A program made the translations under genes and the position numbers. A stretch of DNA of 64,000 nt from an archaeon (GTDB lineage Archaea > Methanobacteriota_B > Thermococci > Methanofastidiosales > NM3): positions 62,001 through 126,000 of the forward strand of contig RXIG01000001.1 of the NCBI GenBank assembly GCA_004212155.1, read 5' to 3'. The stretch's first letter is position 1. Every line of letters starts with the position of its first letter. The notes under the pieces were generated by a model, which saw only the letters and a program-made list of their open reading frames with translations, was not told where the DNA came from and ran no database searches. Positions 1 through 64,000 of the stretch are shown piece by piece.

Positions 1-145
1 TCATCGCGACGAGGCGGGCGGGGATGATGTTGTCGGTCCCTAGGGGAAGGTGTCGTCCGTGGGCCTCGATGGTGCCAACGGGTACGAGCGCCACTTTCAA
101 CGCACGATCCCTGAAAAGATCGGTGGTCATATGTTCGAGATACAT
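1..145 (-). CDS. Creatininase-family amidohydrolase, N-terminal fragment
   Basis: The 3' end lies beyond the left edge, so only about 48 N-terminal residues are visible. They contain PVGTIEAHGRHLPLGTD, the metal-binding Glu and His/Asp signature of creatininase-family hydrolases. In archaea one branch (ArfB) deformylates an early intermediate of riboflavin/F420 synthesis; others act on creatinine or other amides. The bacterial-type RibA elsewhere in this window would make an ArfB step unnecessary, so the substrate is open. I chose the ATG at 145 because a TATA-like box (minus strand TATTATAA, 167-174) lies about 26 nt upstream, which suggests a leaderless transcript. The ATG at 130 is in frame and possible. 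Confidence 0.75.
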   Translation of the reverse strand, partial: MYLEHMTTDLFRDRALKVALVPVGTIEAHGRHLPLGTDNIIPARLVAM

Positions 146-198
146 GACCTATCATCGTAGCAGACGTTATAATAATCTTATGATGTGGCGCTGGTCCC

Positions 199-1854
199 TC
201 ACATGCTGACGGTGTTGTCAGTTTTTCGTATTCCGGAGATGTAGAGCGTGTAGAGGAAGGCGAATCCAAAGAGCATGAGCACCTCGTAGTCGACAAGGCC
301 CGTCTCGATGCCAAGGATGAGGTAGGCAAGCGTGAGGGCATAAAGTGTGGTAGCATAGCAGCGCCTCCGTCCGGTCGTGGTGCGGGTATGGACGTGCATC
401 CGGCTCATGAAGAATCCAACGATGCCCAGAGCGACGATGCTCCCGACGAATCCGAAGTCGACGGCTATCGGACCGAGCAGTGTCGATGTCATCGAGATGC
501 CCCCCGCGCCGGCAAAGACGGCGATGTAGCGTCGCGGTGAGTAGGCGATCCCCGGCATGAGCGTGGCAAACTCCCGGATCGTTGCCATGTGCACCTGCCC
601 TTTGGTGAATCCGAGATAGCCGCCAAGATGGGCCATCATGTCGTATATGTCAAGGGTAAGCCCTGCGCGCACTGTGAGCGATTCGATGAATCCCACATGC
701 GCTCCGGTGGTGTATGTCCTAAGCACCGTCATGACGAGGAACACGCCGGCGATGGCGCCTGCCGCGAGGCCGACCTCCGTGATCGTTATGAGGTCCCACA
801 TCAGTGCTACGAGCACTGCTGCAAGCAACGTGAGCAGCACCTGCGTACGGTAGCCGAGCAATGCCATGAGCACTGCAGATACGGCGATGGCCACCATGGC
901 AAGCAACCGTGCCTTCCGGTACGATGCACCCTCTTGCGTTCTGAGGCCGAGCAGGGAGATGAGCAGCACCGTACCGATTGGCAGCATATGCGAGCGCATC
1001 GTGTACGTGGGGTCAAGCCCTTCCCTGTCGGTAAGGAGGGGTATCTTTCCCACGAGCGCTATGGAAAGCACCCAGTAAAGCGCGCCAAAGGCCATGAGGA
1101 GCACTGCGATGGTCGTTGCGTTGCGCTCGAGTATCAGGGCTATGCGCGGCGTGCGCAGTGTCATTGCCAAGCTTACCGTTCCGACGGCGAGGAAGGGAAG
1201 TCCCAGCGTCCACTGCGCCTGGCGGAAGAGCAAGGCTCCGGCCACGACCACGATTATAGAGACTGGCAGCCCCCATCGCGATGACGTGATGAACAAGAAA
1301 AGCGGTATGAGGCCGATGATGGCGGCATGCATGGATATGGGTGAAAGTGCGAACCCGGCGAGGGCGGCAACGAGGAGGGCACGACCCGTTCTTGTTCCGA
1401 TCGAGGGGAACCTCATGCGCCCTATAAGAACGCCAATGCCATATGCGAACAGCGATACGGTGATAGATAAGAAGGCGAACGTCGAGATGCCGTGGTCGCT
1501 CAGTCCTATGAAGGCGATGAATCCGACGATGAACATGAACGGGGATGTGAGGCGGCGAGCGTCCTCCTGGCGCAGACCCCGTACCGAGATGGTCGGGAGC
1601 CATGCAGGCGCCCTTTCGAGCATTGCATCGAAGATGCGTCCGCACAAGCGGCCCACACGGCTGTTGTATATCTCGTCGTTGACTGCGTCTAGAAGCCGGG
1701 CGAACAATGAGGCGAGAAGGCGCGCCGAGGTGGTAATGTCATACGGCGCTAGGATTGAGGCGTCCGCTGGGGTATGGGTTGTACCCCGTATCCGCGCAAT
1801 GCCTTTGCGCACAGCGTTGTAGGTCCATACCACCGCTTTATCGAGCATGATCAC
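199..1854 (-). CDS. Polytopic membrane protein, O-antigen polymerase (Wzy)-like
   Basis: A 551-residue integral membrane protein with about 12 predicted membrane spans after a soluble N-terminal stretch of about 105 residues. The pattern resembles oligosaccharide repeat-unit polymerases: a GYRTQVLL element around residue 340 and, near residues 455-485, a loop with SMTSTLLGPIAVDFG followed by another span. Such proteins join lipid-linked glycan repeat units on the outer face of the membrane. It is the last gene of a leftward three-gene operon; its GTG start overlaps the stop of the upstream gene by 4 nt (an ATG lies two codons in, at 1848). No glycosyltransferase cluster is adjacent in the window. 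The family call rests on topology and weak motifs. Confidence 0.55.
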   Translation of the reverse strand: MIMLDKAVVWTYNAVRKGIARIRGTTHTPADASILAPYDITTSARLLASLFARLLDAVNDEIYNSRVGRLCGRIFDAMLERAPAWLPTISVRGLRQEDARRLTSPFMFIVGFIAFIGLSDHGISTFAFLSITVSLFAYGIGVLIGRMRFPSIGTRTGRALLVAALAGFALSPISMHAAIIGLIPLFLFITSSRWGLPVSIIVVVAGALLFRQAQWTLGLPFLAVGTVSLAMTLRTPRIALILERNATTIAVLLMAFGALYWVLSIALVGKIPLLTDREGLDPTYTMRSHMLPIGTVLLISLLGLRTQEGASYRKARLLAMVAIAVSAVLMALLGYRTQVLLTLLAAVLVALMWDLITITEVGLAAGAIAGVFLVMTVLRTYTTGAHVGFIESLTVRAGLTLDIYDMMAHLGGYLGFTKGQVHMATIREFATLMPGIAYSPRRYIAVFAGAGGISMTSTLLGPIAVDFGFVGSIVALGIVGFFMSRMHVHTRTTTGRRRCYATTLYALTLAYLILGIETGLVDYEVLMLFGFAFLYTLYISGIRKTDNTVSM

Positions 1855-2693
1855 AACCTGATATGTATGGCGTTCTCCTCGGCGTCGACGACATCTGAAA
1901 GGTGGTCCCTGACGTGTTCCTTGATCCAGTACTTGTCAAGCTCCCCTATCTCCGTTCCCGTGCGCACGAAGACGATGAGGTCGGAGGAGAAGACATTCCC
2001 TATGGCGATGTCCCTTTCTGCCAGGAACGTGTCGAGCGTGGCGAGCTCTGAGAGGCTTGCCTGCATGAATGATAAGGTCATGCCGTTGTCGTCGGTAAGC
2101 ACCGAGATGCCCTTCATATAGTAGAGCTCGTGCCTGAGCTCGGTCTCGAGCTGCTTTTCAAAAACTGCGGAAGGTGTGATGTCGCTGTCGAACGTGATGG
2201 AACCCGTGATGGCGATGTCGTCTATGGCGAACTCCTCAAGGAACGACGCCGTCTCGCCAACGGTCGTGTGCCATGCTTCAAACGATGCATATGTGGCAGC
2301 GTACATGCGGTAGTTGACCGTCGACTTGGTCCTGATGATGAGGCGGACCTCGTTTGCCCCGACCTGCTCCTTGTAGCTCATCCTCCCGCCGACGGTCACC
2401 ACCTGTCCGTCGGGCAGGAGCAGTGAGAACGATCCCTCGCCCGTGTCGACGACATACCCGGTCTCCTCGAACTTCAGGTAGTCTGCCCACCAGTAACCCT
2501 CGACATAGGTGTCGTAGAGGAATCCCTTCGAGTCGAGATAGTCCATGTAGCGCGTGGCCTTGTAGATCTGCGAGCCAGTGTAGGTATATTCGTCGACCTG
2601 GTCCTGAATCGGTTGGTCGTGGGTAAGAAAAGAATAGGCGGAAAGAAGAAGGATGATGACAACGAGCAGGTCGATGACGTTTATCCTTCTCAT
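1851..2693 (-). CDS. Membrane-anchored protein of unknown function
   Basis: 280 residues. A single N-terminal anchor (RINVIDLLVVIILLLSAYSF, about residues 3-22) starts almost at the N-terminus, leaving a soluble domain of about 255 residues, probably outside the cell. The anchor resembles DUF4330-type N-termini, but I do not recognise the soluble domain, which is rich in Tyr, Thr and acidic residues and looks beta-rich. It overlaps the upstream gene (2690-2693) and the downstream polymerase-like gene (1851-1854) by 4 nt each, so translation is probably coupled. A role in building or tethering a surface polymer is inferred from position only. Confidence 0.6.
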   Translation of the reverse strand: MRRINVIDLLVVIILLLSAYSFLTHDQPIQDQVDEYTYTGSQIYKATRYMDYLDSKGFLYDTYVEGYWWADYLKFEETGYVVDTGEGSFSLLLPDGQVVTVGGRMSYKEQVGANEVRLIIRTKSTVNYRMYAATYASFEAWHTTVGETASFLEEFAIDDIAITGSITFDSDITPSAVFEKQLETELRHELYYMKGISVLTDDNGMTLSFMQASLSELATLDTFLAERDIAIGNVFSSDLIVFVRTGTEIGELDKYWIKEHVRDHLSDVVDAEENAIHIRL

Positions 2694-3550
2694 GCGTTCC
2701 CTCCGCTGCTGCCCCCTCCTGAAGGCGTGATGAAGTTCGCAACTGCGCGACAGAGATTAGGGATGTTCTGGTAGTTTGGTATCTCGATGATGATGAGCCC
2801 GTCATAGGGGATGATGACGCGCGGTTTGTCCGCGCCGCCTGGCTCCGTCATGAGGTATATCACCGGATTGGTCGGAGTCGCTATCTCCCCTTTGTACATC
2901 TTGATGAAGTGCTCGTCCTCTATCTCGCCGACCTTCATGTGGTCTATATCGATCTCGTTGTTGGTAAGGCGCATCGCGACAGCCTTGGAGATCTCGGACA
3001 TGCCGTAGGCGAGTTGCTGGTTCTCTACCCCTTCATTCTCCCATGCGTCGAAGAGCAGGTAGATGTCGTTGATGTATTTGTACCCCGCTGTCTCGGGGAT
3101 GGCCGTGAACGGCCCCGTGTCGATATAGCTGAAGAGGTTGAAAAAGAGCACTATCTCTTCGGGGGACGACGAGACGTTCTCTCCCTCGAACTGTGCGTAC
3201 CATTGCATGGCACCGTTTTCTTCCTCTTGATAGAACGTCAGCTCATAGAGCTTGTCGTCACTTCCTCGAATCTCGTACATGTTCTCTCCAAGCTGGCTTA
3301 CCACCTCGAAGTTGTAGACTCGAGACTCGGTCATGTATGCAATGTACCAGTGCTCGAGCGACTGGTCGGGACCGGGCTTTAGTGCATTCTCGCGGGCAAA
3401 CTCGGCAGTGATCTCCTCATCTTGGGAATAAAAGATTGAGAGCGATGCTATCACTATAACAAGGGCAGCGATGATACCTATGAGCTTGATATTTCTTTGA
3501 AAGAATGAGCGTTGACCATCATTGGGGACGGAAGGACTGTCAGAATCCAT
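2690..3550 (-). CDS. Membrane-anchored protein of unknown function, first gene of the operon
   Basis: 286 residues: a short cytoplasmic N-terminus, one membrane span (about residues 20-40, IGIIAALVIVIASLSIFYSQ) and an acidic, Tyr/Glu-rich outer domain that ends in a Gly/Ser-rich tail. I recognise no family. I took the ATG at 3550 because GGTGA lies 4 nt upstream of it. A longer frame from 3592 has no ribosome site, and its first codons coincide with a good TATA box (minus strand GTTTAAAAAG, 3583-3592) placed correctly for transcription to begin near 3562. It is followed by two overlapping genes: another anchored protein and a Wzy-like polymerase. Confidence 0.6.
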   Translation of the reverse strand: MDSDSPSVPNDGQRSFFQRNIKLIGIIAALVIVIASLSIFYSQDEEITAEFARENALKPGPDQSLEHWYIAYMTESRVYNFEVVSQLGENMYEIRGSDDKLYELTFYQEEENGAMQWYAQFEGENVSSSPEEIVLFFNLFSYIDTGPFTAIPETAGYKYINDIYLLFDAWENEGVENQQLAYGMSEISKAVAMRLTNNEIDIDHMKVGEIEDEHFIKMYKGEIATPTNPVIYLMTEPGGADKPRVIIPYDGLIIIEIPNYQNIPNLCRAVANFITPSGGGSSGGNA

Positions 3551-3582
3551 GGTGTCACCTTCGTTACATCTTTTCCATTTCT

Positions 3583-3592
3583 TTTTAAACAT
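3583..3592 (-). promoter_or_regulatory. TATA box for the 3550-199 leftward operon
   Basis: The minus strand reads GTTTAAAAAG about 26 nt before the likely transcription start and about 36 nt before the ATG at 3550, with GGTGA in between. The stretch 3593-3828 holds no convincing gene; it contains a minus-strand T-run (3776-3783) that may end feoB transcription. Confidence 0.45.
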
Positions 3593-3828
3593 TTCGTCAT
3601 TCGTTGGTTTTTTGCACCCAGCATCGTCCTTTGCCCTTCAAAGGAGTCCTTGTGCCGTGAGACCTATATTTTTGCTGTCACATCGGCGATGCTTCTCAAC
3701 GTAGTGTCTCGGTGCTATAAAAAAGTGACCCTTTTTGAACAAAAACCTGTCGTCATTCGTTGATAGCATCTTCTGCAAAAAGGCATTTTTTCAGGTCTCG
3801 GGTCATCGGAGCCCATGGGCATGTGCCA

Positions 3829-5736
3829 TCAGACTACGAGCCCCACAAGGCGCACTATGAGACCGACGACGATGGCGACGATGAATCCTATTGCGATGGC
3901 AAACACCGTATCGCGCCTGCCAAGCTCGCGTACCATGACGCCGATGGCAGCGATACATGGAACGTAGAAGATGATAAACATCGTAAACGTCATTATCTGG
4001 GTCTTCGAAAGGACCGATATCACGTTTTCCGTGCCGAGCGCCTGGAAGAGCATGATCATGGCAAGTTCCTTGCGAAGGATGCCGAAGATGAGCGTCGTAC
4101 CGACCGCAATGGGCAGCCCGAGGAGCAGGGTGATCGGGGAGAACGCCATGTTGATGTATGTGACGATGTCGTAATGTTCGAGCAGCGAGAGTGCAACGGA
4201 GCCCACGATGATGATGGTCCATGCCACGACGATGAACTCCTTGACCCGGAACCATGTCTTGAAGAGGACGACCTTTGCCGATGGGAGGTGGTACTTTGGT
4301 ATCTCAAGCATCATGCCCGGCGCCCTCTCAGGCATCAGCCGTGAGAGGATGTACCCCACTATGGCGAGCACGGCTATGTTGATGATGAAGACGAACAGTG
4401 CCCAGTTCGCGCCGAGGTAGAAGCCCACGAGGGCGAGGATCACCGTTATTCTGGCAGCGCACGGCACCATGGCTGTCAGGGTGATGACGATGAAGCGGTC
4501 GCGATGGGACTCGAGGATGCGCGCCCCCATGATGGCGGGCACACTGCAGCCGTATCCCAAAATGAGCGGGAGTATCGACTTGCCATGGAGGCCTATCTTG
4601 TGGAGGAACGTGTCGACGAGAAACGCGATGCGCGGAAGATAGCCGACGTCCTCGAGCAGCGAGAGCCCGATGAGGAACGGGACGAGGTAAGGGAGCACGA
4701 TGCCGATGCCGCCGGCGATACCGTCGACGACGCCCGATAGGAGCGTTGTGGCAAGCCCTTCGGGCACCAGCCCAACGATGTGTGGCTTGATGCCTGTGGA
4801 GAAGAAGGAAAGCAACGGTTCCTCTATCATCGTGCCCACCGAGAAGACGAGATTGAAAAATCCTAGCAGGATGGCGCCAAGGGCGATGTAGCCTACGACG
4901 GGATGCATGAGCAAGTCGTCGATCTTCTGTGACGTCGTTCGCTCGCTCTTGCTCACTTTTGCGACACGTTCGAAGAGATTGAGCGCCATCGCGTGCCGTT
5001 CTGACGATATGACGATATCGGAGGGCTGGCCGTGGTCGCGTTCAAGCGAGTCCCTCAGCCCCGCTATCTCACTTCTGATACGATCGTCGTCTATCAGTGT
5101 GTCATAATACTCGTCCTGCTCGAGGAGCTTGATGGCAAACAGGCGTTCCGGCAGGTTGTGCTGCCGCGCATAGTGCTGTATTGAGGGTATCAGTGCCGAT
5201 ATTTTGTCCTCGACATGTTTCGAGTAGGCGAGCTGGGGCGGCGGCTGTTTGCGACGCCCTTCCTCGACCGCGGTCCTGAGCACCTCGTTGATGCCGACGC
5301 CCTTGTTGGCGATCGACTCGACCACCGGAACACCAAGTTCACGCGAGAGCGCGTCGTTGTCTATGACAATCCTCTTCTTGCGAGCCTCGTCGATCATGTT
5401 GAGGGATACTATATGGGGCACCTGCAGCTCGTTGAGCTGGATGGTGAGCTCGAGGCTTCGGGCAAGCAGCGATGCGTCGATGACGTTGACGGTGACGTCC
5501 GACTCGCGTCTCAGGAGGTATTTTCGCGTCTCAAGCTCGGCAGGGTCAAGCGATGTGAGCGAATACGTCCCCGGAAGGTCGACTATGGTGTGGACCTCTC
5601 CGTTTATCGTGATCTTGCTCTCTGTATACTCCACCGTCTTGCCCGGAAAGTTGGCAGTGATGGTCTTGTATCCTGCCACATGATTGAATATCGTGCTCTT
5701 GCCGCTGTTTGGCTGTCCTGCCATCGCTATTATCAT
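3829..5736 (-). CDS. feoB: Ferrous iron transporter FeoB
   Basis: 635 residues. The N-terminal GTPase domain shows G1 GQPNSGKS (7-14), G3 DLPGTYS (54-60) and an NMID G4 motif. A helical spacer follows, then two nucleoside-recognition-type gate blocks and the FeoB C-terminal membrane region from about residue 280. It drives GTP-dependent uptake of Fe(II) through the cytoplasmic membrane. The length is normal for archaeal FeoB and shorter than the enterobacterial protein. The ATG at 5736 has GAGGGCG upstream. feoA lies 208 bp upstream on the same strand, and that gap holds a DtxR-type palindrome with its own TATA box, so feoB appears to have a separate iron-controlled promoter. Confidence 0.96.
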   Translation of the reverse strand: MIIAMAGQPNSGKSTIFNHVAGYKTITANFPGKTVEYTESKITINGEVHTIVDLPGTYSLTSLDPAELETRKYLLRRESDVTVNVIDASLLARSLELTIQLNELQVPHIVSLNMIDEARKKRIVIDNDALSRELGVPVVESIANKGVGINEVLRTAVEEGRRKQPPPQLAYSKHVEDKISALIPSIQHYARQHNLPERLFAIKLLEQDEYYDTLIDDDRIRSEIAGLRDSLERDHGQPSDIVISSERHAMALNLFERVAKVSKSERTTSQKIDDLLMHPVVGYIALGAILLGFFNLVFSVGTMIEEPLLSFFSTGIKPHIVGLVPEGLATTLLSGVVDGIAGGIGIVLPYLVPFLIGLSLLEDVGYLPRIAFLVDTFLHKIGLHGKSILPLILGYGCSVPAIMGARILESHRDRFIVITLTAMVPCAARITVILALVGFYLGANWALFVFIINIAVLAIVGYILSRLMPERAPGMMLEIPKYHLPSAKVVLFKTWFRVKEFIVVAWTIIIVGSVALSLLEHYDIVTYINMAFSPITLLLGLPIAVGTTLIFGILRKELAMIMLFQALGTENVISVLSKTQIMTFTMFIIFYVPCIAAIGVMVRELGRRDTVFAIAIGFIVAIVVGLIVRLVGLVV

Positions 5737-5861
5737 GTTACGCCCTCGTCTCGTGCTTTGACATATGAGTTTATTATACTATATTTTATTATTAATAACA
5801 GTTCCTTGATGGACTATGCGGTGTCACGCGCTTGTGCGATGCCACGAACACATCCACTTTT

Positions 5862-5877
5862 TTTAGGTAACCCTAAA
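5862..5877. promoter_or_regulatory. DtxR/IdeR-type iron operator upstream of feoB
   Basis: TTTAGG-TAAC-CCTAAA is an inverted repeat with 6-nt arms and a 4-nt centre, matching the TTAGG/CCTAA half-sites of DtxR-family metalloregulators. A minus-strand TATA box (AGTTTTTAAATG, 5889-5900) sits about 26 nt upstream of its middle, so the palindrome covers the predicted start of a transcript that runs into feoB after a leader of about 130 nt. A second AT-rich TATA candidate lies nearer feoB at about 5778-5790. Confidence 0.7.
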
Positions 5878-5944
5878 TGTTAGTGTTTCATTTAAAAACT
5901 TTTCTTTTCAAAGGGCTTTTCAAAGAATTGGGCGGCCAAACGCG

Positions 5945-6169
5945 CTATTCGATGATGATCTTCTTTGCCAGGCCTCTTCCGATGGCGATGTGATGCTCGC
6001 CCACCCTGAGCATGAGGGGGCCTCCGAAGATGCCGGACTTCTCTATGCGTACCCGCTCCCCAGGATGGAGCCCAAGCTCGCATAGACGCTGACGAATGCC
6101 CACGCCACCCTCGATCGAGCGTATCGTTACCTCTACATCCGTGGATATGTCTGAGAGTCGTTTGGTCAC
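5945..6169 (-). CDS. feoA: Ferrous iron transport protein FeoA
   Basis: 74 residues with the SH3-like FeoA fold: ISTDVEVTIRSIEGG at the N-terminus and HHIAIGRGLAKKIIIE at the C-terminus. FeoA is a small cytoplasmic partner of FeoB. I took the GTG at 6169. A TATA box (minus strand CTTTTTAAAC, 6191-6200) lies 27 nt before it, so the mRNA is probably leaderless, and a DtxR-type palindrome fills the space between TATA box and start. It is divergent from the MCR activation operon. Iron repression is expected from the operator. Confidence 0.92.
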   Translation of the reverse strand: MTKRLSDISTDVEVTIRSIEGGVGIRQRLCELGLHPGERVRIEKSGIFGGPLMLRVGEHHIAIGRGLAKKIIIE

Positions 6170-6170
6170 A

Positions 6171-6190
6171 AAATTAGGTTATCCTAATTT
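6171..6190. promoter_or_regulatory. DtxR/IdeR-type iron operator at the feoA start
   Basis: AAATTAGG-TTAT-CCTAATTT: two perfect 8-nt inverted arms around a 4-nt centre, the same half-site and spacing as the site upstream of feoB. It ends 1 nt before the feoA GTG and abuts the feoA TATA box (6191-6200). A bound repressor would block polymerase loading. The divergent atwA TATA box (6212-6221) is only about 22 bp away, so an effect on that promoter is also possible. Confidence 0.8.
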
Positions 6191-6211
6191 GTTTAAAAAG
6201 GTTTGGGAATA

Positions 6212-6221
6212 GTTTTATAAG
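6212..6221 (+). promoter_or_regulatory. TATA box for the atwA operon
   Basis: GTTTTATAAG, followed by a predicted start near 6243 and a strong ribosome site GAGGGGG (6248-6254) 8 nt before the GTG at 6263. It is back to back with the feoA TATA box (6191-6200). Confidence 0.6.
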
Positions 6222-6262
6222 TTACAATATCTGAGAAACGAAAAAACGAGGGGGAAAAACTC

Positions 6263-7870
6263 GTGCAGCATAGTCTTCTTTCAGTAAGAGGCGTTACAAA
6301 GTCATTCAATGGCAACACAGTACTCGAAGATGTCAGTTTCGAACTCGAACCAGGGCAGGTCATGGGCATCATAGGTAAGAGTGGGGACGGAAAGTCGGTC
6401 CTCATACACGCACTTCGCGGAACAGATGAATATCGTCCTGACGCCGGCACGATCATCTATAATTTTGGGCATTGCACAAAGTGCGGTACCCACGTCATGC
6501 CGGACAAAATCGGCACCGCATGCGAATGCGGAGGTGAGTTTGAGCTCACGTCATACGACCTGTGGGCGCTCGGACCACAGGAGAGGAAAAAGGTAAAGGC
6601 CCTGATATCCATCATGCTTCAGAGGACGTTTGCACTCTTTGGTGAGCTTAGCGTCTATGAGAACATACTTAGAGTGCTCGAGGAGCACTACTATCCCGAG
6701 CAAAAACGCATCAAGCGCGTTAGCGAGTTGCTCGATATGGTGCGCATGGGGCACAGGATGCTCCACATCGCAAAGGACCTGTCGGGCGGTGAGAAGCAGC
6801 GCATCGTTCTTGCACGCCAGCTTGCGATGGAACCCCTCATCCTCCTCGCTGACGAACCGACGGGCACGCTCGATCCCCGTACGGCGGCAGTCGTGCTCAA
6901 CGTACTCAAGGACGTTACCGAGAAAACGGGCATGCCCATTATCATAACATCCCACAATCCGTCCGTCATCGAGGAAATATCAGACGTCGTGCTTTGGCTC
7001 GAGGACGGCAGGGAGAAAGACATGGGCGCCCCTTCCAAACTTGTTTCAGAGTTCCTCAAGGACATGCCCAGCGTGGAGGAGGACGAGTACGAGGGCAAAA
7101 ACGACACCAAGATCATCGCCAAGAACGTCAAGAAATACTTCTACTCCATCATGAGGGGATTGGTAAAGGCCGTCGACGACGTGTCGCTTGAAGTGTATGA
7201 GAACGAGATCTACGGCTTGCTCGGCACAAGCGGAGCCGGCAAGACGACGCTCTCGCGGCTCATCGGCGGGGTCACGGAGCCGACCGAGGGAGAGATCAAC
7301 GTGCGCATAGGCGATGAGTGGATAGACATGACAATACCAGGGTTCCTCGACCGCGGCCGCGCAAAGCGTCACATCGGCTTCCTTCACCAGGAATATTCGC
7401 TCTATCCTTCCCGTTCTGTCTTCGAGAACCTCACCGACTCGATCGGCATCACGCTCCCGAAGGAACTGGCGCGCATCAAGGCCATGCAGGTGCTCACCTC
7501 CATAGGCTTTGAGGACGAAAAGGCAAAGCGCATCCTCGACAAGTACCCCGGCGAGCTCTCTGTGGGGGAACGCCACCGTATCGCGCTCTGCCAGGTGCTC
7601 ATACGCGAACCAAGCGTTGTCATCCTCGACGAGCCGTCGGGCACGATGGACCCCATCACACGAAACAAGGTGGCGCTCGCCATCAAGAGCGCACGTAAGA
7701 ATCTAGAGGAGACGTTTGTCATCGTTACCCATAATATGGAGTTCGCGCTCGAGGTCTGTGACCGCGTCTCGTCTATGGAGGACGGCAAGATCACAAGCAC
7801 CGGCTCGCCCGAGGAGATCACCGAGGCGATCCGGCGAAACGCCAACGATGATAAAAAGGTGCTCGCCTGA
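6263..7870 (+). CDS. atwA: Methyl-coenzyme M reductase activation component A2 (double ABC ATPase)
   Basis: 535 residues with two fused ABC ATPase domains and no membrane part. Domain 1: Walker A GKSGDGKS (38-45), signature LSGGEKQR (173-180), Walker B followed by DEPTG. Domain 2: Walker [10 protein letters not shown] (about 320), signature LSVGERHR, then ILDEPSG. A four-Cys insertion, CTKC...CEC (Cys71, 74, 87, 89), in domain 1 could bind a metal. The architecture matches component A2, the ATP-binding protein needed to reduce MCR's F430 nickel to Ni(I). Translation starts at GTG with a strong ribosome site. Its stop overlaps the ATG of mcrC by 1 nt, so the two are coupled. Confidence 0.92.
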
Positions 7871-8487
7871 TGGAACGCAAGACGCATGTAGTGAACTGCC
7901 GCGCTGCCATGGGCATGGGCCTTGGTGGCGGGATGGCACAACGGGGCACGATCGCCATGTGCGGCGGCGATGTCGTCGCCGTTGCCATGTCTCCGGGCCG
8001 CAGGCACATCACCAAGCCCGTCTGCGAGATCACGTATGCGCTCCGAGAGGAGGAGATCGACACATCCGTTCTCGTTCTCAACGCCGGCACGGGCGTGCCA
8101 GGCGACTGCCCGTTCGGCAAGATGGGCGCGCGATTTGGCCTTGAGGACGAGGAGATCGAGAAGATGCGCTTCTTCAAGCTCGCACTTATCCACCACGGCA
8201 ATGTGAAAAATCACCTCATTTACAAGGCGCGATTCATACTTTCGCGCGTCAACATCCCTGCCATCGTGGTGTGCCAGGTCCCTGTCGACTTCGAGGACTT
8301 CGCACGCGTCGGCGTCAAGACGCGCGTGGTGCGTCCCGCAGAGGAAGCGACGAAGGGGGAGCTCCTGGACATCGTGACCGGCGTGACGCGCGGCGTGTCT
8401 GTCGACCAGTCCAAGCTTGATGAAATAGTTTTTAAGGTCAGGGGAGCATTGCAAACGATAGAGAACAATGAACGCGATCGTCTTTGA
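7870..8487 (+). CDS. mcrC: McrC-family protein (MCR activation complex subunit)
   Basis: 205 residues. The N-terminus ([20 protein letters not shown]), NAGTGVPGD and the middle block [18 protein letters not shown] are typical of McrC and its paralogues. The family was named for its place in mcr operons and is a subunit of the A3a complex that activates MCR together with component A2. Here it is fused in translation to atwA (1-nt overlap) and overlaps the next gene by 20 nt; no mcrBDGA genes are in view. Co-expression with A2 makes an activation role likely. Confidence 0.9.
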
Positions 8488-9277
8488 CAAGTCGGGCACC
8501 GTCGTCGACACGCTCCGCGTGGCCTGCGATGTCGCCACACACGAGATGATGGTCAATGTCTCATCGACAGCGCTCGTGGACAGGATGGTACACGGCGCGC
8601 TGCTCATCCTCGAGAACAGCGAGGGCGAGCGCCTCCTCGCCTCGGACGATGAGATGAATTTTTTGGAGTTCTGCAAGAGGCACGCCCTCTGGCTCCGGTG
8701 TGTCTACACGAACAATCCTGCGCCCTTTTCACTCTCTGACGCGCTCTCGCACTGCGACACGATCACGTTGAAGTGCTTCAGGCGCACGCTCAAAACGATC
8801 GAGGACGAGATAGGGGGCGTCTACACGAACAACGGCGTCATCTACGATGTAGCTCACAAGGCGCCGCGCTATGTGCTCAGCACCGGCGGCAGGCTCTTCC
8901 CCGGCGTCACCGACCTTTTTTCCTATCTTTCAAAGAGCGGATGGGACATATTCTTTGCCACAGGCGACTCGTACGAGGGCATGCGCGAGTTCACGCACCG
9001 TCTCGGCGTTCCCTCAGAGAACGTCTTTTGCTTCCAGACCGAGGAGAAGAAGGCGCATGCTGTGCGAACGCTCAAGCAGCATTACGACCGCGTGGTCATG
9101 GTAGGCAACGATTCCAACGATCGTGCGGCGTTCAGGGAGGCGGATGCTTCCGTGCTGGTGCTTCAGGACGGCCATGAAAAGCACCCAGAGATATATCTGG
9201 AAGCGACGCACATCATCGAGAACGTAATTGATTTAAAGGACATACTCGATGTAGGGGAATGGAAAAGCGTGCGATAG
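8468..9277 (+). CDS. HAD-superfamily hydrolase resembling soluble P-type-ATPase-like proteins
   Basis: 269 residues. HAD motif I is [10 protein letters not shown] (residues 6-15) with the nucleophile Asp followed by KSGT, close to the DKTGT of P-type ATPases. Motif II is FFATGDS (about 162) and motifs III/IV are an upstream Lys and [15 protein letters not shown]. There are no membrane spans. Archaeal soluble P-type-ATPase-like phosphatases have this shape. The start overlaps mcrC by 20 nt and the end overlaps the transporter gene by 19 nt, so it belongs to the MCR activation operon. A role in MCR maturation or cofactor handling is inference from position only. Confidence 0.75.
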
Positions 9278-10119
9278 CGCTCCTGGTGTTCGCTTCGGCC
9301 ATATACGGCCTCAACATCATCACGGTTAAGGAAGGCCTCAATGAGGGGCTCTCACCGCTCACGTTCTCGTTCCTCCGCACGTTCTTTTGCATGCTCTTTA
9401 CTCTCCCATTCTTCATACGGTCGCGTTTTGAACTTGCCAAGCTCAACCGTGCTGACGTGCGAAACGTCGCCATAGTCGGCCTTGTGGCAGAGGCCATCGT
9501 CATCGTGCTCCTATTCGTGGGGCAAAAGAACACGTCTGCTGTCAACGCCGGGTTCCTCATCCGTCTTACCTTCCTCTTCACCTTTCCCTTCGCCTACGTC
9601 ATCGTCAGGGAGCAGGTGGGACGCATCATAGGCCTCGTCGCCGTCCTGATGCTGGGGGGCGCGTTCCTGATATCCACCGGAGGGAGGCTTACCGCACCAA
9701 TGTTCGGTGACATATTCGTCGTTTTAGCAGCGTTGGGACTTGGATTCACCAATGCGTTTGCGAAATGGTCGATGAAGACGGTTCCCGCCGACATCGTCAC
9801 ATGGGGGAGATTCTTCTTTGGGGCCATTTTCCTCAGTGCGTTCCTCGTGCCTTTCATATACGGGGACTTCACCATTATCAACGCACAGCAGTGGTCGCTC
9901 ATCATACTCGCGGCCGTCTTCTACGCCAGTTTCGTCCTGACGTTCTACCGCGGCATATATATGGCCGGTCCGAACATCGCTGCACTATTCTTCACGGCAG
10001 GCGCCGTCTTCTCGGCGTTGTTTGCGGTATTGCTTCTAGGGGAAGCGATCACACTGGAACAAATAGTCGGTGCAGCACTGCTCATCGGAGGGGCCGCGCT
10101 GCTGACATTTAAGAAGTAG
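9259..10119 (+). CDS. DMT/EamA-family transporter
   Basis: 286 residues with ten predicted membrane spans in two EamA repeats (about 1-135 and 145-285). Members export or import small metabolites such as amino acids or nucleotides; the substrate cannot be read from the sequence. It is the last gene of the atwA-mcrC-HAD unit and overlaps the HAD gene by 19 nt. It ends 6 bp before the convergent ferredoxin gene. Confidence 0.85.
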   Translation: MEKRAIALLVFASAIYGLNIITVKEGLNEGLSPLTFSFLRTFFCMLFTLPFFIRSRFELAKLNRADVRNVAIVGLVAEAIVIVLLFVGQKNTSAVNAGFLIRLTFLFTFPFAYVIVREQVGRIIGLVAVLMLGGAFLISTGGRLTAPMFGDIFVVLAALGLGFTNAFAKWSMKTVPADIVTWGRFFFGAIFLSAFLVPFIYGDFTIINAQQWSLIILAAVFYASFVLTFYRGIYMAGPNIAALFFTAGAVFSALFAVLLLGEAITLEQIVGAALLIGGAALLTFKK

Positions 10120-10125
10120 TGCGCG

Positions 10126-10359
10126 TCAGTTCATCTCGAGCGCGCCGTTTTCACATGCATCGATGCACAGCCCGCACTCGTCGCACAGGTCCTGGTCGAT
10201 CATGATGCCGTTTATGTCCTTTATCGCATCGGTGGGGCATGCTTCGACGCATGGTTTCGTGCTACAACATTGTGCCTGTGACTTCTCGCATTGGCACCCT
10301 GTACAGTTACATGTGCCCGTATAGGTACAACATTGTTCCTTGTTCACAACGATTGCCAT
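10126..10359 (-). CDS. Small Cys-rich ferredoxin (4Fe-4S)
   Basis: 77 residues with 14 cysteines. The C-terminal half is ferredoxin-like: CVEACPTDAI (Cys37, Cys41) and CDECGLCIDACENGA (Cys59, 62, 65, 69). The first-cluster motif is irregular, with Cys31/32 four residues before Cys37 instead of the usual spacing. An N-terminal insertion adds Cys10, 11, 17, 19, 22 and 24 and could hold another metal site. The ATG at 10359 has AGGTGA 6 nt upstream and a TATA box (minus strand TTTATATATG) at 10391-10400. Longer upstream extensions of the frame have no such support. It is probably an electron carrier; its partner is unknown. Confidence 0.85.
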   Translation of the reverse strand: MAIVVNKEQCCTYTGTCNCTGCQCEKSQAQCCSTKPCVEACPTDAIKDINGIMIDQDLCDECGLCIDACENGALEMN

Positions 10360-10417
10360 TGTCTTCACCTGTGTGGGATGATGGTGGGCGCATATATAAA
10401 CGTTGTTGTAGGGCTTC

Positions 10418-11206
10418 CTACGTGCGTCCCCATCGCTTGAGGGCCCGAAGTGCCTCGACGGTGATGAGAGGATAGCATCCCTTGCCGTCTGCCGTCGTCC
10501 AGCAGCCTTCGCTTGTCTGCTTCGATTCGAGGAGGTCGAGCAGCTCGCCGGCAAGCACGTTTTCCATCTTCGCCTTCCAGAGACAGTCAAGCGCCCATAT
10601 GATGAGCTTGGTGTCCTTTTCGATGTGTGTGCGTACGTAGGGAAGCAGATTCTGGGCCGCCTCGCTCATACCAAGCTGCGCATACAGCGACATCATGATC
10701 CAGTTGGTGATGGAATACCCCTTGAACGTGCCGTCGTCGCGTTTGTGCTGGTGCATGAAACGAAGCGCCTTCTGGGCTGCGTACTCCTCCTTCTCGTAGA
10801 AGAGCAGGTCGTTTGCCGTCTGTGCCGTGAGCCAGAGCTTCGTGGACAGAGCATGCGGGATGTACAACTCCTCAGGATGGAGGCTTGCGATATCGTCAGG
10901 CTCATCCCATACCCCCTGCTCTTGGTGTTCGAGCAAGAATCGGACACATCGCTTGTATGAACCCGTGTAGGTGATCTCGAGCTCGTTGTACCACTCAAGC
11001 ATTGACAGCGTCGTGGCGACGGAAGAGGGATTGCCCTTCTCCATCTTGAACGCGAATCCGCCATCATCGTTTTGATGTGACGTGAAGAAATCGAGTGGGA
11101 CCCGGTCGTCCCTCCCCAGGCCCAGCATGAACTCCATCTTGTACGTGTCGAGCACGTTGCCGTTCTCCATGATGTAACTGAGCGCCTTGTCCTTGTTGTA
11201 GCTCAT
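10418..11206 (-). CDS. Alpha/alpha-toroid protein of the prenyltransferase/squalene cyclase repeat family
   Basis: 262 residues with repeated Gly/Trp turns: NDDGGFAF (about 46), a second repeat near GVWDEPD, DDGTFKG (about 157) and SEGCWTT (about 233). These are QW-like repeats of the terpenoid cyclase/protein prenyltransferase toroid. No DxDD or clear catalytic set is visible and the length is short for a cyclase, so it could be a binding or scaffold protein. The ATG at 11206 has GGAGA upstream. Function not assigned. Confidence 0.65.
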   Translation of the reverse strand: MSYNKDKALSYIMENGNVLDTYKMEFMLGLGRDDRVPLDFFTSHQNDDGGFAFKMEKGNPSSVATTLSMLEWYNELEITYTGSYKRCVRFLLEHQEQGVWDEPDDIASLHPEELYIPHALSTKLWLTAQTANDLLFYEKEEYAAQKALRFMHQHKRDDGTFKGYSITNWIMMSLYAQLGMSEAAQNLLPYVRTHIEKDTKLIIWALDCLWKAKMENVLAGELLDLLESKQTSEGCWTTADGKGCYPLITVEALRALKRWGRT

Positions 11207-11325
11207 CTTCTCTCCATCCCCTGTTATTATGATATGTATGCAAGTATTATAATTTTAACGCCCCTGACGCATGTCCAATAGGTTTATATTGTGCCATTCC
11301 GCTCTCAGACAATGAGGAGAATGCT

Positions 11326-11757
11326 ATGGAGTTCACATGGGTTTCCCGATTGATACGCGTTGCAGACCTCAACCACCATGGGACGCTCTTTGCCGGAGAG
11401 ACGGCGAAATGGATGGTGGAGGCATGTTTCATCGCTGCTGCCAAGAAGAACAAACGTACCGACAACGTGGTATGTGTCAACATACAGGGTCTGCAGTTCA
11501 AGCGGCCGATAGAGAATGGGGACGTCGTCGACATCGAGTCGTTCGTTGCTCACGTGGGCACGACGAGCATCACGGTCGTGGGCCGCATACACTGTTCCCG
11601 TTATGAGGACCAGGCGATACTTGAGACAGCGGTCACGTTCGTCACGGTCGATGACAAGGGCAAGCCAACGCCACACCACATAGCAATGGAGCGGCCAGAG
11701 GATCCCGGGTTGCAGGCATACTGGGACCGGTTCGAATCGTACAAGAAGAGCCGGTAG
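11326..11757 (+). CDS. Acyl-CoA thioesterase (hotdog fold, YciA/BACH-like)
   Basis: 143 residues. LNHHGTLFAGETAKWM (about 15-30) is the catalytic-helix signature of the YciA/BACH hotdog thioesterases, and a beta-sheet region with FKRPIENGDVVDIES follows. These enzymes hydrolyse fatty or short acyl-CoA. The ATG at 11326 has GAGGAGA upstream, and a TATA box (GTTTATATT) lies at 11281-11290. It stands alone, ending 12 nt before the tRNA-Leu gene on the other strand. The natural acyl chain is unknown. Confidence 0.85.
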   Translation: MEFTWVSRLIRVADLNHHGTLFAGETAKWMVEACFIAAAKKNKRTDNVVCVNIQGLQFKRPIENGDVVDIESFVAHVGTTSITVVGRIHCSRYEDQAILETAVTFVTVDDKGKPTPHHIAMERPEDPGLQAYWDRFESYKKSR

Positions 11758-11768
11758 GATCGGGGGCA

Positions 11769-11909
11769 TGGTGGCGGGGAAGGGATTTGAACCCCTGAAC
11801 CTCTACAGGAATGGATTTCCCATCACACCCCTTGCAAGGCGATTTTTGCGTCCCGTTTCGGGCCTGGATCTTGAGTCCATCGCCTTTGACCAAACTCGGC
11901 AACCCCGCC
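11769..11909 (-). tRNA. tRNA-Leu (CAA) with 53-nt intron, CCA encoded
   Basis: Read on the minus strand: acceptor GGCGGGG pairs fully with CCCCGCC, then A73 and an encoded CCA (11769-11771). The D-arm is GCC...GGC. The anticodon stem ATGGA/TCCAT closes the loop CTCAAG-A, anticodon CAA. A class II variable arm (CCT-GTAG-AGG) and a T-arm with TTCAAAT follow. A 53-nt intron (11817-11869) sits between positions 37 and 38, the usual archaeal site. The mature RNA would be 88 nt with CCA. A TATA box (minus strand CTTTTTATATAG, about 11947-11958) lies upstream. Confidence 0.93.
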
Positions 11910-12378
11910 TTTTTTCCCCTTAAGGGAGTGAGTTGTGCATTCGATTTTCTATATAAAAAGTTATCGAAAAGGAAGGCTTTGAACATTAGGCACGCATAAA
12001 ACATAAAATTCAAATGAAAAGAACACAATTGCACTCATTTCTTTCACGTGTCTGTGTATCCATTCCAATATTCCTCCATACTCTTTTAAACGTGTTTGCG
12101 CATCGCTTGCTTCAGGCAATACTGTAAAACATCCGTTTTTACCAGCGCGTGCTATCATGCATTTCAACATCATGTGCGGCAGTTCCCTTCTTTCCAAGGC
12201 ACCCCTAGCGTTGTCGTACAATGACGCATTTTTGAATCAAATTCCTATTTTTTATTATTTTAATGAAAAATAATACTTATATTACTTTTTTTCAGGTAAA
12301 ATATCTAAATTATGATACCGAAAGGCTTAATAAGATGATATGAGATGGTAGGACTACCTACATAGATGGGTGATTATT
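11910..12378. other. AT-rich intergenic region between tRNA-Leu and glutamate dehydrogenase
   Basis: It holds the tRNA promoter (about 11947-11958), a perfect 9-bp inverted repeat (TATTATTTT / AAAATAATA, 12253-12275, 5-nt loop) and a TATA-like box (GCTTAATAAG, about 12325-12335) that fits glutamate dehydrogenase. A leftward open frame (11961-12221, TTG start) overlaps the tRNA promoter, and I do not consider it a gene. Confidence 0.5.
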
Positions 12379-13626
12379 GTGGCCGAGGAGTTAAATCCAT
12401 TTAAAATAGCTCAAGCTCAGCTTGAGAAATCCGCTAAGGTCTTGGGCCTTGACCCCGACGTGCTGGAGATGCTTCGCGAACCCATGCGTACGCTTGAGGT
12501 CCGCATACCAGTGCGTATGGACGACGGGAGCACCAAGACATTCACGGGATTCAGGGTTCAGTATAATGATGCAAGGGGTCCGACCAAGGGCGGCATCAGG
12601 TTCCATCCGGATGAGACGATAGACACGGTCAAGGCGTTGGCCAGCTGGATGACATGGAAATGCGCTGTTGTTGGCATCCCCTACGGCGGTGGAAAGGGTG
12701 GCGTCATATGCAACCCCAAGGAACTATCCGAATCAGAGCTTGAACGGCTCTCGAGGGGCTACATCCGTGCCATCGCGCAGTTTGTCAGTCCGCTCAAGGA
12801 CGTTCCAGCGCCCGATGTCTACACAACACCGCAGGTCATGGCCTGGATGATGGACGAGTACTCCAAGATCGTCCAGTACAATGCGCCTGGGATCATCACC
12901 GGCAAACCGATACCTGTGGGGGGTTCTGTCGGCCGCGGCGCAGCCACGGCACAAGGTGCCGTCTACTGCATACGCGAGGCGGCCGGTGTACTCGATATGG
13001 ACCTCTCGAAGTGTACGGCAGTTATACAGGGATATGGCAATGCTGGTCATCACGCCGCCCGCCTTCTCAACGAGATGGGCGTCACGATCATCGCCGTATC
13101 CGACTCGAAAGGCGGCGTCTACAAGAAGGACGGCATCGATCCCGATGCGATGTTCGAGTTCAAGCAGAAGACGCGCTCGGTCCGCGACTTCGAGGGGGCT
13201 AAAAATATCACCAACGATGAGCTGCTCGAGCTCGAGTGCGACTTCCTCCTCCCCGCGGCACTCGAGAATCAGATAACGGGAGCTAACGCAGACAAGATCA
13301 AGGCAAAGGTCGTGGCGGAGGTCGCCAACGGTCCCGTGACGCCTGATGCGGATGCGATCTTCAAGAAGCGTGGCATATTCAGCATACCCGACTTCCTCTG
13401 CAACGCGGGAGGCGTGACGGTGTCGTACTTCGAATGGGTACAGAATCAGACGGGGCTCTACTGGACCGAGAAGGAGGTCGCAGACCGACTTGACAGGATC
13501 ATGACCGAATCGTTCCATGCAGTCTACGACACATCAGGGGAAAAGGACATCGACATGCGCACTGCAGCCTACGTCCTTGCGGTGGCCCGTGTCGTCGAGT
13601 CGATGCGCCTGCGCGGCTGGTGCTAG
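12379..13626 (+). CDS. gdhA: Glutamate dehydrogenase (NAD(P)-dependent)
   Basis: 415 residues, normal for hexameric archaeal GDH. The N-terminal substrate domain has KGGIRFHP (around 74) and the catalytic region IPYGGGKGG with its active-site Lys. The dinucleotide domain has QGYGNAG (about 217). It interconverts glutamate and 2-oxoglutarate plus ammonia. I chose the GTG at 12379 because GGGTGAT lies 5 nt upstream and the protein then begins [11 protein letters not shown], as in relatives; a GTG at 12370 is three codons earlier. Single gene. Confidence 0.95.
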
Positions 13627-13647
13627 ATCCTCTCTTTTCTTCCTTTT

Positions 13648-14928
13648 TTACTCTTTTAATGTTTTATAGAATTCGTCCATGGGGACCTGCTGCTGGTCTC
13701 CCGTCTCCATGTCCTTTACCGTGAACACGTGCGACTTCACGTCACGCTCGCCAACGATGATGACGCGTCGTGCGCCGATGCTGTTGGCAAGGTTCATCTG
13801 ATTCGAGAGATTCTTGCCCGAGAGGTCGTACTCCACGGTGGTTTTCGCGCGAAGCGCCCGTATGAGGCTGAACGCTTCGCGTTCAACATCGCCGATGGTG
13901 ACGACGAAGTAGTCGGGCCCGAAGGACGGCTCCGGCCACGTGCCCTCCTCCCTCATGAGCAATTCGAGCAGCGGCATTCCGATGGCGAACCCGACGGCGG
14001 GCATCGGCTGGCCCCCCAGCAGCTCGATGAGGTTGTCGTAGCGCCCTCCTCCGAACAGTGAGCGCATGCTGCGCCTCTTGTCGAAAACCTCGAACACCAT
14101 GTCGGTGTAGTATGCCAGACCGCGAACGATGGAGAGGTCGAGCGTGCAGTGCTCGTCCATACCGTAGCTTTCCAGCAACGACCCGATCTCCTCGAGCGTC
14201 GTCAGCGCATCGTCCGCGTGGGCTCCGCATGCGCCGAGCGTCTCCTTCACTTCCGGCAGCGTCTCGTGAATGGGGCCGTTGAGCGAGAGCAATCCCTCGA
14301 GTTGCTCATAGCACTCGTCGCCCACGCCGATCCCAGAGAGCATGTCCCTGAACTCGCCTTCATTGACCTTGGTGCGCTTGTCGACGATGGAGAACGCCTG
14401 CGATGCATCGATGCCGTGGGACGTAAAGAACTGTTCGATGAGCGTCCTGTCCGAGATGTGGAATCTGAAGTTGTCGAGACCGAGTGACAGCATGCAGTCG
14501 ATGCCGCAGGCGATCGTCTCGAAGTCGGCACGGCTTGAGCGGACACCGAGTATGTCGACGTTGAACTGGTAGAACTCGCGCTGTCGTCCGCGCTGAGGGC
14601 GCTCGTAGCGCCAGTGGCGCGAGAGAGAACACCACTTCACCGGCTTGACGAGCTCCTTCTGGCGCGATATCACCATCCGTGCGATGCTTGGCGTGAGCTC
14701 GGGGATGAGGCATATGTCGCGGCCCCCCTTGTCCTGGAACGCGTAGATCTCGTTTACGATCGCATCGCCTGACTTCTTCGTGATGAGCTCGAGCGGTTCG
14801 ATCGAGGGAGTGGTTACCTCCTTGAAGCCGTACGAGCGGGCCGTGGCATAGAGCGCATCATGCATATGCCGTCGTCCGATGTGGTCCTCGGGGTAGAAGT
14901 CTCGTACGCCGCGCAGTTTCTCATACAT
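13648..14928 (-). CDS. hisS: Histidyl-tRNA synthetase
   Basis: 426 residues, a class II synthetase. Motif 2 is WRYERPQRGRQREFYQFN (about 107-124), the histidine-binding loop includes RGLAYYTD, and motif 3 is GGGRYDNL. A C-terminal anticodon-binding domain follows from about residue 335. It charges tRNA-His. The ATG at 14928 has AGGTGG upstream. It lies 8 bp downstream of an HTH-CBS gene on the same strand, so the two are probably co-transcribed. Confidence 0.96.
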   Translation of the reverse strand: MYEKLRGVRDFYPEDHIGRRHMHDALYATARSYGFKEVTTPSIEPLELITKKSGDAIVNEIYAFQDKGGRDICLIPELTPSIARMVISRQKELVKPVKWCSLSRHWRYERPQRGRQREFYQFNVDILGVRSSRADFETIACGIDCMLSLGLDNFRFHISDRTLIEQFFTSHGIDASQAFSIVDKRTKVNEGEFRDMLSGIGVGDECYEQLEGLLSLNGPIHETLPEVKETLGACGAHADDALTTLEEIGSLLESYGMDEHCTLDLSIVRGLAYYTDMVFEVFDKRRSMRSLFGGGRYDNLIELLGGQPMPAVGFAIGMPLLELLMREEGTWPEPSFGPDYFVVTIGDVEREAFSLIRALRAKTTVEYDLSGKNLSNQMNLANSIGARRVIIVGERDVKSHVFTVKDMETGDQQQVPMDEFYKTLKE

Positions 14929-14936
14929 GGTCCCAC

Positions 14937-15488
14937 CTACTCGATCTCGCGCAACAGATTGTCCCTCGTGACGATGCCCACGTACTCGCCCCGGTCCTCG
15001 ACGAGCACGGCGTCGCGTTCTTCAAGCAGCCGTGCAACCGCGCGAAGCGATATGTGCTTGTCGACTGTCGGGAACGGATCGCCCATGTGGTCCGACACGA
15101 GCTTGTTCTGCCAGCCCTTGACGTCGTTGAGGATGAGGGAGGTGATGATCTTGTCGGTGATCGAACCGATGATGTTGCCTTTCTTTCCCACGACTGGCAA
15201 CTGGGAGAAGCCCTTCTCATGCATCTCCTGGGATGCCTCGAGGAGCTTGCTCTCCGCATGAATGTAATGGATCTCGGTGGTAAGGATGTCCTCGACCTTC
15301 TTCGAGGATGTCTGCTCCATCTCGGTAAGCGTGTCGAAAATACGCTTTGCCTTCTCGAAACTGAGATTGAGCTGGTCACGTTCGACCTTGGCGATGACGG
15401 ATTGGGAAACGCCCGCTCGCTTTGCCAGCTCCTTCTGGGTGATGCCCAACCGTTTTCGTATTGGTTTTATGTCGCTTAACTCCCTCAT
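14937..15488 (-). CDS. HTH (XRE) and tandem CBS-domain transcriptional regulator
   Basis: 183 residues. An XRE-type helix-turn-helix (GITQKELAKRAGVSQSVIAKVE, in part; about 15-36) is followed by a pair of CBS domains (about 65-120 and 128-183) with PVVGKKGNIIGSITD and VLVEDRGEYVGIVTRDN. CBS pairs usually sense adenine nucleotides or SAM. This architecture is common among archaeal regulators. I chose the ATG at 15488 because AGGTG lies 4 nt before it; a GTG two codons upstream has no ribosome site. Probably co-transcribed with hisS. Confidence 0.85.
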   Translation of the reverse strand: MRELSDIKPIRKRLGITQKELAKRAGVSQSVIAKVERDQLNLSFEKAKRIFDTLTEMEQTSSKKVEDILTTEIHYIHAESKLLEASQEMHEKGFSQLPVVGKKGNIIGSITDKIITSLILNDVKGWQNKLVSDHMGDPFPTVDKHISLRAVARLLEERDAVLVEDRGEYVGIVTRDNLLREIE

Positions 15489-15623
15489 CGGCACCTAGAA
15501 AGGAGCATGCATTTATAATTGTTTTGTTTAAGTGTGGTTTTAGGAATAAATATATTCCTTTATCGCTCCCTGATGCGGGGTAGCCTTTTATGCCCGGAAC
15601 CACGTATCCTATCTTGTGATACC

Positions 15624-15941
15624 ATGGAGATACGTGATGCCCAACGGAAGATAGAAGCATTCTGCAAGGAGCGCACGTGGGACGAGTTTCGCCCTTCGCT
15701 CGTATATGTGCACCTCATGGAGGAGATATCCGAGATCGGCGAGGAGATACTCTTCGAGGAGGGCTACAAGAAGGAGGGTGCGGGCCACGAGCGCTCGAAC
15801 CCCGACGTGTCGCGCGAGTTCGCTCAGACGTTCTCGCTTCTTTTGCAACTCGCTTCTCACTTCGATGTCGACCTTGACGACGCCCTCGCCCGCGAGCTCG
15901 ATGTGATGAGGGAACGTTTCCCCCCTGAAAGATGGCAATGA
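15624..15941 (+). CDS. MazG-like nucleotide pyrophosphohydrolase-fold protein
   Basis: 105 residues, all-alpha. The first metal-binding helix has MEEISEIGEE, as in MazG/dUTPase-like enzymes. The second helix reads EFAQTFSLLLQLA where active family members usually have ExxD; here the Asp position is Gln. Activity is therefore uncertain. The ATG at 15624 has GTGATACC directly upstream and is preceded by a TATA-like TTTTATG (about 15587). The C-terminus ends in RFPPERWQ. Confidence 0.65.
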   Translation: MEIRDAQRKIEAFCKERTWDEFRPSLVYVHLMEEISEIGEEILFEEGYKKEGAGHERSNPDVSREFAQTFSLLLQLASHFDVDLDDALARELDVMRERFPPERWQ

Positions 15942-15975
15942 TAAATGTTATATTCATGCGCGTGCATGTCTTCAC

Positions 15976-17406
15976 ATGGACCTGCGTACCCATGGATGGC
16001 TCATAGCACTGTGTTCGGTGCTCATCCTCGCATGCGTGCTCATGGCGGTGGCGGTCGTTTCCCATCAGCTGCCGTTCTCCTGGGACATATGGTACCATAT
16101 ACGATTGGGTGAGGCGTTCAAGGATGGGCTCGTGTGGTGGGACTGGGGTTCGTTTGGCCCACAGGGCCGGCCGCATCTCTATCCGCCAGGATTCCATATT
16201 CTCCTTGCAGCGCTTTCCATCGTTGGCCGCGTATCGGTCCAGACCATCGCACGCTACATGCCCCTCGTGGTCTTTCCCGCCACAATCGGCCTCTTCTACC
16301 TGCTCATGCGACAGTGGTTCGAACGGGACGTCTCGTTGCTCGCCGCAGCCCTTGCCGTGACGATACCGGTCTCCTACGACCGCGGCATCATATCTTCCCC
16401 CCAGGCGATCGGTACACTGTTCATGCTCGCCTCGTTCATATTCTGCGCCAGGATGCGAGGGCGCCTCGCATACGCAGCGCTCGCCGGCGCCTGCCTTGCC
16501 GTCGTCATTCTCACCCACGGACTCACGCTGATCGTGACCGTGACGATGCTGTGCCTCTACATCGCGCTCATAGCGTTCATGACACGAAGTGACAGGGAGG
16601 GGCTCAGGCGCTATGGCATCGCCGTGCTCGTACTTTCCGCCGTTGCGGTGCTCATACCATCCTACTGGCTCTACTACCTCTTCGACCACGGCGTCTATTC
16701 GACCATACCCGAGAGTGATTCCCTCCCCTTGAAGATGATCCCCAGCAAGCTAGGGGCGCTTCACCTGGGACTCGCCTTCCTTGGCATCGGGGGCGTGCTC
16801 ACGCGAAGGGACGAGGGGGGCACGTTTCTCGTCATGTGGCTCGTGGCTACGTTCTTGTTCTCCTCTGCGCTCTTCTGGGTGCTCCCATCGCGCTTCATCG
16901 AGTTCATGGCGCTGCCGGTCGCTGGTCTTGCGGCCATCGGCATCAGCGAGGTCGTACGTTCACGGCGCATCGTCACCGCCGTGGGCGTCGGTGGCATCGT
17001 GCTCGTCTCGCTTGCCGCGCCATACATCTACATGCACGCCATATCACCTGTCATCTATCCGGACGAGGACGCCGCGTTCGAGTGGCTCTCAAAGGGTTCT
17101 GCAGAGGGTGGGCAGGTCATGACAGGATGGTTCTTCGCACCTGTCGGCGCCGCGCTGTCGCCAGAAGTGCCGATCAAGGGCGCCTATTATTCGGGTTCGT
17201 ACAACTACATGGAGCGGACCAACGACACCGATGATTTCTACGGCGGTAAGCTCAGTGTGCTCTACAAGTACGGTGTCGACCACGTCTTCGTGGGGCGCAA
17301 GGAGCGCTTCGACTATCCTTCCCACGTTCTTCTCGACAGGAGCGACCTCCTCAACAAGACATATGATGGGACGCGCTCATCGTTGTATGCTGTCTGGGAG
17401 GATTGA
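15976..17406 (+). CDS. STT3-like GT-C fold membrane glycosyltransferase (first of a pair)
   Basis: 476 residues with about 11-12 membrane spans and a soluble C-terminal region of about 120 residues. The first outer loop has WDIWYHIRLGEAF (about 36-48), the DxxYH element of the STT3/GT-C superfamily, and YPPGFH follows near residue 75. It probably transfers sugar from a lipid carrier on the outer face of the membrane. It ends 1 nt before the next gene, which has the same fold. It is shorter than a full oligosaccharyltransferase and lacks a visible WWDYG motif, so it is more likely a paralogue than the main AglB. Confidence 0.65.
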   Translation: MDLRTHGWLIALCSVLILACVLMAVAVVSHQLPFSWDIWYHIRLGEAFKDGLVWWDWGSFGPQGRPHLYPPGFHILLAALSIVGRVSVQTIARYMPLVVFPATIGLFYLLMRQWFERDVSLLAAALAVTIPVSYDRGIISSPQAIGTLFMLASFIFCARMRGRLAYAALAGACLAVVILTHGLTLIVTVTMLCLYIALIAFMTRSDREGLRRYGIAVLVLSAVAVLIPSYWLYYLFDHGVYSTIPESDSLPLKMIPSKLGALHLGLAFLGIGGVLTRRDEGGTFLVMWLVATFLFSSALFWVLPSRFIEFMALPVAGLAAIGISEVVRSRRIVTAVGVGGIVLVSLAAPYIYMHAISPVIYPDEDAAFEWLSKGSAEGGQVMTGWFFAPVGAALSPEVPIKGAYYSGSYNYMERTNDTDDFYGGKLSVLYKYGVDHVFVGRKERFDYPSHVLLDRSDLLNKTYDGTRSSLYAVWED

Positions 17407-17407
17407 G

Positions 17408-18649
17408 ATGCTCAAAAAGACGGCATTCGCATCTGTGCTTGCACTCGCCTTTCTTGTGCGTGCCGAACCATATCTCGTACACTCCTCGATCATGGGCGTG
17501 GATGCATACTACCATATGCGCATCATCGAGGACTTTTTCATACGCGACGCCCTCTACGCAGGCGGCAGGACAACGATATATCCTCCTCTGTTCCACCTCG
17601 TCATGCACATCATCCCGCTTTCCGTCCAGACACTCGCGCGCACCGTGCCGCCGCTCCTCTCGACATCGGTCATCTGCACGTTCGCATATATGCTGAGACA
17701 GCGTGCCGACGTTGCCATCGTCGGCACGTTCATGCTCGCGCTGCATCCCGCGCTCATCGCTCGCACCTACTTCATCCCTGAACTGCTCGCGATCGCCGTG
17801 GCGCCGCTGCTCTATGCATGGTTCGTCGATGGGCGCCCATTGCGAACGGCCGTCATGGTGGTGTTCCTCTCGCTTACGCATGTGTTCTCAGCGTTGATCT
17901 ACCTTGGTACGCTCGTGACAGTCTCCGGACGCGACAGGCGCGTGCGATTCGTTGCTATAGCGGCCTTGGTGACACTCGGTGCGTTCGTTGCGTTGCAGGG
18001 GCCGCGGATCCAGTATGCGCGCCCCTCGTTCATTGTGCCCCTGTTCATGACAATCGCGGTCTACCTGCCATTTGCCGTTCTTGGCCGCCCTCGCGGGCTG
18101 AAGGGGCGCACACTGCTCATCGGGACGATGGCGACTGTCGTTCTCTCCCTACTACTGCCCAGGGAGGTGGCAACGAGTCGGATAGGCGCCATCGGCGCCC
18201 TTTTTGTTTGCGGCACCGCTTCATATGGGCTCGTGCGCGCCTTCGAGCGCGACCGAAATGCCTTCTATGCGGCACTTGTCCTCTTCCTCGCACTCGGCCT
18301 CTCTGTCGGCCTTGCTCGCACGCCCGTTTATACACAGCCGGACATAGAAGCTGCAGGCCATCTTGGCGGCATGTCCGCATCGCCCGTCATGACGACGGCG
18401 GGCCATCTCGTGACATATCACGGGGCGTCCGTGCTCATCGATGAATATGCCGAGTTCTCCCCTCATCACGACAAGCGGAGTGAAGCGCTCTATGGGATCG
18501 TGCTACACGGAAGCACCGATTACCGTGTGCCCTCTGAAGCAGGGGTACGCTACCTCCACGTCGAGCGCTCAGTCTCGTTTTCGCGTGAACTGGGATTCTC
18601 ATGCCTCTACGACGACGGCGCGCGCATCTATCTTCTCACATCTAGATAG
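17408..18649 (+). CDS. STT3-like GT-C fold membrane glycosyltransferase (second of a pair)
   Basis: 413 residues. One span at the N-terminus leads into an outer loop with VDAYYHMRIIEDF (about 31-43) and IYPPLFHL (about 57-64), parallel to the upstream gene's WYHIR and YPPGFH. About ten spans and a short soluble C-terminus follow. The ATG at 17408 has GGAGG 7 nt upstream, inside the end of the preceding gene. A duplication of the upstream gene followed by divergence is likely. Substrate and acceptor unknown. Confidence 0.65.
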   Translation: MLKKTAFASVLALAFLVRAEPYLVHSSIMGVDAYYHMRIIEDFFIRDALYAGGRTTIYPPLFHLVMHIIPLSVQTLARTVPPLLSTSVICTFAYMLRQRADVAIVGTFMLALHPALIARTYFIPELLAIAVAPLLYAWFVDGRPLRTAVMVVFLSLTHVFSALIYLGTLVTVSGRDRRVRFVAIAALVTLGAFVALQGPRIQYARPSFIVPLFMTIAVYLPFAVLGRPRGLKGRTLLIGTMATVVLSLLLPREVATSRIGAIGALFVCGTASYGLVRAFERDRNAFYAALVLFLALGLSVGLARTPVYTQPDIEAAGHLGGMSASPVMTTAGHLVTYHGASVLIDEYAEFSPHHDKRSEALYGIVLHGSTDYRVPSEAGVRYLHVERSVSFSRELGFSCLYDDGARIYLLTSR

Positions 18650-18681
18650 CTTTTTAAGTGGGCACACGGTGAGATTTTCAC

Positions 18682-20391
18682 ATGTCAGATGATGTCGAGA
18701 CCCATATACGCGAACTGGCGCTCAAGAATGCCGTCTCGCATGGGGGCAGTGCGGAGAAAAAGGCTGTCATAAGCAAGCTCCTTGGTTCCCGCCCCGACCT
18801 TCGTGCGCACGCTCGGAAGGTCATACCCGACGTGGAACGCATCGTTGGCGAGGTGAATGCACTCTCCGAGTCGGCCCAGCGCGACGAGCTCGTTTCCATC
18901 GATCCCTCGTTTTTCGAGGTAGAGAAGAAGGAAAAGCGTTCGCTTCCCCCTTTGCCCGATGCGAAGGACGGCGCGGTCGTCACGCGTCTTCCACCCGAAC
19001 CGAACGGATACCCTCACATCGGCCACGGACTCTCGTTCTTCTTCAACCACTATTATGCGCGACACTATGATGGCAAGGTCATACTGCGCTTCGATGACAC
19101 GAATCCCCGCGCAGAGAAGGCAGAGTTCTATGAGGCCATACGCTCAGACCTGCGCTGGCTCGGGCTCGACTGGGAGAGAGAGCACAATATGTCGGATGAC
19201 ATGAAGGTCTATTACCAGTATGCTACGAAGCTCGTGGAACAGGGCGATGCCTATGTTTGCGACTGCGATCAAGAACGCGTGTCTGCGCTGCGCTACAAGG
19301 GCGAGGCCTGTCCCTGCAGTCAGAGGAACATCGAAGAGAACACATCGATGTGGGCTGCGATGTTCGATCGCGGGGAGGGCGAGGCCGTGCTGAGATTGCG
19401 CGGCGATGTCGCCTCGCAGAACACGGCCATGCGCGACCCCACGCTCTTTCGCGTCATCGACCACCCACACCCCATTCACGGCGACCGCTACTCGGTCTGG
19501 CCCGTCTACGACTTCGCATGTGCCATCGAGGATTCGATACTTGGCATCACCCATGTGCTTCGCTCAAACGAGTTCGCGCTTCGTATCGAGCTCCAGGACT
19601 TCATCCGTAGGCGTCTTGGCCTGCGCAGCCCCGTCACGCTCCAGTACTCCCGCTTCACCATCCGGGGATCTCCTACGTCCAAGCGCCTGATACGCCCTCT
19701 GATCGAGGAGGGCGTCGTCTCCGGGTATGACGACCCTCGACTCGTCACGCTGCGCGCACTGCACAGGCGCGGCATCGTGCCGGAAACAGTGGGCGAGCTC
19801 GCCAAGGAAATCGGGCTCTCGACGTCAGAGCCTGAGATCGACTGGTCGCTTGTCGAGTCGATCAACCGAAAGCTCATAGATCCGGTGGCGAAACGGTACT
19901 TCTTCGTTGAGGATCCGGTGCGCCTCGAAATTGAGGGCCTCGCCCCCGGAGAGGTCACGCTGCCCCTCCATCCGACCGCCGACCTTGGAACGCGCACGAT
20001 ACCAGTGAGCACCACCCTTTTCATATCAAAGGAGGATGCCGCCGCCCTGGCCCCGGCTGACAGGATCCGCCTCAAAGACCTGTGCAACATCGATATCCTT
20101 GAAGCGGGCGACACCGTCACGGCTCGCGTCACCGAAGAGAAGGTCGACTTGCGTTCGATCCAGAAGATCCAGTGGGCCCCCGAAGGGGGGGTTGCGATCG
20201 AGATGACCGTCCCATCCCCCCTCTATGTCGACAAGGAGCTCCAGAGGGACAGCATTGCTTACGTCACGGGCATCGCCGAGCCTGCCTTCGGAGCATGTGA
20301 GGTCGACGACATCGTGCAGTTCGAGCGGGTCGGATTCGCGCGCGTCGATACAAAGGGGGAGCCCGTGCGCGTCATATTCGCACACCGTTGA
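18682..20391 (+). CDS. gltX: Glutamyl-tRNA synthetase (archaeal type)
   Basis: 569 residues. After an archaeal N-terminal extension of about 95 residues comes the class I catalytic domain: FPPEPNGY-type PPEPNGYPHIGHG (HIGH motif, about 110-122) and the KMSKS-like TSKRLIRP (about 331). The C-terminal anticodon domain is the beta-barrel GlnRS-like type. With gatDE in this window, it probably also makes Glu-tRNA(Gln) for transamidation. The TATA box TTTTTAAG (18651-18658) is about 27 nt before the ATG, so the mRNA may be leaderless. Confidence 0.93.
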   Translation: MSDDVETHIRELALKNAVSHGGSAEKKAVISKLLGSRPDLRAHARKVIPDVERIVGEVNALSESAQRDELVSIDPSFFEVEKKEKRSLPPLPDAKDGAVVTRLPPEPNGYPHIGHGLSFFFNHYYARHYDGKVILRFDDTNPRAEKAEFYEAIRSDLRWLGLDWEREHNMSDDMKVYYQYATKLVEQGDAYVCDCDQERVSALRYKGEACPCSQRNIEENTSMWAAMFDRGEGEAVLRLRGDVASQNTAMRDPTLFRVIDHPHPIHGDRYSVWPVYDFACAIEDSILGITHVLRSNEFALRIELQDFIRRRLGLRSPVTLQYSRFTIRGSPTSKRLIRPLIEEGVVSGYDDPRLVTLRALHRRGIVPETVGELAKEIGLSTSEPEIDWSLVESINRKLIDPVAKRYFFVEDPVRLEIEGLAPGEVTLPLHPTADLGTRTIPVSTTLFISKEDAAALAPADRIRLKDLCNIDILEAGDTVTARVTEEKVDLRSIQKIQWAPEGGVAIEMTVPSPLYVDKELQRDSIAYVTGIAEPAFGACEVDDIVQFERVGFARVDTKGEPVRVIFAHR

Positions 20392-20435
20392 TAAAAAACC
20401 GAAAGCGTTAAAGTCATCCCATGTGATGAAGTGGT

Positions 20436-20969
20436 ATGGAACAGCCGATGACAACACTCGTGGAACTGGAAAAGCGACACCTGCCCTTTCTCGATTCACT
20501 GTGGAAGGACCCCAACGTGACGTGCTACACTGGTATCCCGTCCGGAGGCATCGACGTCTACGCCTGGTACGAGCGATACGCACGCACCAGCGACAAGCAC
20601 GAGGGGGACACGGGCCACTTCATGATCTACGCAGACGACACACCGATCGGAGAGACCGCATACGGCATGCTTCCGCGCGAGTTCATATTCGGTTCGTGGT
20701 CAAAGGACGTGAAGCGGCCCTGCGCCCTGGCCGACATCAAGCTTGCCACCGACCACTGGGGAAGGGGGTATGCGACCGATGCGTTCCTGCAGCTCATCGA
20801 CCACGTCTTCACGAACACACGCGCCGTAGACATCATAGCACTTCCCCACGAGGCGAACGAACGTGCATTGCGGCTCTATGAGCGATGCGGCCTTGTCTCG
20901 ACAGGCGCGTCCAACCCATATGGGATGCTCGTATTCACCATCACGAAAGAGATGTGGAACGATGGTTAA
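20436..20969 (+). CDS. GNAT-family N-acetyltransferase
   Basis: 177 residues. The acetyl-CoA loop is HWGRGYATDA (about 107-116), preceded by a beta strand (ALADIKLA) and followed by ALRLYERCGL, the classic C-terminal element of RimJ/RimL-like GNATs. The substrate is unknown. The ATG at 20436 has GAAGTGG upstream; a second ATG at 20448 is possible. It overlaps tsr3 by 8 nt. Confidence 0.8.
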   Translation: MEQPMTTLVELEKRHLPFLDSLWKDPNVTCYTGIPSGGIDVYAWYERYARTSDKHEGDTGHFMIYADDTPIGETAYGMLPREFIFGSWSKDVKRPCALADIKLATDHWGRGYATDAFLQLIDHVFTNTRAVDIIALPHEANERALRLYERCGLVSTGASNPYGMLVFTITKEMWNDG

Positions 20970-21474
20970 GATCGTCATTTACCATGCGCGTCAGTGCCAT
21001 CCCAAGAAGTGCACGGCCCGGCGATTGGGCAAGTTCGGCCTTGCAGCGATCGTCGAACGGGTCGATGCGATCCCCTACGGATCGATCTACCTCAACCCGT
21101 TCTCGGCAAAGGCGCTCTCGCCCGCTGACAGGGAGCATCTCAATCAGGGCATCTCGGCGCTCGACTGTTCGTGGGAGACGGCCTCGCTGCTGTTCAAGCG
21201 CATCTCACCGCGCGTGGAGGACAGGTGCCTCCCGTACCTCGTCGCCGCCAATCCGACAAACTTCGGGAAGCCCACCAAGCTCTCGACCGCAGAGGCCGTC
21301 GCAGCAGCTCTTTATATCCTTGGGGAGAAGCCAAAAGCTTTAAATATCATGGATAGATTCAAATGGGGTAAAACATTTATCGATCTTAATCGTGAGCTCT
21401 TGGAGCGCTATTCCGAAGCACATGATAGCAGCGAGGTCGTAGAGATCCAACGCGAATACATGACGGGGGACTAA
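20962..21474 (+). CDS. tsr3: rRNA aminocarboxypropyltransferase Tsr3
   Basis: 170 residues. The N-terminus [16 protein letters not shown] and later [15 protein letters not shown] and [14 protein letters not shown] are Tsr3/DUF367 signatures. The enzyme adds the aminocarboxypropyl group of SAM to a modified uridine in small-subunit rRNA. The ATG at 20962 lies inside the end of the GNAT gene. The L40e gene follows after 1 nt, so this is a small translation-related operon. Confidence 0.93.
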
Positions 21475-21475
21475 T

Positions 21476-21619
21476 ATGAGATCACAGATAGCCGAGTTGA
21501 GACTGTTCAAGACGAAAATTTGTATGAAGTGCAATGCGAGAAACGGTTGGAAGGCGAAGAAGTGCAGAAAGTGCAATTCATCCTCATTGCGCTACAAGGC
21601 TAAGGAAAAGAGGGCCTAA
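21476..21619 (+). CDS. rpl40e: Large ribosomal subunit protein eL40 (L40e)
   Basis: 47 residues: basic with a four-Cys zinc ribbon, ICMKCNAR (Cys16, Cys19) and CRKCNSS (Cys30, Cys33), and the N-terminus AELRLFKTK. Sequence and size match archaeal L40e. The ATG at 21476 starts 1 nt after the tsr3 stop and has GGGGGA upstream. Downstream (21620-21690) is a T-rich stretch and the TATA box TTTTTATAC of the next gene. Confidence 0.93.
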
Positions 21620-21690
21620 TCCTCCCTCATTCCCGTATTTTTTCAACCAACATTTTTATACTGTTCTCTTAATTCTGAATAGGTGCTTAC

Positions 21691-22425
21691 ATGACAGGTC
21701 GCGTTGAGACGTCGATATTGGACATGCTTGCTCGCGGCAAGCTACACTTCACGTTGCTCGATCCTGACGATGTCACTCCCGAGCGCGCAAGGAATATAGT
21801 CACGAAGGCGGAGGAGGCGGGCACGTCAGCGATCATGATCGGCGGCTCCACCAACGCTGCCGGACCGAACCTTGATGCGGTCGTGCAGGCGATAAAGGCT
21901 ACCACGTCGTTGCCGGTCATACTGTTTCCCGGCGGCGCCTCCGCGATCACGCCGCATGCCGACGCTATCTTCTTCATGTCGATCCTCAACTCACGCAACC
22001 CGTACTTCATCACGAAATCGCAAGCTCTCGGCGCCATCCCCGTCAAACAAGCAGGGATCGAGCCGATCCCAATGGCATATCTCGTCACCGAGCCCGGGAT
22101 GACCGTGGGATACATCGGTGAGGCCGACCTCCTCCCGCGAAACAAACCTGCGATCGCAGCGACATATGCGCTGGCAGGCCAGTACATGGGCATGCGCTTC
22201 GTCTATCTTGAGGCAGGGTCCGGGGCCGATGCACCAGCGCCCGCCGAGATGATCGGCGTCGTAAAGCGCGTCATCGATGTGCCCCTCATCGTGGGCGGAG
22301 GCATCACGACGCCCGAACAGGCGCGCACCGCCGTGACGGCAGGGGCCGACATCATCGTCACCGGCACGCTGGCAGAGAACGACCCCGACATGCTTGCGTC
22401 AATAATCAAGGCCATAGACGTGTAG
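21691..22425 (+). CDS. Geranylgeranylglyceryl phosphate synthase
   Basis: 244 residues, a TIM barrel. FTLLDPDDVTPE (about 20-31), the glycerol-phosphate binding VGGGITTPEQA and IIVTGTLAENDP match the PcrB/GGGP synthase family. It makes the first ether bond of archaeal membrane lipids, joining geranylgeranyl-PP to glycerol-1-phosphate. The TATA box TTTTTATAC (about 21650-21658) lies upstream. Two genes of unknown function follow at 3 nt and by overlap and are probably in the same transcript. Confidence 0.95.
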   Translation: MTGRVETSILDMLARGKLHFTLLDPDDVTPERARNIVTKAEEAGTSAIMIGGSTNAAGPNLDAVVQAIKATTSLPVILFPGGASAITPHADAIFFMSILNSRNPYFITKSQALGAIPVKQAGIEPIPMAYLVTEPGMTVGYIGEADLLPRNKPAIAATYALAGQYMGMRFVYLEAGSGADAPAPAEMIGVVKRVIDVPLIVGGGITTPEQARTAVTAGADIIVTGTLAENDPDMLASIIKAIDV

Positions 22426-22428
22426 GCA

Positions 22429-23547
22429 ATGTCTTTGATAAGCGAGGTCAACGGATTCCTTGACAACGTGCGGTATGAATACCCTTCCTCCTGCAGCGGG
22501 CTTCCCGACTTCTTCGAATCGCTGCATACCAACTACGAGCGTCTTCGCTCGTACAAGGATGAGATGGAGTTTTACGGGTTTCGCAACCCGTACTATGTCA
22601 TCAAGGGCGTACGCGATTCGTGGAAGGACCCGTTCTTCCGCCAGACCGCGACGAAGAAGAAGATCACCTTTGACAGGATACAGTACTCGCTCGCCGCACA
22701 TCGCATCGCACTCGCCCACGCGACCGAGGCCATCGAGGTGCACAATGGCAAACGCCGCATCACCGGCGAGCAAGCGTTCCTAAATGCGTCCGAGGGCGAG
22801 ATCGGATGCAATCCGGACGGCGTCTACAATCTGTCCGTCCTTCCATACCTTCCGTATCGCGGGGAGTACATGCTCTTGCTCTCGAATCTGCCAAAGCGTG
22901 ACCGATATACCTACCGAAAGATCGTGGGCGCGCTGGGGCAGGGCAAGGCAGACCGCCCTCATACACGCCCGATACGGCCGTCGCGTCCCGCATCTTCGCG
23001 CACCATCCCGACCGTGCCCCTAGGCAGCGAGTTCGAATCGCTTTTGAGCAAGAAGGCGCCGCGCAGCGACGCGGCCGAGCGTTCATCACGCCATCACGAC
23101 GGCCTCATCATCGACAAGTACGTGAGAAAGTGTGTCGGCATCGGGTATGCACAGCTCTCGTATGGCGAGTTCATCCATGACCTGCTCAACTACTACCTGA
23201 AGAAGTCCCGTTACGAGCGTGAGCGGTATACATCGATATTTCCCGGTATCTCCGTCGATGCTCCGCTGCACCTCTTTGGGAAGTTCTCCCGGTCCATAGA
23301 GAAGAAGGAGGAGCTTGAGGGCAAGCTCGAGGACCTGAAGATACACGAGAAGACGACAGTTATCGGTGCGGTAGCCTATTATCTCGTCAGCAACGATGAG
23401 CAGGGGACGGCGGAAATGTTTAATATGCCGTTTTCCATAGTATCTCGGGCCCTTGAACGGTTCCGCACGCTTGGCATCGTCGAGGGAAAACAGCTTATCA
23501 GTAAACGAACAAGGGATTTCCTTGACTATCTAAAGGCAGAACGATGA
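22429..23547 (+). CDS. Unknown protein with possible C-terminal helical DNA-binding region
   Basis: 372 residues, soluble and basic, which I do not recognise. It has an alpha-helical N-terminal half, a Pro/Arg/Ser-rich linker (about 165-225) and a helical C-terminal part. Residues about 300-350 (VIGAVAYYLVSND, then GTAEMFNMPFSIVSRALERF) resemble a cyclin-like or winged-helix repeat such as the second half of TFB, but the match is weak and no zinc ribbon is present. It starts 3 nt after the GGGP synthase gene and overlaps the next gene by 4 nt. Confidence 0.5.
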   Translation: MSLISEVNGFLDNVRYEYPSSCSGLPDFFESLHTNYERLRSYKDEMEFYGFRNPYYVIKGVRDSWKDPFFRQTATKKKITFDRIQYSLAAHRIALAHATEAIEVHNGKRRITGEQAFLNASEGEIGCNPDGVYNLSVLPYLPYRGEYMLLLSNLPKRDRYTYRKIVGALGQGKADRPHTRPIRPSRPASSRTIPTVPLGSEFESLLSKKAPRSDAAERSSRHHDGLIIDKYVRKCVGIGYAQLSYGEFIHDLLNYYLKKSRYERERYTSIFPGISVDAPLHLFGKFSRSIEKKEELEGKLEDLKIHEKTTVIGAVAYYLVSNDEQGTAEMFNMPFSIVSRALERFRTLGIVEGKQLISKRTRDFLDYLKAER

Positions 23548-23945
23548 AGGTCTTCAAGGCGAAACGGAAGGAGGATATGATAGCCCATATACGTGAGGGA
23601 TTCACCGACGCGGAGGTCTACATAACCTTACGCCCCTGCATCGACATCGTCGTCGAGCTGCTCGAGAATGGTCCAAACCTTGCAACGATTTACTGCCCTC
23701 CGTCGCTTTACAAGCTTACCTCCGACAGGGTGCGCCACGCGCTCGAGAAGGTCGGCATAAGTCTAGAACCGATGGGTGGCGGTGCCGGTCGTCCGCGCGT
23801 CTATTCTGAAAACGACGTGGTCGAGATAAGAAAATTGCAAAAGCTTGGCCACTCCATCACGCGCATATCCAAGGAGCTTGGCATACCGCGCCGCACGATA
23901 TATTACCTTCTCCGTGATGAGGACCTTGGCACGCGTCAACCGTAG
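23544..23945 (+). CDS. Putative DNA-binding protein with resolvase-like helix-turn-helix
   Basis: 133 residues. The C-terminal half has GRPRVYSENDVVEIRKLQ then SITRISKELGIPRRTIYYLL (about 80-125), the layout of Hin/resolvase-type helix-turn-helix domains. The N-terminal half (about 1-75) is an unrecognised alpha/beta domain, and no recombinase catalytic Ser is visible. It overlaps the upstream unknown gene by 4 nt and runs 10 nt into the 3' end of the convergent gene. Probably a transcription factor; its targets are unknown. Confidence 0.6.
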   Translation: MKVFKAKRKEDMIAHIREGFTDAEVYITLRPCIDIVVELLENGPNLATIYCPPSLYKLTSDRVRHALEKVGISLEPMGGGAGRPRVYSENDVVEIRKLQKLGHSITRISKELGIPRRTIYYLLRDEDLGTRQP

Positions 23946-24844
23946 AGCGATTCGAGCTTCGCGACCCGTTCATTAACCTCTTTTGGTGTCATGTCCAGAT
24001 GTTCGAGCACCGTTTCGGATACGGTATCACCGAACGTCTTGTCCTCTATCGCAGACATGTACGTCTCGAAGTCGGAGAACAACTCCTCCTGGATCTCAAG
24101 GCCCATTCCAGGGAAGAGAAGGGAAATATATGCGTCAAACAGATAGTAGCGGTAGCTGCGGTCGGCAACATCATCGAATCCCTCCGGGAGACCGAGCGCC
24201 TCCTGCCATGCATCGGGGCGTTTGGGCAGCACGGGCATGCCGTAACGCGTTCCGATCTCGAACGACCCGTAGAGGAACCCCACCGCGTATGTGTCGATCC
24301 TCCCTTTGGCGGAAAGCGTGGCAAACGAGCACAGCATCGAGCGCGCCATGCGCATGCGTTCGCGTACGACCGCTGACACATGGGCGTCATCGATGCCGGG
24401 CACAGTGTCGATAAGCGACGAGAGCGCCCGAACATCGTTTATGGCGTGGTATGTGCCGTCGAGCTGGTCGAGGGAGCTGATTGTCGCGCCACTATCATCG
24501 CGCCCCTGGCGTGTTGCCCCCATTGCTGCCTTGGCGGCGGGCACGAGCCGGGTGAAAAACGATCGTGCACCCTCCGGCGCCCCTGCGGCATTTTCGTTGA
24601 ATTCAAGCATTTCCAGCGTTCCGTGGTCAATGACGAATCTGACCGTTATCTGGCCGCCGTCTCGAAACGAGAGGGGAAAGTAGGCCTTCCCGTTCTTGCA
24701 CAACGTTGCGTGGGCCGCGCGCAGTTCGTCCTGCGCCATTCCTTCGGGGAGCGGCGCCTCAATCAGGACGGGCGCCGGCATGAACTCGCTCGATCCCGTC
24801 CGCACGGCATTTTTCAACGCGGAAAGTGGCCCTCCAGAGTCCAT
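23936..24844 (-). CDS. Protein of unknown function
   Basis: 302 residues, soluble, with no signal or membrane segment. The N-terminal part (about 1-100) looks alpha/beta (KAYFPLSFRDGGQITVRFVID); the rest is mainly helical with a Phe/Tyr-rich stretch near 225-265. I do not recognise a family. It is a single gene on the minus strand and overlaps the convergent gene by 10 nt at its 3' end. Codon use is like that of its neighbours. Confidence 0.6.
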   Translation of the reverse strand: MDSGGPLSALKNAVRTGSSEFMPAPVLIEAPLPEGMAQDELRAAHATLCKNGKAYFPLSFRDGGQITVRFVIDHGTLEMLEFNENAAGAPEGARSFFTRLVPAAKAAMGATRQGRDDSGATISSLDQLDGTYHAINDVRALSSLIDTVPGIDDAHVSAVVRERMRMARSMLCSFATLSAKGRIDTYAVGFLYGSFEIGTRYGMPVLPKRPDAWQEALGLPEGFDDVADRSYRYYLFDAYISLLFPGMGLEIQEELFSDFETYMSAIEDKTFGDTVSETVLEHLDMTPKEVNERVAKLESLYG

Positions 24845-24987
24845 ACATCATTGTGGGAGCAGTATGATTTAAATATTGTCCTTTGACAAAACACCATGGC
24901 AATGTATTTAAGTGCGTCACCGTCAAGTGAGGTATATCATCAGCGCATCGTGCTTTTTTTCGATCGGCATGCAAGAACGTGACAAGT

Positions 24988-25419
24988 ATGAACGTGAGGC
25001 CAATAACTCCCTCTGACATCAATGAAGTCTTGAAGATAGAATACGAATGCTTTAAGTATCCCTACCCTCCATCGCTTATCAACTTCCTCTATGCCAACTT
25101 CCGCGAGAGCTTCCTCGTGGCCGAGGTCGATGCGATCGCCGGTTATGTGATCGGCATAAGCGATGATGTCGAGGGACACATCATCTCGATAGGTGTGCGT
25201 GAGGGATATCGCAACCTCGGCGTCGGAAAGACGCTCATGGACCACATCCTCGACGTGTTCATCGGACGCAACCTCTCATACGTTCGCCTCGAGGTGCGCG
25301 AGGGCAACAAGAAGGCGATACGGTTCTACTACCGATTGGGATTTCGCAGGCGCGAGGTGCTTCGCAACTACTACGAGGACGGGGAGAACGCTTACGTACT
25401 CGTGAAGCGCTTGAAGTGA
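24988..25419 (+). CDS. RimI-like N-acetyltransferase (GNAT)
   Basis: 143 residues. The acetyl-CoA loop is REGYRNLGVGKTLM (about 72-85), with LEVREGNKKAIRFYYRLGF as the second GNAT signature. It is the size of archaeal N-terminal acetyltransferases related to RimI/Naa10. I took the ATG at 24988 with GTGA 5 nt upstream; a GTG at 24979 is in frame. It ends 4 nt before the YdjM-like gene. Confidence 0.85.
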   Translation: MNVRPITPSDINEVLKIEYECFKYPYPPSLINFLYANFRESFLVAEVDAIAGYVIGISDDVEGHIISIGVREGYRNLGVGKTLMDHILDVFIGRNLSYVRLEVREGNKKAIRFYYRLGFRRREVLRNYYEDGENAYVLVKRLK

Positions 25420-25423
25420 TATC

Positions 25424-25930
25424 ATGGAATGGAAGTCGCATCTTGCAGGGGGACTCATCGCAGCGGCGATTGGTATGGCCGTAATCGGGGGCACAGGGCC
25501 GCTTGAGATGGTGGACGCCTTCGTATTGACGTCGTTTTTTGCAGTCGTACCCTGTGTGCCAGACATATTCTCAAAGCACTTTCGAACGCCACTTACCCAT
25601 TCGCTTTTCGTGCCCCTTGCTGCCTTTTTGTTCATATCGGTCCTTGCCATCCTTCCAACACCGAACCTCTACGGCCTTATATCCCTCGAGGGTGCGTTCT
25701 TTGTGGCCCTTGGGCTCGCATCCCATGCTCTGCTCGACTCGTTCACCTCGGCCGGCGCCCCCCTTCTCTACCCGCTGGTGGGAAGGCGCCATCTTCACTT
25801 CCCATGGTTCGGGGCCCGGATGCGTTATGAGGACGGCACCTCCCACAACACGCTGCAGGCCGTTGGGGTGATCGTATGTGCTGTCGCGCTGCTCATCGAG
25901 CTCATCGGGCGCCTTGCCGGGGCCCTTTGA
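25424..25930 (+). CDS. YdjM-like membrane-bound metal-dependent hydrolase
   Basis: 168 residues with about four membrane spans. Conserved polar residues sit near the membrane: WKSHLAGG (His6), VPDIFSKHFR...THSL (about 45-61) and ASHALLDSFTSAGAPLLYP (about 100-118), the His/Asp pattern of the YdjM/DUF457 family of inner-membrane metal-dependent hydrolases. The substrate is unknown; relatives respond to DNA damage in bacteria. It is probably co-transcribed with the upstream RimI-like gene. Confidence 0.75.
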   Translation: MEWKSHLAGGLIAAAIGMAVIGGTGPLEMVDAFVLTSFFAVVPCVPDIFSKHFRTPLTHSLFVPLAAFLFISVLAILPTPNLYGLISLEGAFFVALGLASHALLDSFTSAGAPLLYPLVGRRHLHFPWFGARMRYEDGTSHNTLQAVGVIVCAVALLIELIGRLAGAL

Positions 25931-26028
25931 ATGCTCGTCGTTGTCGGCGGCTGCATTCACCGACGAAAGGATTGAATCAACAAAGAAAGATTTAAATTGT
26001 ATTAAAACAAGTGTATAGTGGTGGAATA

Positions 26029-26262
26029 ATGGTTGAAGCATATGTTTTGGTAACGGTTGGCATTGGAAAAGTGCATGATGTTGTTGAGGAATTGAAGTCG
26101 CTTGACTGCGTAAAGTACATCGATGCTGTTACGGGCCCCTATGACGTTATCACGCGCATCCAAGCCAGGGATCTGGGAGAGCTCACGAAGACCGTTATCC
26201 AACAGCTTCACAAGATCGACGGCGTCATCGACACCACCACGGCGATCGTCATCGATCTTTGA
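26029..26262 (+). CDS. Stand-alone Lrp/AsnC ligand-binding (RAM) domain protein
   Basis: 77 residues, one alpha/beta RAM domain (YVLVTVGIGKVHDVVEEL..., then GPYDVITRIQARDL). The DNA-binding helix-turn-helix of full Lrp proteins is absent. Such proteins bind amino acids and may combine with full-length Lrp regulators. The ATG at 26029 has GTGG upstream and the TATA box TTTAAATT is at 25991-25998. Confidence 0.88.
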   Translation: MVEAYVLVTVGIGKVHDVVEELKSLDCVKYIDAVTGPYDVITRIQARDLGELTKTVIQQLHKIDGVIDTTTAIVIDL

Positions 26263-26301
26263 CGACATAGCTTTTTTAAGCGTAACGACGTTGTCACAAC
26301 G

Positions 26302-26886
26302 ATGCGTACGCCTCCCTCGTTTTCATCCCTCATTATAGAGCGTGATGGGGTCTATCCCGTATCTGAGGACACGCGCTTGCTCGCACGTTCTATTGACATA
26401 TCATCCGGCGAGCGGATGCTCGAGGTCGGATGCGGCACCGGCTATGTGTCACTTTGCGCGGCATCATGGGGTGCACTTGTCACTGGTGTTGACATCAGTG
26501 AGGATGCAGTGGAACTCTCGCGAGAGAACGCACGACGTAACGGAATGCATGCAACGTTTCATCAGGGCGATATGTTCGATGCCGTCTCCGGCAAGTTCGA
26601 TGTCATCGCATGCAATCCACCCTACCTCCCATCCGAATCGTTCAAGTCCACCGACTACGACCGGTGCTGGGACGGCGGTGCGGGTGGTCGGTCGTTCACA
26701 GACAGATTCATCGACGGGGTAGATCATGTGGTTGCCCCGGGTGGACGCATCTATTTGCTGCAGTCGTCGTTATGCGACCCGCATCGTAGCATTACACGGC
26801 TCATCGAACATGGGTACAATGTTACCATCACAGGATGTACAAAGCTCTTCTTCGAACAGCTGTGTGTGCTATGTGCCCACGAATGA
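26302..26886 (+). CDS. HemK2/Mtq2-type protein glutamine methyltransferase
   Basis: 194 residues, class I SAM fold. GVYPVSEDT (about 16-24) is the N-terminal signature of HemK2-like enzymes, MLEVGCGTGYVS is motif I, and CNPPYLPSE (about 110) is the NPPY motif that binds the target glutamine. The archaeal and eukaryotic members methylate the GGQ glutamine of release factor aRF1. The TATA box TTTTTTAAG (26271-26280) is about 26 nt before the ATG, so the mRNA is likely leaderless. Confidence 0.9.
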   Translation: MRTPPSFSSLIIERDGVYPVSEDTRLLARSIDISSGERMLEVGCGTGYVSLCAASWGALVTGVDISEDAVELSRENARRNGMHATFHQGDMFDAVSGKFDVIACNPPYLPSESFKSTDYDRCWDGGAGGRSFTDRFIDGVDHVVAPGGRIYLLQSSLCDPHRSITRLIEHGYNVTITGCTKLFFEQLCVLCAHE

Positions 26887-27122
26887 GCGTCACAGTATCC
26901 GTGCACAGACGTTCTACCCCCATACATGCCTTGTACAATAATCCGTGTGCATGAAATAATAGTATTATTCTATCTCAAAATAGATCAAGAAAATGGCATG
27001 ATTAATTATTACTCCGGCCTCGATGGAGCATTCCACCACTCGTATAAGCTGAGAATGATTATAAATTTCGTATAAGATATCTAATACTGAAAAAGAATGT
27101 TCGAGAGCGGGAGTTGAAAGAG
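26887..27122. other. AT-rich gap with inverted repeat and promoter of the radical SAM gene
   Basis: It contains a perfect inverted repeat AATAATA-G-TATTATT (26955-26969) and a TATA box TTATAAATT (27059-27067) about 56 nt before the next start codon. No coding region seen. Confidence 0.5.
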
Positions 27123-28073
27123 ATGGGCATTAAAGGTGTAGATCTCCTTGTATCTTTCACATGTAATTCCCATTGTATGCACTGCAGCTATAATTGTGGC
27201 ATCCGCAGGAAGGGTATCATGGACGCCTCCGACGGCAGATGCTACATACATGCATTATGTAAGCAACATGATATAGAGTGGCTCAGCGTAATTGGTGGTG
27301 AACCGCTCATGGTTCCAGACCTTACCAATGAGTTGATCAGATGTGCAAAGGAGAATGGAATACCTCATAGGGGGGTCATAACCAACGGATTTTGGGGACG
27401 AGAGGCAAAGGGGGCACAAAAAATACTCAAAGACCTCAAAGATGTTGGAATGAATCAGATAACATTTAGCGTTGATGCGTTCCACCAAGAACATATCCCA
27501 TTCTCCCATGTGAGAAATGCAATTATGGCTTCGACAGATATTGGATTTGATAAGGTGTGGGTCGATGGCTATTATTTGAAATATGAGGATTCAAGCAATC
27601 GTTTTGACAAGCAAACGAAGGCATTGCTGAATGAATTAAGGGGCACGGAAGGAATCGATATCAACACCTATCGCTTGAGGATGTGTGGAAGGGCAGTTGG
27701 CTTACAGGACCATTTTGATGACAAATCTGTTCCTCATGGCATCTGCACACCACCCTTCTGGATGGGAGGTGGCTTTGATAATCCCTCCACAATAGAGATA
27801 GACCACAGGGGAAATGTCACGCTTTGTCCAGGTATCTCAATAGGGAACGCAAAAGAAGACGAAATCACTGCCATTGTACAAACCTACGATGTATGCGAGC
27901 ACCCCATATTATCCATTATCAACGAAGAGGGACCCATTGGCTTGGCGAAGCTTGCCGATAATTTCGATCTCAGTCGTGGATTCGTCGATCATTGTCATCT
28001 TTGTTATGAGCTAAGAAAACACCTTCGACCTCTTTATCCACGTTACCTTACTCCAGCTGATGTCTATCAATGA
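27123..28073 (+). CDS. Radical SAM protein of unknown function
   Basis: 316 residues. The SAM cluster motif is CNSHCMHCSYNCG (Cys at about 14, 18 and 21, CxxxCxxC), followed by SVIGGEPLM, the glycine-rich element that binds SAM. Cysteines also occur at about 189, 210, 236 and, near the C-terminus, in CHLCYELRKHLRP, so a second cluster as in SPASM-type maturases is possible. The ATG at 27123 has GGGAG 9 nt upstream. The gene is clearly more AT-rich than its neighbours and stands alone with no precursor peptide seen beside it. Probably acquired by transfer; the substrate is unknown. Confidence 0.8.
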   Translation: MGIKGVDLLVSFTCNSHCMHCSYNCGIRRKGIMDASDGRCYIHALCKQHDIEWLSVIGGEPLMVPDLTNELIRCAKENGIPHRGVITNGFWGREAKGAQKILKDLKDVGMNQITFSVDAFHQEHIPFSHVRNAIMASTDIGFDKVWVDGYYLKYEDSSNRFDKQTKALLNELRGTEGIDINTYRLRMCGRAVGLQDHFDDKSVPHGICTPPFWMGGGFDNPSTIEIDHRGNVTLCPGISIGNAKEDEITAIVQTYDVCEHPILSIINEEGPIGLAKLADNFDLSRGFVDHCHLCYELRKHLRPLYPRYLTPADVYQ

Positions 28074-28193
28074 GCATGTCGTTTCATGCAATGATTTTAA
28101 TGTAGGGGGATACAAAAACAAAACATTTAAAGATTGACCATCGAAAGTGGTACATGTCTTACTTTTCCCATTTTTTTGGTCAGGTGAATGATT

Positions 28194-29468
28194 GTGAATG
28201 TTGGAGATAGGGTACGTATCACGCATGGGTCCAATGTGTATGAAGGCATATTGATGCCTCTTGAGGGGACCCTCAAGGAAACTTACGTTTCAGTGAAACT
28301 GGACAATGGTTATAACGTCGGGTTCAGCCGTGACGACGTCTCGATAGAGCTTCTGTCCAAGGGACGTTCGTTCAACGCGATCATGCCCGAAGTTGATATC
28401 CCCTACAACGAGGACTTGCCAGACGTTGCCATCCTCGGCACGGGAGGGACGGTGGCGTCCAAGATCGATTACATGACGGGAGCTGTCTATCCCGCATTCT
28501 CCCCTGAAGAGCTCATGCAGCTTGTCCCAGAGCTAGGAAGGATTGCCAACATCGAGGGCAAGGAGATCCTCTCCATCGTGAGCGAGGACATCACGTTCTC
28601 CGACTGGAAAGACATCGGCCGAGAGGTCGTACGGCAGTACGAGCGCGGGTGTGATGGCATCGTCGTTACCCACGGCACCGACACGTTGCACTTCACATCC
28701 TCGATGCTCTCGTTCATGCTGAAAAACATCCCTCATCCGCTCGTACTCGTCGGTGCGCAGCGTTCCTCGGACAGGCCCTCGTCGGATGCAGCCCTCAATC
28801 TCATATCTGCCGTGAACTTCGCAGGCACCGATTGCAGGGAGGTCACCGTTTGCATGCACGCCGACATGAACGACGACTACTGCTATGTCCACCGTGGCAC
28901 GCGCGTGAGGAAGTTCCATACTTCGCGAAGGGATGCGTTCGCAACGATCAATGGGCGGCCGCTTGCCAAGGTGCCGGGGTCTGGGCCCATCGAATATCTG
29001 TCTGCATATCGCAGGGATTCGAACTCCAAGGAAGACCTGTCGCTTGACACAGACCTCGAGGAACACGTTGCGCTCGTCAAGACGTATCCGACCTCTTCAG
29101 ACATCGTCGCGCACCTCGTTGACAAGGGATACCGCGGCATCATACTCGAGGGCAGCGGCCTTGGGCACACCCCCCATACGCTCCACGAGGAGATACGCAG
29201 GGGCGTGGAAGAGGGCGTCGTGTTCGGCATGACGAGCCAATGCGTCCATGGCCGTGTCAACATGAACGTTTATCGTGGTGGGCGCATCCTCAAGGAAATG
29301 GGCGTCATACCCCTGGGCGACATGCTTGCGGAGACCGCCTGGTGCAAGCTGAGCTGGGTGCTGGGACACGCTAACGATTATGAAGACGTGCGAAGCGAGA
29401 TGCTGCGCGATGTGGCAGGCGAGCTCGAATCCGTCTCGCGCATCGACGCATACAACGTTTGCAGGTGA
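28194..29468 (+). CDS. gatD: Glutamyl-tRNA(Gln) amidotransferase subunit D
   Basis: 424 residues. An N-terminal GatD-specific beta-barrel (about 1-70) precedes an L-asparaginase-like domain with LGTGGTVASK (catalytic Thr, about 82-90), THGTDT and a later EGSGLGHT. It releases ammonia from glutamine for the transamidation of Glu-tRNA(Gln) by GatE. I chose the GTG at 28194, 6 nt after AGGTGA; the ATG at 28188 abuts that site directly. gatE follows after 6 nt. The TATA box ACATTTAAAG is at about 28123-28132. Confidence 0.95.
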   Translation: MNVGDRVRITHGSNVYEGILMPLEGTLKETYVSVKLDNGYNVGFSRDDVSIELLSKGRSFNAIMPEVDIPYNEDLPDVAILGTGGTVASKIDYMTGAVYPAFSPEELMQLVPELGRIANIEGKEILSIVSEDITFSDWKDIGREVVRQYERGCDGIVVTHGTDTLHFTSSMLSFMLKNIPHPLVLVGAQRSSDRPSSDAALNLISAVNFAGTDCREVTVCMHADMNDDYCYVHRGTRVRKFHTSRRDAFATINGRPLAKVPGSGPIEYLSAYRRDSNSKEDLSLDTDLEEHVALVKTYPTSSDIVAHLVDKGYRGIILEGSGLGHTPHTLHEEIRRGVEEGVVFGMTSQCVHGRVNMNVYRGGRILKEMGVIPLGDMLAETAWCKLSWVLGHANDYEDVRSEMLRDVAGELESVSRIDAYNVCR

Positions 29469-29474
29469 CCACTG

Positions 29475-31328
29475 ATGGACTACGATTCTATAGGACTGAG
29501 GGTCGGGCTCGAGATACACGCACAGCTCGATACGGGCAAGCTGTTTTGCAGGTGCCCCTCCGTGCTTTCCGACTCGCAAAACTTTGGATTCAAGCGCCAG
29601 CTGCGCCCTACTATGAGCGAGCTGGGGGAGATCGACCCTGCCGCCAAGGAGGAGTTCACGAAGGGAATGATGAATCTCTACAAGGCCTCCACCGACGGGA
29701 ACTGCCTCGTCTACTCAGACGAGGAGCCGCCTCACGACCCCGATGATGACGCGGTCAAAACCCTGCTCCAGATATCACTTATGCTCAACGCCGACATCGT
29801 CGATGTCATCCACTTCATGCGCAAGATCGTCATCGACGGCTCGAACGTGAGCGGATTCCAACGCACGGCGATGGTCGCGCTCAACGGGGAGGCGTACTCC
29901 CAGTTCGGCAATGTGCTGATCCCCACCATATGTCTCGAGGAGGATGCGGCACGCCTCATCGAGATGGCAGGCAAGACGAAGATCTGGAACATCGACAGGC
30001 TGGGCACGCCGCTTGTCGAGATCGCAACAGACCCGTCCATGCACCATCCTCAGCAGACGCGCGACATCGCGCTCTATCTCGGCCAGGTCATGAAGGCAAC
30101 GGGGAGGCTCAAGCGTGGCATAGGCACCATACGCCAGGATGTCAACATTTCGATCGAGCGGGGAGCGCGGGTGGAGATCAAGGGTGTCCAGGAACTCAAT
30201 ATGATCTCTGAGTACGTTCATAACGAGTGCCTACGGCAACTCGCACTGCTCGACATAGCCAGTAAACTCAAGGAGCGGGGAATTAGGACCTGCGACCCCG
30301 CCATCAAGGACCTCTCATCGATCTTCGAGGACACCGCGTGCAAGATCATCAAGGGCAACGTCTTCGGGATACTGCTCGAGGGATTTGCAGGGCTCATCGG
30401 CATGGAGGTCCAACCGGGCAGGCGATTCGGGACCGAGCTTGCCGATTACGCCAAGAAGTATGTGCGGGGCATATTTCACAGCGACGAGCTTCCCGCCTAT
30501 GGCATCAGCGCAGAGGAGGTAAAAGCGGTCCGCGCTTCGCTTGGAGGGGGCGACGATGACGCGTTCGTGCTCGTTGCAGCAGAGCAGCCAACGGCCTCGC
30601 GTGCGCTCGAGGAGGTCATACGCCGCTCGCGCCTGGCTATCGAGGGGGTCCCCCATGAGACGAGGAGACCCATGCCCGACGGCACCTCCCAGTACATGCG
30701 TCCGCTTCCCGGCAAGAGCCGCATGTATCCCGAGACCGACATTTATCCTATCGTCGTCGAGGACGAGATGCTCGAGCGGCTGCGCTCAACGCTTCCGGAA
30801 CTTCCTGCCGAACGTATCGATCGCCTGTGTGAGAATTACGGCATCGCAGAGGACAACGCACGAAAGATACTCGAGTGGGACGTCGAAGAGGCGTTTATCG
30901 AATCGCAGGAGCAACACGGGATGAACCCAGGGCAGTTCCTTCGCCTCATGGAGACGCTCACGATGCTCAAAAAGGAGGGATTCACACATCCAAGCGACGA
31001 GGAAGCTCTGATCGCCTCGTTCATGGGGGCGCATGAGGACATACCGCTTGAGAGCTATGAGGCTGTGCTGCGCCAAATGATCTCAACATCGGCCGACGCC
31101 AGGGAGGCCGCGCGTGCCCTCGGCATCGAGCGTGCTTCGAGCGATGAACTGCGCGACGTTGTGGCTTCAATCGCCGAGGACAATGCACAGCTCATCGAAC
31201 AACGTGGCGATGGGGCGTTCAAGCCGCTCATGGGAAAGGCCATGGCGGCGCTGAAGGGCAAGGGCGACGGCAGTCAGATAAGTGCGCTCCTCAAGGAAGA
31301 GATTGAGCGAAGGAAGAACACGAAATGA
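29475..31328 (+). CDS. gatE: Glutamyl-tRNA(Gln) amidotransferase subunit E
   Basis: 617 residues. The N-terminus GLRVGLEIHAQLDTGKLFCRCP is the GatB/GatE cradle signature. An AspRS-like insertion specific to GatE lies in the middle and the YqeY-like tail domain at the C-terminus. It phosphorylates Glu-tRNA(Gln) and transfers ammonia channelled from GatD. AGGTGA lies 7-8 nt before the ATG, inside the gatD stop region. Confidence 0.95.
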   Translation: MDYDSIGLRVGLEIHAQLDTGKLFCRCPSVLSDSQNFGFKRQLRPTMSELGEIDPAAKEEFTKGMMNLYKASTDGNCLVYSDEEPPHDPDDDAVKTLLQISLMLNADIVDVIHFMRKIVIDGSNVSGFQRTAMVALNGEAYSQFGNVLIPTICLEEDAARLIEMAGKTKIWNIDRLGTPLVEIATDPSMHHPQQTRDIALYLGQVMKATGRLKRGIGTIRQDVNISIERGARVEIKGVQELNMISEYVHNECLRQLALLDIASKLKERGIRTCDPAIKDLSSIFEDTACKIIKGNVFGILLEGFAGLIGMEVQPGRRFGTELADYAKKYVRGIFHSDELPAYGISAEEVKAVRASLGGGDDDAFVLVAAEQPTASRALEEVIRRSRLAIEGVPHETRRPMPDGTSQYMRPLPGKSRMYPETDIYPIVVEDEMLERLRSTLPELPAERIDRLCENYGIAEDNARKILEWDVEEAFIESQEQHGMNPGQFLRLMETLTMLKKEGFTHPSDEEALIASFMGAHEDIPLESYEAVLRQMISTSADAREAARALGIERASSDELRDVVASIAEDNAQLIEQRGDGAFKPLMGKAMAALKGKGDGSQISALLKEEIERRKNTK

Positions 31329-31414
31329 TACCGATAATGCTTTATACAATAAGATATATAAAGGAAAAGAAGACTTATTCATAAAGGTAGCGTTTTATGA
31401 AAAGGTGTTATTAG

Positions 31415-31555
31415 ATGAAAAATATTACATTCAAAAACATCCCTGATGAGCTTTACTTCAAGGCCATCGAAGTGAAGGGAAAGCTACGAGCGAAGAACTG
31501 GCAAGAGTTCCTTGAGAAGTTGATTGAAGAGATGGAGAACGAGAAGGTGAAATAA
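31415..31555 (+). CDS. Small ribbon-helix-helix-like protein
   Basis: 46 residues: a short strand-like N-terminus (ITFKNIPDELYFKAIEVK) followed by an amphipathic charged helix (NWQEFLEKLIEEMENEK). The pattern fits a ribbon-helix-helix DNA-binding domain or a related antitoxin-like dimer. AAGGTG lies 8 nt before the ATG. Its TAA is followed with no gap by the ATG of the 1089-residue surface protein, so translation is coupled. It may regulate its own operon; the fold is inferred from a short sequence. Confidence 0.6.
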   Translation: MKNITFKNIPDELYFKAIEVKGKLRAKNWQEFLEKLIEEMENEKVK

Positions 31556-34500
31556 ATGGACACAAGACGTCTTTTTCGCATTTTTCTGTTCTTCGTGCTC
31601 GTCGGTTCGTTAGGCGTTGCCATGTTCACTGTAGCGCCCGTTGCTGCCGATATTACCGTTGATGCCGTCTCACTGCAGAACGGCGACATCGAGATCTCAT
31701 GGGGATCGGTGAGCGGGGCTGCTACGTATGATATCTATCGCAGCTCTACGAACTCCCAGCCCGGGACTGCTTCAAAGACCGTGACAGCACCCACCACGTC
31801 TGTTACGTTCACGATACCTGAAGATGGCCTCGTTTCTGGGCAGACATGGTACTTCTGGGTCGAGGCATATGACAATACGGACACACTCATTGAGGGTACG
31901 ACCTCCCCGGGAACGGCCATATGCGATGCTGAGGGTCCTCAAACCCCATCGTTGAGCTCTCCAGCGGACGGAAGCTACGTAATCGTGAATCCTCCAACCC
32001 TCACTTGGAGCTCTGTTCAGGATGAACCGCAAGGTGAGGACAATACGGGCATCGATTCATACACACTGCAGTACTCGACCTCATCGACGTTCACGCCCAG
32101 CAACACGACGACTGTTTCCGACATCTCATCAACATCCTACACATTTTCGTTCTCGCTTGCGAACAACACGTATTACTGGCGTGTGAAGGCGGTGGACAAC
32201 GCGGGAAATGAGGGAAACTGGTCGAGTGCTCGCTCGTTCACGATCAATCTTGAATCACCGACACTCCTGAGTCCCGCCAACGGAGCATCGTTTAACAGCG
32301 ATGACATCCCCTTAACGTTCTCATGGAGCGAGGTATCGGGCGCATACGGGTATCTGCTCGAGATCGATGACCAGCAACCTATCAGCTCGAGTCCCATTTA
32401 CTCGCAAGTGGTGTCTGGTGAGAGCACGACATCGTTTGAGGTCCCTGTCTCGTTCACTGACAACACATATTACTGGCGCGTGTCCGCGGTGGACAGCGAG
32501 GACAATACCACCGGTGTCTACTCGTCCGTCCGAAGCTTCTCGGTCGACTCCACGCCTCCGGGAACCCCATCACTTACCTCTCCTGCCAACAACGCTACCA
32601 TCGGCGATACGTCGCCCACCTTTTCTTGGCAGTCGGTAAGCGATGCAGAATCGTACAAGATCGAGATAGCGACAGCATCAGACCTTGACGTCGATGGTTC
32701 CTTTGTCGGCGCAAACGTCGTTTACACATATCCCACATCCGGCCAGCTCACATCGACGACCCACTCGATCGGGACAGACCTTGATGACGGGGAGGAGTAC
32801 TACTGGCATGTAGTGGCATTCGATGCCGCAGGCAATGAAGGCGACTGGTCTTCAATACGTTCATTCGAGATCGATACCTCTCTTCCTACGGCTCCGACCC
32901 TCAACTCCCCTGGTAACGGGACAACTCTAGAAGACACTACGCCTACGTTTTCATGGAGTTCTGTTAGTGGTGCTTCAGAATACACGCTGCAATACTCGAC
33001 ATCAAATTCTTTTACTTCATCAACAACAGTTGAAGAAACGGTAACTGGTACCTCATATACCGTTCCCTCAGATTCTGAACTGTCTGAAGACACATATTAT
33101 TGGCGTGTGAAGGCTAATAATACAGGGTCTTGGTCGGACGTATGGTCTTTTACTATTGACATTCCCGCACAGCAGGTCAACTTCCAGGTGCGAGTCCTTG
33201 CGGGCGCCACGGGAAGTGCGGTTGACAATGCGACAGTATCGCTTGTCCAAGGCCCGAACACCATTGACACCGAACAGACCAACTCGTCGGGAAACGCGAC
33301 GCTTAGCTCCGAGACCGGCACCTATACGCTGCAGGTCACGAAGAGCAGCTGGGACTCTGGCGATGGCACGGCATATTCGCGCACGCTCCAGGTGACCGCC
33401 AACATGGACCCTGTACAGGTGCTACTCTATACGGAGGGCAGGGACCTCATCGTCGCTCGCGTGAAGTACAATGACAACTTCTCATCAACACCTCAGTCGA
33501 TAGTCATCTACCGCAACGATACAACATACCAGACGGTCACTTTACCTCGCGTGCCACCAGGTATCATGCCGCAGAATCTCCGGACTGCACAGACCAATCT
33601 CGTCATCGAGGTACCCACATCTGGTACGTATTCAATCGCATCGTCTGAATACACGTCGCAGCGGGTTTCGGTGACGAATCTCTCCCAGTCGCTTGCAGAC
33701 GCATACAACAACGTCATCACGCTTGACATCACGTCCTCCCTTAGCGGGGTCGTCGTCGACGACGCCGACGAGATCATCACAGGGGCAAGCGTCATGCTGA
33801 TCCGTTCAGATGACGAAAGCGTCATCGGGGCAAAGGAGACATCGGCCATAGGATTCACTTTTGACAACATCCTTCCCGGATCGTACTACCTGCGCATACA
33901 AAAGGAAGGATACGGGGATGTGACGACCGACCCTGTCGAGATCGGCGCCAACGAGGACAGGAACATTGGCATGATACCGCTCACGCAACCCAAGGGGACG
34001 CTCAATATCGTTGTACGGACGACTGACGGCCAACCGGTCGAGGATGTCACGGTAACGATCGTTGACAATCAGGACAACGAGGTGTTCTCTCAGATGGCCG
34101 CCCAGGGCATCGTGGGGACACAGCTTCCGGGCGGGACGTATACGGTATCAGCCTCTGCAGAGGGTTACGAGCTCGAAGAAGAGGTCACCACCACGGTGAC
34201 GGCAGGCGAGACGACCCCTGTGACATTGCTTATGACCGTTGAAGAGACGCCACCGGAGACGGGAAGCATCCAGATATCGCTTTCCGATGACGAGGGTAAT
34301 CCCATACAGCTCGTTGAGGTCTTTATCGACGGCGAGAAGGTGGGTGTGACCAATCAGGACGGCATACTCCTCATCGAGGACCTCGAGTCCAAGACATATC
34401 AGATAACGTTGAAAAAGGAGGGGTTCAAGGAGGTCACCGTCAGCCAGGATGTCACGGCGGGCGAGACGAACACCGTGTCGAAGACAATGACGGTCAAAGA

Positions 34501-34825
34501 GACGGCCGACACATCTTCCAGGCTGAAGTGGATACTTGGAGCGATTGCCCTGATCATACTCTTCGCCATCATACTCTATGCCTACACGCACAGGCAGAAG
34601 GGATCCGAGGAAGAGGAGGAATACGGCACCGCCGCCCCCATCCAGGGCGGTTCAGGAGAAGGCGGTGAACGCAAGGTCTCGCCACGCGTGCCGCGCCAGG
34701 GCGAATCACGAAAACCTGAACGAGGTGGCATACCCCAATCCTCAACGTCCAAGGAAATGGGATTCGGAAAAACAGGGGGCGCCAAGGGCGGTCTTCCCTC
34801 ACAAAGGCGACTTGAAGGGGACTAA
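31556..34825 (+). CDS. Large surface protein with fibronectin type III and carboxypeptidase-regulatory-like repeats
   Basis: 1089 residues. A signal peptide (about 1-31, ending APVAA) is followed by about five fibronectin type III domains (about 32-535), each with the YYWRV or similar motif and inter-domain SPANG-type linkers. Next come four beta-sandwich domains of carboxypeptidase-regulatory/PEGA type (about 540-975), one membrane span (about 988-1010) and a cytoplasmic Gly/Arg/Pro-rich tail of about 78 residues. Many NxT/NxS sites suggest N-glycosylation. It is anchored by its C-terminus and probably mediates adhesion or scaffolding. Ribosome site AAGGTG lies in the end of the upstream small gene. 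Confidence 0.85.
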   Translation: MDTRRLFRIFLFFVLVGSLGVAMFTVAPVAADITVDAVSLQNGDIEISWGSVSGAATYDIYRSSTNSQPGTASKTVTAPTTSVTFTIPEDGLVSGQTWYFWVEAYDNTDTLIEGTTSPGTAICDAEGPQTPSLSSPADGSYVIVNPPTLTWSSVQDEPQGEDNTGIDSYTLQYSTSSTFTPSNTTTVSDISSTSYTFSFSLANNTYYWRVKAVDNAGNEGNWSSARSFTINLESPTLLSPANGASFNSDDIPLTFSWSEVSGAYGYLLEIDDQQPISSSPIYSQVVSGESTTSFEVPVSFTDNTYYWRVSAVDSEDNTTGVYSSVRSFSVDSTPPGTPSLTSPANNATIGDTSPTFSWQSVSDAESYKIEIATASDLDVDGSFVGANVVYTYPTSGQLTSTTHSIGTDLDDGEEYYWHVVAFDAAGNEGDWSSIRSFEIDTSLPTAPTLNSPGNGTTLEDTTPTFSWSSVSGASEYTLQYSTSNSFTSSTTVEETVTGTSYTVPSDSELSEDTYYWRVKANNTGSWSDVWSFTIDIPAQQVNFQVRVLAGATGSAVDNATVSLVQGPNTIDTEQTNSSGNATLSSETGTYTLQVTKSSWDSGDGTAYSRTLQVTANMDPVQVLLYTEGRDLIVARVKYNDNFSSTPQSIVIYRNDTTYQTVTLPRVPPGIMPQNLRTAQTNLVIEVPTSGTYSIASSEYTSQRVSVTNLSQSLADAYNNVITLDITSSLSGVVVDDADEIITGASVMLIRSDDESVIGAKETSAIGFTFDNILPGSYYLRIQKEGYGDVTTDPVEIGANEDRNIGMIPLTQPKGTLNIVVRTTDGQPVEDVTVTIVDNQDNEVFSQMAAQGIVGTQLPGGTYTVSASAEGYELEEEVTTTVTAGETTPVTLLMTVEETPPETGSIQISLSDDEGNPIQLVEVFIDGEKVGVTNQDGILLIEDLESKTYQITLKKEGFKEVTVSQDVTAGETNTVSKTMTVKETADTSSRLKWILGAIALIILFAIILYAYTHRQKGSEEEEEYGTAAPIQGGSGEGGERKVSPRVPRQGESRKPERGGIPQSSTSKEMGFGKTGGAKGGLPSQRRLEGD

Positions 34826-35038
34826 TCCCCTTTCTTTTTCATTTGTTCTTTGTACAATCCCACGAGAAATTGATAGATTTTTCGTGTTATCTTTTTAGCG
34901 GTGGTTTGAAAATCATAACCATATCTGCCACCTGTTCGTTTATCATCTGGACAGTATATGACCCATATGAAAGGCGTCTGTGTATACGGACCATAGTTCA
35001 CTTTTTACCAAATGGTCATCTACACTCTCGTAAGGTGG
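34826..35038. other. Intergenic region between convergent genes
   Basis: It begins with a pyrimidine/T-rich stretch (34829-34850) that could terminate the surface-protein transcript. I see nothing else. Confidence 0.35.
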
Positions 35039-36136
35039 CTACTTCTTCTCCTTGAGTTCATGCTGGAACATGTGCAGGGTGCGTGTTGGGAAAGCGAATT
35101 CGATGCCTTCATTGTTAAGCTCCTCATAGATGCGCTGGACGGCCTCGCGCTCCTTGTCCCAGCGAGTGGTGAAGTCGCTCACCCAGAACGTGCCACGGAA
35201 TGAGAGATAGTAGTCGGCAAGCTCGAGGAAGTCGACAGTCGGTTCGGGGTCCTGAAGGATGCCGTCCATCGATGCGAGGGCACGTTTTGCGACCTCCTTT
35301 GTCTTTTCCACATTGCTTCCGTAGATGACGCCGAAGGGTATCACGCCGCGTTCCATGTATATTGGCTGTGCATAGTTGATGATCTTGGCCTTTGCCATGT
35401 TGCTGTTGGGAATGATGATGATATTGCCATCATAGGTCTGGACACGTGTGGAGCGCATGGTAATCTCATGAACGATGCCCACCTCTCCCGTATCGAGCCG
35501 TATCTTGTCGCCCACCTTGTAGGTCGTATCGAGGATGAGCATCACGCCGGAGAAGAGATCGCTGAGGCTGTCCTGCATGGCGAGGCCTATGGCGATACCG
35601 GCGATACCAAGTCCTGCAAGGAACGGTGCGATCTGTATGCCCCATACGCTGAGGATGACGATGACGGCAACGGCGGCGATGAATACCATCGATAACTTTC
35701 GGATAAGCGGAAAGACCGTATCCTTGTACTTGGAACGCGTCCTTCGCTTCCACATCCTCCCCCACGCCTCTATGATGATGTCTGATATCTTGATGAGTAT
35801 GTAGGCAAAGACGATGATAAGAATTGAGCTCAGTACGTTTTGCATGTCCTGAACGACTCCGCCCTTCCATCCCAGCGCAGTGATTACCGACTTCATGCCG
35901 ATAAGCACGACGAAGTAGATGACCGGAGTGCGCGTCTCATCGATGATCTTGGCATCAGTGTTTGCGGGAGATCGGCGGTAAATGAGGTGGAGAACGATCT
36001 TGTATGCGTAGGATATCGCGAAGGCGAGTCCCAAGAACACGATAAAAAGCACGATGGCGAACACATAGTCGTTGCCAAAGTATGGACTCAACATCTGGAG
36101 TATTTCACGTAATGGTCTATCGATATTGATGTCCAT
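35039..36136 (-). CDS. MscS-family mechanosensitive channel
   Basis: 365 residues. Three to four N-terminal spans precede the pore helix with GLGIAGIAIGLAMQDSLSDL (about 175-194), then the MscS beta domain (DTTYKVGDKIRLD...GIVHEITMRSTRVQTYDG) and the alpha/beta C-terminal domain. It releases solutes during osmotic downshock. A TATA box (minus strand TTATATAAATA, 36159-36169) lies upstream and GGGAGG is 13 nt before the ATG, a rather long spacing. Confidence 0.93.
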   Translation of the reverse strand: MDINIDRPLREILQMLSPYFGNDYVFAIVLFIVFLGLAFAISYAYKIVLHLIYRRSPANTDAKIIDETRTPVIYFVVLIGMKSVITALGWKGGVVQDMQNVLSSILIIVFAYILIKISDIIIEAWGRMWKRRTRSKYKDTVFPLIRKLSMVFIAAVAVIVILSVWGIQIAPFLAGLGIAGIAIGLAMQDSLSDLFSGVMLILDTTYKVGDKIRLDTGEVGIVHEITMRSTRVQTYDGNIIIIPNSNMAKAKIINYAQPIYMERGVIPFGVIYGSNVEKTKEVAKRALASMDGILQDPEPTVDFLELADYYLSFRGTFWVSDFTTRWDKEREAVQRIYEELNNEGIEFAFPTRTLHMFQHELKEKK

Positions 36137-36184
36137 AAATAGATGTAATCCTCCCGTATTTATATAATTTCTCTAATATGGGGG

Positions 36185-36928
36185 TTATATCAAATAAAAA
36201 AGCAAAAATGCGAGAACGGCGCCTGCCACGGTACAAAAAAAGTTGGTGAAGTTGTTGCTGAACCATCGCACGTTCGACTCGAGCGTAGCACCGAGGTACG
36301 AATCGACCGTAGCGCCGACGACACCGCCAATGGTCGTCGTGATGATGATCTTCCATGCGGGCAGATCGGCGGCAGACAGCCCGACCGCAATGGCAACGAT
36401 CGCGATAAGGAGGCTAATTGCCACCTCAGCCCCCTTTCCTAGGAGCGAGATGCCGCCATCGGTCCCTGCAGGCACACGCCTGAATGTCGTGATGAGCCAG
36501 GGGTCGGCCTTCGAGAGGCGCCCGAACTCCCCACCTGCGGTGTCGGCCGTGGCAGCTGCGACGGCGCCCAGGTATGCAGCGATGAACGCCCCTCCCCCGT
36601 AGATGAGTTCCAGGAACAGCACGATGAGCGCAAACAGGCCGTTGCCAAAGACGTTTTTATACCCTCTCGCACCGCCCTTTGCCTCGGCGATGCCCTTTGC
36701 CTTCTTCTTGTCGTAGTGGAACTTCGTTGCAAGTCCGGACAGGATGAAGAAGAGCAAGATGATGGCAAACGCCCCCCATCCGCCGAGGATGATGATGCCA
36801 ACGCCCATTATGTAGCCTGAGAGCAGGCCCGACAGGCTTACCACACGGATGCGAAATGCGGGCAATCCTATGATCGAACAGATGATAAACGCGACTGCTA
36901 TGCGTACGAGCAGGTCTATTCCGTCCAT
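36185..36928 (-). CDS. DUF92 (TMEM19/VTE6-like) integral membrane protein
   Basis: 247 residues with six to seven spans. GGARGYKNVFGNG and TADTAGGEFGRLSK (about 130-143) are the DUF92 hallmarks. The plant member VTE6 phosphorylates phytyl phosphate, so an isoprenoid-phosphate kinase role is possible in an archaeon but is not shown here. The TATA box (minus strand GTTTTATATAGG, about 36946-36957) is about 25 nt before the ATG, which suggests a leaderless mRNA. Confidence 0.85.
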   Translation of the reverse strand: MDGIDLLVRIAVAFIICSIIGLPAFRIRVVSLSGLLSGYIMGVGIIILGGWGAFAIILLFFILSGLATKFHYDKKKAKGIAEAKGGARGYKNVFGNGLFALIVLFLELIYGGGAFIAAYLGAVAAATADTAGGEFGRLSKADPWLITTFRRVPAGTDGGISLLGKGAEVAISLLIAIVAIAVGLSAADLPAWKIIITTTIGGVVGATVDSYLGATLESNVRWFSNNFTNFFCTVAGAVLAFLLFYLI

Positions 36929-37188
36929 GTCAATCCAGGTCTACCTATATAAAACCGTATTTAAACCTTTGCATCGACAAAAAACAACCAATCTCAGCGC
37001 GTTTTGAAAAAGGAAAAATATGGTTGAAAAATCTATTTCATGCTTCAAATGTTTTCTTCCGATGCGGCGGTAAATACTATTTTTCACTTCATATTCTTCG
37101 TTGAATGTCGATTATTTCGTTCATGGACGAGAAGAACTACCCGCATTTTAGAAAAGTATTTAAATCGCTCATAATAAGTGGGGTTGTG

Positions 37189-37617
37189 ATGGTTATGCAG
37201 GAACATATCAATTTTTCCGCTAAACACGGGTCTTGGATCGTAGTGAAAAAGATGGCCCTGGATGAGCACACGGCCGACGAGGATATCGCTCGTATCCTGC
37301 TCTCCATTAGAGAGACGCTCAACAACAAGATCTATGAGTATCTGGGCAAGGACTTCGACCTTGATACGCTCGAGAAATGGGCGGAGGAGATCGTGCCGAG
37401 CGGCCGGCTCAGCGAGGAAAAGATCGCCGAGGCCCTCAAGACCCTCAAATCGCCAAAGACGACCAAGCGGCTCAAGGAGCTCACGACCGAGAAGCAAAAG
37501 CTCGAGGTCTACAGGGGCCTTTTGACCGAACTGGTCCTGCAACGCCTCAAACTTAACACGCTCCAGCTCAAGGCACTCGAAAAGTACGTTGACAATAAGA
37601 ACAGGCGATTAGAATGA
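37189..37617 (+). CDS. Small helical protein of unknown function, first gene of the OPT operon
   Basis: 142 residues, charged, almost all alpha-helical with heptad-like stretches (about 85-142), no membrane span. I do not recognise it. The TATA box TATTTAAAT (37157-37165) is about 28 nt upstream of the ATG at 37189, so longer versions of the frame (from 37105) would start before the promoter. A second ATG lies at 37195. It overlaps the OPT transporter gene by 4 nt and leads a four-gene unit. Confidence 0.6.
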   Translation: MVMQEHINFSAKHGSWIVVKKMALDEHTADEDIARILLSIRETLNNKIYEYLGKDFDLDTLEKWAEEIVPSGRLSEEKIAEALKTLKSPKTTKRLKELTTEKQKLEVYRGLLTELVLQRLKLNTLQLKALEKYVDNKNRRLE

Positions 37618-39353
37618 GGACACCCGAGGAGAGCGGCGGCAGCGGGTTTGGCGTACGGTCAGTGCTGCTAGCAGTCGCGCTCTCCTTGTTTCTTCTTTCC
37701 ACTTCGATCTATATCGCATTACGGCTCGGTGCGCTGCCGTGGCCAATTATATTTTCAGTCATCGTCTCCGCAGGCATACTGAAGCTGGTCTCCCGTTCGT
37801 CTCCTGCCAGCGAACACGAGGTCAACGTTGCGCAGGCAGGCGGAACGATCGGTGGTCTCATGGCGTCTGCCGTCTCGTTCACCATTCCCGGTATCCTTTT
37901 CCTGCGGGACTACATGGACGTCGAGATATCGATGCTCGACCCCTATCTTCTTGCAGCGGTGTGTGTGACGGGGGGTGTGCTTGGCGTACTGCTCTCGATC
38001 CCCCTGCGACGCACGTTCGTCGATGAGGAGAAACTACCGTATCCTTCCGGCGCGGCGGGTGCAGAGATACTCAAGGCGCAGATGCGCGGAGGCAGGGGCG
38101 CCCTGCTCATCGCGTTCGTCGTGCTCATGGCAGGCCTGTTCGCCCTTGCGCGCGACCTTTACATACCCATGGGCATCACCGCAACGAGCCTTGCGACGTA
38201 TGGTATCTACCTGACGTTTTCCGCGATGCCGCTTGGCGTCGGCGTCGGGTACATCCTCGGGCCACGCATATCGATCAACTCGTGGTTTACCGGTGCCGTC
38301 GCTGGCTGGATCGTCATCATCCCCCTTCTGGTCATGCGGGACTGGTTGGGGAGCAATGCCATATCATTCGTGCAAAACGCCGGTCTCGGCATCGTGCTTG
38401 GCAGCGGTGTGGGATTTTTCGTCGCCTATGTGCTTCCCCGTATGCGCCGCATCTTCGCACCGCTTTTCAAGTGGGAAGGACCTTGGTACTTCAAGCTCTC
38501 CCCGTTCTTCTCCTTGGTATCCCTTGCGGTGCTCATCGCCATAGGGGTGCCGATACTTGCCACCATCATCGCCGTTGCGGGCGTCTGGGTCATGACGACC
38601 ATCGCTGCGCGCATGACGGGCGAGACGAACATCGACCCCCTTGAACAGTTCGGCATCATCGTCGGACTCGTGGCGCTGGGGACATACTCTGCCATCTCGT
38701 ATGAACTATCATACATATCTGCGTTTATCATCGTGACATTCGTCGCAGTCGCCGCGGCCGTCGCTGGCGACATCGGGCATGACTACAAGTCTGCCTACAT
38801 CATCGGCACGAAGCCCAAGGACATCGTGAAGGTCGACCTCATATGCGCCGTCATCGTTGGCATTGCAGCGCCGTTCATACTTAACATCGTGCTCAATGGA
38901 TACGCCGACGTCCTCTTCACCGCACAGATGCCGGCACCTCAGGCTCAGCTTGTGGCTGGAAGCATCTTCGGGTTTGCCCACCCTAACGCGTTCTACGCAG
39001 GATTTGGCATCGCGTTCATCTATGAGGCCATCGTACGCGCGTTCAAGCGCGACGTGCCCTTTTCCGCCATGGCATTTGGCATCGGCATGTTCCTTGGCCT
39101 CACGCTTGCATTGCTCCTTTTCATCGGCGGCATCATACGTCTTTTCATTCGTCATCGCGGACCGGACCATGAGCACACGGGCATCCTTGTCTCGGCAGGG
39201 CTGATGGGCGGGGAAGGGATCGCAGGGTTCCTCACTGCCGCCCTCTTCGTCATGGGCGTTGCCATGACCACCGCCTCGCATGCCATGATCGTCGTATTCG
39301 GACTGGCCTTCGTGCTCGTGTTGATATACACGGTCTGGAACAGGAGGTGGTAA
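37614..39353 (+). CDS. OPT-family oligopeptide transporter
   Basis: 579 residues with about 14-16 membrane spans. The N-terminal part with YIALRLGALPWPIIFSV and NVAQAGGTIGGLMASAV matches the bacterial and archaeal OPT family, which imports small peptides or metal chelates by proton symport. It overlaps the upstream gene by 4 nt (ATGA) and the downstream kinase-like gene by up to 7 nt. The neighbouring M29-type aminopeptidase suggests that imported peptides are trimmed in the cytoplasm. Confidence 0.9.
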   Translation: MRTPEESGGSGFGVRSVLLAVALSLFLLSTSIYIALRLGALPWPIIFSVIVSAGILKLVSRSSPASEHEVNVAQAGGTIGGLMASAVSFTIPGILFLRDYMDVEISMLDPYLLAAVCVTGGVLGVLLSIPLRRTFVDEEKLPYPSGAAGAEILKAQMRGGRGALLIAFVVLMAGLFALARDLYIPMGITATSLATYGIYLTFSAMPLGVGVGYILGPRISINSWFTGAVAGWIVIIPLLVMRDWLGSNAISFVQNAGLGIVLGSGVGFFVAYVLPRMRRIFAPLFKWEGPWYFKLSPFFSLVSLAVLIAIGVPILATIIAVAGVWVMTTIAARMTGETNIDPLEQFGIIVGLVALGTYSAISYELSYISAFIIVTFVAVAAAVAGDIGHDYKSAYIIGTKPKDIVKVDLICAVIVGIAAPFILNIVLNGYADVLFTAQMPAPQAQLVAGSIFGFAHPNAFYAGFGIAFIYEAIVRAFKRDVPFSAMAFGIGMFLGLTLALLLFIGGIIRLFIRHRGPDHEHTGILVSAGLMGGEGIAGFLTAALFVMGVAMTTASHAMIVVFGLAFVLVLIYTVWNRRW

Positions 39354-40180
39354 TCATTATCATAGGCATAGATATAGGGGGCACGACGACGGATGCCATC
39401 GCGCTTAGCGACGGAAAGATAGAGGCGCTCATATCCGTTGAGGCGGGCGATCCCGTCACTGCAGCGGCAGGGGCACTCGGAAAGATGATGGAGACGCTTG
39501 GCGCCTCACTCGACGAGGTCGAGTACATTGCATCGACAGGTGTGGGCACGGGTCACCTTGGCGACCGCCTCCTGGGCATACCGCTCGTCAAGGTAGACGA
39601 ATTCACATCGATCGGCACCGCGGGAGCCTACCTTTCTGGCATCGACAAGGCAATCGTGGTAAGCATGGGCACCGGCACGGCGCTGGTACGTGTCGACGGG
39701 GACTCGATATCCCACTGGGGCGGTACTGGTGTTGGGGGCGGCACGCTGCTTGGCCTCTCAAAGCTCATTCTCAACATCTCCACTATCTCGATACTCACGA
39801 AAAAGGCAGAGCACGGCTCCCTGGGTACGATCGACCTAACGGTGGGTGACATCTCAGGGGGTCCGCTCAACGGTCTGCCAGCCTCGGCAACGGCTTCCAA
39901 CTTCGGAAAGGTCGCCGATGATGCAAGCGATGCTGACAAGGCGCTTGCCCTCATCAATCTCGTATGCCAGACGATCGGTGTCATGGCCATGTTTGCAGCG
40001 CGCGCCAATTCGTTTAGCGACATCGTCCTCACGGGCAAGCTCACCAGCATACCGCAGGTCAAAGATGTCATTGAAGGTGTGGGCAAACTTTTTGATGTAC
40101 GCTTCCATATACCAACTCATGCGGATTACGCCACGGCCATTGGCGCCGCCATCCATCTTTACAACAAGGAGAGGAAATGA
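39347..40180 (+). CDS. Type II pantothenate kinase-like protein (ASKHA fold)
   Basis: About 274-277 residues. GIDIGGTTTDAI (phosphate-1 loop), VSMGTGTALVRVDGDS (phosphate-2) and HWGGTGVGGGTLLGLSKL are characteristic of type II pantothenate kinases (CoaW and eukaryotic PANK); LTGKLTSIPQVKDVI near residue 225 contacts adenosine. Archaea usually phosphorylate pantoate instead, so the true substrate could differ. The start is uncertain: the GTG at 39347 lies inside a near-perfect ribosome site (AGGAGGTGG, 39342-39350), whereas an ATT at 39356 has the right spacing and gives a family-like N-terminus (IIGIDIGGT). It overlaps the M29 gene by 4 nt. Confidence 0.8.
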   Translation: MVIIIIGIDIGGTTTDAIALSDGKIEALISVEAGDPVTAAAGALGKMMETLGASLDEVEYIASTGVGTGHLGDRLLGIPLVKVDEFTSIGTAGAYLSGIDKAIVVSMGTGTALVRVDGDSISHWGGTGVGGGTLLGLSKLILNISTISILTKKAEHGSLGTIDLTVGDISGGPLNGLPASATASNFGKVADDASDADKALALINLVCQTIGVMAMFAARANSFSDIVLTGKLTSIPQVKDVIEGVGKLFDVRFHIPTHADYATAIGAAIHLYNKERK

Positions 40181-41127
40181 TGCTCAAAGAGGCTTGTAAG
40201 AGGATCCTCACCACCTCAATGGGGGTGCAGGAGGACGAGACGGTTTTGATAGTGACTGATACCGAGTTGCACGACATCGGTGCGACGCTGTTTGAAACGG
40301 CACGACCGTTGTGCCGTGAGGCGTTGCTCATGACGATGAATCCACGTTCGTCGCATGGTGAGGAACCGCCCCCTGCGATTGCCGCCGCCATGCAGCATGC
40401 CCATGTCATACTCATGCCCACCGTCATGTCGCTTTCCCATACCAAAGCACGTGGCGATGCATGCACACGCGGAGCACGCGTGGGGTCGATGCCTCATGTC
40501 ACGAGGGAGATGCTTGCACGCATGTCCAAGGCCGACTTCAATGAGATCGAACGGTATGCGAACACGTGGGCAGACCTTCTTTCAAAGTCATCGATGGTGC
40601 GCATCGTCTCGAAAAATGGCACAGACCTCTCCTTCAGCATCGCCGGCAGGCCCGGCAACGCCGATGGCGGCGTCTTTACCCACAAGGGCGCGTTTGGCAA
40701 CATTCCCTCTGGCGAGGCGTTCGTCGCACCCGTGGAGGGCACTGCCAACGGGACGCTCGTCATCGACGGGTCGATCGATGTGGTGGGCATCGTGCAGTCC
40801 CCCATCGTCATTACCGTCAAGGACGGATTGGCAGTGACGTTTGAGGGCGGTCCGGATGCAAAGAAGCTTGAAGAGGCCCTCATGAAGTTCGGCCCCGAGG
40901 CACGAAACATTGCCGAGCTTGGCATTGGCATCAATTCGGCCGCAACGCTTTCAGGCAACACCCTTGAGGATGAGAAGATTAAGGGTACGGTGCATATCGC
41001 CCTTGGCGACAATTCCACGTTCGGGGGTACCGTCTCAGCGCCTTCGCACCTCGATGGGCTCATCATGAATCCCACGATGTATCTCGATGGCGAGATGGTA
41101 ATCGAGGACAAGAAATGGAAGATTTGA
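40177..41127 (+). CDS. M29-family aminopeptidase-like protein
   Basis: 316 residues. GAFGNIPSGEAFVAPVEGTANG (in part; about 173-190) and the C-terminal GTVHIALGDNSTFGG...SHLDGLI match the metal-binding blocks of M29 leucyl aminopeptidases (AmpS/AmpT), with candidate ligands in GEAF, HIALGDN and HLD. It is shorter than typical bacterial M29 enzymes, mainly in the N-terminal half. AAGGAGAGG precedes the ATG. It is the last gene of the operon after an OPT peptide transporter and a kinase, so it may hydrolyse imported peptides. Confidence 0.75.
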   Translation: MMLKEACKRILTTSMGVQEDETVLIVTDTELHDIGATLFETARPLCREALLMTMNPRSSHGEEPPPAIAAAMQHAHVILMPTVMSLSHTKARGDACTRGARVGSMPHVTREMLARMSKADFNEIERYANTWADLLSKSSMVRIVSKNGTDLSFSIAGRPGNADGGVFTHKGAFGNIPSGEAFVAPVEGTANGTLVIDGSIDVVGIVQSPIVITVKDGLAVTFEGGPDAKKLEEALMKFGPEARNIAELGIGINSAATLSGNTLEDEKIKGTVHIALGDNSTFGGTVSAPSHLDGLIMNPTMYLDGEMVIEDKKWKI

Positions 41128-41191
41128 ACGGTCTCAAAGATATAGTACGTACCATAAGATATTTATTAATTAAAAAGGGTCTGGTGTAACT

Positions 41192-42346
41192 ATGGCAGAA
41201 TATGTGTTTACTTCTGAGTCTGTGTGCGAGGGACATCCCGATAAGGTTGCAGACCAAATATCTGACAGCGTCCTCGATGCGCTCATCGCTAAGGATCCGC
41301 AATCACGTGTTGCGTGCGAGACGCTCGTCACCACCGGCATGGCGTTTGTTGCCGGCGAGATCACCACCGATGCTTACGTTGATATTCCCCGTATCGTTCG
41401 AAACACGATCAAAGGAATAGGATATACTGATGCACGAATGGGATTCGACTACCAGACGTGCGCCGTCGTTACATCGATCGATGAGCAATCGCCCGACATC
41501 GCCATGGGCGTGAATCAGACCGCCGAGCGAGAACAGGGGGCCGGGGACCAGGGCATCATGTTCGGCTATGCGTGCAACGAGACCGAGAGCCTCATGCCCC
41601 TCTCGATATCGCTTGCGCACAAGTTGGCACAGCGCCTCTCAGAGACGAGGAAGAACCTCGAGCTCCCGTTCCTGCGTCCCGACGGGAAGACACAGGTAAG
41701 CGTCATCTACAAGAATGGCGTTCCGGACCGTATCTCGACGATCGTCATCGCGGCACAGCATGATTCTAAGGCGCCAAACGAGGAGATACGAAAGGGCATC
41801 ATCGAGAATGTCATCGAACCTGTCGTGCCAAAAGAGCTTCTCAAGAACACAGACTACCACATCAACGCCACCGGCCGCTTCGTACTCGGGGGACCGCTCG
41901 CAGACTGCGGATTGACCGGCCGAAAGATCATAGTCGACACGTACGGCGGCGTGGGAAGCCACGGTGGAGGATGTTTTTCTGGCAAGGATCCAAGCAAGGT
42001 CGACCGTTCGGCATCCTACATGGCGCGCCACATCGCAAAGAACATCGTGGCAGCAGAGCTTGCCGACAGCTGCGAGGTGCAGCTTGCCTACGCGATCGGC
42101 GTGGCAGACCCTGTTTCAGTATATATCGATTGCCGAGACACGAACAAGGTACCAGTTGAGAGGATGTGTTCCATGATCCGCGAGGTCTTTGACATGCGCC
42201 CGCGCGCCATCATCGACTATCTCGATCTCAAACGCCCGATCTACAAGAAGACAGCGGCATATGGTCACTTCGGCCGCAGCGATCCGGACTTCACATGGGA
42301 AAGCACGTCGCGCGCCGACGAGCTTCGGGACCTTGCAGGGCTCTAA
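41192..42346 (+). CDS. metK: S-adenosylmethionine synthetase, bacterial/eukaryotic type
   Basis: 384 residues. [20 protein letters not shown] (6-25), [12 protein letters not shown] (about 117) and [17 protein letters not shown] (about 260) are classic MetK motifs. Most archaea use a divergent archaeal MAT family instead, so this gene is probably an import from bacteria. It makes SAM from methionine and ATP. The ATG at 41192 has GGTGT upstream. Monocistronic, 64 bp after the M29 gene. Confidence 0.96.
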
Positions 42347-42377
42347 ACCTCCCTCATTCTCCTTTTTATAGGTAAAA

Positions 42378-42389
42378 TTTTATATATAC
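42378..42389 (+). promoter_or_regulatory. TATA box for the PUA-fni-RNase J operon
   Basis: TTTTATATATAC, centred about 28 nt before the GTG at 42413. The distance implies that transcription starts at the start codon, so the mRNA is leaderless; there is no ribosome site before the GTG. Confidence 0.55.
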
Positions 42390-42412
42390 ATGTCGATTGG
42401 GTAGCATACGCG

Positions 42413-42916
42413 GTGATTCTATTGGAGATCAAGCGACGCCATGACATGTCAAAAAGCGATGTGAAGAAATTATTCAATTCGCTTGACACTGCCTATGACG
42501 AGATACCCGTACCGCCGGAGAAGGGACGATATATGTTGTGCGAGACCGACACGGACGTGTCGGTGGTGACATTCGAGGGCACTCCATCGTTCCTGCTTTG
42601 GAAGGACCAGGTCATACCGTCGCTTCATCTCTTCTTGGACCTGGACGTCCGCACGCTCGCCAACAGGGTGATCGTCGACATGGGCGCCATACGCTTCGTC
42701 ACGAACGGCGCAGACATCATGCGCCCCGGCATCGTTGACGTCTCAGCGTCCATTACCGAGAACATGTTCGTCATCGTCGGCGATGAGCGCCATGGGAAAC
42801 CACTGGCCATTGGCATCGCCCTTTATGATGGCGAGACGATCGCGGCCATGAGTGAGGGAAAGGCGGTCAAGAACGTGCATTACGTCGGCGACCCCATTTG
42901 GAACTTGAAAGTTTAG
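42413..42916 (+). CDS. PUA-domain protein (archaeal MCT-1-like)
   Basis: 167 residues. The N-terminal domain (LEIKRRHDMSKSDVKKLFNSL) and the C-terminal PUA domain (about 80-160; GADIMRPGIVDV, then PLAIGIALYDG) match the archaeal MCT-1-like family, which is linked to RNA binding and translation. I kept the GTG at 42413 because family members carry this N-terminal extension and the TATA box position predicts a leaderless start here; an internal ATG at 42446 would remove it. The ribosome site of the next gene overlaps its stop. Confidence 0.8.
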   Translation: MILLEIKRRHDMSKSDVKKLFNSLDTAYDEIPVPPEKGRYMLCETDTDVSVVTFEGTPSFLLWKDQVIPSLHLFLDLDVRTLANRVIVDMGAIRFVTNGADIMRPGIVDVSASITENMFVIVGDERHGKPLAIGIALYDGETIAAMSEGKAVKNVHYVGDPIWNLKV

Positions 42917-42924
42917 GTGGCGTT

Positions 42925-44001
42925 ATGAAGATACCACAGCGAAAGGATGAACACATCTACCATACGATGGGTAGCGATGTGACATGCAAGACCCCGGCGG
43001 GGTTTGACGACGTCACGCTCGTCCACAGCGCCCTTCCCGAGATCTCATATGCCGATATCGATACGAGCGTGGAATTATTTGGGAAGCGCATTGATGCGCC
43101 GCTGATGATCTCAGCCCTCACGGGGGGATCTGAGTTGACGGGCAAGATCAACAAATCGCTTGCCAAGCTTGCCCACGCATACAACGTTCCGATATCCGTT
43201 GGGAGCCAGAGGGCGATGCATGCCGAGTCATCGCTTAGGCCAACGTATGAGATTCGTTCATACGCCCCCGATGTGCTGCTGTTTTCGAACGTCGGCATAG
43301 CACAGCTCATAACGATGAGCGACGATGAGGTGGAGCATATGGTGTCGTCCATCGGTGCCGACGTGCTCGCTGTGCACCTCAACCCCCTTCAGGAGGCGCT
43401 CCAGCCTGAAGGCGATACGAACTTTTCCGGCGGCATAGGCCGACTGCGGGAGATAAAGGATGCGCTGTCCATCCCGGTGATCGTGAAGGAGACAGGCGCA
43501 GGCATCTCCTACGAGGCGGCCTCGCGAATCTCGTTCCTTGACGGCATCGATGTGGCTGGAGTGGGTGGAACATCGTTTGCAGCGGTCGAATACCACAGGA
43601 CCACTGACGAGATGCGAAAAAACATCGCCCGCTCGTTCTGGGACTGGGGCGTTCCCACGGTCGCGTCCATCGTCGAATGTATCGAAGTGTTCGATACGCT
43701 GATCGCATCAGGCGGCGTACGAACGGGCATAGACATAGCGAAGTCGGTAGCGCTCGGTGCCACGTGCGCCGGCATCGCTCAACCATTCCTTTCAGCCGTA
43801 TATAAGCGTCCGCACGACGAAGCGAGACACTACGTCGAAACGCTCATCGAGGAACTCAGGATCACGATGTTCCTTGTGGGGGCAGCCTCCATCAACGATC
43901 TCCGCAACGCACCGGTGGTCGTGGGTGGCACGACGCGAGATTATTTATTTGAACGCGGATTCTCGGTTGAATATCTGGCACGAAAAGGTGATATTAGATG
44001 A
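42925..44001 (+). CDS. fni: Isopentenyl-diphosphate delta-isomerase, type 2 (FMN-dependent)
   Basis: 358 residues, a TIM barrel. IPQRKDEHIYHT at the N-terminus, APLMISALTGGS and SVGSQRAMHA, and DGIDVAGVGGTSFAAVE are hallmarks of IDI-2. It uses reduced FMN to interconvert IPP and DMAPP for isoprenoid lipids. The ATG at 42925 has AGGTGG 4 nt upstream. It overlaps the RNase J gene by 4 nt. Confidence 0.95.
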   Translation: MKIPQRKDEHIYHTMGSDVTCKTPAGFDDVTLVHSALPEISYADIDTSVELFGKRIDAPLMISALTGGSELTGKINKSLAKLAHAYNVPISVGSQRAMHAESSLRPTYEIRSYAPDVLLFSNVGIAQLITMSDDEVEHMVSSIGADVLAVHLNPLQEALQPEGDTNFSGGIGRLREIKDALSIPVIVKETGAGISYEAASRISFLDGIDVAGVGGTSFAAVEYHRTTDEMRKNIARSFWDWGVPTVASIVECIEVFDTLIASGGVRTGIDIAKSVALGATCAGIAQPFLSAVYKRPHDEARHYVETLIEELRITMFLVGAASINDLRNAPVVVGGTTRDYLFERGFSVEYLARKGDIR

Positions 44002-45293
44002 AAGTTTACGCATTGGGCGGTTATGAGGAAGTAGGAAAGAACATGACCGCCATCGAAGTTGATAAGAAAGTACTCATACTTGACATGGGCATCCGCCTCG
44101 ATCGCATCATGATCAGCGAGGATACCAATCTCCAGGACACGTCCACGAAGGAGCTGAACAGGATCGGTGCGATCCCGGACATAGCCCCATTAAAGCGAAA
44201 GAAGGTGGTGGGAGTCGTCGTGTCACACGGACACCTCGACCATATTGGGGCCATCGCGCGCCTTGCCCGCCGTTTCAAGTGTCCCATACTGGGCAAACCG
44301 TACCCGCTCAAGCTTGTGGCCTCCATACTCAAAGAGGAGAGGAAGCCGATGCCAAATCCCCTCTTCGAGGTGCAGGACTCTTCGGTGACCATCGGGCCGT
44401 TCGATATCAGGATCCTGCCTGTCACGCACTCCATACCCCAAGCGGGGTGTGTCGTCGTCTCGACGCCCGAGGGCGATGTATTCTTCACAGGAGACTACAA
44501 GCTGGACAACCACCAGCGACTGCAAAAACCCCTTAAGTTCTCAGAGCTCAAAAAGCTTGACATCAAGATCCTCATCACCGACAGCACGAACGTGCAAAAC
44601 GAGGGTATCACGCCTTCAGAGAAGGTCGCACGCACCCTGGTGAGCGATTACATGGGCATGATCGAGGACTCTGACAAGGGCATCGTCACATCGACGTTCT
44701 CCTCGCAGGTGGAGCGTATACTCACCATCATCGATGAGGCTGAGCGTATCGGGCGAAAACCGGTACTAGTCGGCAAGTCGCTTTGCAAGTACTACGGATT
44801 GGCACTCGAGATGGGCATTATCGACAAACCGGTCCAGATGATACGCAAGCGTGATGCGCTCGAGTCGACGCTCAAGGAGATCAACAAGAAAAAGGACGAA
44901 TATGTCGTCCTGGCTACCGGTTCACAGGGGGAGCAGGACGCCATCCTCTCACGCATCACGGACAAGAAGCTCCCCTATACGTTGGGCAAGGATGACACCG
45001 TCATCTTCTCCGCAAGCGTCGTGCCAAACCCCCTCAACATGGCCGCCCGCTACCGTCTTGAGACCAAGCTCAAGATGCAAGACGTTCGCGTCGTAAAGAA
45101 CCTCCACGTCTCCGGTCACGCAAGCAGGGAGGAGCATCGCAAGATGATACGCACGCTCTCGCCCGACTACGTCCTTCCCTGCCACGGCGCCCCCGACATG
45201 CTCATGTCGATGGCCGAGCTTAGCAACGAGGAAGGCTACTCGATAGGCAGCCAGGCGCTCGTGATGAGAAACGGCCAATCAATCTCCATCTGA
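43998..45293 (+). CDS. rnj: Ribonuclease J (archaeal, metallo-beta-lactamase/beta-CASP)
   Basis: 431 residues. The zinc motif HGHLDH (77-82) and later VTHS, TGDYKLD and GHASREEH (beta-CASP motifs) identify RNase J, a 5'-3' exoribonuclease and possible endonuclease in mRNA turnover. The C-terminal LPCHGAPDM completes the site. The length is normal for euryarchaeal RNase J, which lacks the bacterial C-terminal domain. Last gene of the PUA-fni operon. Confidence 0.94.
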   Translation: MKVYALGGYEEVGKNMTAIEVDKKVLILDMGIRLDRIMISEDTNLQDTSTKELNRIGAIPDIAPLKRKKVVGVVVSHGHLDHIGAIARLARRFKCPILGKPYPLKLVASILKEERKPMPNPLFEVQDSSVTIGPFDIRILPVTHSIPQAGCVVVSTPEGDVFFTGDYKLDNHQRLQKPLKFSELKKLDIKILITDSTNVQNEGITPSEKVARTLVSDYMGMIEDSDKGIVTSTFSSQVERILTIIDEAERIGRKPVLVGKSLCKYYGLALEMGIIDKPVQMIRKRDALESTLKEINKKKDEYVVLATGSQGEQDAILSRITDKKLPYTLGKDDTVIFSASVVPNPLNMAARYRLETKLKMQDVRVVKNLHVSGHASREEHRKMIRTLSPDYVLPCHGAPDMLMSMAELSNEEGYSIGSQALVMRNGQSISI

Positions 45294-45356
45294 GGCTGCC
45301 ACTGGGTCTCTCTCAGTTCTCATAAGTATCGTCATAGCGTGAGCTCGGCATTGGAT

Positions 45357-46076
45357 TCATTCATCATCGAGTGATACCCAGTAATGTATGCTATATCCTC
45401 GTTCGAGGACGACGGTCAGTCGCAGACGGAGCATATGCCCATACGGCTCACCGTCGCGCAGAAGTGTGACCGAACGTATGTCGTCACCGTAGGCTACCAC
45501 CTCCCGCTCGTGGCCGATGAGCGTCTCGGTATACGTTTCGGTGACGGTTCGTCCCTCTACGTCGACGTCAGGCATGGTGAACGCAACCGTCACGCGCTGC
45601 GATGCCTCGTCGTCGACAACTGCATCGCCGGAGATCGACTGATCGACAAGCGAGGCCGCCCATCTGTACGTCTGCGGCGCGCCCTCGCTGTTTGCTATCA
45701 CGAATCCAAAGGAGAACGTCTCCCCGGGATGGACGCTTGAGGGCACGTTTCGAACGACCATCTCTCGTGCGTCATCTGACACGTCCTCGACGCACCACCA
45801 CGTTCCGTGCGCCTCGAACGTGTCGTTGATGTAGAACGGCCCATACGATGTGGCATCATCCATGAGAACGAGGCCGCCATCGTGAGTCGTTGCGGCAAGG
45901 CCATGCCACGCGAGCGGCTCGTCGTCACCGAACACGAGCTTTTCGCCATGAAAGTAGAGTTCCGAAAACGGCGTCTCTGACGCTGGTGCAGTGGCGACAG
46001 AATATGCGATGACCGCTATACCGATGAGCGATGCAGCGATGATGGCACCATACAGGGCATTGGACGAGTCATTCAT
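45357..46076 (-). CDS. Membrane-anchored protein of unknown function
   Basis: 239 residues from the ATG at 46076. One N-terminal span (about residues 6-28, YGAIIAASLIGIAVIAYSV) is followed by an outer, beta-rich domain that includes a segment like DUF1616/immunoglobulin folds (RNVPSSVHPGETFSFGFVIAN; then a strand-rich half). I do not recognise a specific family. A TATA box (minus strand TATATTAAAA, 46103-46112) places the start at about 46081, just before 46076; an ATG five codons earlier (46091) would lie upstream of transcription. The following gap (46092-46351) holds only this promoter and the TATA box GCTATAAAAAG (46289-46299) of the macro-domain gene. Confidence 0.6.
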   Translation of the reverse strand: MNDSSNALYGAIIAASLIGIAVIAYSVATAPASETPFSELYFHGEKLVFGDDEPLAWHGLAATTHDGGLVLMDDATSYGPFYINDTFEAHGTWWCVEDVSDDAREMVVRNVPSSVHPGETFSFGFVIANSEGAPQTYRWAASLVDQSISGDAVVDDEASQRVTVAFTMPDVDVEGRTVTETYTETLIGHEREVVAYGDDIRSVTLLRDGEPYGHMLRLRLTVVLERGYSIHYWVSLDDE

Positions 46077-46351
46077 GCGATGTGCTATCATCTATTCAAT
46101 GTTTTAATATAGTTTATGCTATTGGTCCCGTATGCCCTGCGGCATAATGATCACGGCCTCCATAGTCGTCCCACTCCGCTGCACACATGCAAGCGAATGT
46201 GTCAATGGCAAGCGACAGTTACCGGATTCAAAAGGCAAGAACCAATCTTTTGGATCCCCTTATCCGAGCGAACGCAACGTCATGGAAAAGCTATAAAAAG
46301 CCGTCGTAATATCTTTACCATCTATTATTATCCGGGTAAGCAGGTGTTTGA

Positions 46352-46882
46352 ATGGCCTATGAGTGCAATGGAACAGAATTTATATCAATGTATGGCGACA
46401 TAACCGAGCTCGACGTGGACGGCATTGTCATAGCATCGTCTCCCGACCTGAGCATGGATGCGGGGATCGCATGCAAGATCAGGGACACGGGAGGACCTTC
46501 GATCGAGGAGGCTGCGGACAAGCACAAGGGGGCGCCCCCCGGGTCTGTCATCACCACCCATTGCGGCACGCTCGAGGCATCACATCTCTTCCACAGCGTT
46601 ATCCTAGATGGAGACAAGACTGCCGACCCCGACATCTTGCGTTCGTGCGTGAGGGTCATGTTCGAGAAGGCACGCGAGCTGGGGGCCACAACGCTGGCGC
46701 TTCCCGCACTCGGGTCCGCGTTCAAGGGGCTCTCCCCGAAGATGTCAACAGACATCATCGTATCCGAGGCCAAGGCGGCGGTGGAGCAATACGCAGGTGC
46801 ATTCAAGAAGATCTACTTCGTCGTATGCGACCCGACGCCGTACCGATATTACAAGAAAGCGCTCAAGAAGCACTGCAAGTAG
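46352..46882 (+). CDS. Macro-domain (ADP-ribose-binding) protein
   Basis: 176 residues, one macro domain. GDITELDVDGIVIASSPD (about 15-32), the glycine loop MDAGIACKIRDTGG, and LPALGSAFKGLSP match the ADP-ribose binding fold. Members bind or hydrolyse ADP-ribose derivatives. The TATA box GCTATAAAAAG (46289-46299) lies upstream, and ribA follows after 8 nt, so it leads a riboflavin operon. Whether it processes a nucleotide by-product there is unknown. Confidence 0.85.
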   Translation: MAYECNGTEFISMYGDITELDVDGIVIASSPDLSMDAGIACKIRDTGGPSIEEAADKHKGAPPGSVITTHCGTLEASHLFHSVILDGDKTADPDILRSCVRVMFEKARELGATTLALPALGSAFKGLSPKMSTDIIVSEAKAAVEQYAGAFKKIYFVVCDPTPYRYYKKALKKHCK

Positions 46883-46890
46883 GGGATACC

Positions 46891-47472
46891 ATGGACACAT
46901 CGAAGTTGCCTTCCGCATCATTTCCGACGAAGTATGGCACGTTTTGCATCTATGCGTTCAAGGAAGGGCGCATGGAGCACCTAGCGTTGGTCAAGGGCGA
47001 CGTATGCGACAAGGACGATGTTCCCGTGCGCATTCATTCGCAGTGCATCACTGGCGATGCGCTGGGTTCGTTGCGCTGCGACTGCGGCGTGCAGCTCGAC
47101 CATTCGCTCGAATACATCGGAGCCCAGGACTATGGCATTCTCTTCTACCTGGGCCATGAGGGCCGGGGCATTGGCCTTTTCAACAAGATAAAGGCATACG
47201 AGCTCCAGGACAAGGGGGACGATACCGTCGAGGCAAACGAGCGGCTCGGATTTGAAAGCGATATGCGCGATTACGGCATCGTGGCGGATTTCCTCATATC
47301 GTTTGGCGTGCGTTCCGTTCACCTCATCACCAACAATCCTTCGAAGCTTGACGACCTTACGAGGAAGGGTGTCGCCGTAACTCAACGCATCCCCCTCATC
47401 GTGCCGCCCAACAAGTTCAATGCGTTCTATCTCCAGACAAAGCGAGAGAAGATGCACCATATCTTCGGATGA
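46891..47472 (+). CDS. ribA: GTP cyclohydrolase II
   Basis: 193 residues, the size of stand-alone RibA. RIHSQCITGDALGSLRCDCG carries the three zinc cysteines, and the HEGRGIGLFNKIKAY block binds GTP and catalyses ring opening. It converts GTP to 2,5-diamino-6-ribosylamino-pyrimidinone phosphate plus formate. Most archaea use ArfA and ArfB for this step, so a bacterial origin is likely. The ATG at 46891 has AGGGGAT upstream; the long frame that runs in from 46363 is not translated as one protein. ribD starts 4 nt downstream. Confidence 0.93.
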   Translation: MDTSKLPSASFPTKYGTFCIYAFKEGRMEHLALVKGDVCDKDDVPVRIHSQCITGDALGSLRCDCGVQLDHSLEYIGAQDYGILFYLGHEGRGIGLFNKIKAYELQDKGDDTVEANERLGFESDMRDYGIVADFLISFGVRSVHLITNNPSKLDDLTRKGVAVTQRIPLIVPPNKFNAFYLQTKREKMHHIFG

Positions 47473-47476
47473 TACG

Positions 47477-48544
47477 ATGTCATGTGACGATGTATATTTC
47501 ATGGGTCGTGCGCTCATGCTTGCGCGCAAGGGTCATCCCTCCCCCAACCCCCGCGTCGGCGCCGTGGTCGTCAGGGACGGTGTCATCATTGGAGAGGGCT
47601 TTCATGAACGTGTGGGCATGCCCCATGCGGAGGTCAACGCAATGAAGGGCATCGATGCCAAAGGTGCAACGCTCTATGTGACCCTCGAGCCATGCTCGCA
47701 CCATGGCCGCACCCCTCCCTGCACAGATGCTATCATCAAGGCAGGCATCGAACGTGTGGTATGTGCCATGCGCGACCCCAATCCAAAGGTTGATGGGTTA
47801 CGGCTTCTCAAGGAAGCGGGCATAACGGTCGAGGCCGGCGTCCTCGAAGCTGAGGCCAGGCGCCTCAACGAGGCGTTCATTCGATACATCGATACCAAAC
47901 GCCCATTCACGGTGCTCAAGTGCGGCATGAGCCTTGACGGCAAGATAGCAACGAAGACGGGTGAATCGAAGTGGATCACGTCACAACCTTCCCGTAAACG
48001 GTCTCGCTTGATGCGGGAGAACTTCGATGCGATACTCGTCGGCATCAACACCGTCTTGGCCGACGACCCCATGCTTCGCTCAGGTGGAACAAAGGACCCC
48101 AAAAGGATCATCCTCGACAGCGCGCTTCGCATCCCGCGAGAAAGCAACGTGCTCTCGGATGGCAACGTGCTTGTCGTCACCACTGGTCGGGCCGATGAGA
48201 CACGATTGAGGGAACTCAGAAACGATGGCATCGAGGTGCTCGTCTGCGGCGAGACGGAGGTCGATCTTGCTGCCCTTCTCAAAGTGTTGGGGGAGCGAGG
48301 CATATCGTCGCTTCTCGTGGAGGGGGGAAGCACTGTCCATGGAAGCTTTGTGATGGCAGGTCTTGTTGACAAGGTGCTTTTCTTCATAGCACCGTTGCTC
48401 ATACCCGGATCGGACGCTTTGAGCGCGGTGGGGGGCGTCGGCATCGAACAGCTCGGAGATGCATTCAGGCTGGGGACGATGAGGGTTCGTCGCTTTGGCG
48501 ACGACATTCTTATTGAGGCATACCCTGCTCAGAGGACTGAGTAG
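47477..48544 (+). CDS. ribD: Bifunctional riboflavin deaminase/reductase RibD
   Basis: 355 residues. The deaminase domain (1-145) has MPHAEVNAM with the zinc His and Glu, and EPCSHHGRTPPC with the zinc cysteines. The reductase domain (about 150-355) has MSLDGKIAT and LLVEGGSTVHGSF. It carries out steps two and three towards 5-amino-6-ribitylamino-uracil. Archaea usually have only a reductase (ArfC), so the fused deaminase again points to bacterial ancestry. The ATG at 47477 follows ribA by 4 nt. It runs 16 nt into the 3' end of the convergent cofH. Confidence 0.95.
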   Translation: MSCDDVYFMGRALMLARKGHPSPNPRVGAVVVRDGVIIGEGFHERVGMPHAEVNAMKGIDAKGATLYVTLEPCSHHGRTPPCTDAIIKAGIERVVCAMRDPNPKVDGLRLLKEAGITVEAGVLEAEARRLNEAFIRYIDTKRPFTVLKCGMSLDGKIATKTGESKWITSQPSRKRSRLMRENFDAILVGINTVLADDPMLRSGGTKDPKRIILDSALRIPRESNVLSDGNVLVVTTGRADETRLRELRNDGIEVLVCGETEVDLAALLKVLGERGISSLLVEGGSTVHGSFVMAGLVDKVLFFIAPLLIPGSDALSAVGGVGIEQLGDAFRLGTMRVRRFGDDILIEAYPAQRTE

Positions 48545-49614
48545 AGCGTGTCACGCTGTCGCGGCTCTCTTCCTGCAAGACGTATCATGGCCTCGATGTC
48601 CTCCTTTTCCGTGCAGTCACCGTGCGTTCCTCCGGAGGCACGTGATATGTTCTCCTCATAAAGCGTTCCGCCAACGTCGTTGGCACCGCACGTGAGCGCA
48701 ACGTGGGTAAGCTTCCAACCGAGCTTCACCCACGATGCCTGTATGTTTGGGATAACGTCGTTGAGCACGATGCGGCTTATGGCATGCGTGGTGAGATCGT
48801 CGATGCCCGATGTCCCCTGTAGGCCGTAGCGAAGTCCCAGTTCGTTTCGAGGCAGATAAGAAAGCGGGACGAACTCGGTGAATCCGCCCGTCTTTTCCTG
48901 GATATCCCTTATAGCGAAGAGATGGCGCACCCGCTGCTCTGGCGTCTCCAGGTGGCCATACATCATCGTGGCGGTGGTCGGTATGCCAAGAGAATGCGCC
49001 ATCGTCACGACCTCCTTCCAGCGCGCCGTTGTGATCTTTTCTGGGCATATGACCGAACGCACCTCGTCGTCAAGTATCTCGGCCGCTGTACCGGGCATCG
49101 ACCCTAGGCCCGCTTCCTTGAGCACCAGGAGCGTTTCCCTTACGCCTATGCCCTCCTGTCTGGCCATATGGTCTACCTCTGCGGGAGAGAAGGCGTGGAT
49201 GTGCAGCGATGGATCCTCATGGTGCACCGTCTGGAGGAGCTCGACGTAGTACGGAAGCCCGAGCGAGGGGTGAAGGCCGCCCTGCAGGCAGACCTCAGTG
49301 ATGCCACCCGTCCCGAGCCGCTTGCGCACCTCGTCCATCGACATGGCGGCCCCTGTCTTGTTATGGAAGCTGCAAAACAGGCAGCTGCCTGTGCAGCATG
49401 ATGTGAAGTTGATATTCCTGTTGACCACATACGTTACTGCGTCACCGCATGTGCGGGCCCGCAGCATGTCCGCCGCCGACCACAGCGCGCGAGAGTCGTT
49501 TCCCCGTGCCGAAAACAGCATCGTCGCGTCAGCCGGCGAGATATTTTCGCCGTCAACCACCCTTTCAAGTATCTCCCCTATTACGGGGTCAAGTGCGAGA
49601 TGCATCGTGAACAT
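48529..49614 (-). CDS. cofH: FO synthase subunit 2 (radical SAM)
   Basis: About 361 residues. NRNINFTSCCTGSCLFCSF carries the CxxxCxxC cluster motif typical of CofH, and PGTAAEILDDEVRSVICPEK is another CofH signature. Together with CofG it couples tyrosine and 5-amino-6-ribitylamino-uracil to form FO, the core of F420. The start is uncertain: a frame from 49650 reaches 62 nt into cofG and has no ribosome site, while ATGs at 49614 and 49605 follow AAGGG. It overlaps cofG in either case. The 3' end overlaps convergent ribD. Confidence 0.92.
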   Translation of the reverse strand: MFTMHLALDPVIGEILERVVDGENISPADATMLFSARGNDSRALWSAADMLRARTCGDAVTYVVNRNINFTSCCTGSCLFCSFHNKTGAAMSMDEVRKRLGTGGITEVCLQGGLHPSLGLPYYVELLQTVHHEDPSLHIHAFSPAEVDHMARQEGIGVRETLLVLKEAGLGSMPGTAAEILDDEVRSVICPEKITTARWKEVVTMAHSLGIPTTATMMYGHLETPEQRVRHLFAIRDIQEKTGGFTEFVPLSYLPRNELGLRYGLQGTSGIDDLTTHAISRIVLNDVIPNIQASWVKLGWKLTHVALTCGANDVGGTLYEENISRASGGTHGDCTEKEDIEAMIRLAGREPRQRDTLYSVL

Positions 49615-50671
49615 ATCCCTTATCGTCGACTCTCGAGATTGCCTTTTCATAGAGTTGTTCGCTTAAAAAAGATGCGGTGATGAATCGGGGGTGCACAGGA
49701 AGGCGCTCCTTGAGCATCGCGGGCACCGAGGAGGGGTGTGGCCAGAGCTGTTCGGGATTGACATGGTCGATGGTAAGTGGCGATATGCCGCCAAGGTCGT
49801 CCACGCCGCATGCCATGATGTCTGTCAACGCGTTTCCGAGTAGATTTGGCGGCACCTGTATCGCTACGTCTGGAAACATCAGCCGCGCGACAGAAACGAC
49901 CGATCTCACATACTCGATCGTGGGGGGAGTGTGGCGTTCCATCGGCGTCCCTGGGTGGGGAACGAAGTTTTGGATGATGATCTCCTGTATGTGCCCGTAC
50001 CTGTCGTGAAGGTCTCGCAACGCCTTGAGCGATGCGTATACTTCTTCTGGTGTCTCACCGATGCCAAGGAGCAGTCCCGTGGTGAACGGCACTCGAAGCT
50101 GTCCCGCCGCACGTATCGTCGCAAGCCTCGTCTCCGGGTCCTTGCCCGGGCTATCCTTGTGCGCCACCGTGTCCATGAGCCGTTGTGATACCGTCTCGAG
50201 CATGAGCCCCATCGATGCCGTGACGGGACGCAAAAGGGCGATCTCATCCTTTTCCATGACGCCGGGATTGCTGTGAACGAACAGAGTCGTCGTATCATTT
50301 ATCGTTTCGCTGAGGTCATGCAGGTACGAGATGATCGAGTCATGACCGAGCGTGTGAAGTTCCCTTCGCACCCTCGCATACTCCTCGGGGCGCTCGCCAA
50401 ATGTGAAGAGCGCCTCGCTGCAGTGAAGAGTTTCCGCACGCCGTACAAGGGCCATGACCGATGCGCGCCCCATGATGTTCCCCATGGGAGCAGGCTGTTT
50501 CTTGAAGGTGCAGTACCCGCAGCTGTTCCTGCATACATGGGTAAGCGGCACGAACACGTTGCGTGCATAGGTAATATATGGTGAGTATGCCCGTTTCACT
50601 TCCCTGAGCCGTACAGGGTCCAGGTGTTCCCTTCCGTTGAGAACGTCAAGCGCCATGTCCCCATCTATCAT
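49589..50671 (-). CDS. cofG: FO synthase subunit 1 (radical SAM)
   Basis: 360 residues. NVFVPLTHVCRNSCGYCTF (about 39-57) with the CxxxCxxC cluster and later GLLLGIGETPEE and QNFVPHPGTPM are CofG-specific. It performs the second radical step of FO formation. CAGGGAC precedes the ATG at 50671 and a divergent promoter region of 69 bp separates it from the next gene. cofG and cofH overlap, so they form one operon. F420 is the hydride carrier of methanogens. Confidence 0.94.
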   Translation of the reverse strand: MIDGDMALDVLNGREHLDPVRLREVKRAYSPYITYARNVFVPLTHVCRNSCGYCTFKKQPAPMGNIMGRASVMALVRRAETLHCSEALFTFGERPEEYARVRRELHTLGHDSIISYLHDLSETINDTTTLFVHSNPGVMEKDEIALLRPVTASMGLMLETVSQRLMDTVAHKDSPGKDPETRLATIRAAGQLRVPFTTGLLLGIGETPEEVYASLKALRDLHDRYGHIQEIIIQNFVPHPGTPMERHTPPTIEYVRSVVSVARLMFPDVAIQVPPNLLGNALTDIMACGVDDLGGISPLTIDHVNPEQLWPHPSSVPAMLKERLPVHPRFITASFLSEQLYEKAISRVDDKGYVHDASRT

Positions 50672-50740
50672 GTCCCTGTGTCCTCCGCTGAAAAGATTCG
50701 TTAGAAAGTCTTAAATAGGTTCGTTCTCATACGCGAATTG

Positions 50741-51223
50741 ATGGATATCTGGCTCGTAGCATTTCTCATCGCGGCATGTGCGGTGTTTGTGATCTGCTTT
50801 GCAATACCTCAGCTTGGCGGCCACAAGAAGAGCGCATCCATCCCGAAGGTATCGATGGACCACCAACCCGATACCTCCCCGGAAGAGGAACTCGTGGTGC
50901 ATGATGACATCTTTTTCGATGAGGAACCGTTTGAGTCCGATAGGTATGTGCCCCCGTCCGTCAAGGGCGTCCGCATAGCGTATCGCCAGTTCGCGCGAGA
51001 GCTTGACACGCTCCTCAACGAGGTGGAGGACACTTCGTCAGTAGGCTCCTATCATCGATTGAAGTATGAGGAGTTATCCTCCTTTTTCAACTCCACGCTT
51101 AAGGGATATTCCAGGGAGATCTCCCGCGATGAGATGAGCAACGTTTCTCAGAAACTTGAACGTATCGAATACCTTCTCGACAAAAAGGGTGCGCCTGGCC
51201 ACTACGATGCGTATTCCTCGTAA
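50741..51223 (+). CDS. Small membrane-anchored protein of unknown function upstream of SepF
   Basis: 160 residues. One N-terminal span (about 2-24, IWLVAFLIAACAVFVICFA) leads to an acidic linker (about 40-70) and a helical cytoplasmic domain (about 75-155). No family recognised. The TATA box TTAAATAGG (50711-50719) is about 26 nt before the ATG at 50741, which fits a leaderless mRNA. It is followed on the same strand by the sepF-like gene, 95 bp away with its own promoter; a link with division is possible but unproven. Confidence 0.6.
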   Translation: MDIWLVAFLIAACAVFVICFAIPQLGGHKKSASIPKVSMDHQPDTSPEEELVVHDDIFFDEEPFESDRYVPPSVKGVRIAYRQFARELDTLLNEVEDTSSVGSYHRLKYEELSSFFNSTLKGYSREISRDEMSNVSQKLERIEYLLDKKGAPGHYDAYSS

Positions 51224-51318
51224 GACAATAATAACAGTATTGATTATCATTATTGATAAGCGAAAGATATAAAAAGGTTAATCAGTAAAGGTATCTTATA
51301 TAAAAGGAGGTTTATTCA

Positions 51319-51786
51319 ATGCGTAAGCTATCAAACATTTTTGGCGGGTCAGAGGAAGAAACAAGGGAAAAAAAGACCCGTCCGACCGCCGAGGCCGTGC
51401 GACAGCAATCTCAGCGCCAGCACATGGAGGATGCACCCGAGGAAGATGAGGAGTTCAGCGGACTACGGGATGTTTCGCAGGTGCGCTATGAGGAGGACAT
51501 GCTCTCAAGCGACAAGTTCTTCGACTATGGCGTCACGTACGTCAAGACGTACAAGCTCAGGAGCCTTGCCGATGTGCAAAAGGTTTCACACGAGCTCAAT
51601 GAGGGAAATATCGTCCTAGCGGACATATCAATGCTTAACGACCGCGACCCCATGGAGCTCAAGCGCACGATCGATCAGATAAAAGGCATCTGCCGCGGCA
51701 TCGGTGGCGACGTGGCCGGAATAGGCGACACGATGCATGTCATCATCACGCCATCAAACATCAAGATCTGGCGAGAGAAGGTATAG
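51319..51786 (+). CDS. sepF: SepF-like cell division protein
   Basis: 155 residues. A short amphipathic N-terminal helix (MRKLSNIFGG) can bind the membrane, a charged linker follows (about 12-65), and the SepF core (about 70-155) has YVKTYKLRSLADVQKV, EGNIVLADIS and GGDVAGIGD. Archaeal SepF anchors FtsZ filaments to the membrane in euryarchaea, so the cell probably divides with FtsZ. It has a near-perfect ribosome site, AAAGGAGG, 8 nt before the ATG, and a TATA box GATATAAAAAG (51265-51275). Confidence 0.92.
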   Translation: MRKLSNIFGGSEEETREKKTRPTAEAVRQQSQRQHMEDAPEEDEEFSGLRDVSQVRYEEDMLSSDKFFDYGVTYVKTYKLRSLADVQKVSHELNEGNIVLADISMLNDRDPMELKRTIDQIKGICRGIGGDVAGIGDTMHVIITPSNIKIWREKV

Positions 51787-51809
51787 CCTCCCCCAAAGGG
51801 GCGACTATA

Positions 51810-53684
51810 TCACTTTTCCACTATGGCACAAGTGCCTGGAGGCAATGCCTGGACCACCTCATCTAGGTCGTCCCAATCGAGCATTTTCTGCAATCGTTTA
51901 GCTACGTCCTCCTTGCTGCGAGGTCCCGGCACCACCCGCACGATCGTCTCGCAATTCTTTTCGACTGCGGTGATCGGTCCGCACATGACCTTGTCCTTAT
52001 AGATTCCTATCGCCACCTCAAGTGGCAGCTTCTTGAGATAGTTTTTCTTGCCCTTGATGGCAAAGGCGCCGGTGGTCAGAAACTCCCCGCTCGGGGCGTC
52101 CTTGGTGACCTGTTCGGGGTGTACCCAGTATGCATCTAGGCCACCCACCTGCATCTTCCATGCCTTAGAGAAGGAAACGGCAAAGATCCCCGCCTCGTGG
52201 AGCACGTCCTCTGACGCATTCGCCCCTTCCTTCAAGATCACCTGCGGCGCACCGGTCATGTCAGCATGCACGTGGATGTCGCCTTCCTCGAGATGTCGCT
52301 TGACGATCGATTCGTTCGAACGCGCGTCACGTCCTCCGATGACAAGGTGTCCTTCTGACGATACGAACCACCGATACCGTTCATACCACTCGCGCTTCCT
52401 GCGTTGCTTCTTCTCGACGCTCTCGACAACAACGTCCTCTTTCCGTGTACGTTCTATCGACTGCTGCGTTCGCTCAATGGCTGACCGGGCGCCCTTCATC
52501 TTGTGCTTGAACTTCTTGGCACGTTCGTAGTAGCGCTGGGCATTCTCGTTGAGCGAGCACGTGATGTCGAGTTCCACCTCCTCGCCGTCGAGTTCGACGT
52601 TGATCGTGCCCTCATGTTCGTTCATGCGCTTGACGATCGAGGAAAGCCTCTTGTCGGCGTTGACGCGGGATTGCGTCGCGTCCCATCCCTTTTCCTTGAT
52701 CGCAGTATAAAATCGTTTGATAAGCTCGTCAACGAACTGGTAATGCGCAAACAGGAGATTGCCCTTCTGCTGCGCCTGTTCGCTCTTTTTCTCGTAATCC
52801 TCTACCGTTCTCTGTTGTGTTGCCAGGATGCGTTCCAGCTTGTTGAGCTGTTTCTCCTTTTTCGATACCTCCTTTTTTGCGATCTGCTCGAGCTCGTGCT
52901 TGCCGTAGAGCTCGTCTGCGGCCTCGTTGAGTGTGGAAAACGGCTGGCGTTCCTTGCCCTCATGGACGAGCAGGTCGAAGGGCACGACATCGCCATTGAC
53001 GATCGCGGGAGAGGGTGGCAGCGCAAGCAGCGCGCGTATGCCTTCACGTACCTTGTCCGGGTCTGGGGAGTGGTCTCGCTTGTCAATGCCCGCTCGAAGG
53101 CAGATCTCCTCTGCGTAGATGCCGCCGATGTTCATCGTGTTTGCAAGCCGGCGAACGATCTCCGTCTCTCCGTCGATGAGCTCTTCTGGATCGACTTCAT
53201 ACGGGGAGCTCATGGCGGGCGGGGGCGCATATCGTTCACGGGTGGTCACCGATCGCGTGGACCACACCTTCTGCGAGAGGGCTCCGATGATCGTCAACTT
53301 CTCGTCGGTGAGAATGAGATTACCATCGCCAAATAGTTCGAGGATGACATAATACTTGGTCAGATTCTCCTCGCCGAAGAGACCGAACTCTATCTTCGCT
53401 ATCCTGTCAAATCCCACCTGCTCGATGCCGAGGATACGAAGTCCGCCCAGATGCTTGCGCAGCTGCATGGCAAATCCTGCGGGATGCTGCGGTGCTGGTT
53501 TGGGATATGACGTCGCGTAAAGGGCGATGCCAGGCTTGAGGACAAGGTCCCTACGGCCGCGGCCGTAAAGTTTGATTCGCACCTCGTCGCCTATCTTGTA
53601 GACCTTGTCGACCTTCATACCGACCATGTTATACTCATTTTTCAGTTCATCAATAATTATTTTAACATCGAAGCTCGAAAACAT
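51810..53684 (-). CDS. rqcH: RqcH/NFACT-family ribosome quality control protein
   Basis: 624 residues. An N-terminal NFACT-N domain (about 1-190; includes GFAMQLRKHLGG and the FGDGNLIL strand), a long coiled-coil stalk (about 260-440), and the NFACT-R domain (about 450-560; RWFVSSEGHLVIGGRDARSN) are in the order of Rqc2/RqcH. The protein binds stalled large subunits and adds C-terminal tails. A TATA box on the minus strand (CCTATAAAAAG, 53708-53718) lies about 29 nt upstream of the ATG with no ribosome site, so leaderless. It converges on sepF. Confidence 0.92.
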   Translation of the reverse strand: MFSSFDVKIIIDELKNEYNMVGMKVDKVYKIGDEVRIKLYGRGRRDLVLKPGIALYATSYPKPAPQHPAGFAMQLRKHLGGLRILGIEQVGFDRIAKIEFGLFGEENLTKYYVILELFGDGNLILTDEKLTIIGALSQKVWSTRSVTTRERYAPPPAMSSPYEVDPEELIDGETEIVRRLANTMNIGGIYAEEICLRAGIDKRDHSPDPDKVREGIRALLALPPSPAIVNGDVVPFDLLVHEGKERQPFSTLNEAADELYGKHELEQIAKKEVSKKEKQLNKLERILATQQRTVEDYEKKSEQAQQKGNLLFAHYQFVDELIKRFYTAIKEKGWDATQSRVNADKRLSSIVKRMNEHEGTINVELDGEEVELDITCSLNENAQRYYERAKKFKHKMKGARSAIERTQQSIERTRKEDVVVESVEKKQRRKREWYERYRWFVSSEGHLVIGGRDARSNESIVKRHLEEGDIHVHADMTGAPQVILKEGANASEDVLHEAGIFAVSFSKAWKMQVGGLDAYWVHPEQVTKDAPSGEFLTTGAFAIKGKKNYLKKLPLEVAIGIYKDKVMCGPITAVEKNCETIVRVVPGPRSKEDVAKRLQKMLDWDDLDEVVQALPPGTCAIVEK

Positions 53685-53707
53685 ACAAAAGCTTATTAAA
53701 TCAAACC

Positions 53708-53718
53708 ACTTTTTATAG
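53708..53718. promoter_or_regulatory. Shared bidirectional TATA element between rqcH and the EMC6-like gene
   Basis: The plus strand reads CTTTTTATAGG and the minus strand CCTATAAAAAG. The two start codons lie at 53684 (minus, 29 nt away) and 53745 (plus, about 32 nt away), so one AT-rich box could serve both directions. No other good TATA candidate exists for either gene in the 60-bp gap, apart from a weaker minus-strand TTTAATAAG too close to rqcH. Confidence 0.5.
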
Positions 53719-53744
53719 GTTGTCGTGTTCAGGGTGATTTGCTT

Positions 53745-54023
53745 ATGGATGAGAAAAACAGATTAGGATTATTGTTCACTGGAACGGGTGCTGTGGCAGG
53801 CATACTATCAGCATTCTTGACAAACCCTGTCCCATTGCCGCTCGTTCTTATCATCGCGTTTGGTATCTACTATGGGACAAGTTATATAACTCCCTACATC
53901 AATGTAGATATGGAGGCATACGGGGGGAGGAGAAAGATTCTGCAGACAGGAGTTTTCTCGTTCCTACAAGGCTGGTTAGTGCTTTGGTTCCTCGTATTCG
54001 AGGTCGCTGGCCTCTACTCCTAA
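53745..54023 (+). CDS. Small membrane protein, EMC6/Rab5-interacting-like
   Basis: 92 residues with three predicted spans: about 10-26, 28-46 and 68-88. The hydrophobic core with the charged turn YGGRRKILQTGVFSFLQGW resembles archaeal EMC6-like proteins, small partners of Oxa1-type membrane insertases. Similarity is by eye only. The ATG at 53745 has AGGGTGAT upstream. Confidence 0.6.
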   Translation: MDEKNRLGLLFTGTGAVAGILSAFLTNPVPLPLVLIIAFGIYYGTSYITPYINVDMEAYGGRRKILQTGVFSFLQGWLVLWFLVFEVAGLYS

Positions 54024-54135
54024 AGTGTGCAAAAAATAATTTAAAGTTGGAAAAGGAAATATTTACGTTATTTCCTTCCAATTAAGAGAAAACTTTAAAT
54101 ATAATATTTACTACATAATGAAAGGAGGAACCCCT

Positions 54136-55083
54136 ATGGCAGATACACCGGCAGATGAACCTTCCCCAAAGAAGGAGAAGGATTCGCCATCTTCGGATGA
54201 AGCAAAAGGATCATCCACCTCTTCCATGGACAAACAGAAGGAAGAAAATAGGATCGCAGAACTCGAGAACAAGGTCAAGTCGCTCGAATCGCGTCCACAA
54301 CCACAGTACGCTGCCCATTCCAACGGTTCGGCCCTCAAGGTCATTGCCGCCATATTGGGGATTTTGTTTGTTGTTGCCACGGCGGGCGCTGTTTATTTTG
54401 CCAATGAGGCACGGATGAACGAAGACTGTGATGATAATTACAAGGAGCTTCTTGCAACCTACAACGAGCTCTCATCATCGTATTCTGTCGCACTGTCCGA
54501 GAAGCAGAGCCTGCAGAATCAGGTCGATTCCCTCAATGCGCAGATCACGAGCCTCTCCTCTCAACTGGAGGACCTGCGTGCCTCTTCGACCGGTAAGGAC
54601 GAGGAGTTAGCGTCGCTTGAATCGCAAGTGGAAGCATTGACGTCTGACCTCGAGGAAGCGGAGTCGGATCTTCATACGAAGACGCTTCGTGTCACATACC
54701 TCGAGACGCTGATTGACTCATACGAGGAACGCAACACCGAACTGGAGAACCAACTTGCAGCATGTCTTGCCGACCATGAAGAGCTGTGCGGCCTGACACC
54801 ATACATCGGCAACTTCTGGACATCACCCTCGACGTACGTCTCCCTGGCACCAGGCGAGGATGATATCGCTACACGCGAATACTACATCTACCTATGTGTC
54901 GGATGCAGCGACTGCAACGTATGTTCGTACAATCCCTGCGACCCCTGCGGCATATGCGACCCCGTATGCTGCGACTACGACGGCCCATGGGAGAAGATAC
55001 GCCTTACAGTGCGCGTGACCACAGACTTCACCGATGGCGATGAGCGACAGAAAATAGAGATTGTATCGTGGAAATGGGTGTAA
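54136..55083 (+). CDS. Coiled-coil membrane protein with Cys-rich outer segment
   Basis: 315 residues. A disordered, charged N-terminus (about 1-60) is followed by one span (about 68-90, VIAAILGILFVVATAGAVYF), a long coiled coil (about 100-215) and a C-terminal domain (about 220-315) with a compact Cys-rich segment, CVGCSDCNVCSYNPCDPCGIC and then CDPVCC (about 253-280), holding 11 cysteines. With the coiled coil outside the membrane, these may form disulfides or bind metal. The ATG at 54136 lies 7 nt after AAAGGAGG; the ATG at 54118 precedes that site. Function unknown. Confidence 0.7.
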   Translation: MADTPADEPSPKKEKDSPSSDEAKGSSTSSMDKQKEENRIAELENKVKSLESRPQPQYAAHSNGSALKVIAAILGILFVVATAGAVYFANEARMNEDCDDNYKELLATYNELSSSYSVALSEKQSLQNQVDSLNAQITSLSSQLEDLRASSTGKDEELASLESQVEALTSDLEEAESDLHTKTLRVTYLETLIDSYEERNTELENQLAACLADHEELCGLTPYIGNFWTSPSTYVSLAPGEDDIATREYYIYLCVGCSDCNVCSYNPCDPCGICDPVCCDYDGPWEKIRLTVRVTTDFTDGDERQKIEIVSWKWV

Positions 55084-55122
55084 CTTTTTTAATACCCTTT
55101 CTTTTCTTTTCTATTGATTACT

Positions 55123-56952
55123 ATGCGAATCGCTGTAGTTGAGTACGATAAGTGCAAACCGAAGAAGTGCTCGTATGAGTGCCAGACGTTCTGTCCAGGC
55201 GTGAGGATGGGCGAGGAGACTGTCGTCATCAGCGACGATAACAAGAAACCCATCATATCCGAAACACTTTGTTCGGGGTGCGGTATCTGCGTTCACAAGT
55301 GCCCATTCGGTGCTATCCACATCATCAACCTTCCCGAGGAGCTCGAGGAACCGGTCCACCAGTTTGGCCCAAACTCGTTTCGCCTCTACCGCCTTCCCGT
55401 CCCGAAGGAGAACTCCGTGCTGGGGATCATAGGCCCAAACGGCGTGGGAAAGACCACGGCCATCAAGATCCTTTCCGGCGAGATCGTTCCCAATCTTGGC
55501 AACTATGACGAGTTCTCCTCGTTGCTCGGCACGTTCTCGCAACACACGATATCAAGGGGGGAGCGCGCGCGCCAGTACGACATCATCGCACGTTACTTCC
55601 GCGGCTCAGAGCTTCAACCCTACTTTGAAAAGCTTCAGGAAGGCGAGCTCAAGGTCGTCTCCAAGCCGCAATACGTTGACAAGATCCCCAAGGTCGTCTC
55701 GGGCACCGTCGAGGAGGTCATAAACAAGGTCGACGAACGCAACATGGCAGACGGCCTCTTCGATGAGTTCGGCATGGAAGAGGTGCGCGAACGCACGCTC
55801 GAGGACCTCTCAGGCGGCGAGCTTCAGCGTCTGGCCATCATGGCCGCCATCGTGCGTGATGCAGACGTCTACTACTTCGACGAACCCTCGTCATACCTTG
55901 ACATCTACCAGCGTCTCAACGTCGCCCGCGTCATACGGCGCCTTTCAAAGGACAAGACGGTCATCGTCATCGAACACGACCTTGCCGTGCTCGACTATCT
56001 CAGCGACCATGTCCATCTCATCTACGGACGCCCCGCCGTCTACGGCATCGTCTCATCGCCGATGGGAGTCCGCGTCGGCATCAACACGTATCTCCAGGGA
56101 TTCTTGAAGGATGAAAACGTCAGATTCAGGAACGAGGAGATCAAGTTCACCTATAAGTCACCGAAGGAGTGGTCGTCCGAGGACGTGCTCTTCGCATACC
56201 CGGAGCTTACCAAGGACTTTTCGACATTTTCTCTCTCCGTCTCGCCTGGCGAGGTCTACAAGGGAGAGGTCGTTTCGATCGTGGGTCCAAACGCCACCGG
56301 AAAATCGACCTTCGTAAAGATGATCGCAGGCGTCGAGGAACCCACGTCTGGCGACCTTTCCAGAGAGCTCGAGGTGTCATACAAGCCCCAATACATCAAG
56401 CGTGACTTTGACGGCACCGTGCGGGAGCTGCTCTTTGCCGTGGCCAAGAGCACGCTTTATGAGAGCTGGTACAAGACCGAGATCCTCTCGCCACTCCAGC
56501 TCACCATGCTGCTTGACAATCGCGTCGATGAGCTCTCAGGCGGCGAGCTCCAGCGAACGGCTATCGCCGCATGCCTATCGAAGAAGGCGGACCTCTACCT
56601 GCTCGACGAGCCGTCTGCCTATCTCGACGTGGAGCAGCGCCTCGCCATGGCAAAGACGATCAGGAGACGTATGGAAAACGAGGACACGACCGCCATCGTC
56701 GTCGAGCACGACCTCGTCACGACAGATTACATCTCGGACCGCACCATCGTATTCTCCGGCACGCCGAGCGTTGATGGCTGTGCTTCGTCGCCCATGATGA
56801 TGCGCACTGGGATGAACGACTTCCTTTCCCGCATCGACATCACGTTCAGACGGGACTCGGAGAACGGCAGGCCCCGCGCGAACAAGCGCGATAGCCAGCT
56901 CGACAGGAAGCAAAAGGACATGGGAGAGTATTACTACTCCCAGGTCAAATAG
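55123..56952 (+). CDS. abce1: ABCE1/Rli1 ribosome recycling ATPase
   Basis: 609 residues. An N-terminal iron-sulphur domain with eight Cys (DKCKPKKC...CQTFCPG and LCSGCGICVHKCPFGAI) precedes two ABC domains: GPNGVGKTT, LSGGELQR and YYFDEPSSYLD in the first; GPNATGKST, LSGGELQR and LLDEPSAYLD in the second. It splits ribosomes after termination. I chose the ATG at 55123; the TATA-like box CTTTTTTAATACC (55084-55096) lies about 33 nt upstream, which leaves a very short leader. Confidence 0.97.
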   Translation: MRIAVVEYDKCKPKKCSYECQTFCPGVRMGEETVVISDDNKKPIISETLCSGCGICVHKCPFGAIHIINLPEELEEPVHQFGPNSFRLYRLPVPKENSVLGIIGPNGVGKTTAIKILSGEIVPNLGNYDEFSSLLGTFSQHTISRGERARQYDIIARYFRGSELQPYFEKLQEGELKVVSKPQYVDKIPKVVSGTVEEVINKVDERNMADGLFDEFGMEEVRERTLEDLSGGELQRLAIMAAIVRDADVYYFDEPSSYLDIYQRLNVARVIRRLSKDKTVIVIEHDLAVLDYLSDHVHLIYGRPAVYGIVSSPMGVRVGINTYLQGFLKDENVRFRNEEIKFTYKSPKEWSSEDVLFAYPELTKDFSTFSLSVSPGEVYKGEVVSIVGPNATGKSTFVKMIAGVEEPTSGDLSRELEVSYKPQYIKRDFDGTVRELLFAVAKSTLYESWYKTEILSPLQLTMLLDNRVDELSGGELQRTAIAACLSKKADLYLLDEPSAYLDVEQRLAMAKTIRRRMENEDTTAIVVEHDLVTTDYISDRTIVFSGTPSVDGCASSPMMMRTGMNDFLSRIDITFRRDSENGRPRANKRDSQLDRKQKDMGEYYYSQVK

Positions 56953-56957
56953 CGGAC

Positions 56958-57581
56958 CTAGAGCAACTGCGAGACATCGTTGACAATCTCGCGCGTCACG
57001 TCCATTATCGCCTTGTCGCCGCGGATGGTGCGTATACGTGCGTCGTGGCGGGTTTCGAACTCCTCGAACACGTCGATGAATTCTTTGCGTATGCGCGCCA
57101 GGGTCTCTCGCTTCTCGAAGTACTCCGTCCTGTGCCGCACGCTCCTGCGGTCCTCGCTCACGAAGGGGTCCACATCGAGGAAGAACGTCGCATCAGGGAG
57201 CAGGCAATCCCGGTTGAGCTCCTTGATCCAAGCACGGTCAAGCTCCGTTCCCTGATACGCCATGTTTGAAAAGAAGTATCTGTCGCAGATGACGGTCGTT
57301 CCCTTCTCGAGCTCAGGCACGACCTCGTTGTGAAGGTGGTCCATGCGGTCAGCTGCGAAGAGGAGCGCGAAGCTGTGGGCGGTAAGCGATATCCTATGGG
57401 TGAGCGCAAGGCGTATGACCGCGCCAGCGGGCCCATCGGTAGGCTCCTTCGTCTTGCATACCTTGTACCCTTCATGCTCGAGCGCTTCCTTGACGGCCGC
57501 GGTCTGCGTGCTGAGCCCCGCCCCGTCGATCCCTTCGATCACGATGAGCTTTCCGTCGTACGTGTTGCGTGGGAACGCCAT
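56958..57581 (-). CDS. tmk: Thymidylate kinase-like protein with altered Walker A
   Basis: 207 residues. FVIEG-type N-terminus, CDRYFFSNMAYQG (the DR(Y/H) motif, about 98-110), FLDVDP and RRSVRHRTEYFEKRE match thymidylate kinase, which makes dTDP from dTMP. The P-loop reads GIDGAGLSTQ (17-26), with Leu23 (codon 57513-57515, CTC) where active kinases have Lys. This may weaken catalysis or mark a subfamily with another role. The ATG at 57581 has GGTGA upstream. It converges on abce1 with 5 bp between. Confidence 0.85.
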   Translation of the reverse strand: MAFPRNTYDGKLIVIEGIDGAGLSTQTAAVKEALEHEGYKVCKTKEPTDGPAGAVIRLALTHRISLTAHSFALLFAADRMDHLHNEVVPELEKGTTVICDRYFFSNMAYQGTELDRAWIKELNRDCLLPDATFFLDVDPFVSEDRRSVRHRTEYFEKRETLARIRKEFIDVFEEFETRHDARIRTIRGDKAIMDVTREIVNDVSQLL

Positions 57582-57611
57582 CTCTTCACCGTATCTTTCG
57601 ACACAGGCGCG

Positions 57612-58421
57612 TTATAAATACCTTATGTTGGTCGCCCAACCGTTGCACCAGTATCCAAGGCAGTCTCGGCACGTGTTGGCGAGCCAGAGCGCGTTGCGCC
57701 GCACGCCACGGTACCAGAACGCTGACGCCACCTGGGCTTCTGCGTTTTCGTACTTGCACGCCTTGTGCGGAATAGGGGTGTCGACATGCGCCTGGCCGAC
57801 GATGAATGACCCTAGGTCCCATGTCCTCAGATGGTATCTCTCACCGCCCCAACGGTCCTTGAAATAGTTCGAGTCCTGAGCGTACATGCGCCCTCGATAA
57901 GGGACGAAGTTGATGTTTGCCTCGTAGATGCGCCATGTGGGGCAGCGTTCCCAACCGTCGCGCCCAAGCTTTCGTGAGACCGGCCATTCGCTCCCCGTGT
58001 TGAAGACGAGATTGATGGGGTCTGCCCTGACAAAGACGGTAAATCGCAACAGCGGGGCCCCGTACGCCTCGTAGGTCCACCGGGGGTACTTGCTTGAGCA
58101 TGGGATGCCGTAGCGGGGGTCGATGATCTCGATCTCCCTGACCGAGACGCGGTCGCGTTCGGGCGGCCGTGTCGTGCTTCGTGCCGTATGGTGTAGCGCA
58201 TCGACGCCGAAGCGTTGCCGTATCGACGGACCGCTCAGCGTCGTCTTCACGATATACTCCCCATCTTCCTCGATGACCGTCCTGTCCTCGAGTACCGTAA
58301 GCTCCATGCGCGGGTTGACAAGGGGTCCCCGCGAGGTGCGAAGGTTACGTGCGGTGACAGGAAATGCGAGCAGTATCAGCAATGCTGCCACAATCAATAT
58401 CCTTCCTTTGGTATTCATCAT
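57612..58421 (-). CDS. Secreted or lipid-face protein of unknown function
   Basis: About 269 residues. MMNTKGRILIVAALLILLAF with VTA after it is a signal peptide or single anchor (about 1-23). The mature part is Arg/Tyr/Trp-rich with five cysteines, ending in LANTCRDCLGYWCNGW. No family recognised. Longer frames start upstream (58496) without support; a TATA-like minus-strand ATTATTCTAG (about 58446-58455) would place the start near the tandem ATGs at 58421 and 58418. It ends 30 bp upstream of the tmk start on the same strand and may be co-transcribed with tmk. Confidence 0.55.
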   Translation of the reverse strand: MMNTKGRILIVAALLILLAFPVTARNLRTSRGPLVNPRMELTVLEDRTVIEEDGEYIVKTTLSGPSIRQRFGVDALHHTARSTTRPPERDRVSVREIEIIDPRYGIPCSSKYPRWTYEAYGAPLLRFTVFVRADPINLVFNTGSEWPVSRKLGRDGWERCPTWRIYEANINFVPYRGRMYAQDSNYFKDRWGGERYHLRTWDLGSFIVGQAHVDTPIPHKACKYENAEAQVASAFWYRGVRRNALWLANTCRDCLGYWCNGWATNIRYL

Positions 58422-58534
58422 GAACGCGTTGTGCAGCAAAGAATAACTAGAATAATACGTATCTATTCCGTAGGATTGCAAAAAAGCCCTATACATTTAA
58501 ATAATTCTCCCATTAAATGGAAACACGTGATACC

Positions 58535-59848
58535 ATGGGGAATTACAAGATAATCCATGACGTCGTCCATGGGAGCATAAAGTTGGACGAGATCATGCTC
58601 GATCTCGCAAAGACGCCAGAGCTCAACAGATTGCATGGCATCAAACAGCTCGGTCTCGTCTATCTCGTCTTCCCTGGTGCCCACCATACACGATTCGAGC
58701 ATTCTCTTGGCGTGGCCCACATCGCAAGCAGGATCGCGCACGAGCTCAAGATCACCGAGCAGGAGGATACGTTCGTCAAGGCCGCAGGATTTCTCCATGA
58801 TATCGGCCACGGCCCATTCTCACACACGCTCGAATACATTTTCCATGATATGCTTGGCATCGACCACATGCAGATCACAAAAGATATCATCACAGGCGAT
58901 TACGACATCGTCGGACCAACAGCACACGACACCTGCGATGCCGACCCGATACCTGTCATCCTCGAACGGTACGGGCTCGATCCGAAGGAGGTCGCAGATC
59001 TTGTGACTGGAGGCGATCAGTCCACAGACTACCCGTGGTCCCTTCGCACATCTGAGGACGGCCAGCAGTTCATGAACGATCGCAGGTACCTTCCACAGAT
59101 CATCCATAGCCCCATCGACGCCGATCAGCTCGACTTCCTCCTGAGGGATTCGTACTACACCGGCGTGGCGCACGGAGCGGTCGACCTCGACCGCCTGCTC
59201 AAGACGATGGAGATCCATAACAACGACCTCATCGTACACCGCAAGGGCGTTGTGGCAGTCGAGGGCATGCTCGTCGCACGGGGGCTCATGTATTCCTCCG
59301 TTTACTTCCACAAGACCGCTCGCATCGCCGAGGTCATGCTCTCCCGCGCAGTAGAGTCGTTCGTTCGTGAGGCGCCCTCAGAGGAAATACCCAAGATGAT
59401 CGACGCCGACCTCATCAAGTGGATGGAAACGGGATCGGACTACTGCAAGGACATCATCGAACGCATCAGGTACCGCAACCTCTACAAGAAGGCATACATC
59501 ATCGGCCTCGAGGACCTTGATGAGGACCAGCGCACCGACCTGTCAGCCCTCGCCAATCAGCGTGAGCGCAGGCGTGTCGAGGAGGAGATATGCCGCAAGG
59601 CGCACATACCCGAAGGCAACGCACTTATCGACATCCCCGCCCCCGAGCTTCTCGTGTCCGAGCCTCGCATCGCAAAGACGAACGTCAAGATACTCGATGA
59701 CGACAACAAGGTCTCATCGCTCTCGCGATTCTCGCCGCTTGCAAGCGCGCTTCGCAAGCGCCGCGTGACGGATTGGGCGGCCATGGTGTTTTGCAACGGA
59801 AAGTATAAAAGTCAGGTTTCCAAAGTTGCGGAAAAGCTCCTTGAATGA
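58535..59848 (+). CDS. HD-domain phosphohydrolase (dGTPase/SAMHD1-like)
   Basis: 437 residues. HTRFEHSLG (His51, His56) and FLHDIGHGPFSH (His88, Asp89) are the metal-binding HD motifs, and a second-half region with IHSPIDADQLDFLLRDSYYTG completes the HD site seen in SAMHD1-like dNTP hydrolases. The substrate is probably a dNTP or another nucleotide. The ATG at 58535 has GTGATACC upstream and a TATA box CATTTAAATA (58493-58502). Confidence 0.88.
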   Translation: MGNYKIIHDVVHGSIKLDEIMLDLAKTPELNRLHGIKQLGLVYLVFPGAHHTRFEHSLGVAHIASRIAHELKITEQEDTFVKAAGFLHDIGHGPFSHTLEYIFHDMLGIDHMQITKDIITGDYDIVGPTAHDTCDADPIPVILERYGLDPKEVADLVTGGDQSTDYPWSLRTSEDGQQFMNDRRYLPQIIHSPIDADQLDFLLRDSYYTGVAHGAVDLDRLLKTMEIHNNDLIVHRKGVVAVEGMLVARGLMYSSVYFHKTARIAEVMLSRAVESFVREAPSEEIPKMIDADLIKWMETGSDYCKDIIERIRYRNLYKKAYIIGLEDLDEDQRTDLSALANQRERRRVEEEICRKAHIPEGNALIDIPAPELLVSEPRIAKTNVKILDDDNKVSSLSRFSPLASALRKRRVTDWAAMVFCNGKYKSQVSKVAEKLLE

Positions 59849-59865
59849 GCAGATAAGGCGAGTCT

Positions 59866-61356
59866 ATGTTCTCCCTGGTAAATCGAGTGCTTGACATCAA
59901 ACTGATACTCAAGGATCTCGGGTCCATTCTGCAAGGCATCGGCATCGTGACCATGCTCCCCATTCTTCTCTGCTACTTTTACCGTTCAGAGACCGACCTC
60001 ATCCCGTACTTTGTCATACCAGGGCTCATAGCTTTCTTCATCGGCTGGATGCTTTCACGCATCGTTGTCGAGCTTCATCTCCAGATACGCCACGCCATGA
60101 TGATTTCGTCGCTTGCATGGCTTTCAGCTGCGCTCGTGGGATCGTTTCCTCTCTACTATCTTTCTGACCTTACCTTTTTTGACGCATACTTCGAGGCGAT
60201 GTCGGCGTGGACCGGCACGGGTCTCACGATGTTTACCAATCCGCTCTCAGTTGAGGGGCTGCCACACATCCTGCTATTCTTCAGATCGCTTCAGCAGTGG
60301 GCGGGAGGCATCGGCGTCGTGCTGGTCGCCATGGTGGTGCTGATACGCCCAGGGGTATCGGCTGCTCGCCTTTATATCTCTGAGGCGCGAGCAGAGAAGA
60401 TCAAACCAACTTTCCTTGGGACTGTTCGCGTCATATGGAAGATCTACGTCCTCTATACCATTATCGGGATCGTCCTTTTCACCCTTGTAGGCATGCCATT
60501 CTTCGAGGCGGTCAACCACTGCTTTACCGGCCTTGGCACGGGCGGCATGTCGACAAAGGACAGTTCGATAGCGTTCTTTGACTCGTTCAAGGTCGAGCTC
60601 GTCGCTATCTTTCTCATGACGATGGGTGCCATCAACTTCACCATCCACTACAAGGCATTTTTCAAGGGCAAGCTGCGCGCACTCATCAAGGACGTGCAGG
60701 TGCAGGCACTATTTGTCATTACCGGGTTCATCCTGGCGGTCCTCGTCCTTGACCTGTCACAGGTCTACTATCCATTCGAGGCGGCCCGCAAGGGTCTCTT
60801 CCAGGTCTTTAGCGCGATCACGTGCTGCGGATTCTCGACAGACGTGCTTGCGAACTGGTCCGAGACGAGCAAGCTGCTCATCATACTGCTCATGATATGC
60901 GGCGGCGGCGCCGGTTCGACCGCTGGCGCGCTCAAGCTGATACGCATCGTCGTCGTGTTCAAGACGCTAAGCACCCAGATCCGTCGGGCGCTCCTGCCCC
61001 GCGGTGCCGTCGTCTCGATAAAGGTGGGAGAAACGGTCTTCAAGGACAAGGATGTCATGGAGGCGCTGCTCTTCTCACTCGTCTATATACTCTTTTTGCT
61101 GGCAGGTTCGTTCATCCTCATGTGGCTTGGCAACGGGAGCATGAACGCGTTTTTCGAGATGGCGTCTGCCCAGGGCAACGTTGGATTGTCAGTGGGCATC
61201 ACATCCGTCACTCTCGATCCGGTGGGTAAGGCCGTACTCATCCTTGGAATGTGGATGGGCCGCCTCGAGATCATACCGACGCTTGTCTTCCTGGTCAACA
61301 TGGCGCTGATCCCGTTGAAGACGCCGCGAAGGCTAAGATCGATAAAAGAAGACTGA
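59866..61356 (+). CDS. trkH: Trk/Ktr potassium transporter, TrkH family
   Basis: 496 residues with four membrane-pore-membrane repeats. Filter-like loops include SAWTGTGLTMF (about 112), HCFTGLGTGGMST (about 216), SAITCCGFSTD and EMASAQGNVGLSVG. It takes up K+ with the aid of a peripheral NAD-binding partner (TrkA), which is not found in this window. It starts 17 bp after the HD gene, so they may be co-transcribed. The remnant of an IS element begins right after the stop. Confidence 0.94.
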   Translation: MFSLVNRVLDIKLILKDLGSILQGIGIVTMLPILLCYFYRSETDLIPYFVIPGLIAFFIGWMLSRIVVELHLQIRHAMMISSLAWLSAALVGSFPLYYLSDLTFFDAYFEAMSAWTGTGLTMFTNPLSVEGLPHILLFFRSLQQWAGGIGVVLVAMVVLIRPGVSAARLYISEARAEKIKPTFLGTVRVIWKIYVLYTIIGIVLFTLVGMPFFEAVNHCFTGLGTGGMSTKDSSIAFFDSFKVELVAIFLMTMGAINFTIHYKAFFKGKLRALIKDVQVQALFVITGFILAVLVLDLSQVYYPFEAARKGLFQVFSAITCCGFSTDVLANWSETSKLLIILLMICGGGAGSTAGALKLIRIVVVFKTLSTQIRRALLPRGAVVSIKVGETVFKDKDVMEALLFSLVYILFLLAGSFILMWLGNGSMNAFFEMASAQGNVGLSVGITSVTLDPVGKAVLILGMWMGRLEIIPTLVFLVNMALIPLKTPRRLRSIKED

Positions 61357-61366
61357 CGTACTCCCA

Positions 61367-61381
61367 CCACTGAAATAGTGG
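61367..61381. repeat. Subterminal hairpin at the right end of the IS605 remnant
   Basis: CCACT-GAAAT-AGTGG, 5-bp stem and 5-nt loop, flanked by CCCA and GGTT. It lies between the trkH stop and the tnpB remnant, where IS200/IS605 elements carry the hairpin recognised by TnpA and, for TnpB, the 3' end of the guide RNA. Confidence 0.6.
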
Positions 61382-61467
61382 GGTTCTATGGCCGGCATGC
61401 TTCCCATCCGTTGCCATTCTGGGGTATCATTGCTCCCTCTGCCATGTCCCTTTCCAGACAGATCGAT

Positions 61468-61794
61468 TCACGCATGTGCCAACGCAATGTTGAAAGCGGC
61501 GTTGACATCCGCATGATCAACGCGCCCATATGAAGCACACGAGAACTCCTTCCCGTCCCTGTTACCCCAAGTCCCGCACCTGCTGTATCGCTGTCTGGCA
61601 TAGGAGGGGCCGGCATAGGCGACCAGCACTCCCTGCAGCATGGCCCTGTATCCTATGGGCTGCTGGAGCGGAATAGAATGGCCAGCTGTTCAGGGAGTAG
61701 TTGAACGAGCGAGCTTCTTCCTGCCCTATATGCCTGATAGGCCCCATACTTATATTTTCGCATGATATTTCTTTGCCTTGTTTACGATTTCAAC
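61468..61794 (-). pseudogene. tnpB (IS605 OrfB) C-terminal remnant
   Basis: The translation can be followed through EIVNKAKKYHAKI, a stop, VWGLSGI, another stop, GRKKLAR, a frame change, FNYSLNSWPFYS, a frame change, and then AYAGPSYARQRYSRCGTWGN and DHADVNAAFNIA before the final stop (61468-61470). This is the RuvC-II to zinc-ribbon to RuvC-III part of TnpB. The catalytic Glu of the RuvC-II EDL motif is replaced (VWGL), and two zinc cysteines are Tyr. The RuvC-III Asp is still present. The N-terminal two thirds are missing. Confidence 0.8.
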
Positions 61795-61920
61795 GTTGAT
61801 CTGTTCCTTTTTTTGGTAGAGCACGTCTTTTAGGCGCGATTCAACATCTTCAACTAGCACACCTCGACGGTATGTGGGACACCATATGGGTTGGTATCTA
61901 TGTTGAATACGACCGTAGAT
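61795..61920 (-). pseudogene. tnpA (IS200 Y1 transposase) N-terminal remnant
   Basis: Reading leftward gives HRYQPIWCPTYRRGVLVEDV followed by ESRLKDVLYQKKEQINVE, which resembles the N-terminal region of IS200-type transposases (HIVWCPKYRR...). It runs in frame into tnpB-like sequence (EIVNKAKKYHAKI), so a deletion seems to have joined the front of tnpA to the back of tnpB. The HUH motif and catalytic Tyr are gone. Confidence 0.6.
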
Positions 61921-61930
61921 TTACGTTTCC

Positions 61931-62090
61931 ATCGTTGGCAAGGCACAATGGATATACGATAATTTCCTTATTAAATAATAAGAAAAAAAATGACCAATAT
62001 TAAGACAAGCATATGTGAAAAAGAACAAAAATCATTCATCCCCCTGCAAAAGGCCGTGGGCTTTCTGGTAAAACTAGCGTACGGCGGGCG
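61931..62090. other. AT-rich non-coding stretch
   Basis: A run of A-rich sequence (61975-62040) follows the IS remnant. I see no gene, and the short frames here have no start signals. Confidence 0.4.
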
Positions 62091-62594
62091 TCACTCGAGG
62101 ACGTCCTTGTCGATGATCTCGTCAGGCGTGATCACCGATATGCCCGTTCTGTTGCCAAGGATCTCCACCTTGACGATCTTTTTCGGATAATCGAGATTCA
62201 CGACAGCCCCCAGTTCGTCGACGATGCGCGCCCCGAGCTCGCGTTCGATATCCTTTGACGAGGACACCTTGTTGCCCCTGCGCTTGCAGCGCACGGCAAA
62301 CGCCTCCCCTTCGGCGATGCGTTCACGCGCCATCTCAAATCCTTGTTCGATGATGCGCCCCTTGTCGGTGGGGATCATCTCATCGAGCGGTATGGCGCGG
62401 TGGATGGCAGTGGTCTCGTACGCGCGTATCGCCTCCAGGGCAGCATCACGCTCCATGGGAACGGTGACGAGGATGACGCCCGGATACGGCGTCCGCTTCA
62501 CCTTCGCATCCTCTCCGAACGCCCATTCAAGCTCCCACATCGCGTCGAACTGCCGATAGAGGGGCGATGTCACGAGAAAGTACATGGTAGCCAT
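62091..62594 (-). CDS. THUMP-domain protein, Tan1-like
   Basis: 167 residues. The C-terminal two thirds form a THUMP domain (SSSKDIERELGARIVDELGAVV..., then VKVEILGNRTGISVI), preceded by an N-terminal ferredoxin-like part. Size and layout match archaeal Tan1, the tRNA-binding partner for N4-acetylcytidine formation. The ATG at 62594 has TGTGA upstream; the next ATG is three codons inside. It lies 16 bp downstream of hisD on the same strand. Confidence 0.85.
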   Translation of the reverse strand: MATMYFLVTSPLYRQFDAMWELEWAFGEDAKVKRTPYPGVILVTVPMERDAALEAIRAYETTAIHRAIPLDEMIPTDKGRIIEQGFEMARERIAEGEAFAVRCKRRGNKVSSSKDIERELGARIVDELGAVVNLDYPKKIVKVEILGNRTGISVITPDEIIDKDVLE

Positions 62595-62610
62595 GGTGGT
62601 TCACATGCAT

Positions 62611-63843
62611 TTATTTTTTCCGTCTGAGGGCGGCCTGGCGGTGTGATTCGAGTCCCTCGGCCTTGGCGAGTTCCGCCACGATGTCGGCGATGAAGTCGGG
62701 CGAGGTGATCTTCTGGTAGGTCTGTATCTTCAGGAAGCTAAACACGGAAAGACCGCCCGTGAAGCGTGCGCATCCGCCAGTGGGCAGGATGTGGTTCGTA
62801 CCCGACGCATAGTCACCGAAGCTCTCGGCCGAGTTCTTCCCGAGGAAGAGCGAACCGTAGTGCTTGAGGGATTCGGCGGCGTGCTGTTCGTTTTCGACCT
62901 GGAGCTCCACGTGCTCTGGCGCCTTCTTGTTGGCGATGTCAAACGCCTCTTGCAGGTCATCGACGATCAGGATCATGCTGTTTTCAAGCGATTGTTCGGC
63001 GATCTCTCGCGTAGGGAGCACCTTGAGCTGTTCCCCCACCTCGCGAACGACCTCCTTGGCGATGCCGTCATCGGTCGTGATGAGATGCGCCTGCGCCATG
63101 GGGTCGTGTTCAGCCTGTGATATCATGTCGGCGGCGATGAGACCAGGGTCGCCCGACGAATCGGCGATGATGAGCACCTCGCTCGGACCGGCGAGGAAAT
63201 CAATGCCCACGTCGCCGTAGACCATGCGCTTCGCAGCGGTCACGTACTTGTTGCCAGGGCCGACGATCATGTGGACGCGCGGTACCGTCTCGGTGCCGTA
63301 TGCCATGGCGGCGATCGCCTGGACGCCGCCCATGGAAAATATCCTGTCAGCGCCTGCGATGTCGGCGGCGATGATTGTCTCGTCCTTGATCTTTGGCGAA
63401 CATACCACGATCTTGTCGACGCCCGCCACCCGCGCGGGGGTGATCGACATGAGGGCCGACGAGGGGAGGGGATACCTCCCACCGGGAACGTAACATCCGA
63501 CGACCTCGACGGGTATGATCTTCTGGCCCAGGATGCTCCACTGCGTCGTGAGCTCGAAGTCCTTGAGCGAAGCCATCTGTATCTCTGCGAACTCCTTGAT
63601 GTGTTCATGGGCGGAGCGTATCGCCTCGATGACCTTGTCATCGACCGCCTCATAGGCCCTCTTCTTGTCCTCGCCCGTTATCTCGAGGGTAGGGGGCTCT
63701 ATCTTGTCAAACTTCTTGGTGTATGCCCGTACGGCGGCATCACCCTGCGCGCGGACATCCCTGATGATGTCGTGCACGACCTCTATGTCCTCAAGCGGCG
63801 TTATGTCGAAAAACGACGATGGGACCTCTCGCATTATCTTCAT
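62611..63843 (-). CDS. hisD: Histidinol dehydrogenase
   Basis: 410 residues. PVEVVGCYVPGGRYPLPSS, VHMIVGPGNKYVTAAKR, DFLAGPSEVLIIAD (NAD and substrate blocks), QAEHDPMAQA (zinc Gln/His) and LPTGGCARFTGGLSV are HisD hallmarks. It catalyses the last two oxidations of histidine synthesis. Its ATG overlaps the hisE stop by 4 nt, so the his genes are translationally coupled. Confidence 0.96.
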   Translation of the reverse strand: MKIMREVPSSFFDITPLEDIEVVHDIIRDVRAQGDAAVRAYTKKFDKIEPPTLEITGEDKKRAYEAVDDKVIEAIRSAHEHIKEFAEIQMASLKDFELTTQWSILGQKIIPVEVVGCYVPGGRYPLPSSALMSITPARVAGVDKIVVCSPKIKDETIIAADIAGADRIFSMGGVQAIAAMAYGTETVPRVHMIVGPGNKYVTAAKRMVYGDVGIDFLAGPSEVLIIADSSGDPGLIAADMISQAEHDPMAQAHLITTDDGIAKEVVREVGEQLKVLPTREIAEQSLENSMILIVDDLQEAFDIANKKAPEHVELQVENEQHAAESLKHYGSLFLGKNSAESFGDYASGTNHILPTGGCARFTGGLSVFSFLKIQTYQKITSPDFIADIVAELAKAEGLESHRQAALRRKK

Positions 63844-64000
63844 TTTCTTCTCCCCCTTAGTTCGTTCACTATCTCATGGGGTGCTATGCCCTTGCTGGCC
63901 ATGAGCACCAGTAAGAAGTATGTGATGTCGGCTATCTCCCATACAAGATTTGCCCTGTCTGTATAATTAATTATCTCCTGGGACTCCTCGGCGATCTTGG
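63840..64000 (-). CDS. hisE: Phosphoribosyl-ATP pyrophosphatase, C-terminal fragment
   Basis: The 5' end lies beyond the right edge. About 53 codons are visible: KIAEESQEII, then VWEIADITYFLLVLMASKGI and NELRGRRK before the stop. The ExxE and ExxD metal helices are the HisE/MazG-type fold. It performs the second step of histidine synthesis. The stop (63840-63842) overlaps the hisD ATG. Confidence 0.88.
   Translation of the reverse strand, partial: KIAEESQEIINYTDRANLVWEIADITYFLLVLMASKGIAPHEIVNELRGRRK

Follow-up and report, generated by a model that had tools for sequence, protein, structure and literature searches.

A conserved archaeal operon joining an OPT transporter to a type II pantothenate-kinase-like protein: a candidate pantetheine salvage cassette

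The window, a stretch of 64,000 nucleotides, contains on its forward strand (37189-41127) an operon of four genes, encoding a DUF2666 protein, an OPT transporter, a type II pantothenate-kinase-like protein and an M29-like protein. Successive genes overlap by 4, 7 and 4 nt, bearing out the four genes with 4-7-nt overlaps described in an earlier note on this DNA, and all four protein families were scored above their curated profile cut-offs. The features are as follows.

about 37156..37165, + strand: TATA-box-like TATTTAAATC, ~25 nt before the first gene, read from the sequence by consensus resemblance only
37189..37617, + strand: DUF2666 protein, 142 aa, first gene; PF10869, 124.8 bits
37614..39353, + strand: OPT-family transporter, 579 aa; PF03169, 151.7 bits
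39347..40180, + strand: type II pantothenate-kinase-like protein, 277 aa, GTG start; assigned by NF009842, Fumble PF03630 (72.7 bits), residue mapping and tree
40177..41127, + strand: short M29-like metalloprotein, 316 aa; Peptidase_M29 PF02073, 53.4 bits

The longest frame of the first gene begins at 37105; because of the position of the TATA-like element, the ATG at 37189, which is also the start given in the earlier note, is favoured. The product of this gene, previously listed as unknown, is identified here as DUF2666. This family, found in 106 of the phylum's 115 genomes, takes the form of a two-domain protein, unlinked to OPT, in Thermococcales and in f4; in some Thermococcales its gene lies near DUF92, as it does in the window. 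Its structure model is all-helical and of low confidence (pLDDT 66). With a near-universal distribution and a two-domain, unlinked form elsewhere, DUF2666 is unlikely to be a fourth working part of the system, and the pattern of occurrence suggests that it is probably an old neighbour.

Gene order, which was observed directly, proved to be conserved, as the earlier note had proposed to check: the four-gene order fits all four genomes of the window's own family (f1) in which the locus was found, one of them split. The complete set, followed by MetK-PUA-IDI2-RNaseJ-like genes, occurs in G002 and G004, and in G003 the locus is broken by a contig end, with DUF2666-OPT-kinase on C39 and M29-like-MetK-... 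on C223. The OPT-kinase pair is also found in a second family, f2, once with a different OPT paralogue (30% identity in G008 versus 58% in G005), and OPT orthologues at 58-72% identity are confined to f1, G005 and G009. Across the order, OPT and kinase co-occur in seven genomes, the kinase occurs alone in one, OPT alone in none and neither in 13, counts that ignore kinship. One could regard the four genes as co-transcribed neighbours with no shared function, since DUF2666 occurs phylum-wide without OPT, with the same DUF92 neighbourhood in Thermococcales, and the OPT and kinase genes are unlinked in G009. However, the genes overlap, their order survives in f1 at protein identities of 54-72%, and in f2 OPT and kinase stay linked even though the OPT belongs to one or the other of two paralogues, so that this explanation is highly improbable.

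A search for pantoate kinase and phosphopantothenate synthetase, also suggested earlier, found both in the window's genome, which carries the complete archaeal CoA route (pantoate kinase, phosphopantothenate synthetase, CoaBC and PPAT). The genes for the first two form an overlapping pair adjoining CoaBC; the pantoate kinase matches its family, but at 117-118 bits falls under the lineage-specific equivalog cut-offs, and an in-frame TAG in the PPAT gene is simply the gene's own stop. Because both enzymes are present, the operon kinase is not a replacement there, and its role as a stand-in for a missing pantoate kinase was rejected; because the route is complete, the operon constitutes an extra entry to CoA. 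This differs from the PanK of Picrophilus torridus, reportedly of the type I group, which replaces missing pantoate kinase and phosphopantothenate synthetase. What the two share is that each is a PanK of an archaeon lying off the pantoate kinase pathway; the P. torridus enzyme is cited in PMC6650551.

The presence and absence of pathway genes, likewise observed directly, set the sister families f2 and f3 apart. Phosphopantothenate synthetase (PF02006) is found in none of the six f2 and f3 genomes versus 12 of the 15 in f1 and f4, and CoaBC (PF04127) in none of the six versus 14 of the 15, including all of f1; the chance that all six lack CoaBC through incompleteness is about 3.5e-6. PPAT is retained in five of the six, no close PPAT being found in G008, and in the two f3 genomes PPAT is followed immediately downstream by the kinase gene. 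As a gene set, OPT, kinase and PPAT without PPCS/PPCDC occur in G005 (f2) and G009 (f3); in G006 (f3) the kinase lies beside PPAT and OPT was not found. CoaBC, kinase and OPT are all missing from G011 and G013 (f2), assemblies that are 88% and 69% complete, and the absence of kinase and OPT there may be due only to partial assembly.

The kinase scores 237.3 on the type II PanK equivalog NF009842 (cut-off 234) and 72.7 on Fumble PF03630 (cut-off 28.5), its f2 and f3 orthologues falling just under the former cut-off at 225-230. Its best relatives of solved structure are S. aureus PanK-II and human PANK1-3. The catalytic Glu (S. aureus E70, PANK3 E138) corresponds to E85 and is kept in all aligned relatives, whereas the pantothenate-binding Arg (S. 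aureus R113, PANK3 R207), which in human PANK3 hydrogen-bonds pantothenate (PMC8366970), is replaced by His123. The protein resembles S. aureus type II PanK in its NF009842 family, catalytic Glu and Gly-rich loops, but differs from it in this His, found throughout its clade, in a profile match of only about 89 bits and in being an additional kinase in a genome whose de novo route is complete. His123 was considered as a switch from pantothenate to pantetheine and dropped, since the same residue occurs in every aligned clade member, including all bacterial relatives and the kinase of a Nanohalarchaeota MAG that is encoded in a PanC-CoaBC-kinase cluster; the residue comparison of the kinases revealed no position separating pantetheine use from pantothenate use. 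The protein is proposed to be a pantetheine (and pantothenate) kinase.

The transporter belongs to the OPT family (PF03169, 151.7 bits versus a cut-off of 25.8) and falls below the prokaryotic OPT equivalog TIGR00733 (116.7 versus 182.5 bits). It is proposed to import pantetheine or its mixed disulfide; we infer this substrate, the direction of transport and the disulfide form. We lean, with some reserve, towards the OPT-kinase core being a CoA precursor salvage cassette that imports and phosphorylates pantetheine. The OPT protein would import pantetheine, which probably arrives joined to a small peptide-like thiol in a mixed disulfide; this disulfide would be reduced in the cytoplasm, and the kinase would convert pantetheine to 4'-phosphopantetheine, from which PPAT and dephospho-CoA kinase would make CoA, with pantoate kinase, phosphopantothenate synthetase and CoaBC bypassed. 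In the window's genome the cassette would run alongside the full archaeal route, and in f2 and f3 it would be the only visible way to 4'-phosphopantetheine. Because phosphopantothenate is a dead end without CoaBC, the f2 and f3 kinase should act on pantetheine. The earlier note had suggested salvage of a pantothenate-like or other amide compound by an importer and a kinase; the salvage scheme is supported, and pantetheine is preferred to a generic amide because the sister families without CoaBC keep the kinase and PPAT. The salvage cassette is further supported by the co-occurrence of OPT and kinase across the order, by their linkage in f2 despite the change of OPT paralogue, and by kinase relatives with CoA-related neighbours, namely PanC-CoaBC in the Nanohalarchaeota MAG and an ECF S component in four Clostridia.

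Against pantetheine, the window's genome, with pantoate kinase, phosphopantothenate synthetase, CoaBC and PPAT all present, has no need of the cassette, and the Nanohalarchaeota PanC-CoaBC operon shows that the clade can serve as pantothenate kinase. The lack of OPT in G006 and of both kinase and OPT in G011 and G013, the distance of yeast Opt1 from the window's OPT and the want of a residue that marks pantetheine use also count against it. An alternative is plain vitamin B5 salvage, in which the compound taken up through OPT is pantothenate itself or a pantothenoyl peptide that the M29-like enzyme then splits, and 4'-phosphopantothenate made by the kinase enters at CoaBC. Such a scheme would also suit the score above the type II PanK equivalog cut-off, the CoaBC of all f1 genomes and the ECF S component gene directly upstream of the kinase relative in four Clostridia. 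However, the product would be unusable in f2 and f3, where CoaBC is missing from all six genomes, the pantothenate-bonding Arg is His in every aligned clade member, and most bacterial relatives already own CoaX for pantothenate: this type III PanK is present in 25 of 35 other kinase-bearing genomes. The B. subtilis CoaX is unable to use pantetheine (PMC11487621). Vitamin B5 salvage is therefore considered rather unlikely.

The M29-like protein exceeds the PF02073 cut-off (53.4 versus 27), the match covering residues 120-280 only. Its metal ligands E180, E247, E266, H273, H291 and D293 are invariant in 13 relatives and correspond to those of AmpT, E250, E316, E340, H345 and an HxD pair; the last of these lies beyond the printed AmpT alignment and was assigned from its motif. 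The model (pLDDT 94) matches best the fold of NicX (7cn3, TM 0.84), ahead of PepS, AmpS and AmpT (TM 0.63-0.71), and at 316 aa the protein is about 90 residues shorter than the full-length M29 fold of about 410. NicX is a 2,5-dihydroxypyridine dioxygenase with a 2-His-1-Asp iron site; its His of the ISHIGWG stretch aligns with E247, while H291 and D293 are kept. A NicX-type dioxygenase was thus rejected, the fold being closest but the ligand pattern that of M29. Of the earlier description as an M29 aminopeptidase, the family stands, and "aminopeptidase" is not established because the protein is short and nearest NicX in fold. Its role, which we infer, is most likely that of a hydrolase trimming the peptide partner brought in by OPT. 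Cleavage between import and phosphorylation, part of the scheme first proposed, is not required, because the OPT-kinase pair of G008 has no M29-like gene.

The closest M29-like orthologues are in seven Thermococcales genomes, six of which have another OPT in the same operon, ordered racemase - thiohydantoin desulfurase-like (DUF917) - DUF1177 - AroM - M29-like - OPT and devoid of PanK; a literature search on the DUF1177-AroM-OPT operon returned unrelated papers only. These operons raise the thought that the window's genes form a unit for taking up and breaking down peptides or amides, with a kinase that resembles PanK in fold only (ASKHA/BadF group) and has some unrelated small molecule as its substrate. 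The His in place of the conserved Arg would agree with this, as would the kinase relatives of Oscillibacter and others, near which no CoA genes were recognised. However, the constant OPT partner in f2 is the kinase and not the M29-like gene, and CoA-gene neighbours of the kinase occur in f3, Nanohalarchaeota and Clostridia; a breakdown unit is accordingly judged improbable.

Pantetheine salvage has precedents. In S. cerevisiae, the OPT transporter Opt1 was found in 2025 to import pantetheine-glutathione disulfides that feed PanK, bypassing PPCS and PPCDC, and the same paper states that pantetheine is a substrate of type I and II PanKs (PMC12406275). The likeness lies in an OPT importer and a PanK feeding PPAT. 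The window's system differs in being an archaeal operon with an OPT of another subfamily, Opt1 being a distant member, in its additional M29-like protein and in having relatives wholly without CoaBC; moreover, transport was demonstrated in yeast, whereas that by the window's OPT is predicted. The B. subtilis cysteinopantetheine salvage (PMC11487621) similarly combines import of a pantetheine mixed disulfide with a bifunctional pantothenate/pantetheine kinase, but there the importer is the ABC system TcyJKLMN and the kinase is CoaA, where the window has OPT and a type II-like kinase. The Opt1 authors reported no orthologues outside yeast (PMC12406275), and no description of an OPT-importer/kinase pantetheine shortcut in archaea was found in the literature.

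Pantetheine uptake was called unresolved until 2024-2025, and the known importers are only yeast Opt1 and the B. subtilis cystine transporter. The conserved OPT-kinase operon thus provides a testable candidate for a prokaryotic pantetheine importer. We propose, more tentatively than for the OPT-kinase core itself, that it is an archaeal importer-kinase operon dedicated to pantetheine and that the f2 and f3 families without CoaBC rely wholly on scavenged pantetheine. If so, this would be the first OPT transporter tied to CoA precursors outside yeast and its partner a natural dedicated pantetheine kinase; CoA synthesis in archaea without CoaBC would be explained, and cross-feeding on pantetheine is predicted. 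In addition, the kinase, a naturally variant PanK with His for Arg, is useful for studies of substrate choice.

The operon that an earlier note had recognized at 37189-41127 is borne out as four overlapping genes on the + strand. It is preceded, 5' of the first gene in the window sequence, by a TATA-like box, and a 64-nt A+T-rich gap lies between the M29-like gene and metK.

Gene groups discussed in the text
37189-41127, + strand: overlapping genes for DUF2666, OPT transporter, type II PanK-like kinase and short M29-like protein
41192-42346: metK, after the operon
L065:3789-6560 (Nanohalarchaeota MAG, a DPANN archaeon): PanC-CoaBC-type II PanK-like operon, overlapping genes
L182:2453-9489 (genome G022; also L183, L184, L185, L186, L187 and L188): Thermococcales operon

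The sample of the phylum comprised 115 genomes, covering families f1 (the window's own), f2 and f3 (its sisters) and f4 of the same order, together with the large family f5, which we infer to be the Thermococcales. In f1, two genomes (G002 and G004) have the identical four-gene order, followed by MetK, PUA, IDI2 and an RNase-J-like gene; the locus of G003 is interrupted by a contig break, and both halves are consistent with that order. The order in f2 is DUF2666-OPT-kinase. There, the contig of G005 ends 26 nt past the kinase gene, while in G008 no M29-like gene follows the kinase at this locus and the OPT protein is a different paralogue (30% identity to that of the window). In f3 the kinase gene is apart from OPT and directly downstream of a PPAT gene, whose product scores above the NCBIfam cut-off. 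The kinase was not found in f4 and f5, where weak, partial matches (~412 aa) fell far under the cut-off. DUF2666 is treated as an old neighbour of the operon, because it is widespread in the phylum (106 of the 115 genomes), usually has two domains there and is not accompanied by OPT, and in several Thermococcales lies near DUF92, as in the window.

The window's genome (1.49 Mb, 28 contigs, ~90% complete) encodes PPAT and, in a single cluster, pantoate kinase, phosphopantothenate synthetase (PPS; 257.6 vs a cut-off of 227) and CoaBC; its pantoate kinase scores 117-118 bits against two lineage-specific models, under their strict cut-offs. Ketopantoate hydroxymethyltransferase was not found in this genome or in nearly all genomes of the order; the controls, M. 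jannaschii and Methanosarcina, lack it as well. PPS is present in 12/15 genomes of f1 and f4 but in 0/6 of f2 and f3, and CoaBC in 14/15 but 0/6; the chance of six-fold CoaBC absence through incompleteness is ~3.5e-6 (completeness of the f2 and f3 genomes, 69 to 92%). PPAT is retained in five of these six. The f2 and f3 lineages still appear to use CoA, since one f3 contig encodes a 2-oxoacid:ferredoxin oxidoreductase subunit. A route that has the kinase and PPAT but lacks CoaBC is readily understood if the kinase substrate is pantetheine.

Such a route is known in yeast, where the OPT-family transporter Opt1 takes up pantetheine and phosphopantetheine in the form of mixed disulfides with glutathione, PPCS and PPCDC thereby becoming dispensable, and type I/II PanKs are stated to phosphorylate pantetheine too (Wedman et al., 2025, PMC12406275). 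In B. subtilis, cysteinopantetheine is taken up via a cystine importer, and CoaA is needed but CoaX is not (PMC11487621). The OPT-kinase linkage seen here would follow the same logic in operon form, as a candidate counterpart of the Opt1 route; a limited literature search found no published description of this linkage in archaea.

The closest solved proteins to the kinase in a profile search are S. aureus PanK-II and human PANK1-3. The catalytic Glu is retained, and all aligned relatives carry His where PANK3 has its pantothenate-contacting Arg (PMC8366970). In a tree with long branches, all archaeal members, including those from Nanohalarchaeota, Aenigmatarchaeota and Thermoproteota MAGs, group in a single supported clade (100/96) with Bacteroidota next to it (98/92 for the two combined), suggesting a single transfer out of bacteria. 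An ECF S component neighbours the kinase in four Clostridia, and CoaX is also encoded in 25/35 kinase-bearing genomes. Taken together, these features make the clade look like pantothenate/pantetheine kinases, with pantetheine activity as the common need. For the operon itself, pantetheine import and phosphorylation is the likeliest role, one that we favour modestly: the kinase would phosphorylate imported pantetheine and PPAT would act next. Plain pantothenate salvage is the main rival to this role, and we consider it rather unlikely. The salvage route for a pantothenate-like compound that the earlier note had proposed is supported in part, in its import and phosphorylation steps, with pantetheine now the preferred substrate.

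The M29-like protein is nearest to NicX and then to M29, by sequence and by predicted fold (pLDDT 94). All the M29 metal ligands are nevertheless invariant across 13 relatives, which favours a two-metal hydrolase over a dioxygenase. In seven Thermococcales genomes the closest orthologues of the protein belong to a racemase-DUF917-DUF1177-AroM operon, where a different OPT is the neighbour in 6/7, so that OPT and M29-like proteins pair up twice. Trimming of a peptide-like OPT cargo by the M29-like protein would fit this pairing, but the f2 locus of G008 has no such gene, and the protein's role is the weakest step.

The Nanohalarchaeota operon, in which PanC and CoaBC both score above equivalog cut-offs, bears on a gap in that group, which is counted among the archaea without pantoate kinase and PPS (PMC6650551); it may be the CoA entry route that had been missing there.

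Several further observations were made. The Thermococcales operon is conserved and encodes Asp/Glu racemase, DUF917/S-Me-THD (thiohydantoin desulfurase-like, under cut-off), DUF1177, AroM, M29-like, OPT (6/7) and second M29-like proteins, and sometimes an M20 peptidase; it looks like an undescribed route for amide or thiohydantoin uptake and breakdown. In G008, genes for a P-loop kinase (weak PRK08356 match) and a HAD phosphatase lie directly upstream of DUF2666-OPT-kinase (L019:2649-3777). In f3 (L017:4386-5901, L016:7032-8611), the genes after the PPAT-kinase pair encode a calcineurin-like phosphoesterase and a HAD phosphatase, possibly enzymes of 4'-phosphopantetheine or CoA turnover. Directly after the pantoate kinase-PPS pair of the window's genome is a small membrane protein (contig C1, L002:613-1191), weakly ECF S component-like and possibly part of a pantoate or pantothenate transporter. 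Finally, the window's metK, 80% identical to its G002 counterpart, looks to be of bacterial type because of its 59-63% identity to Clostridia MetK.
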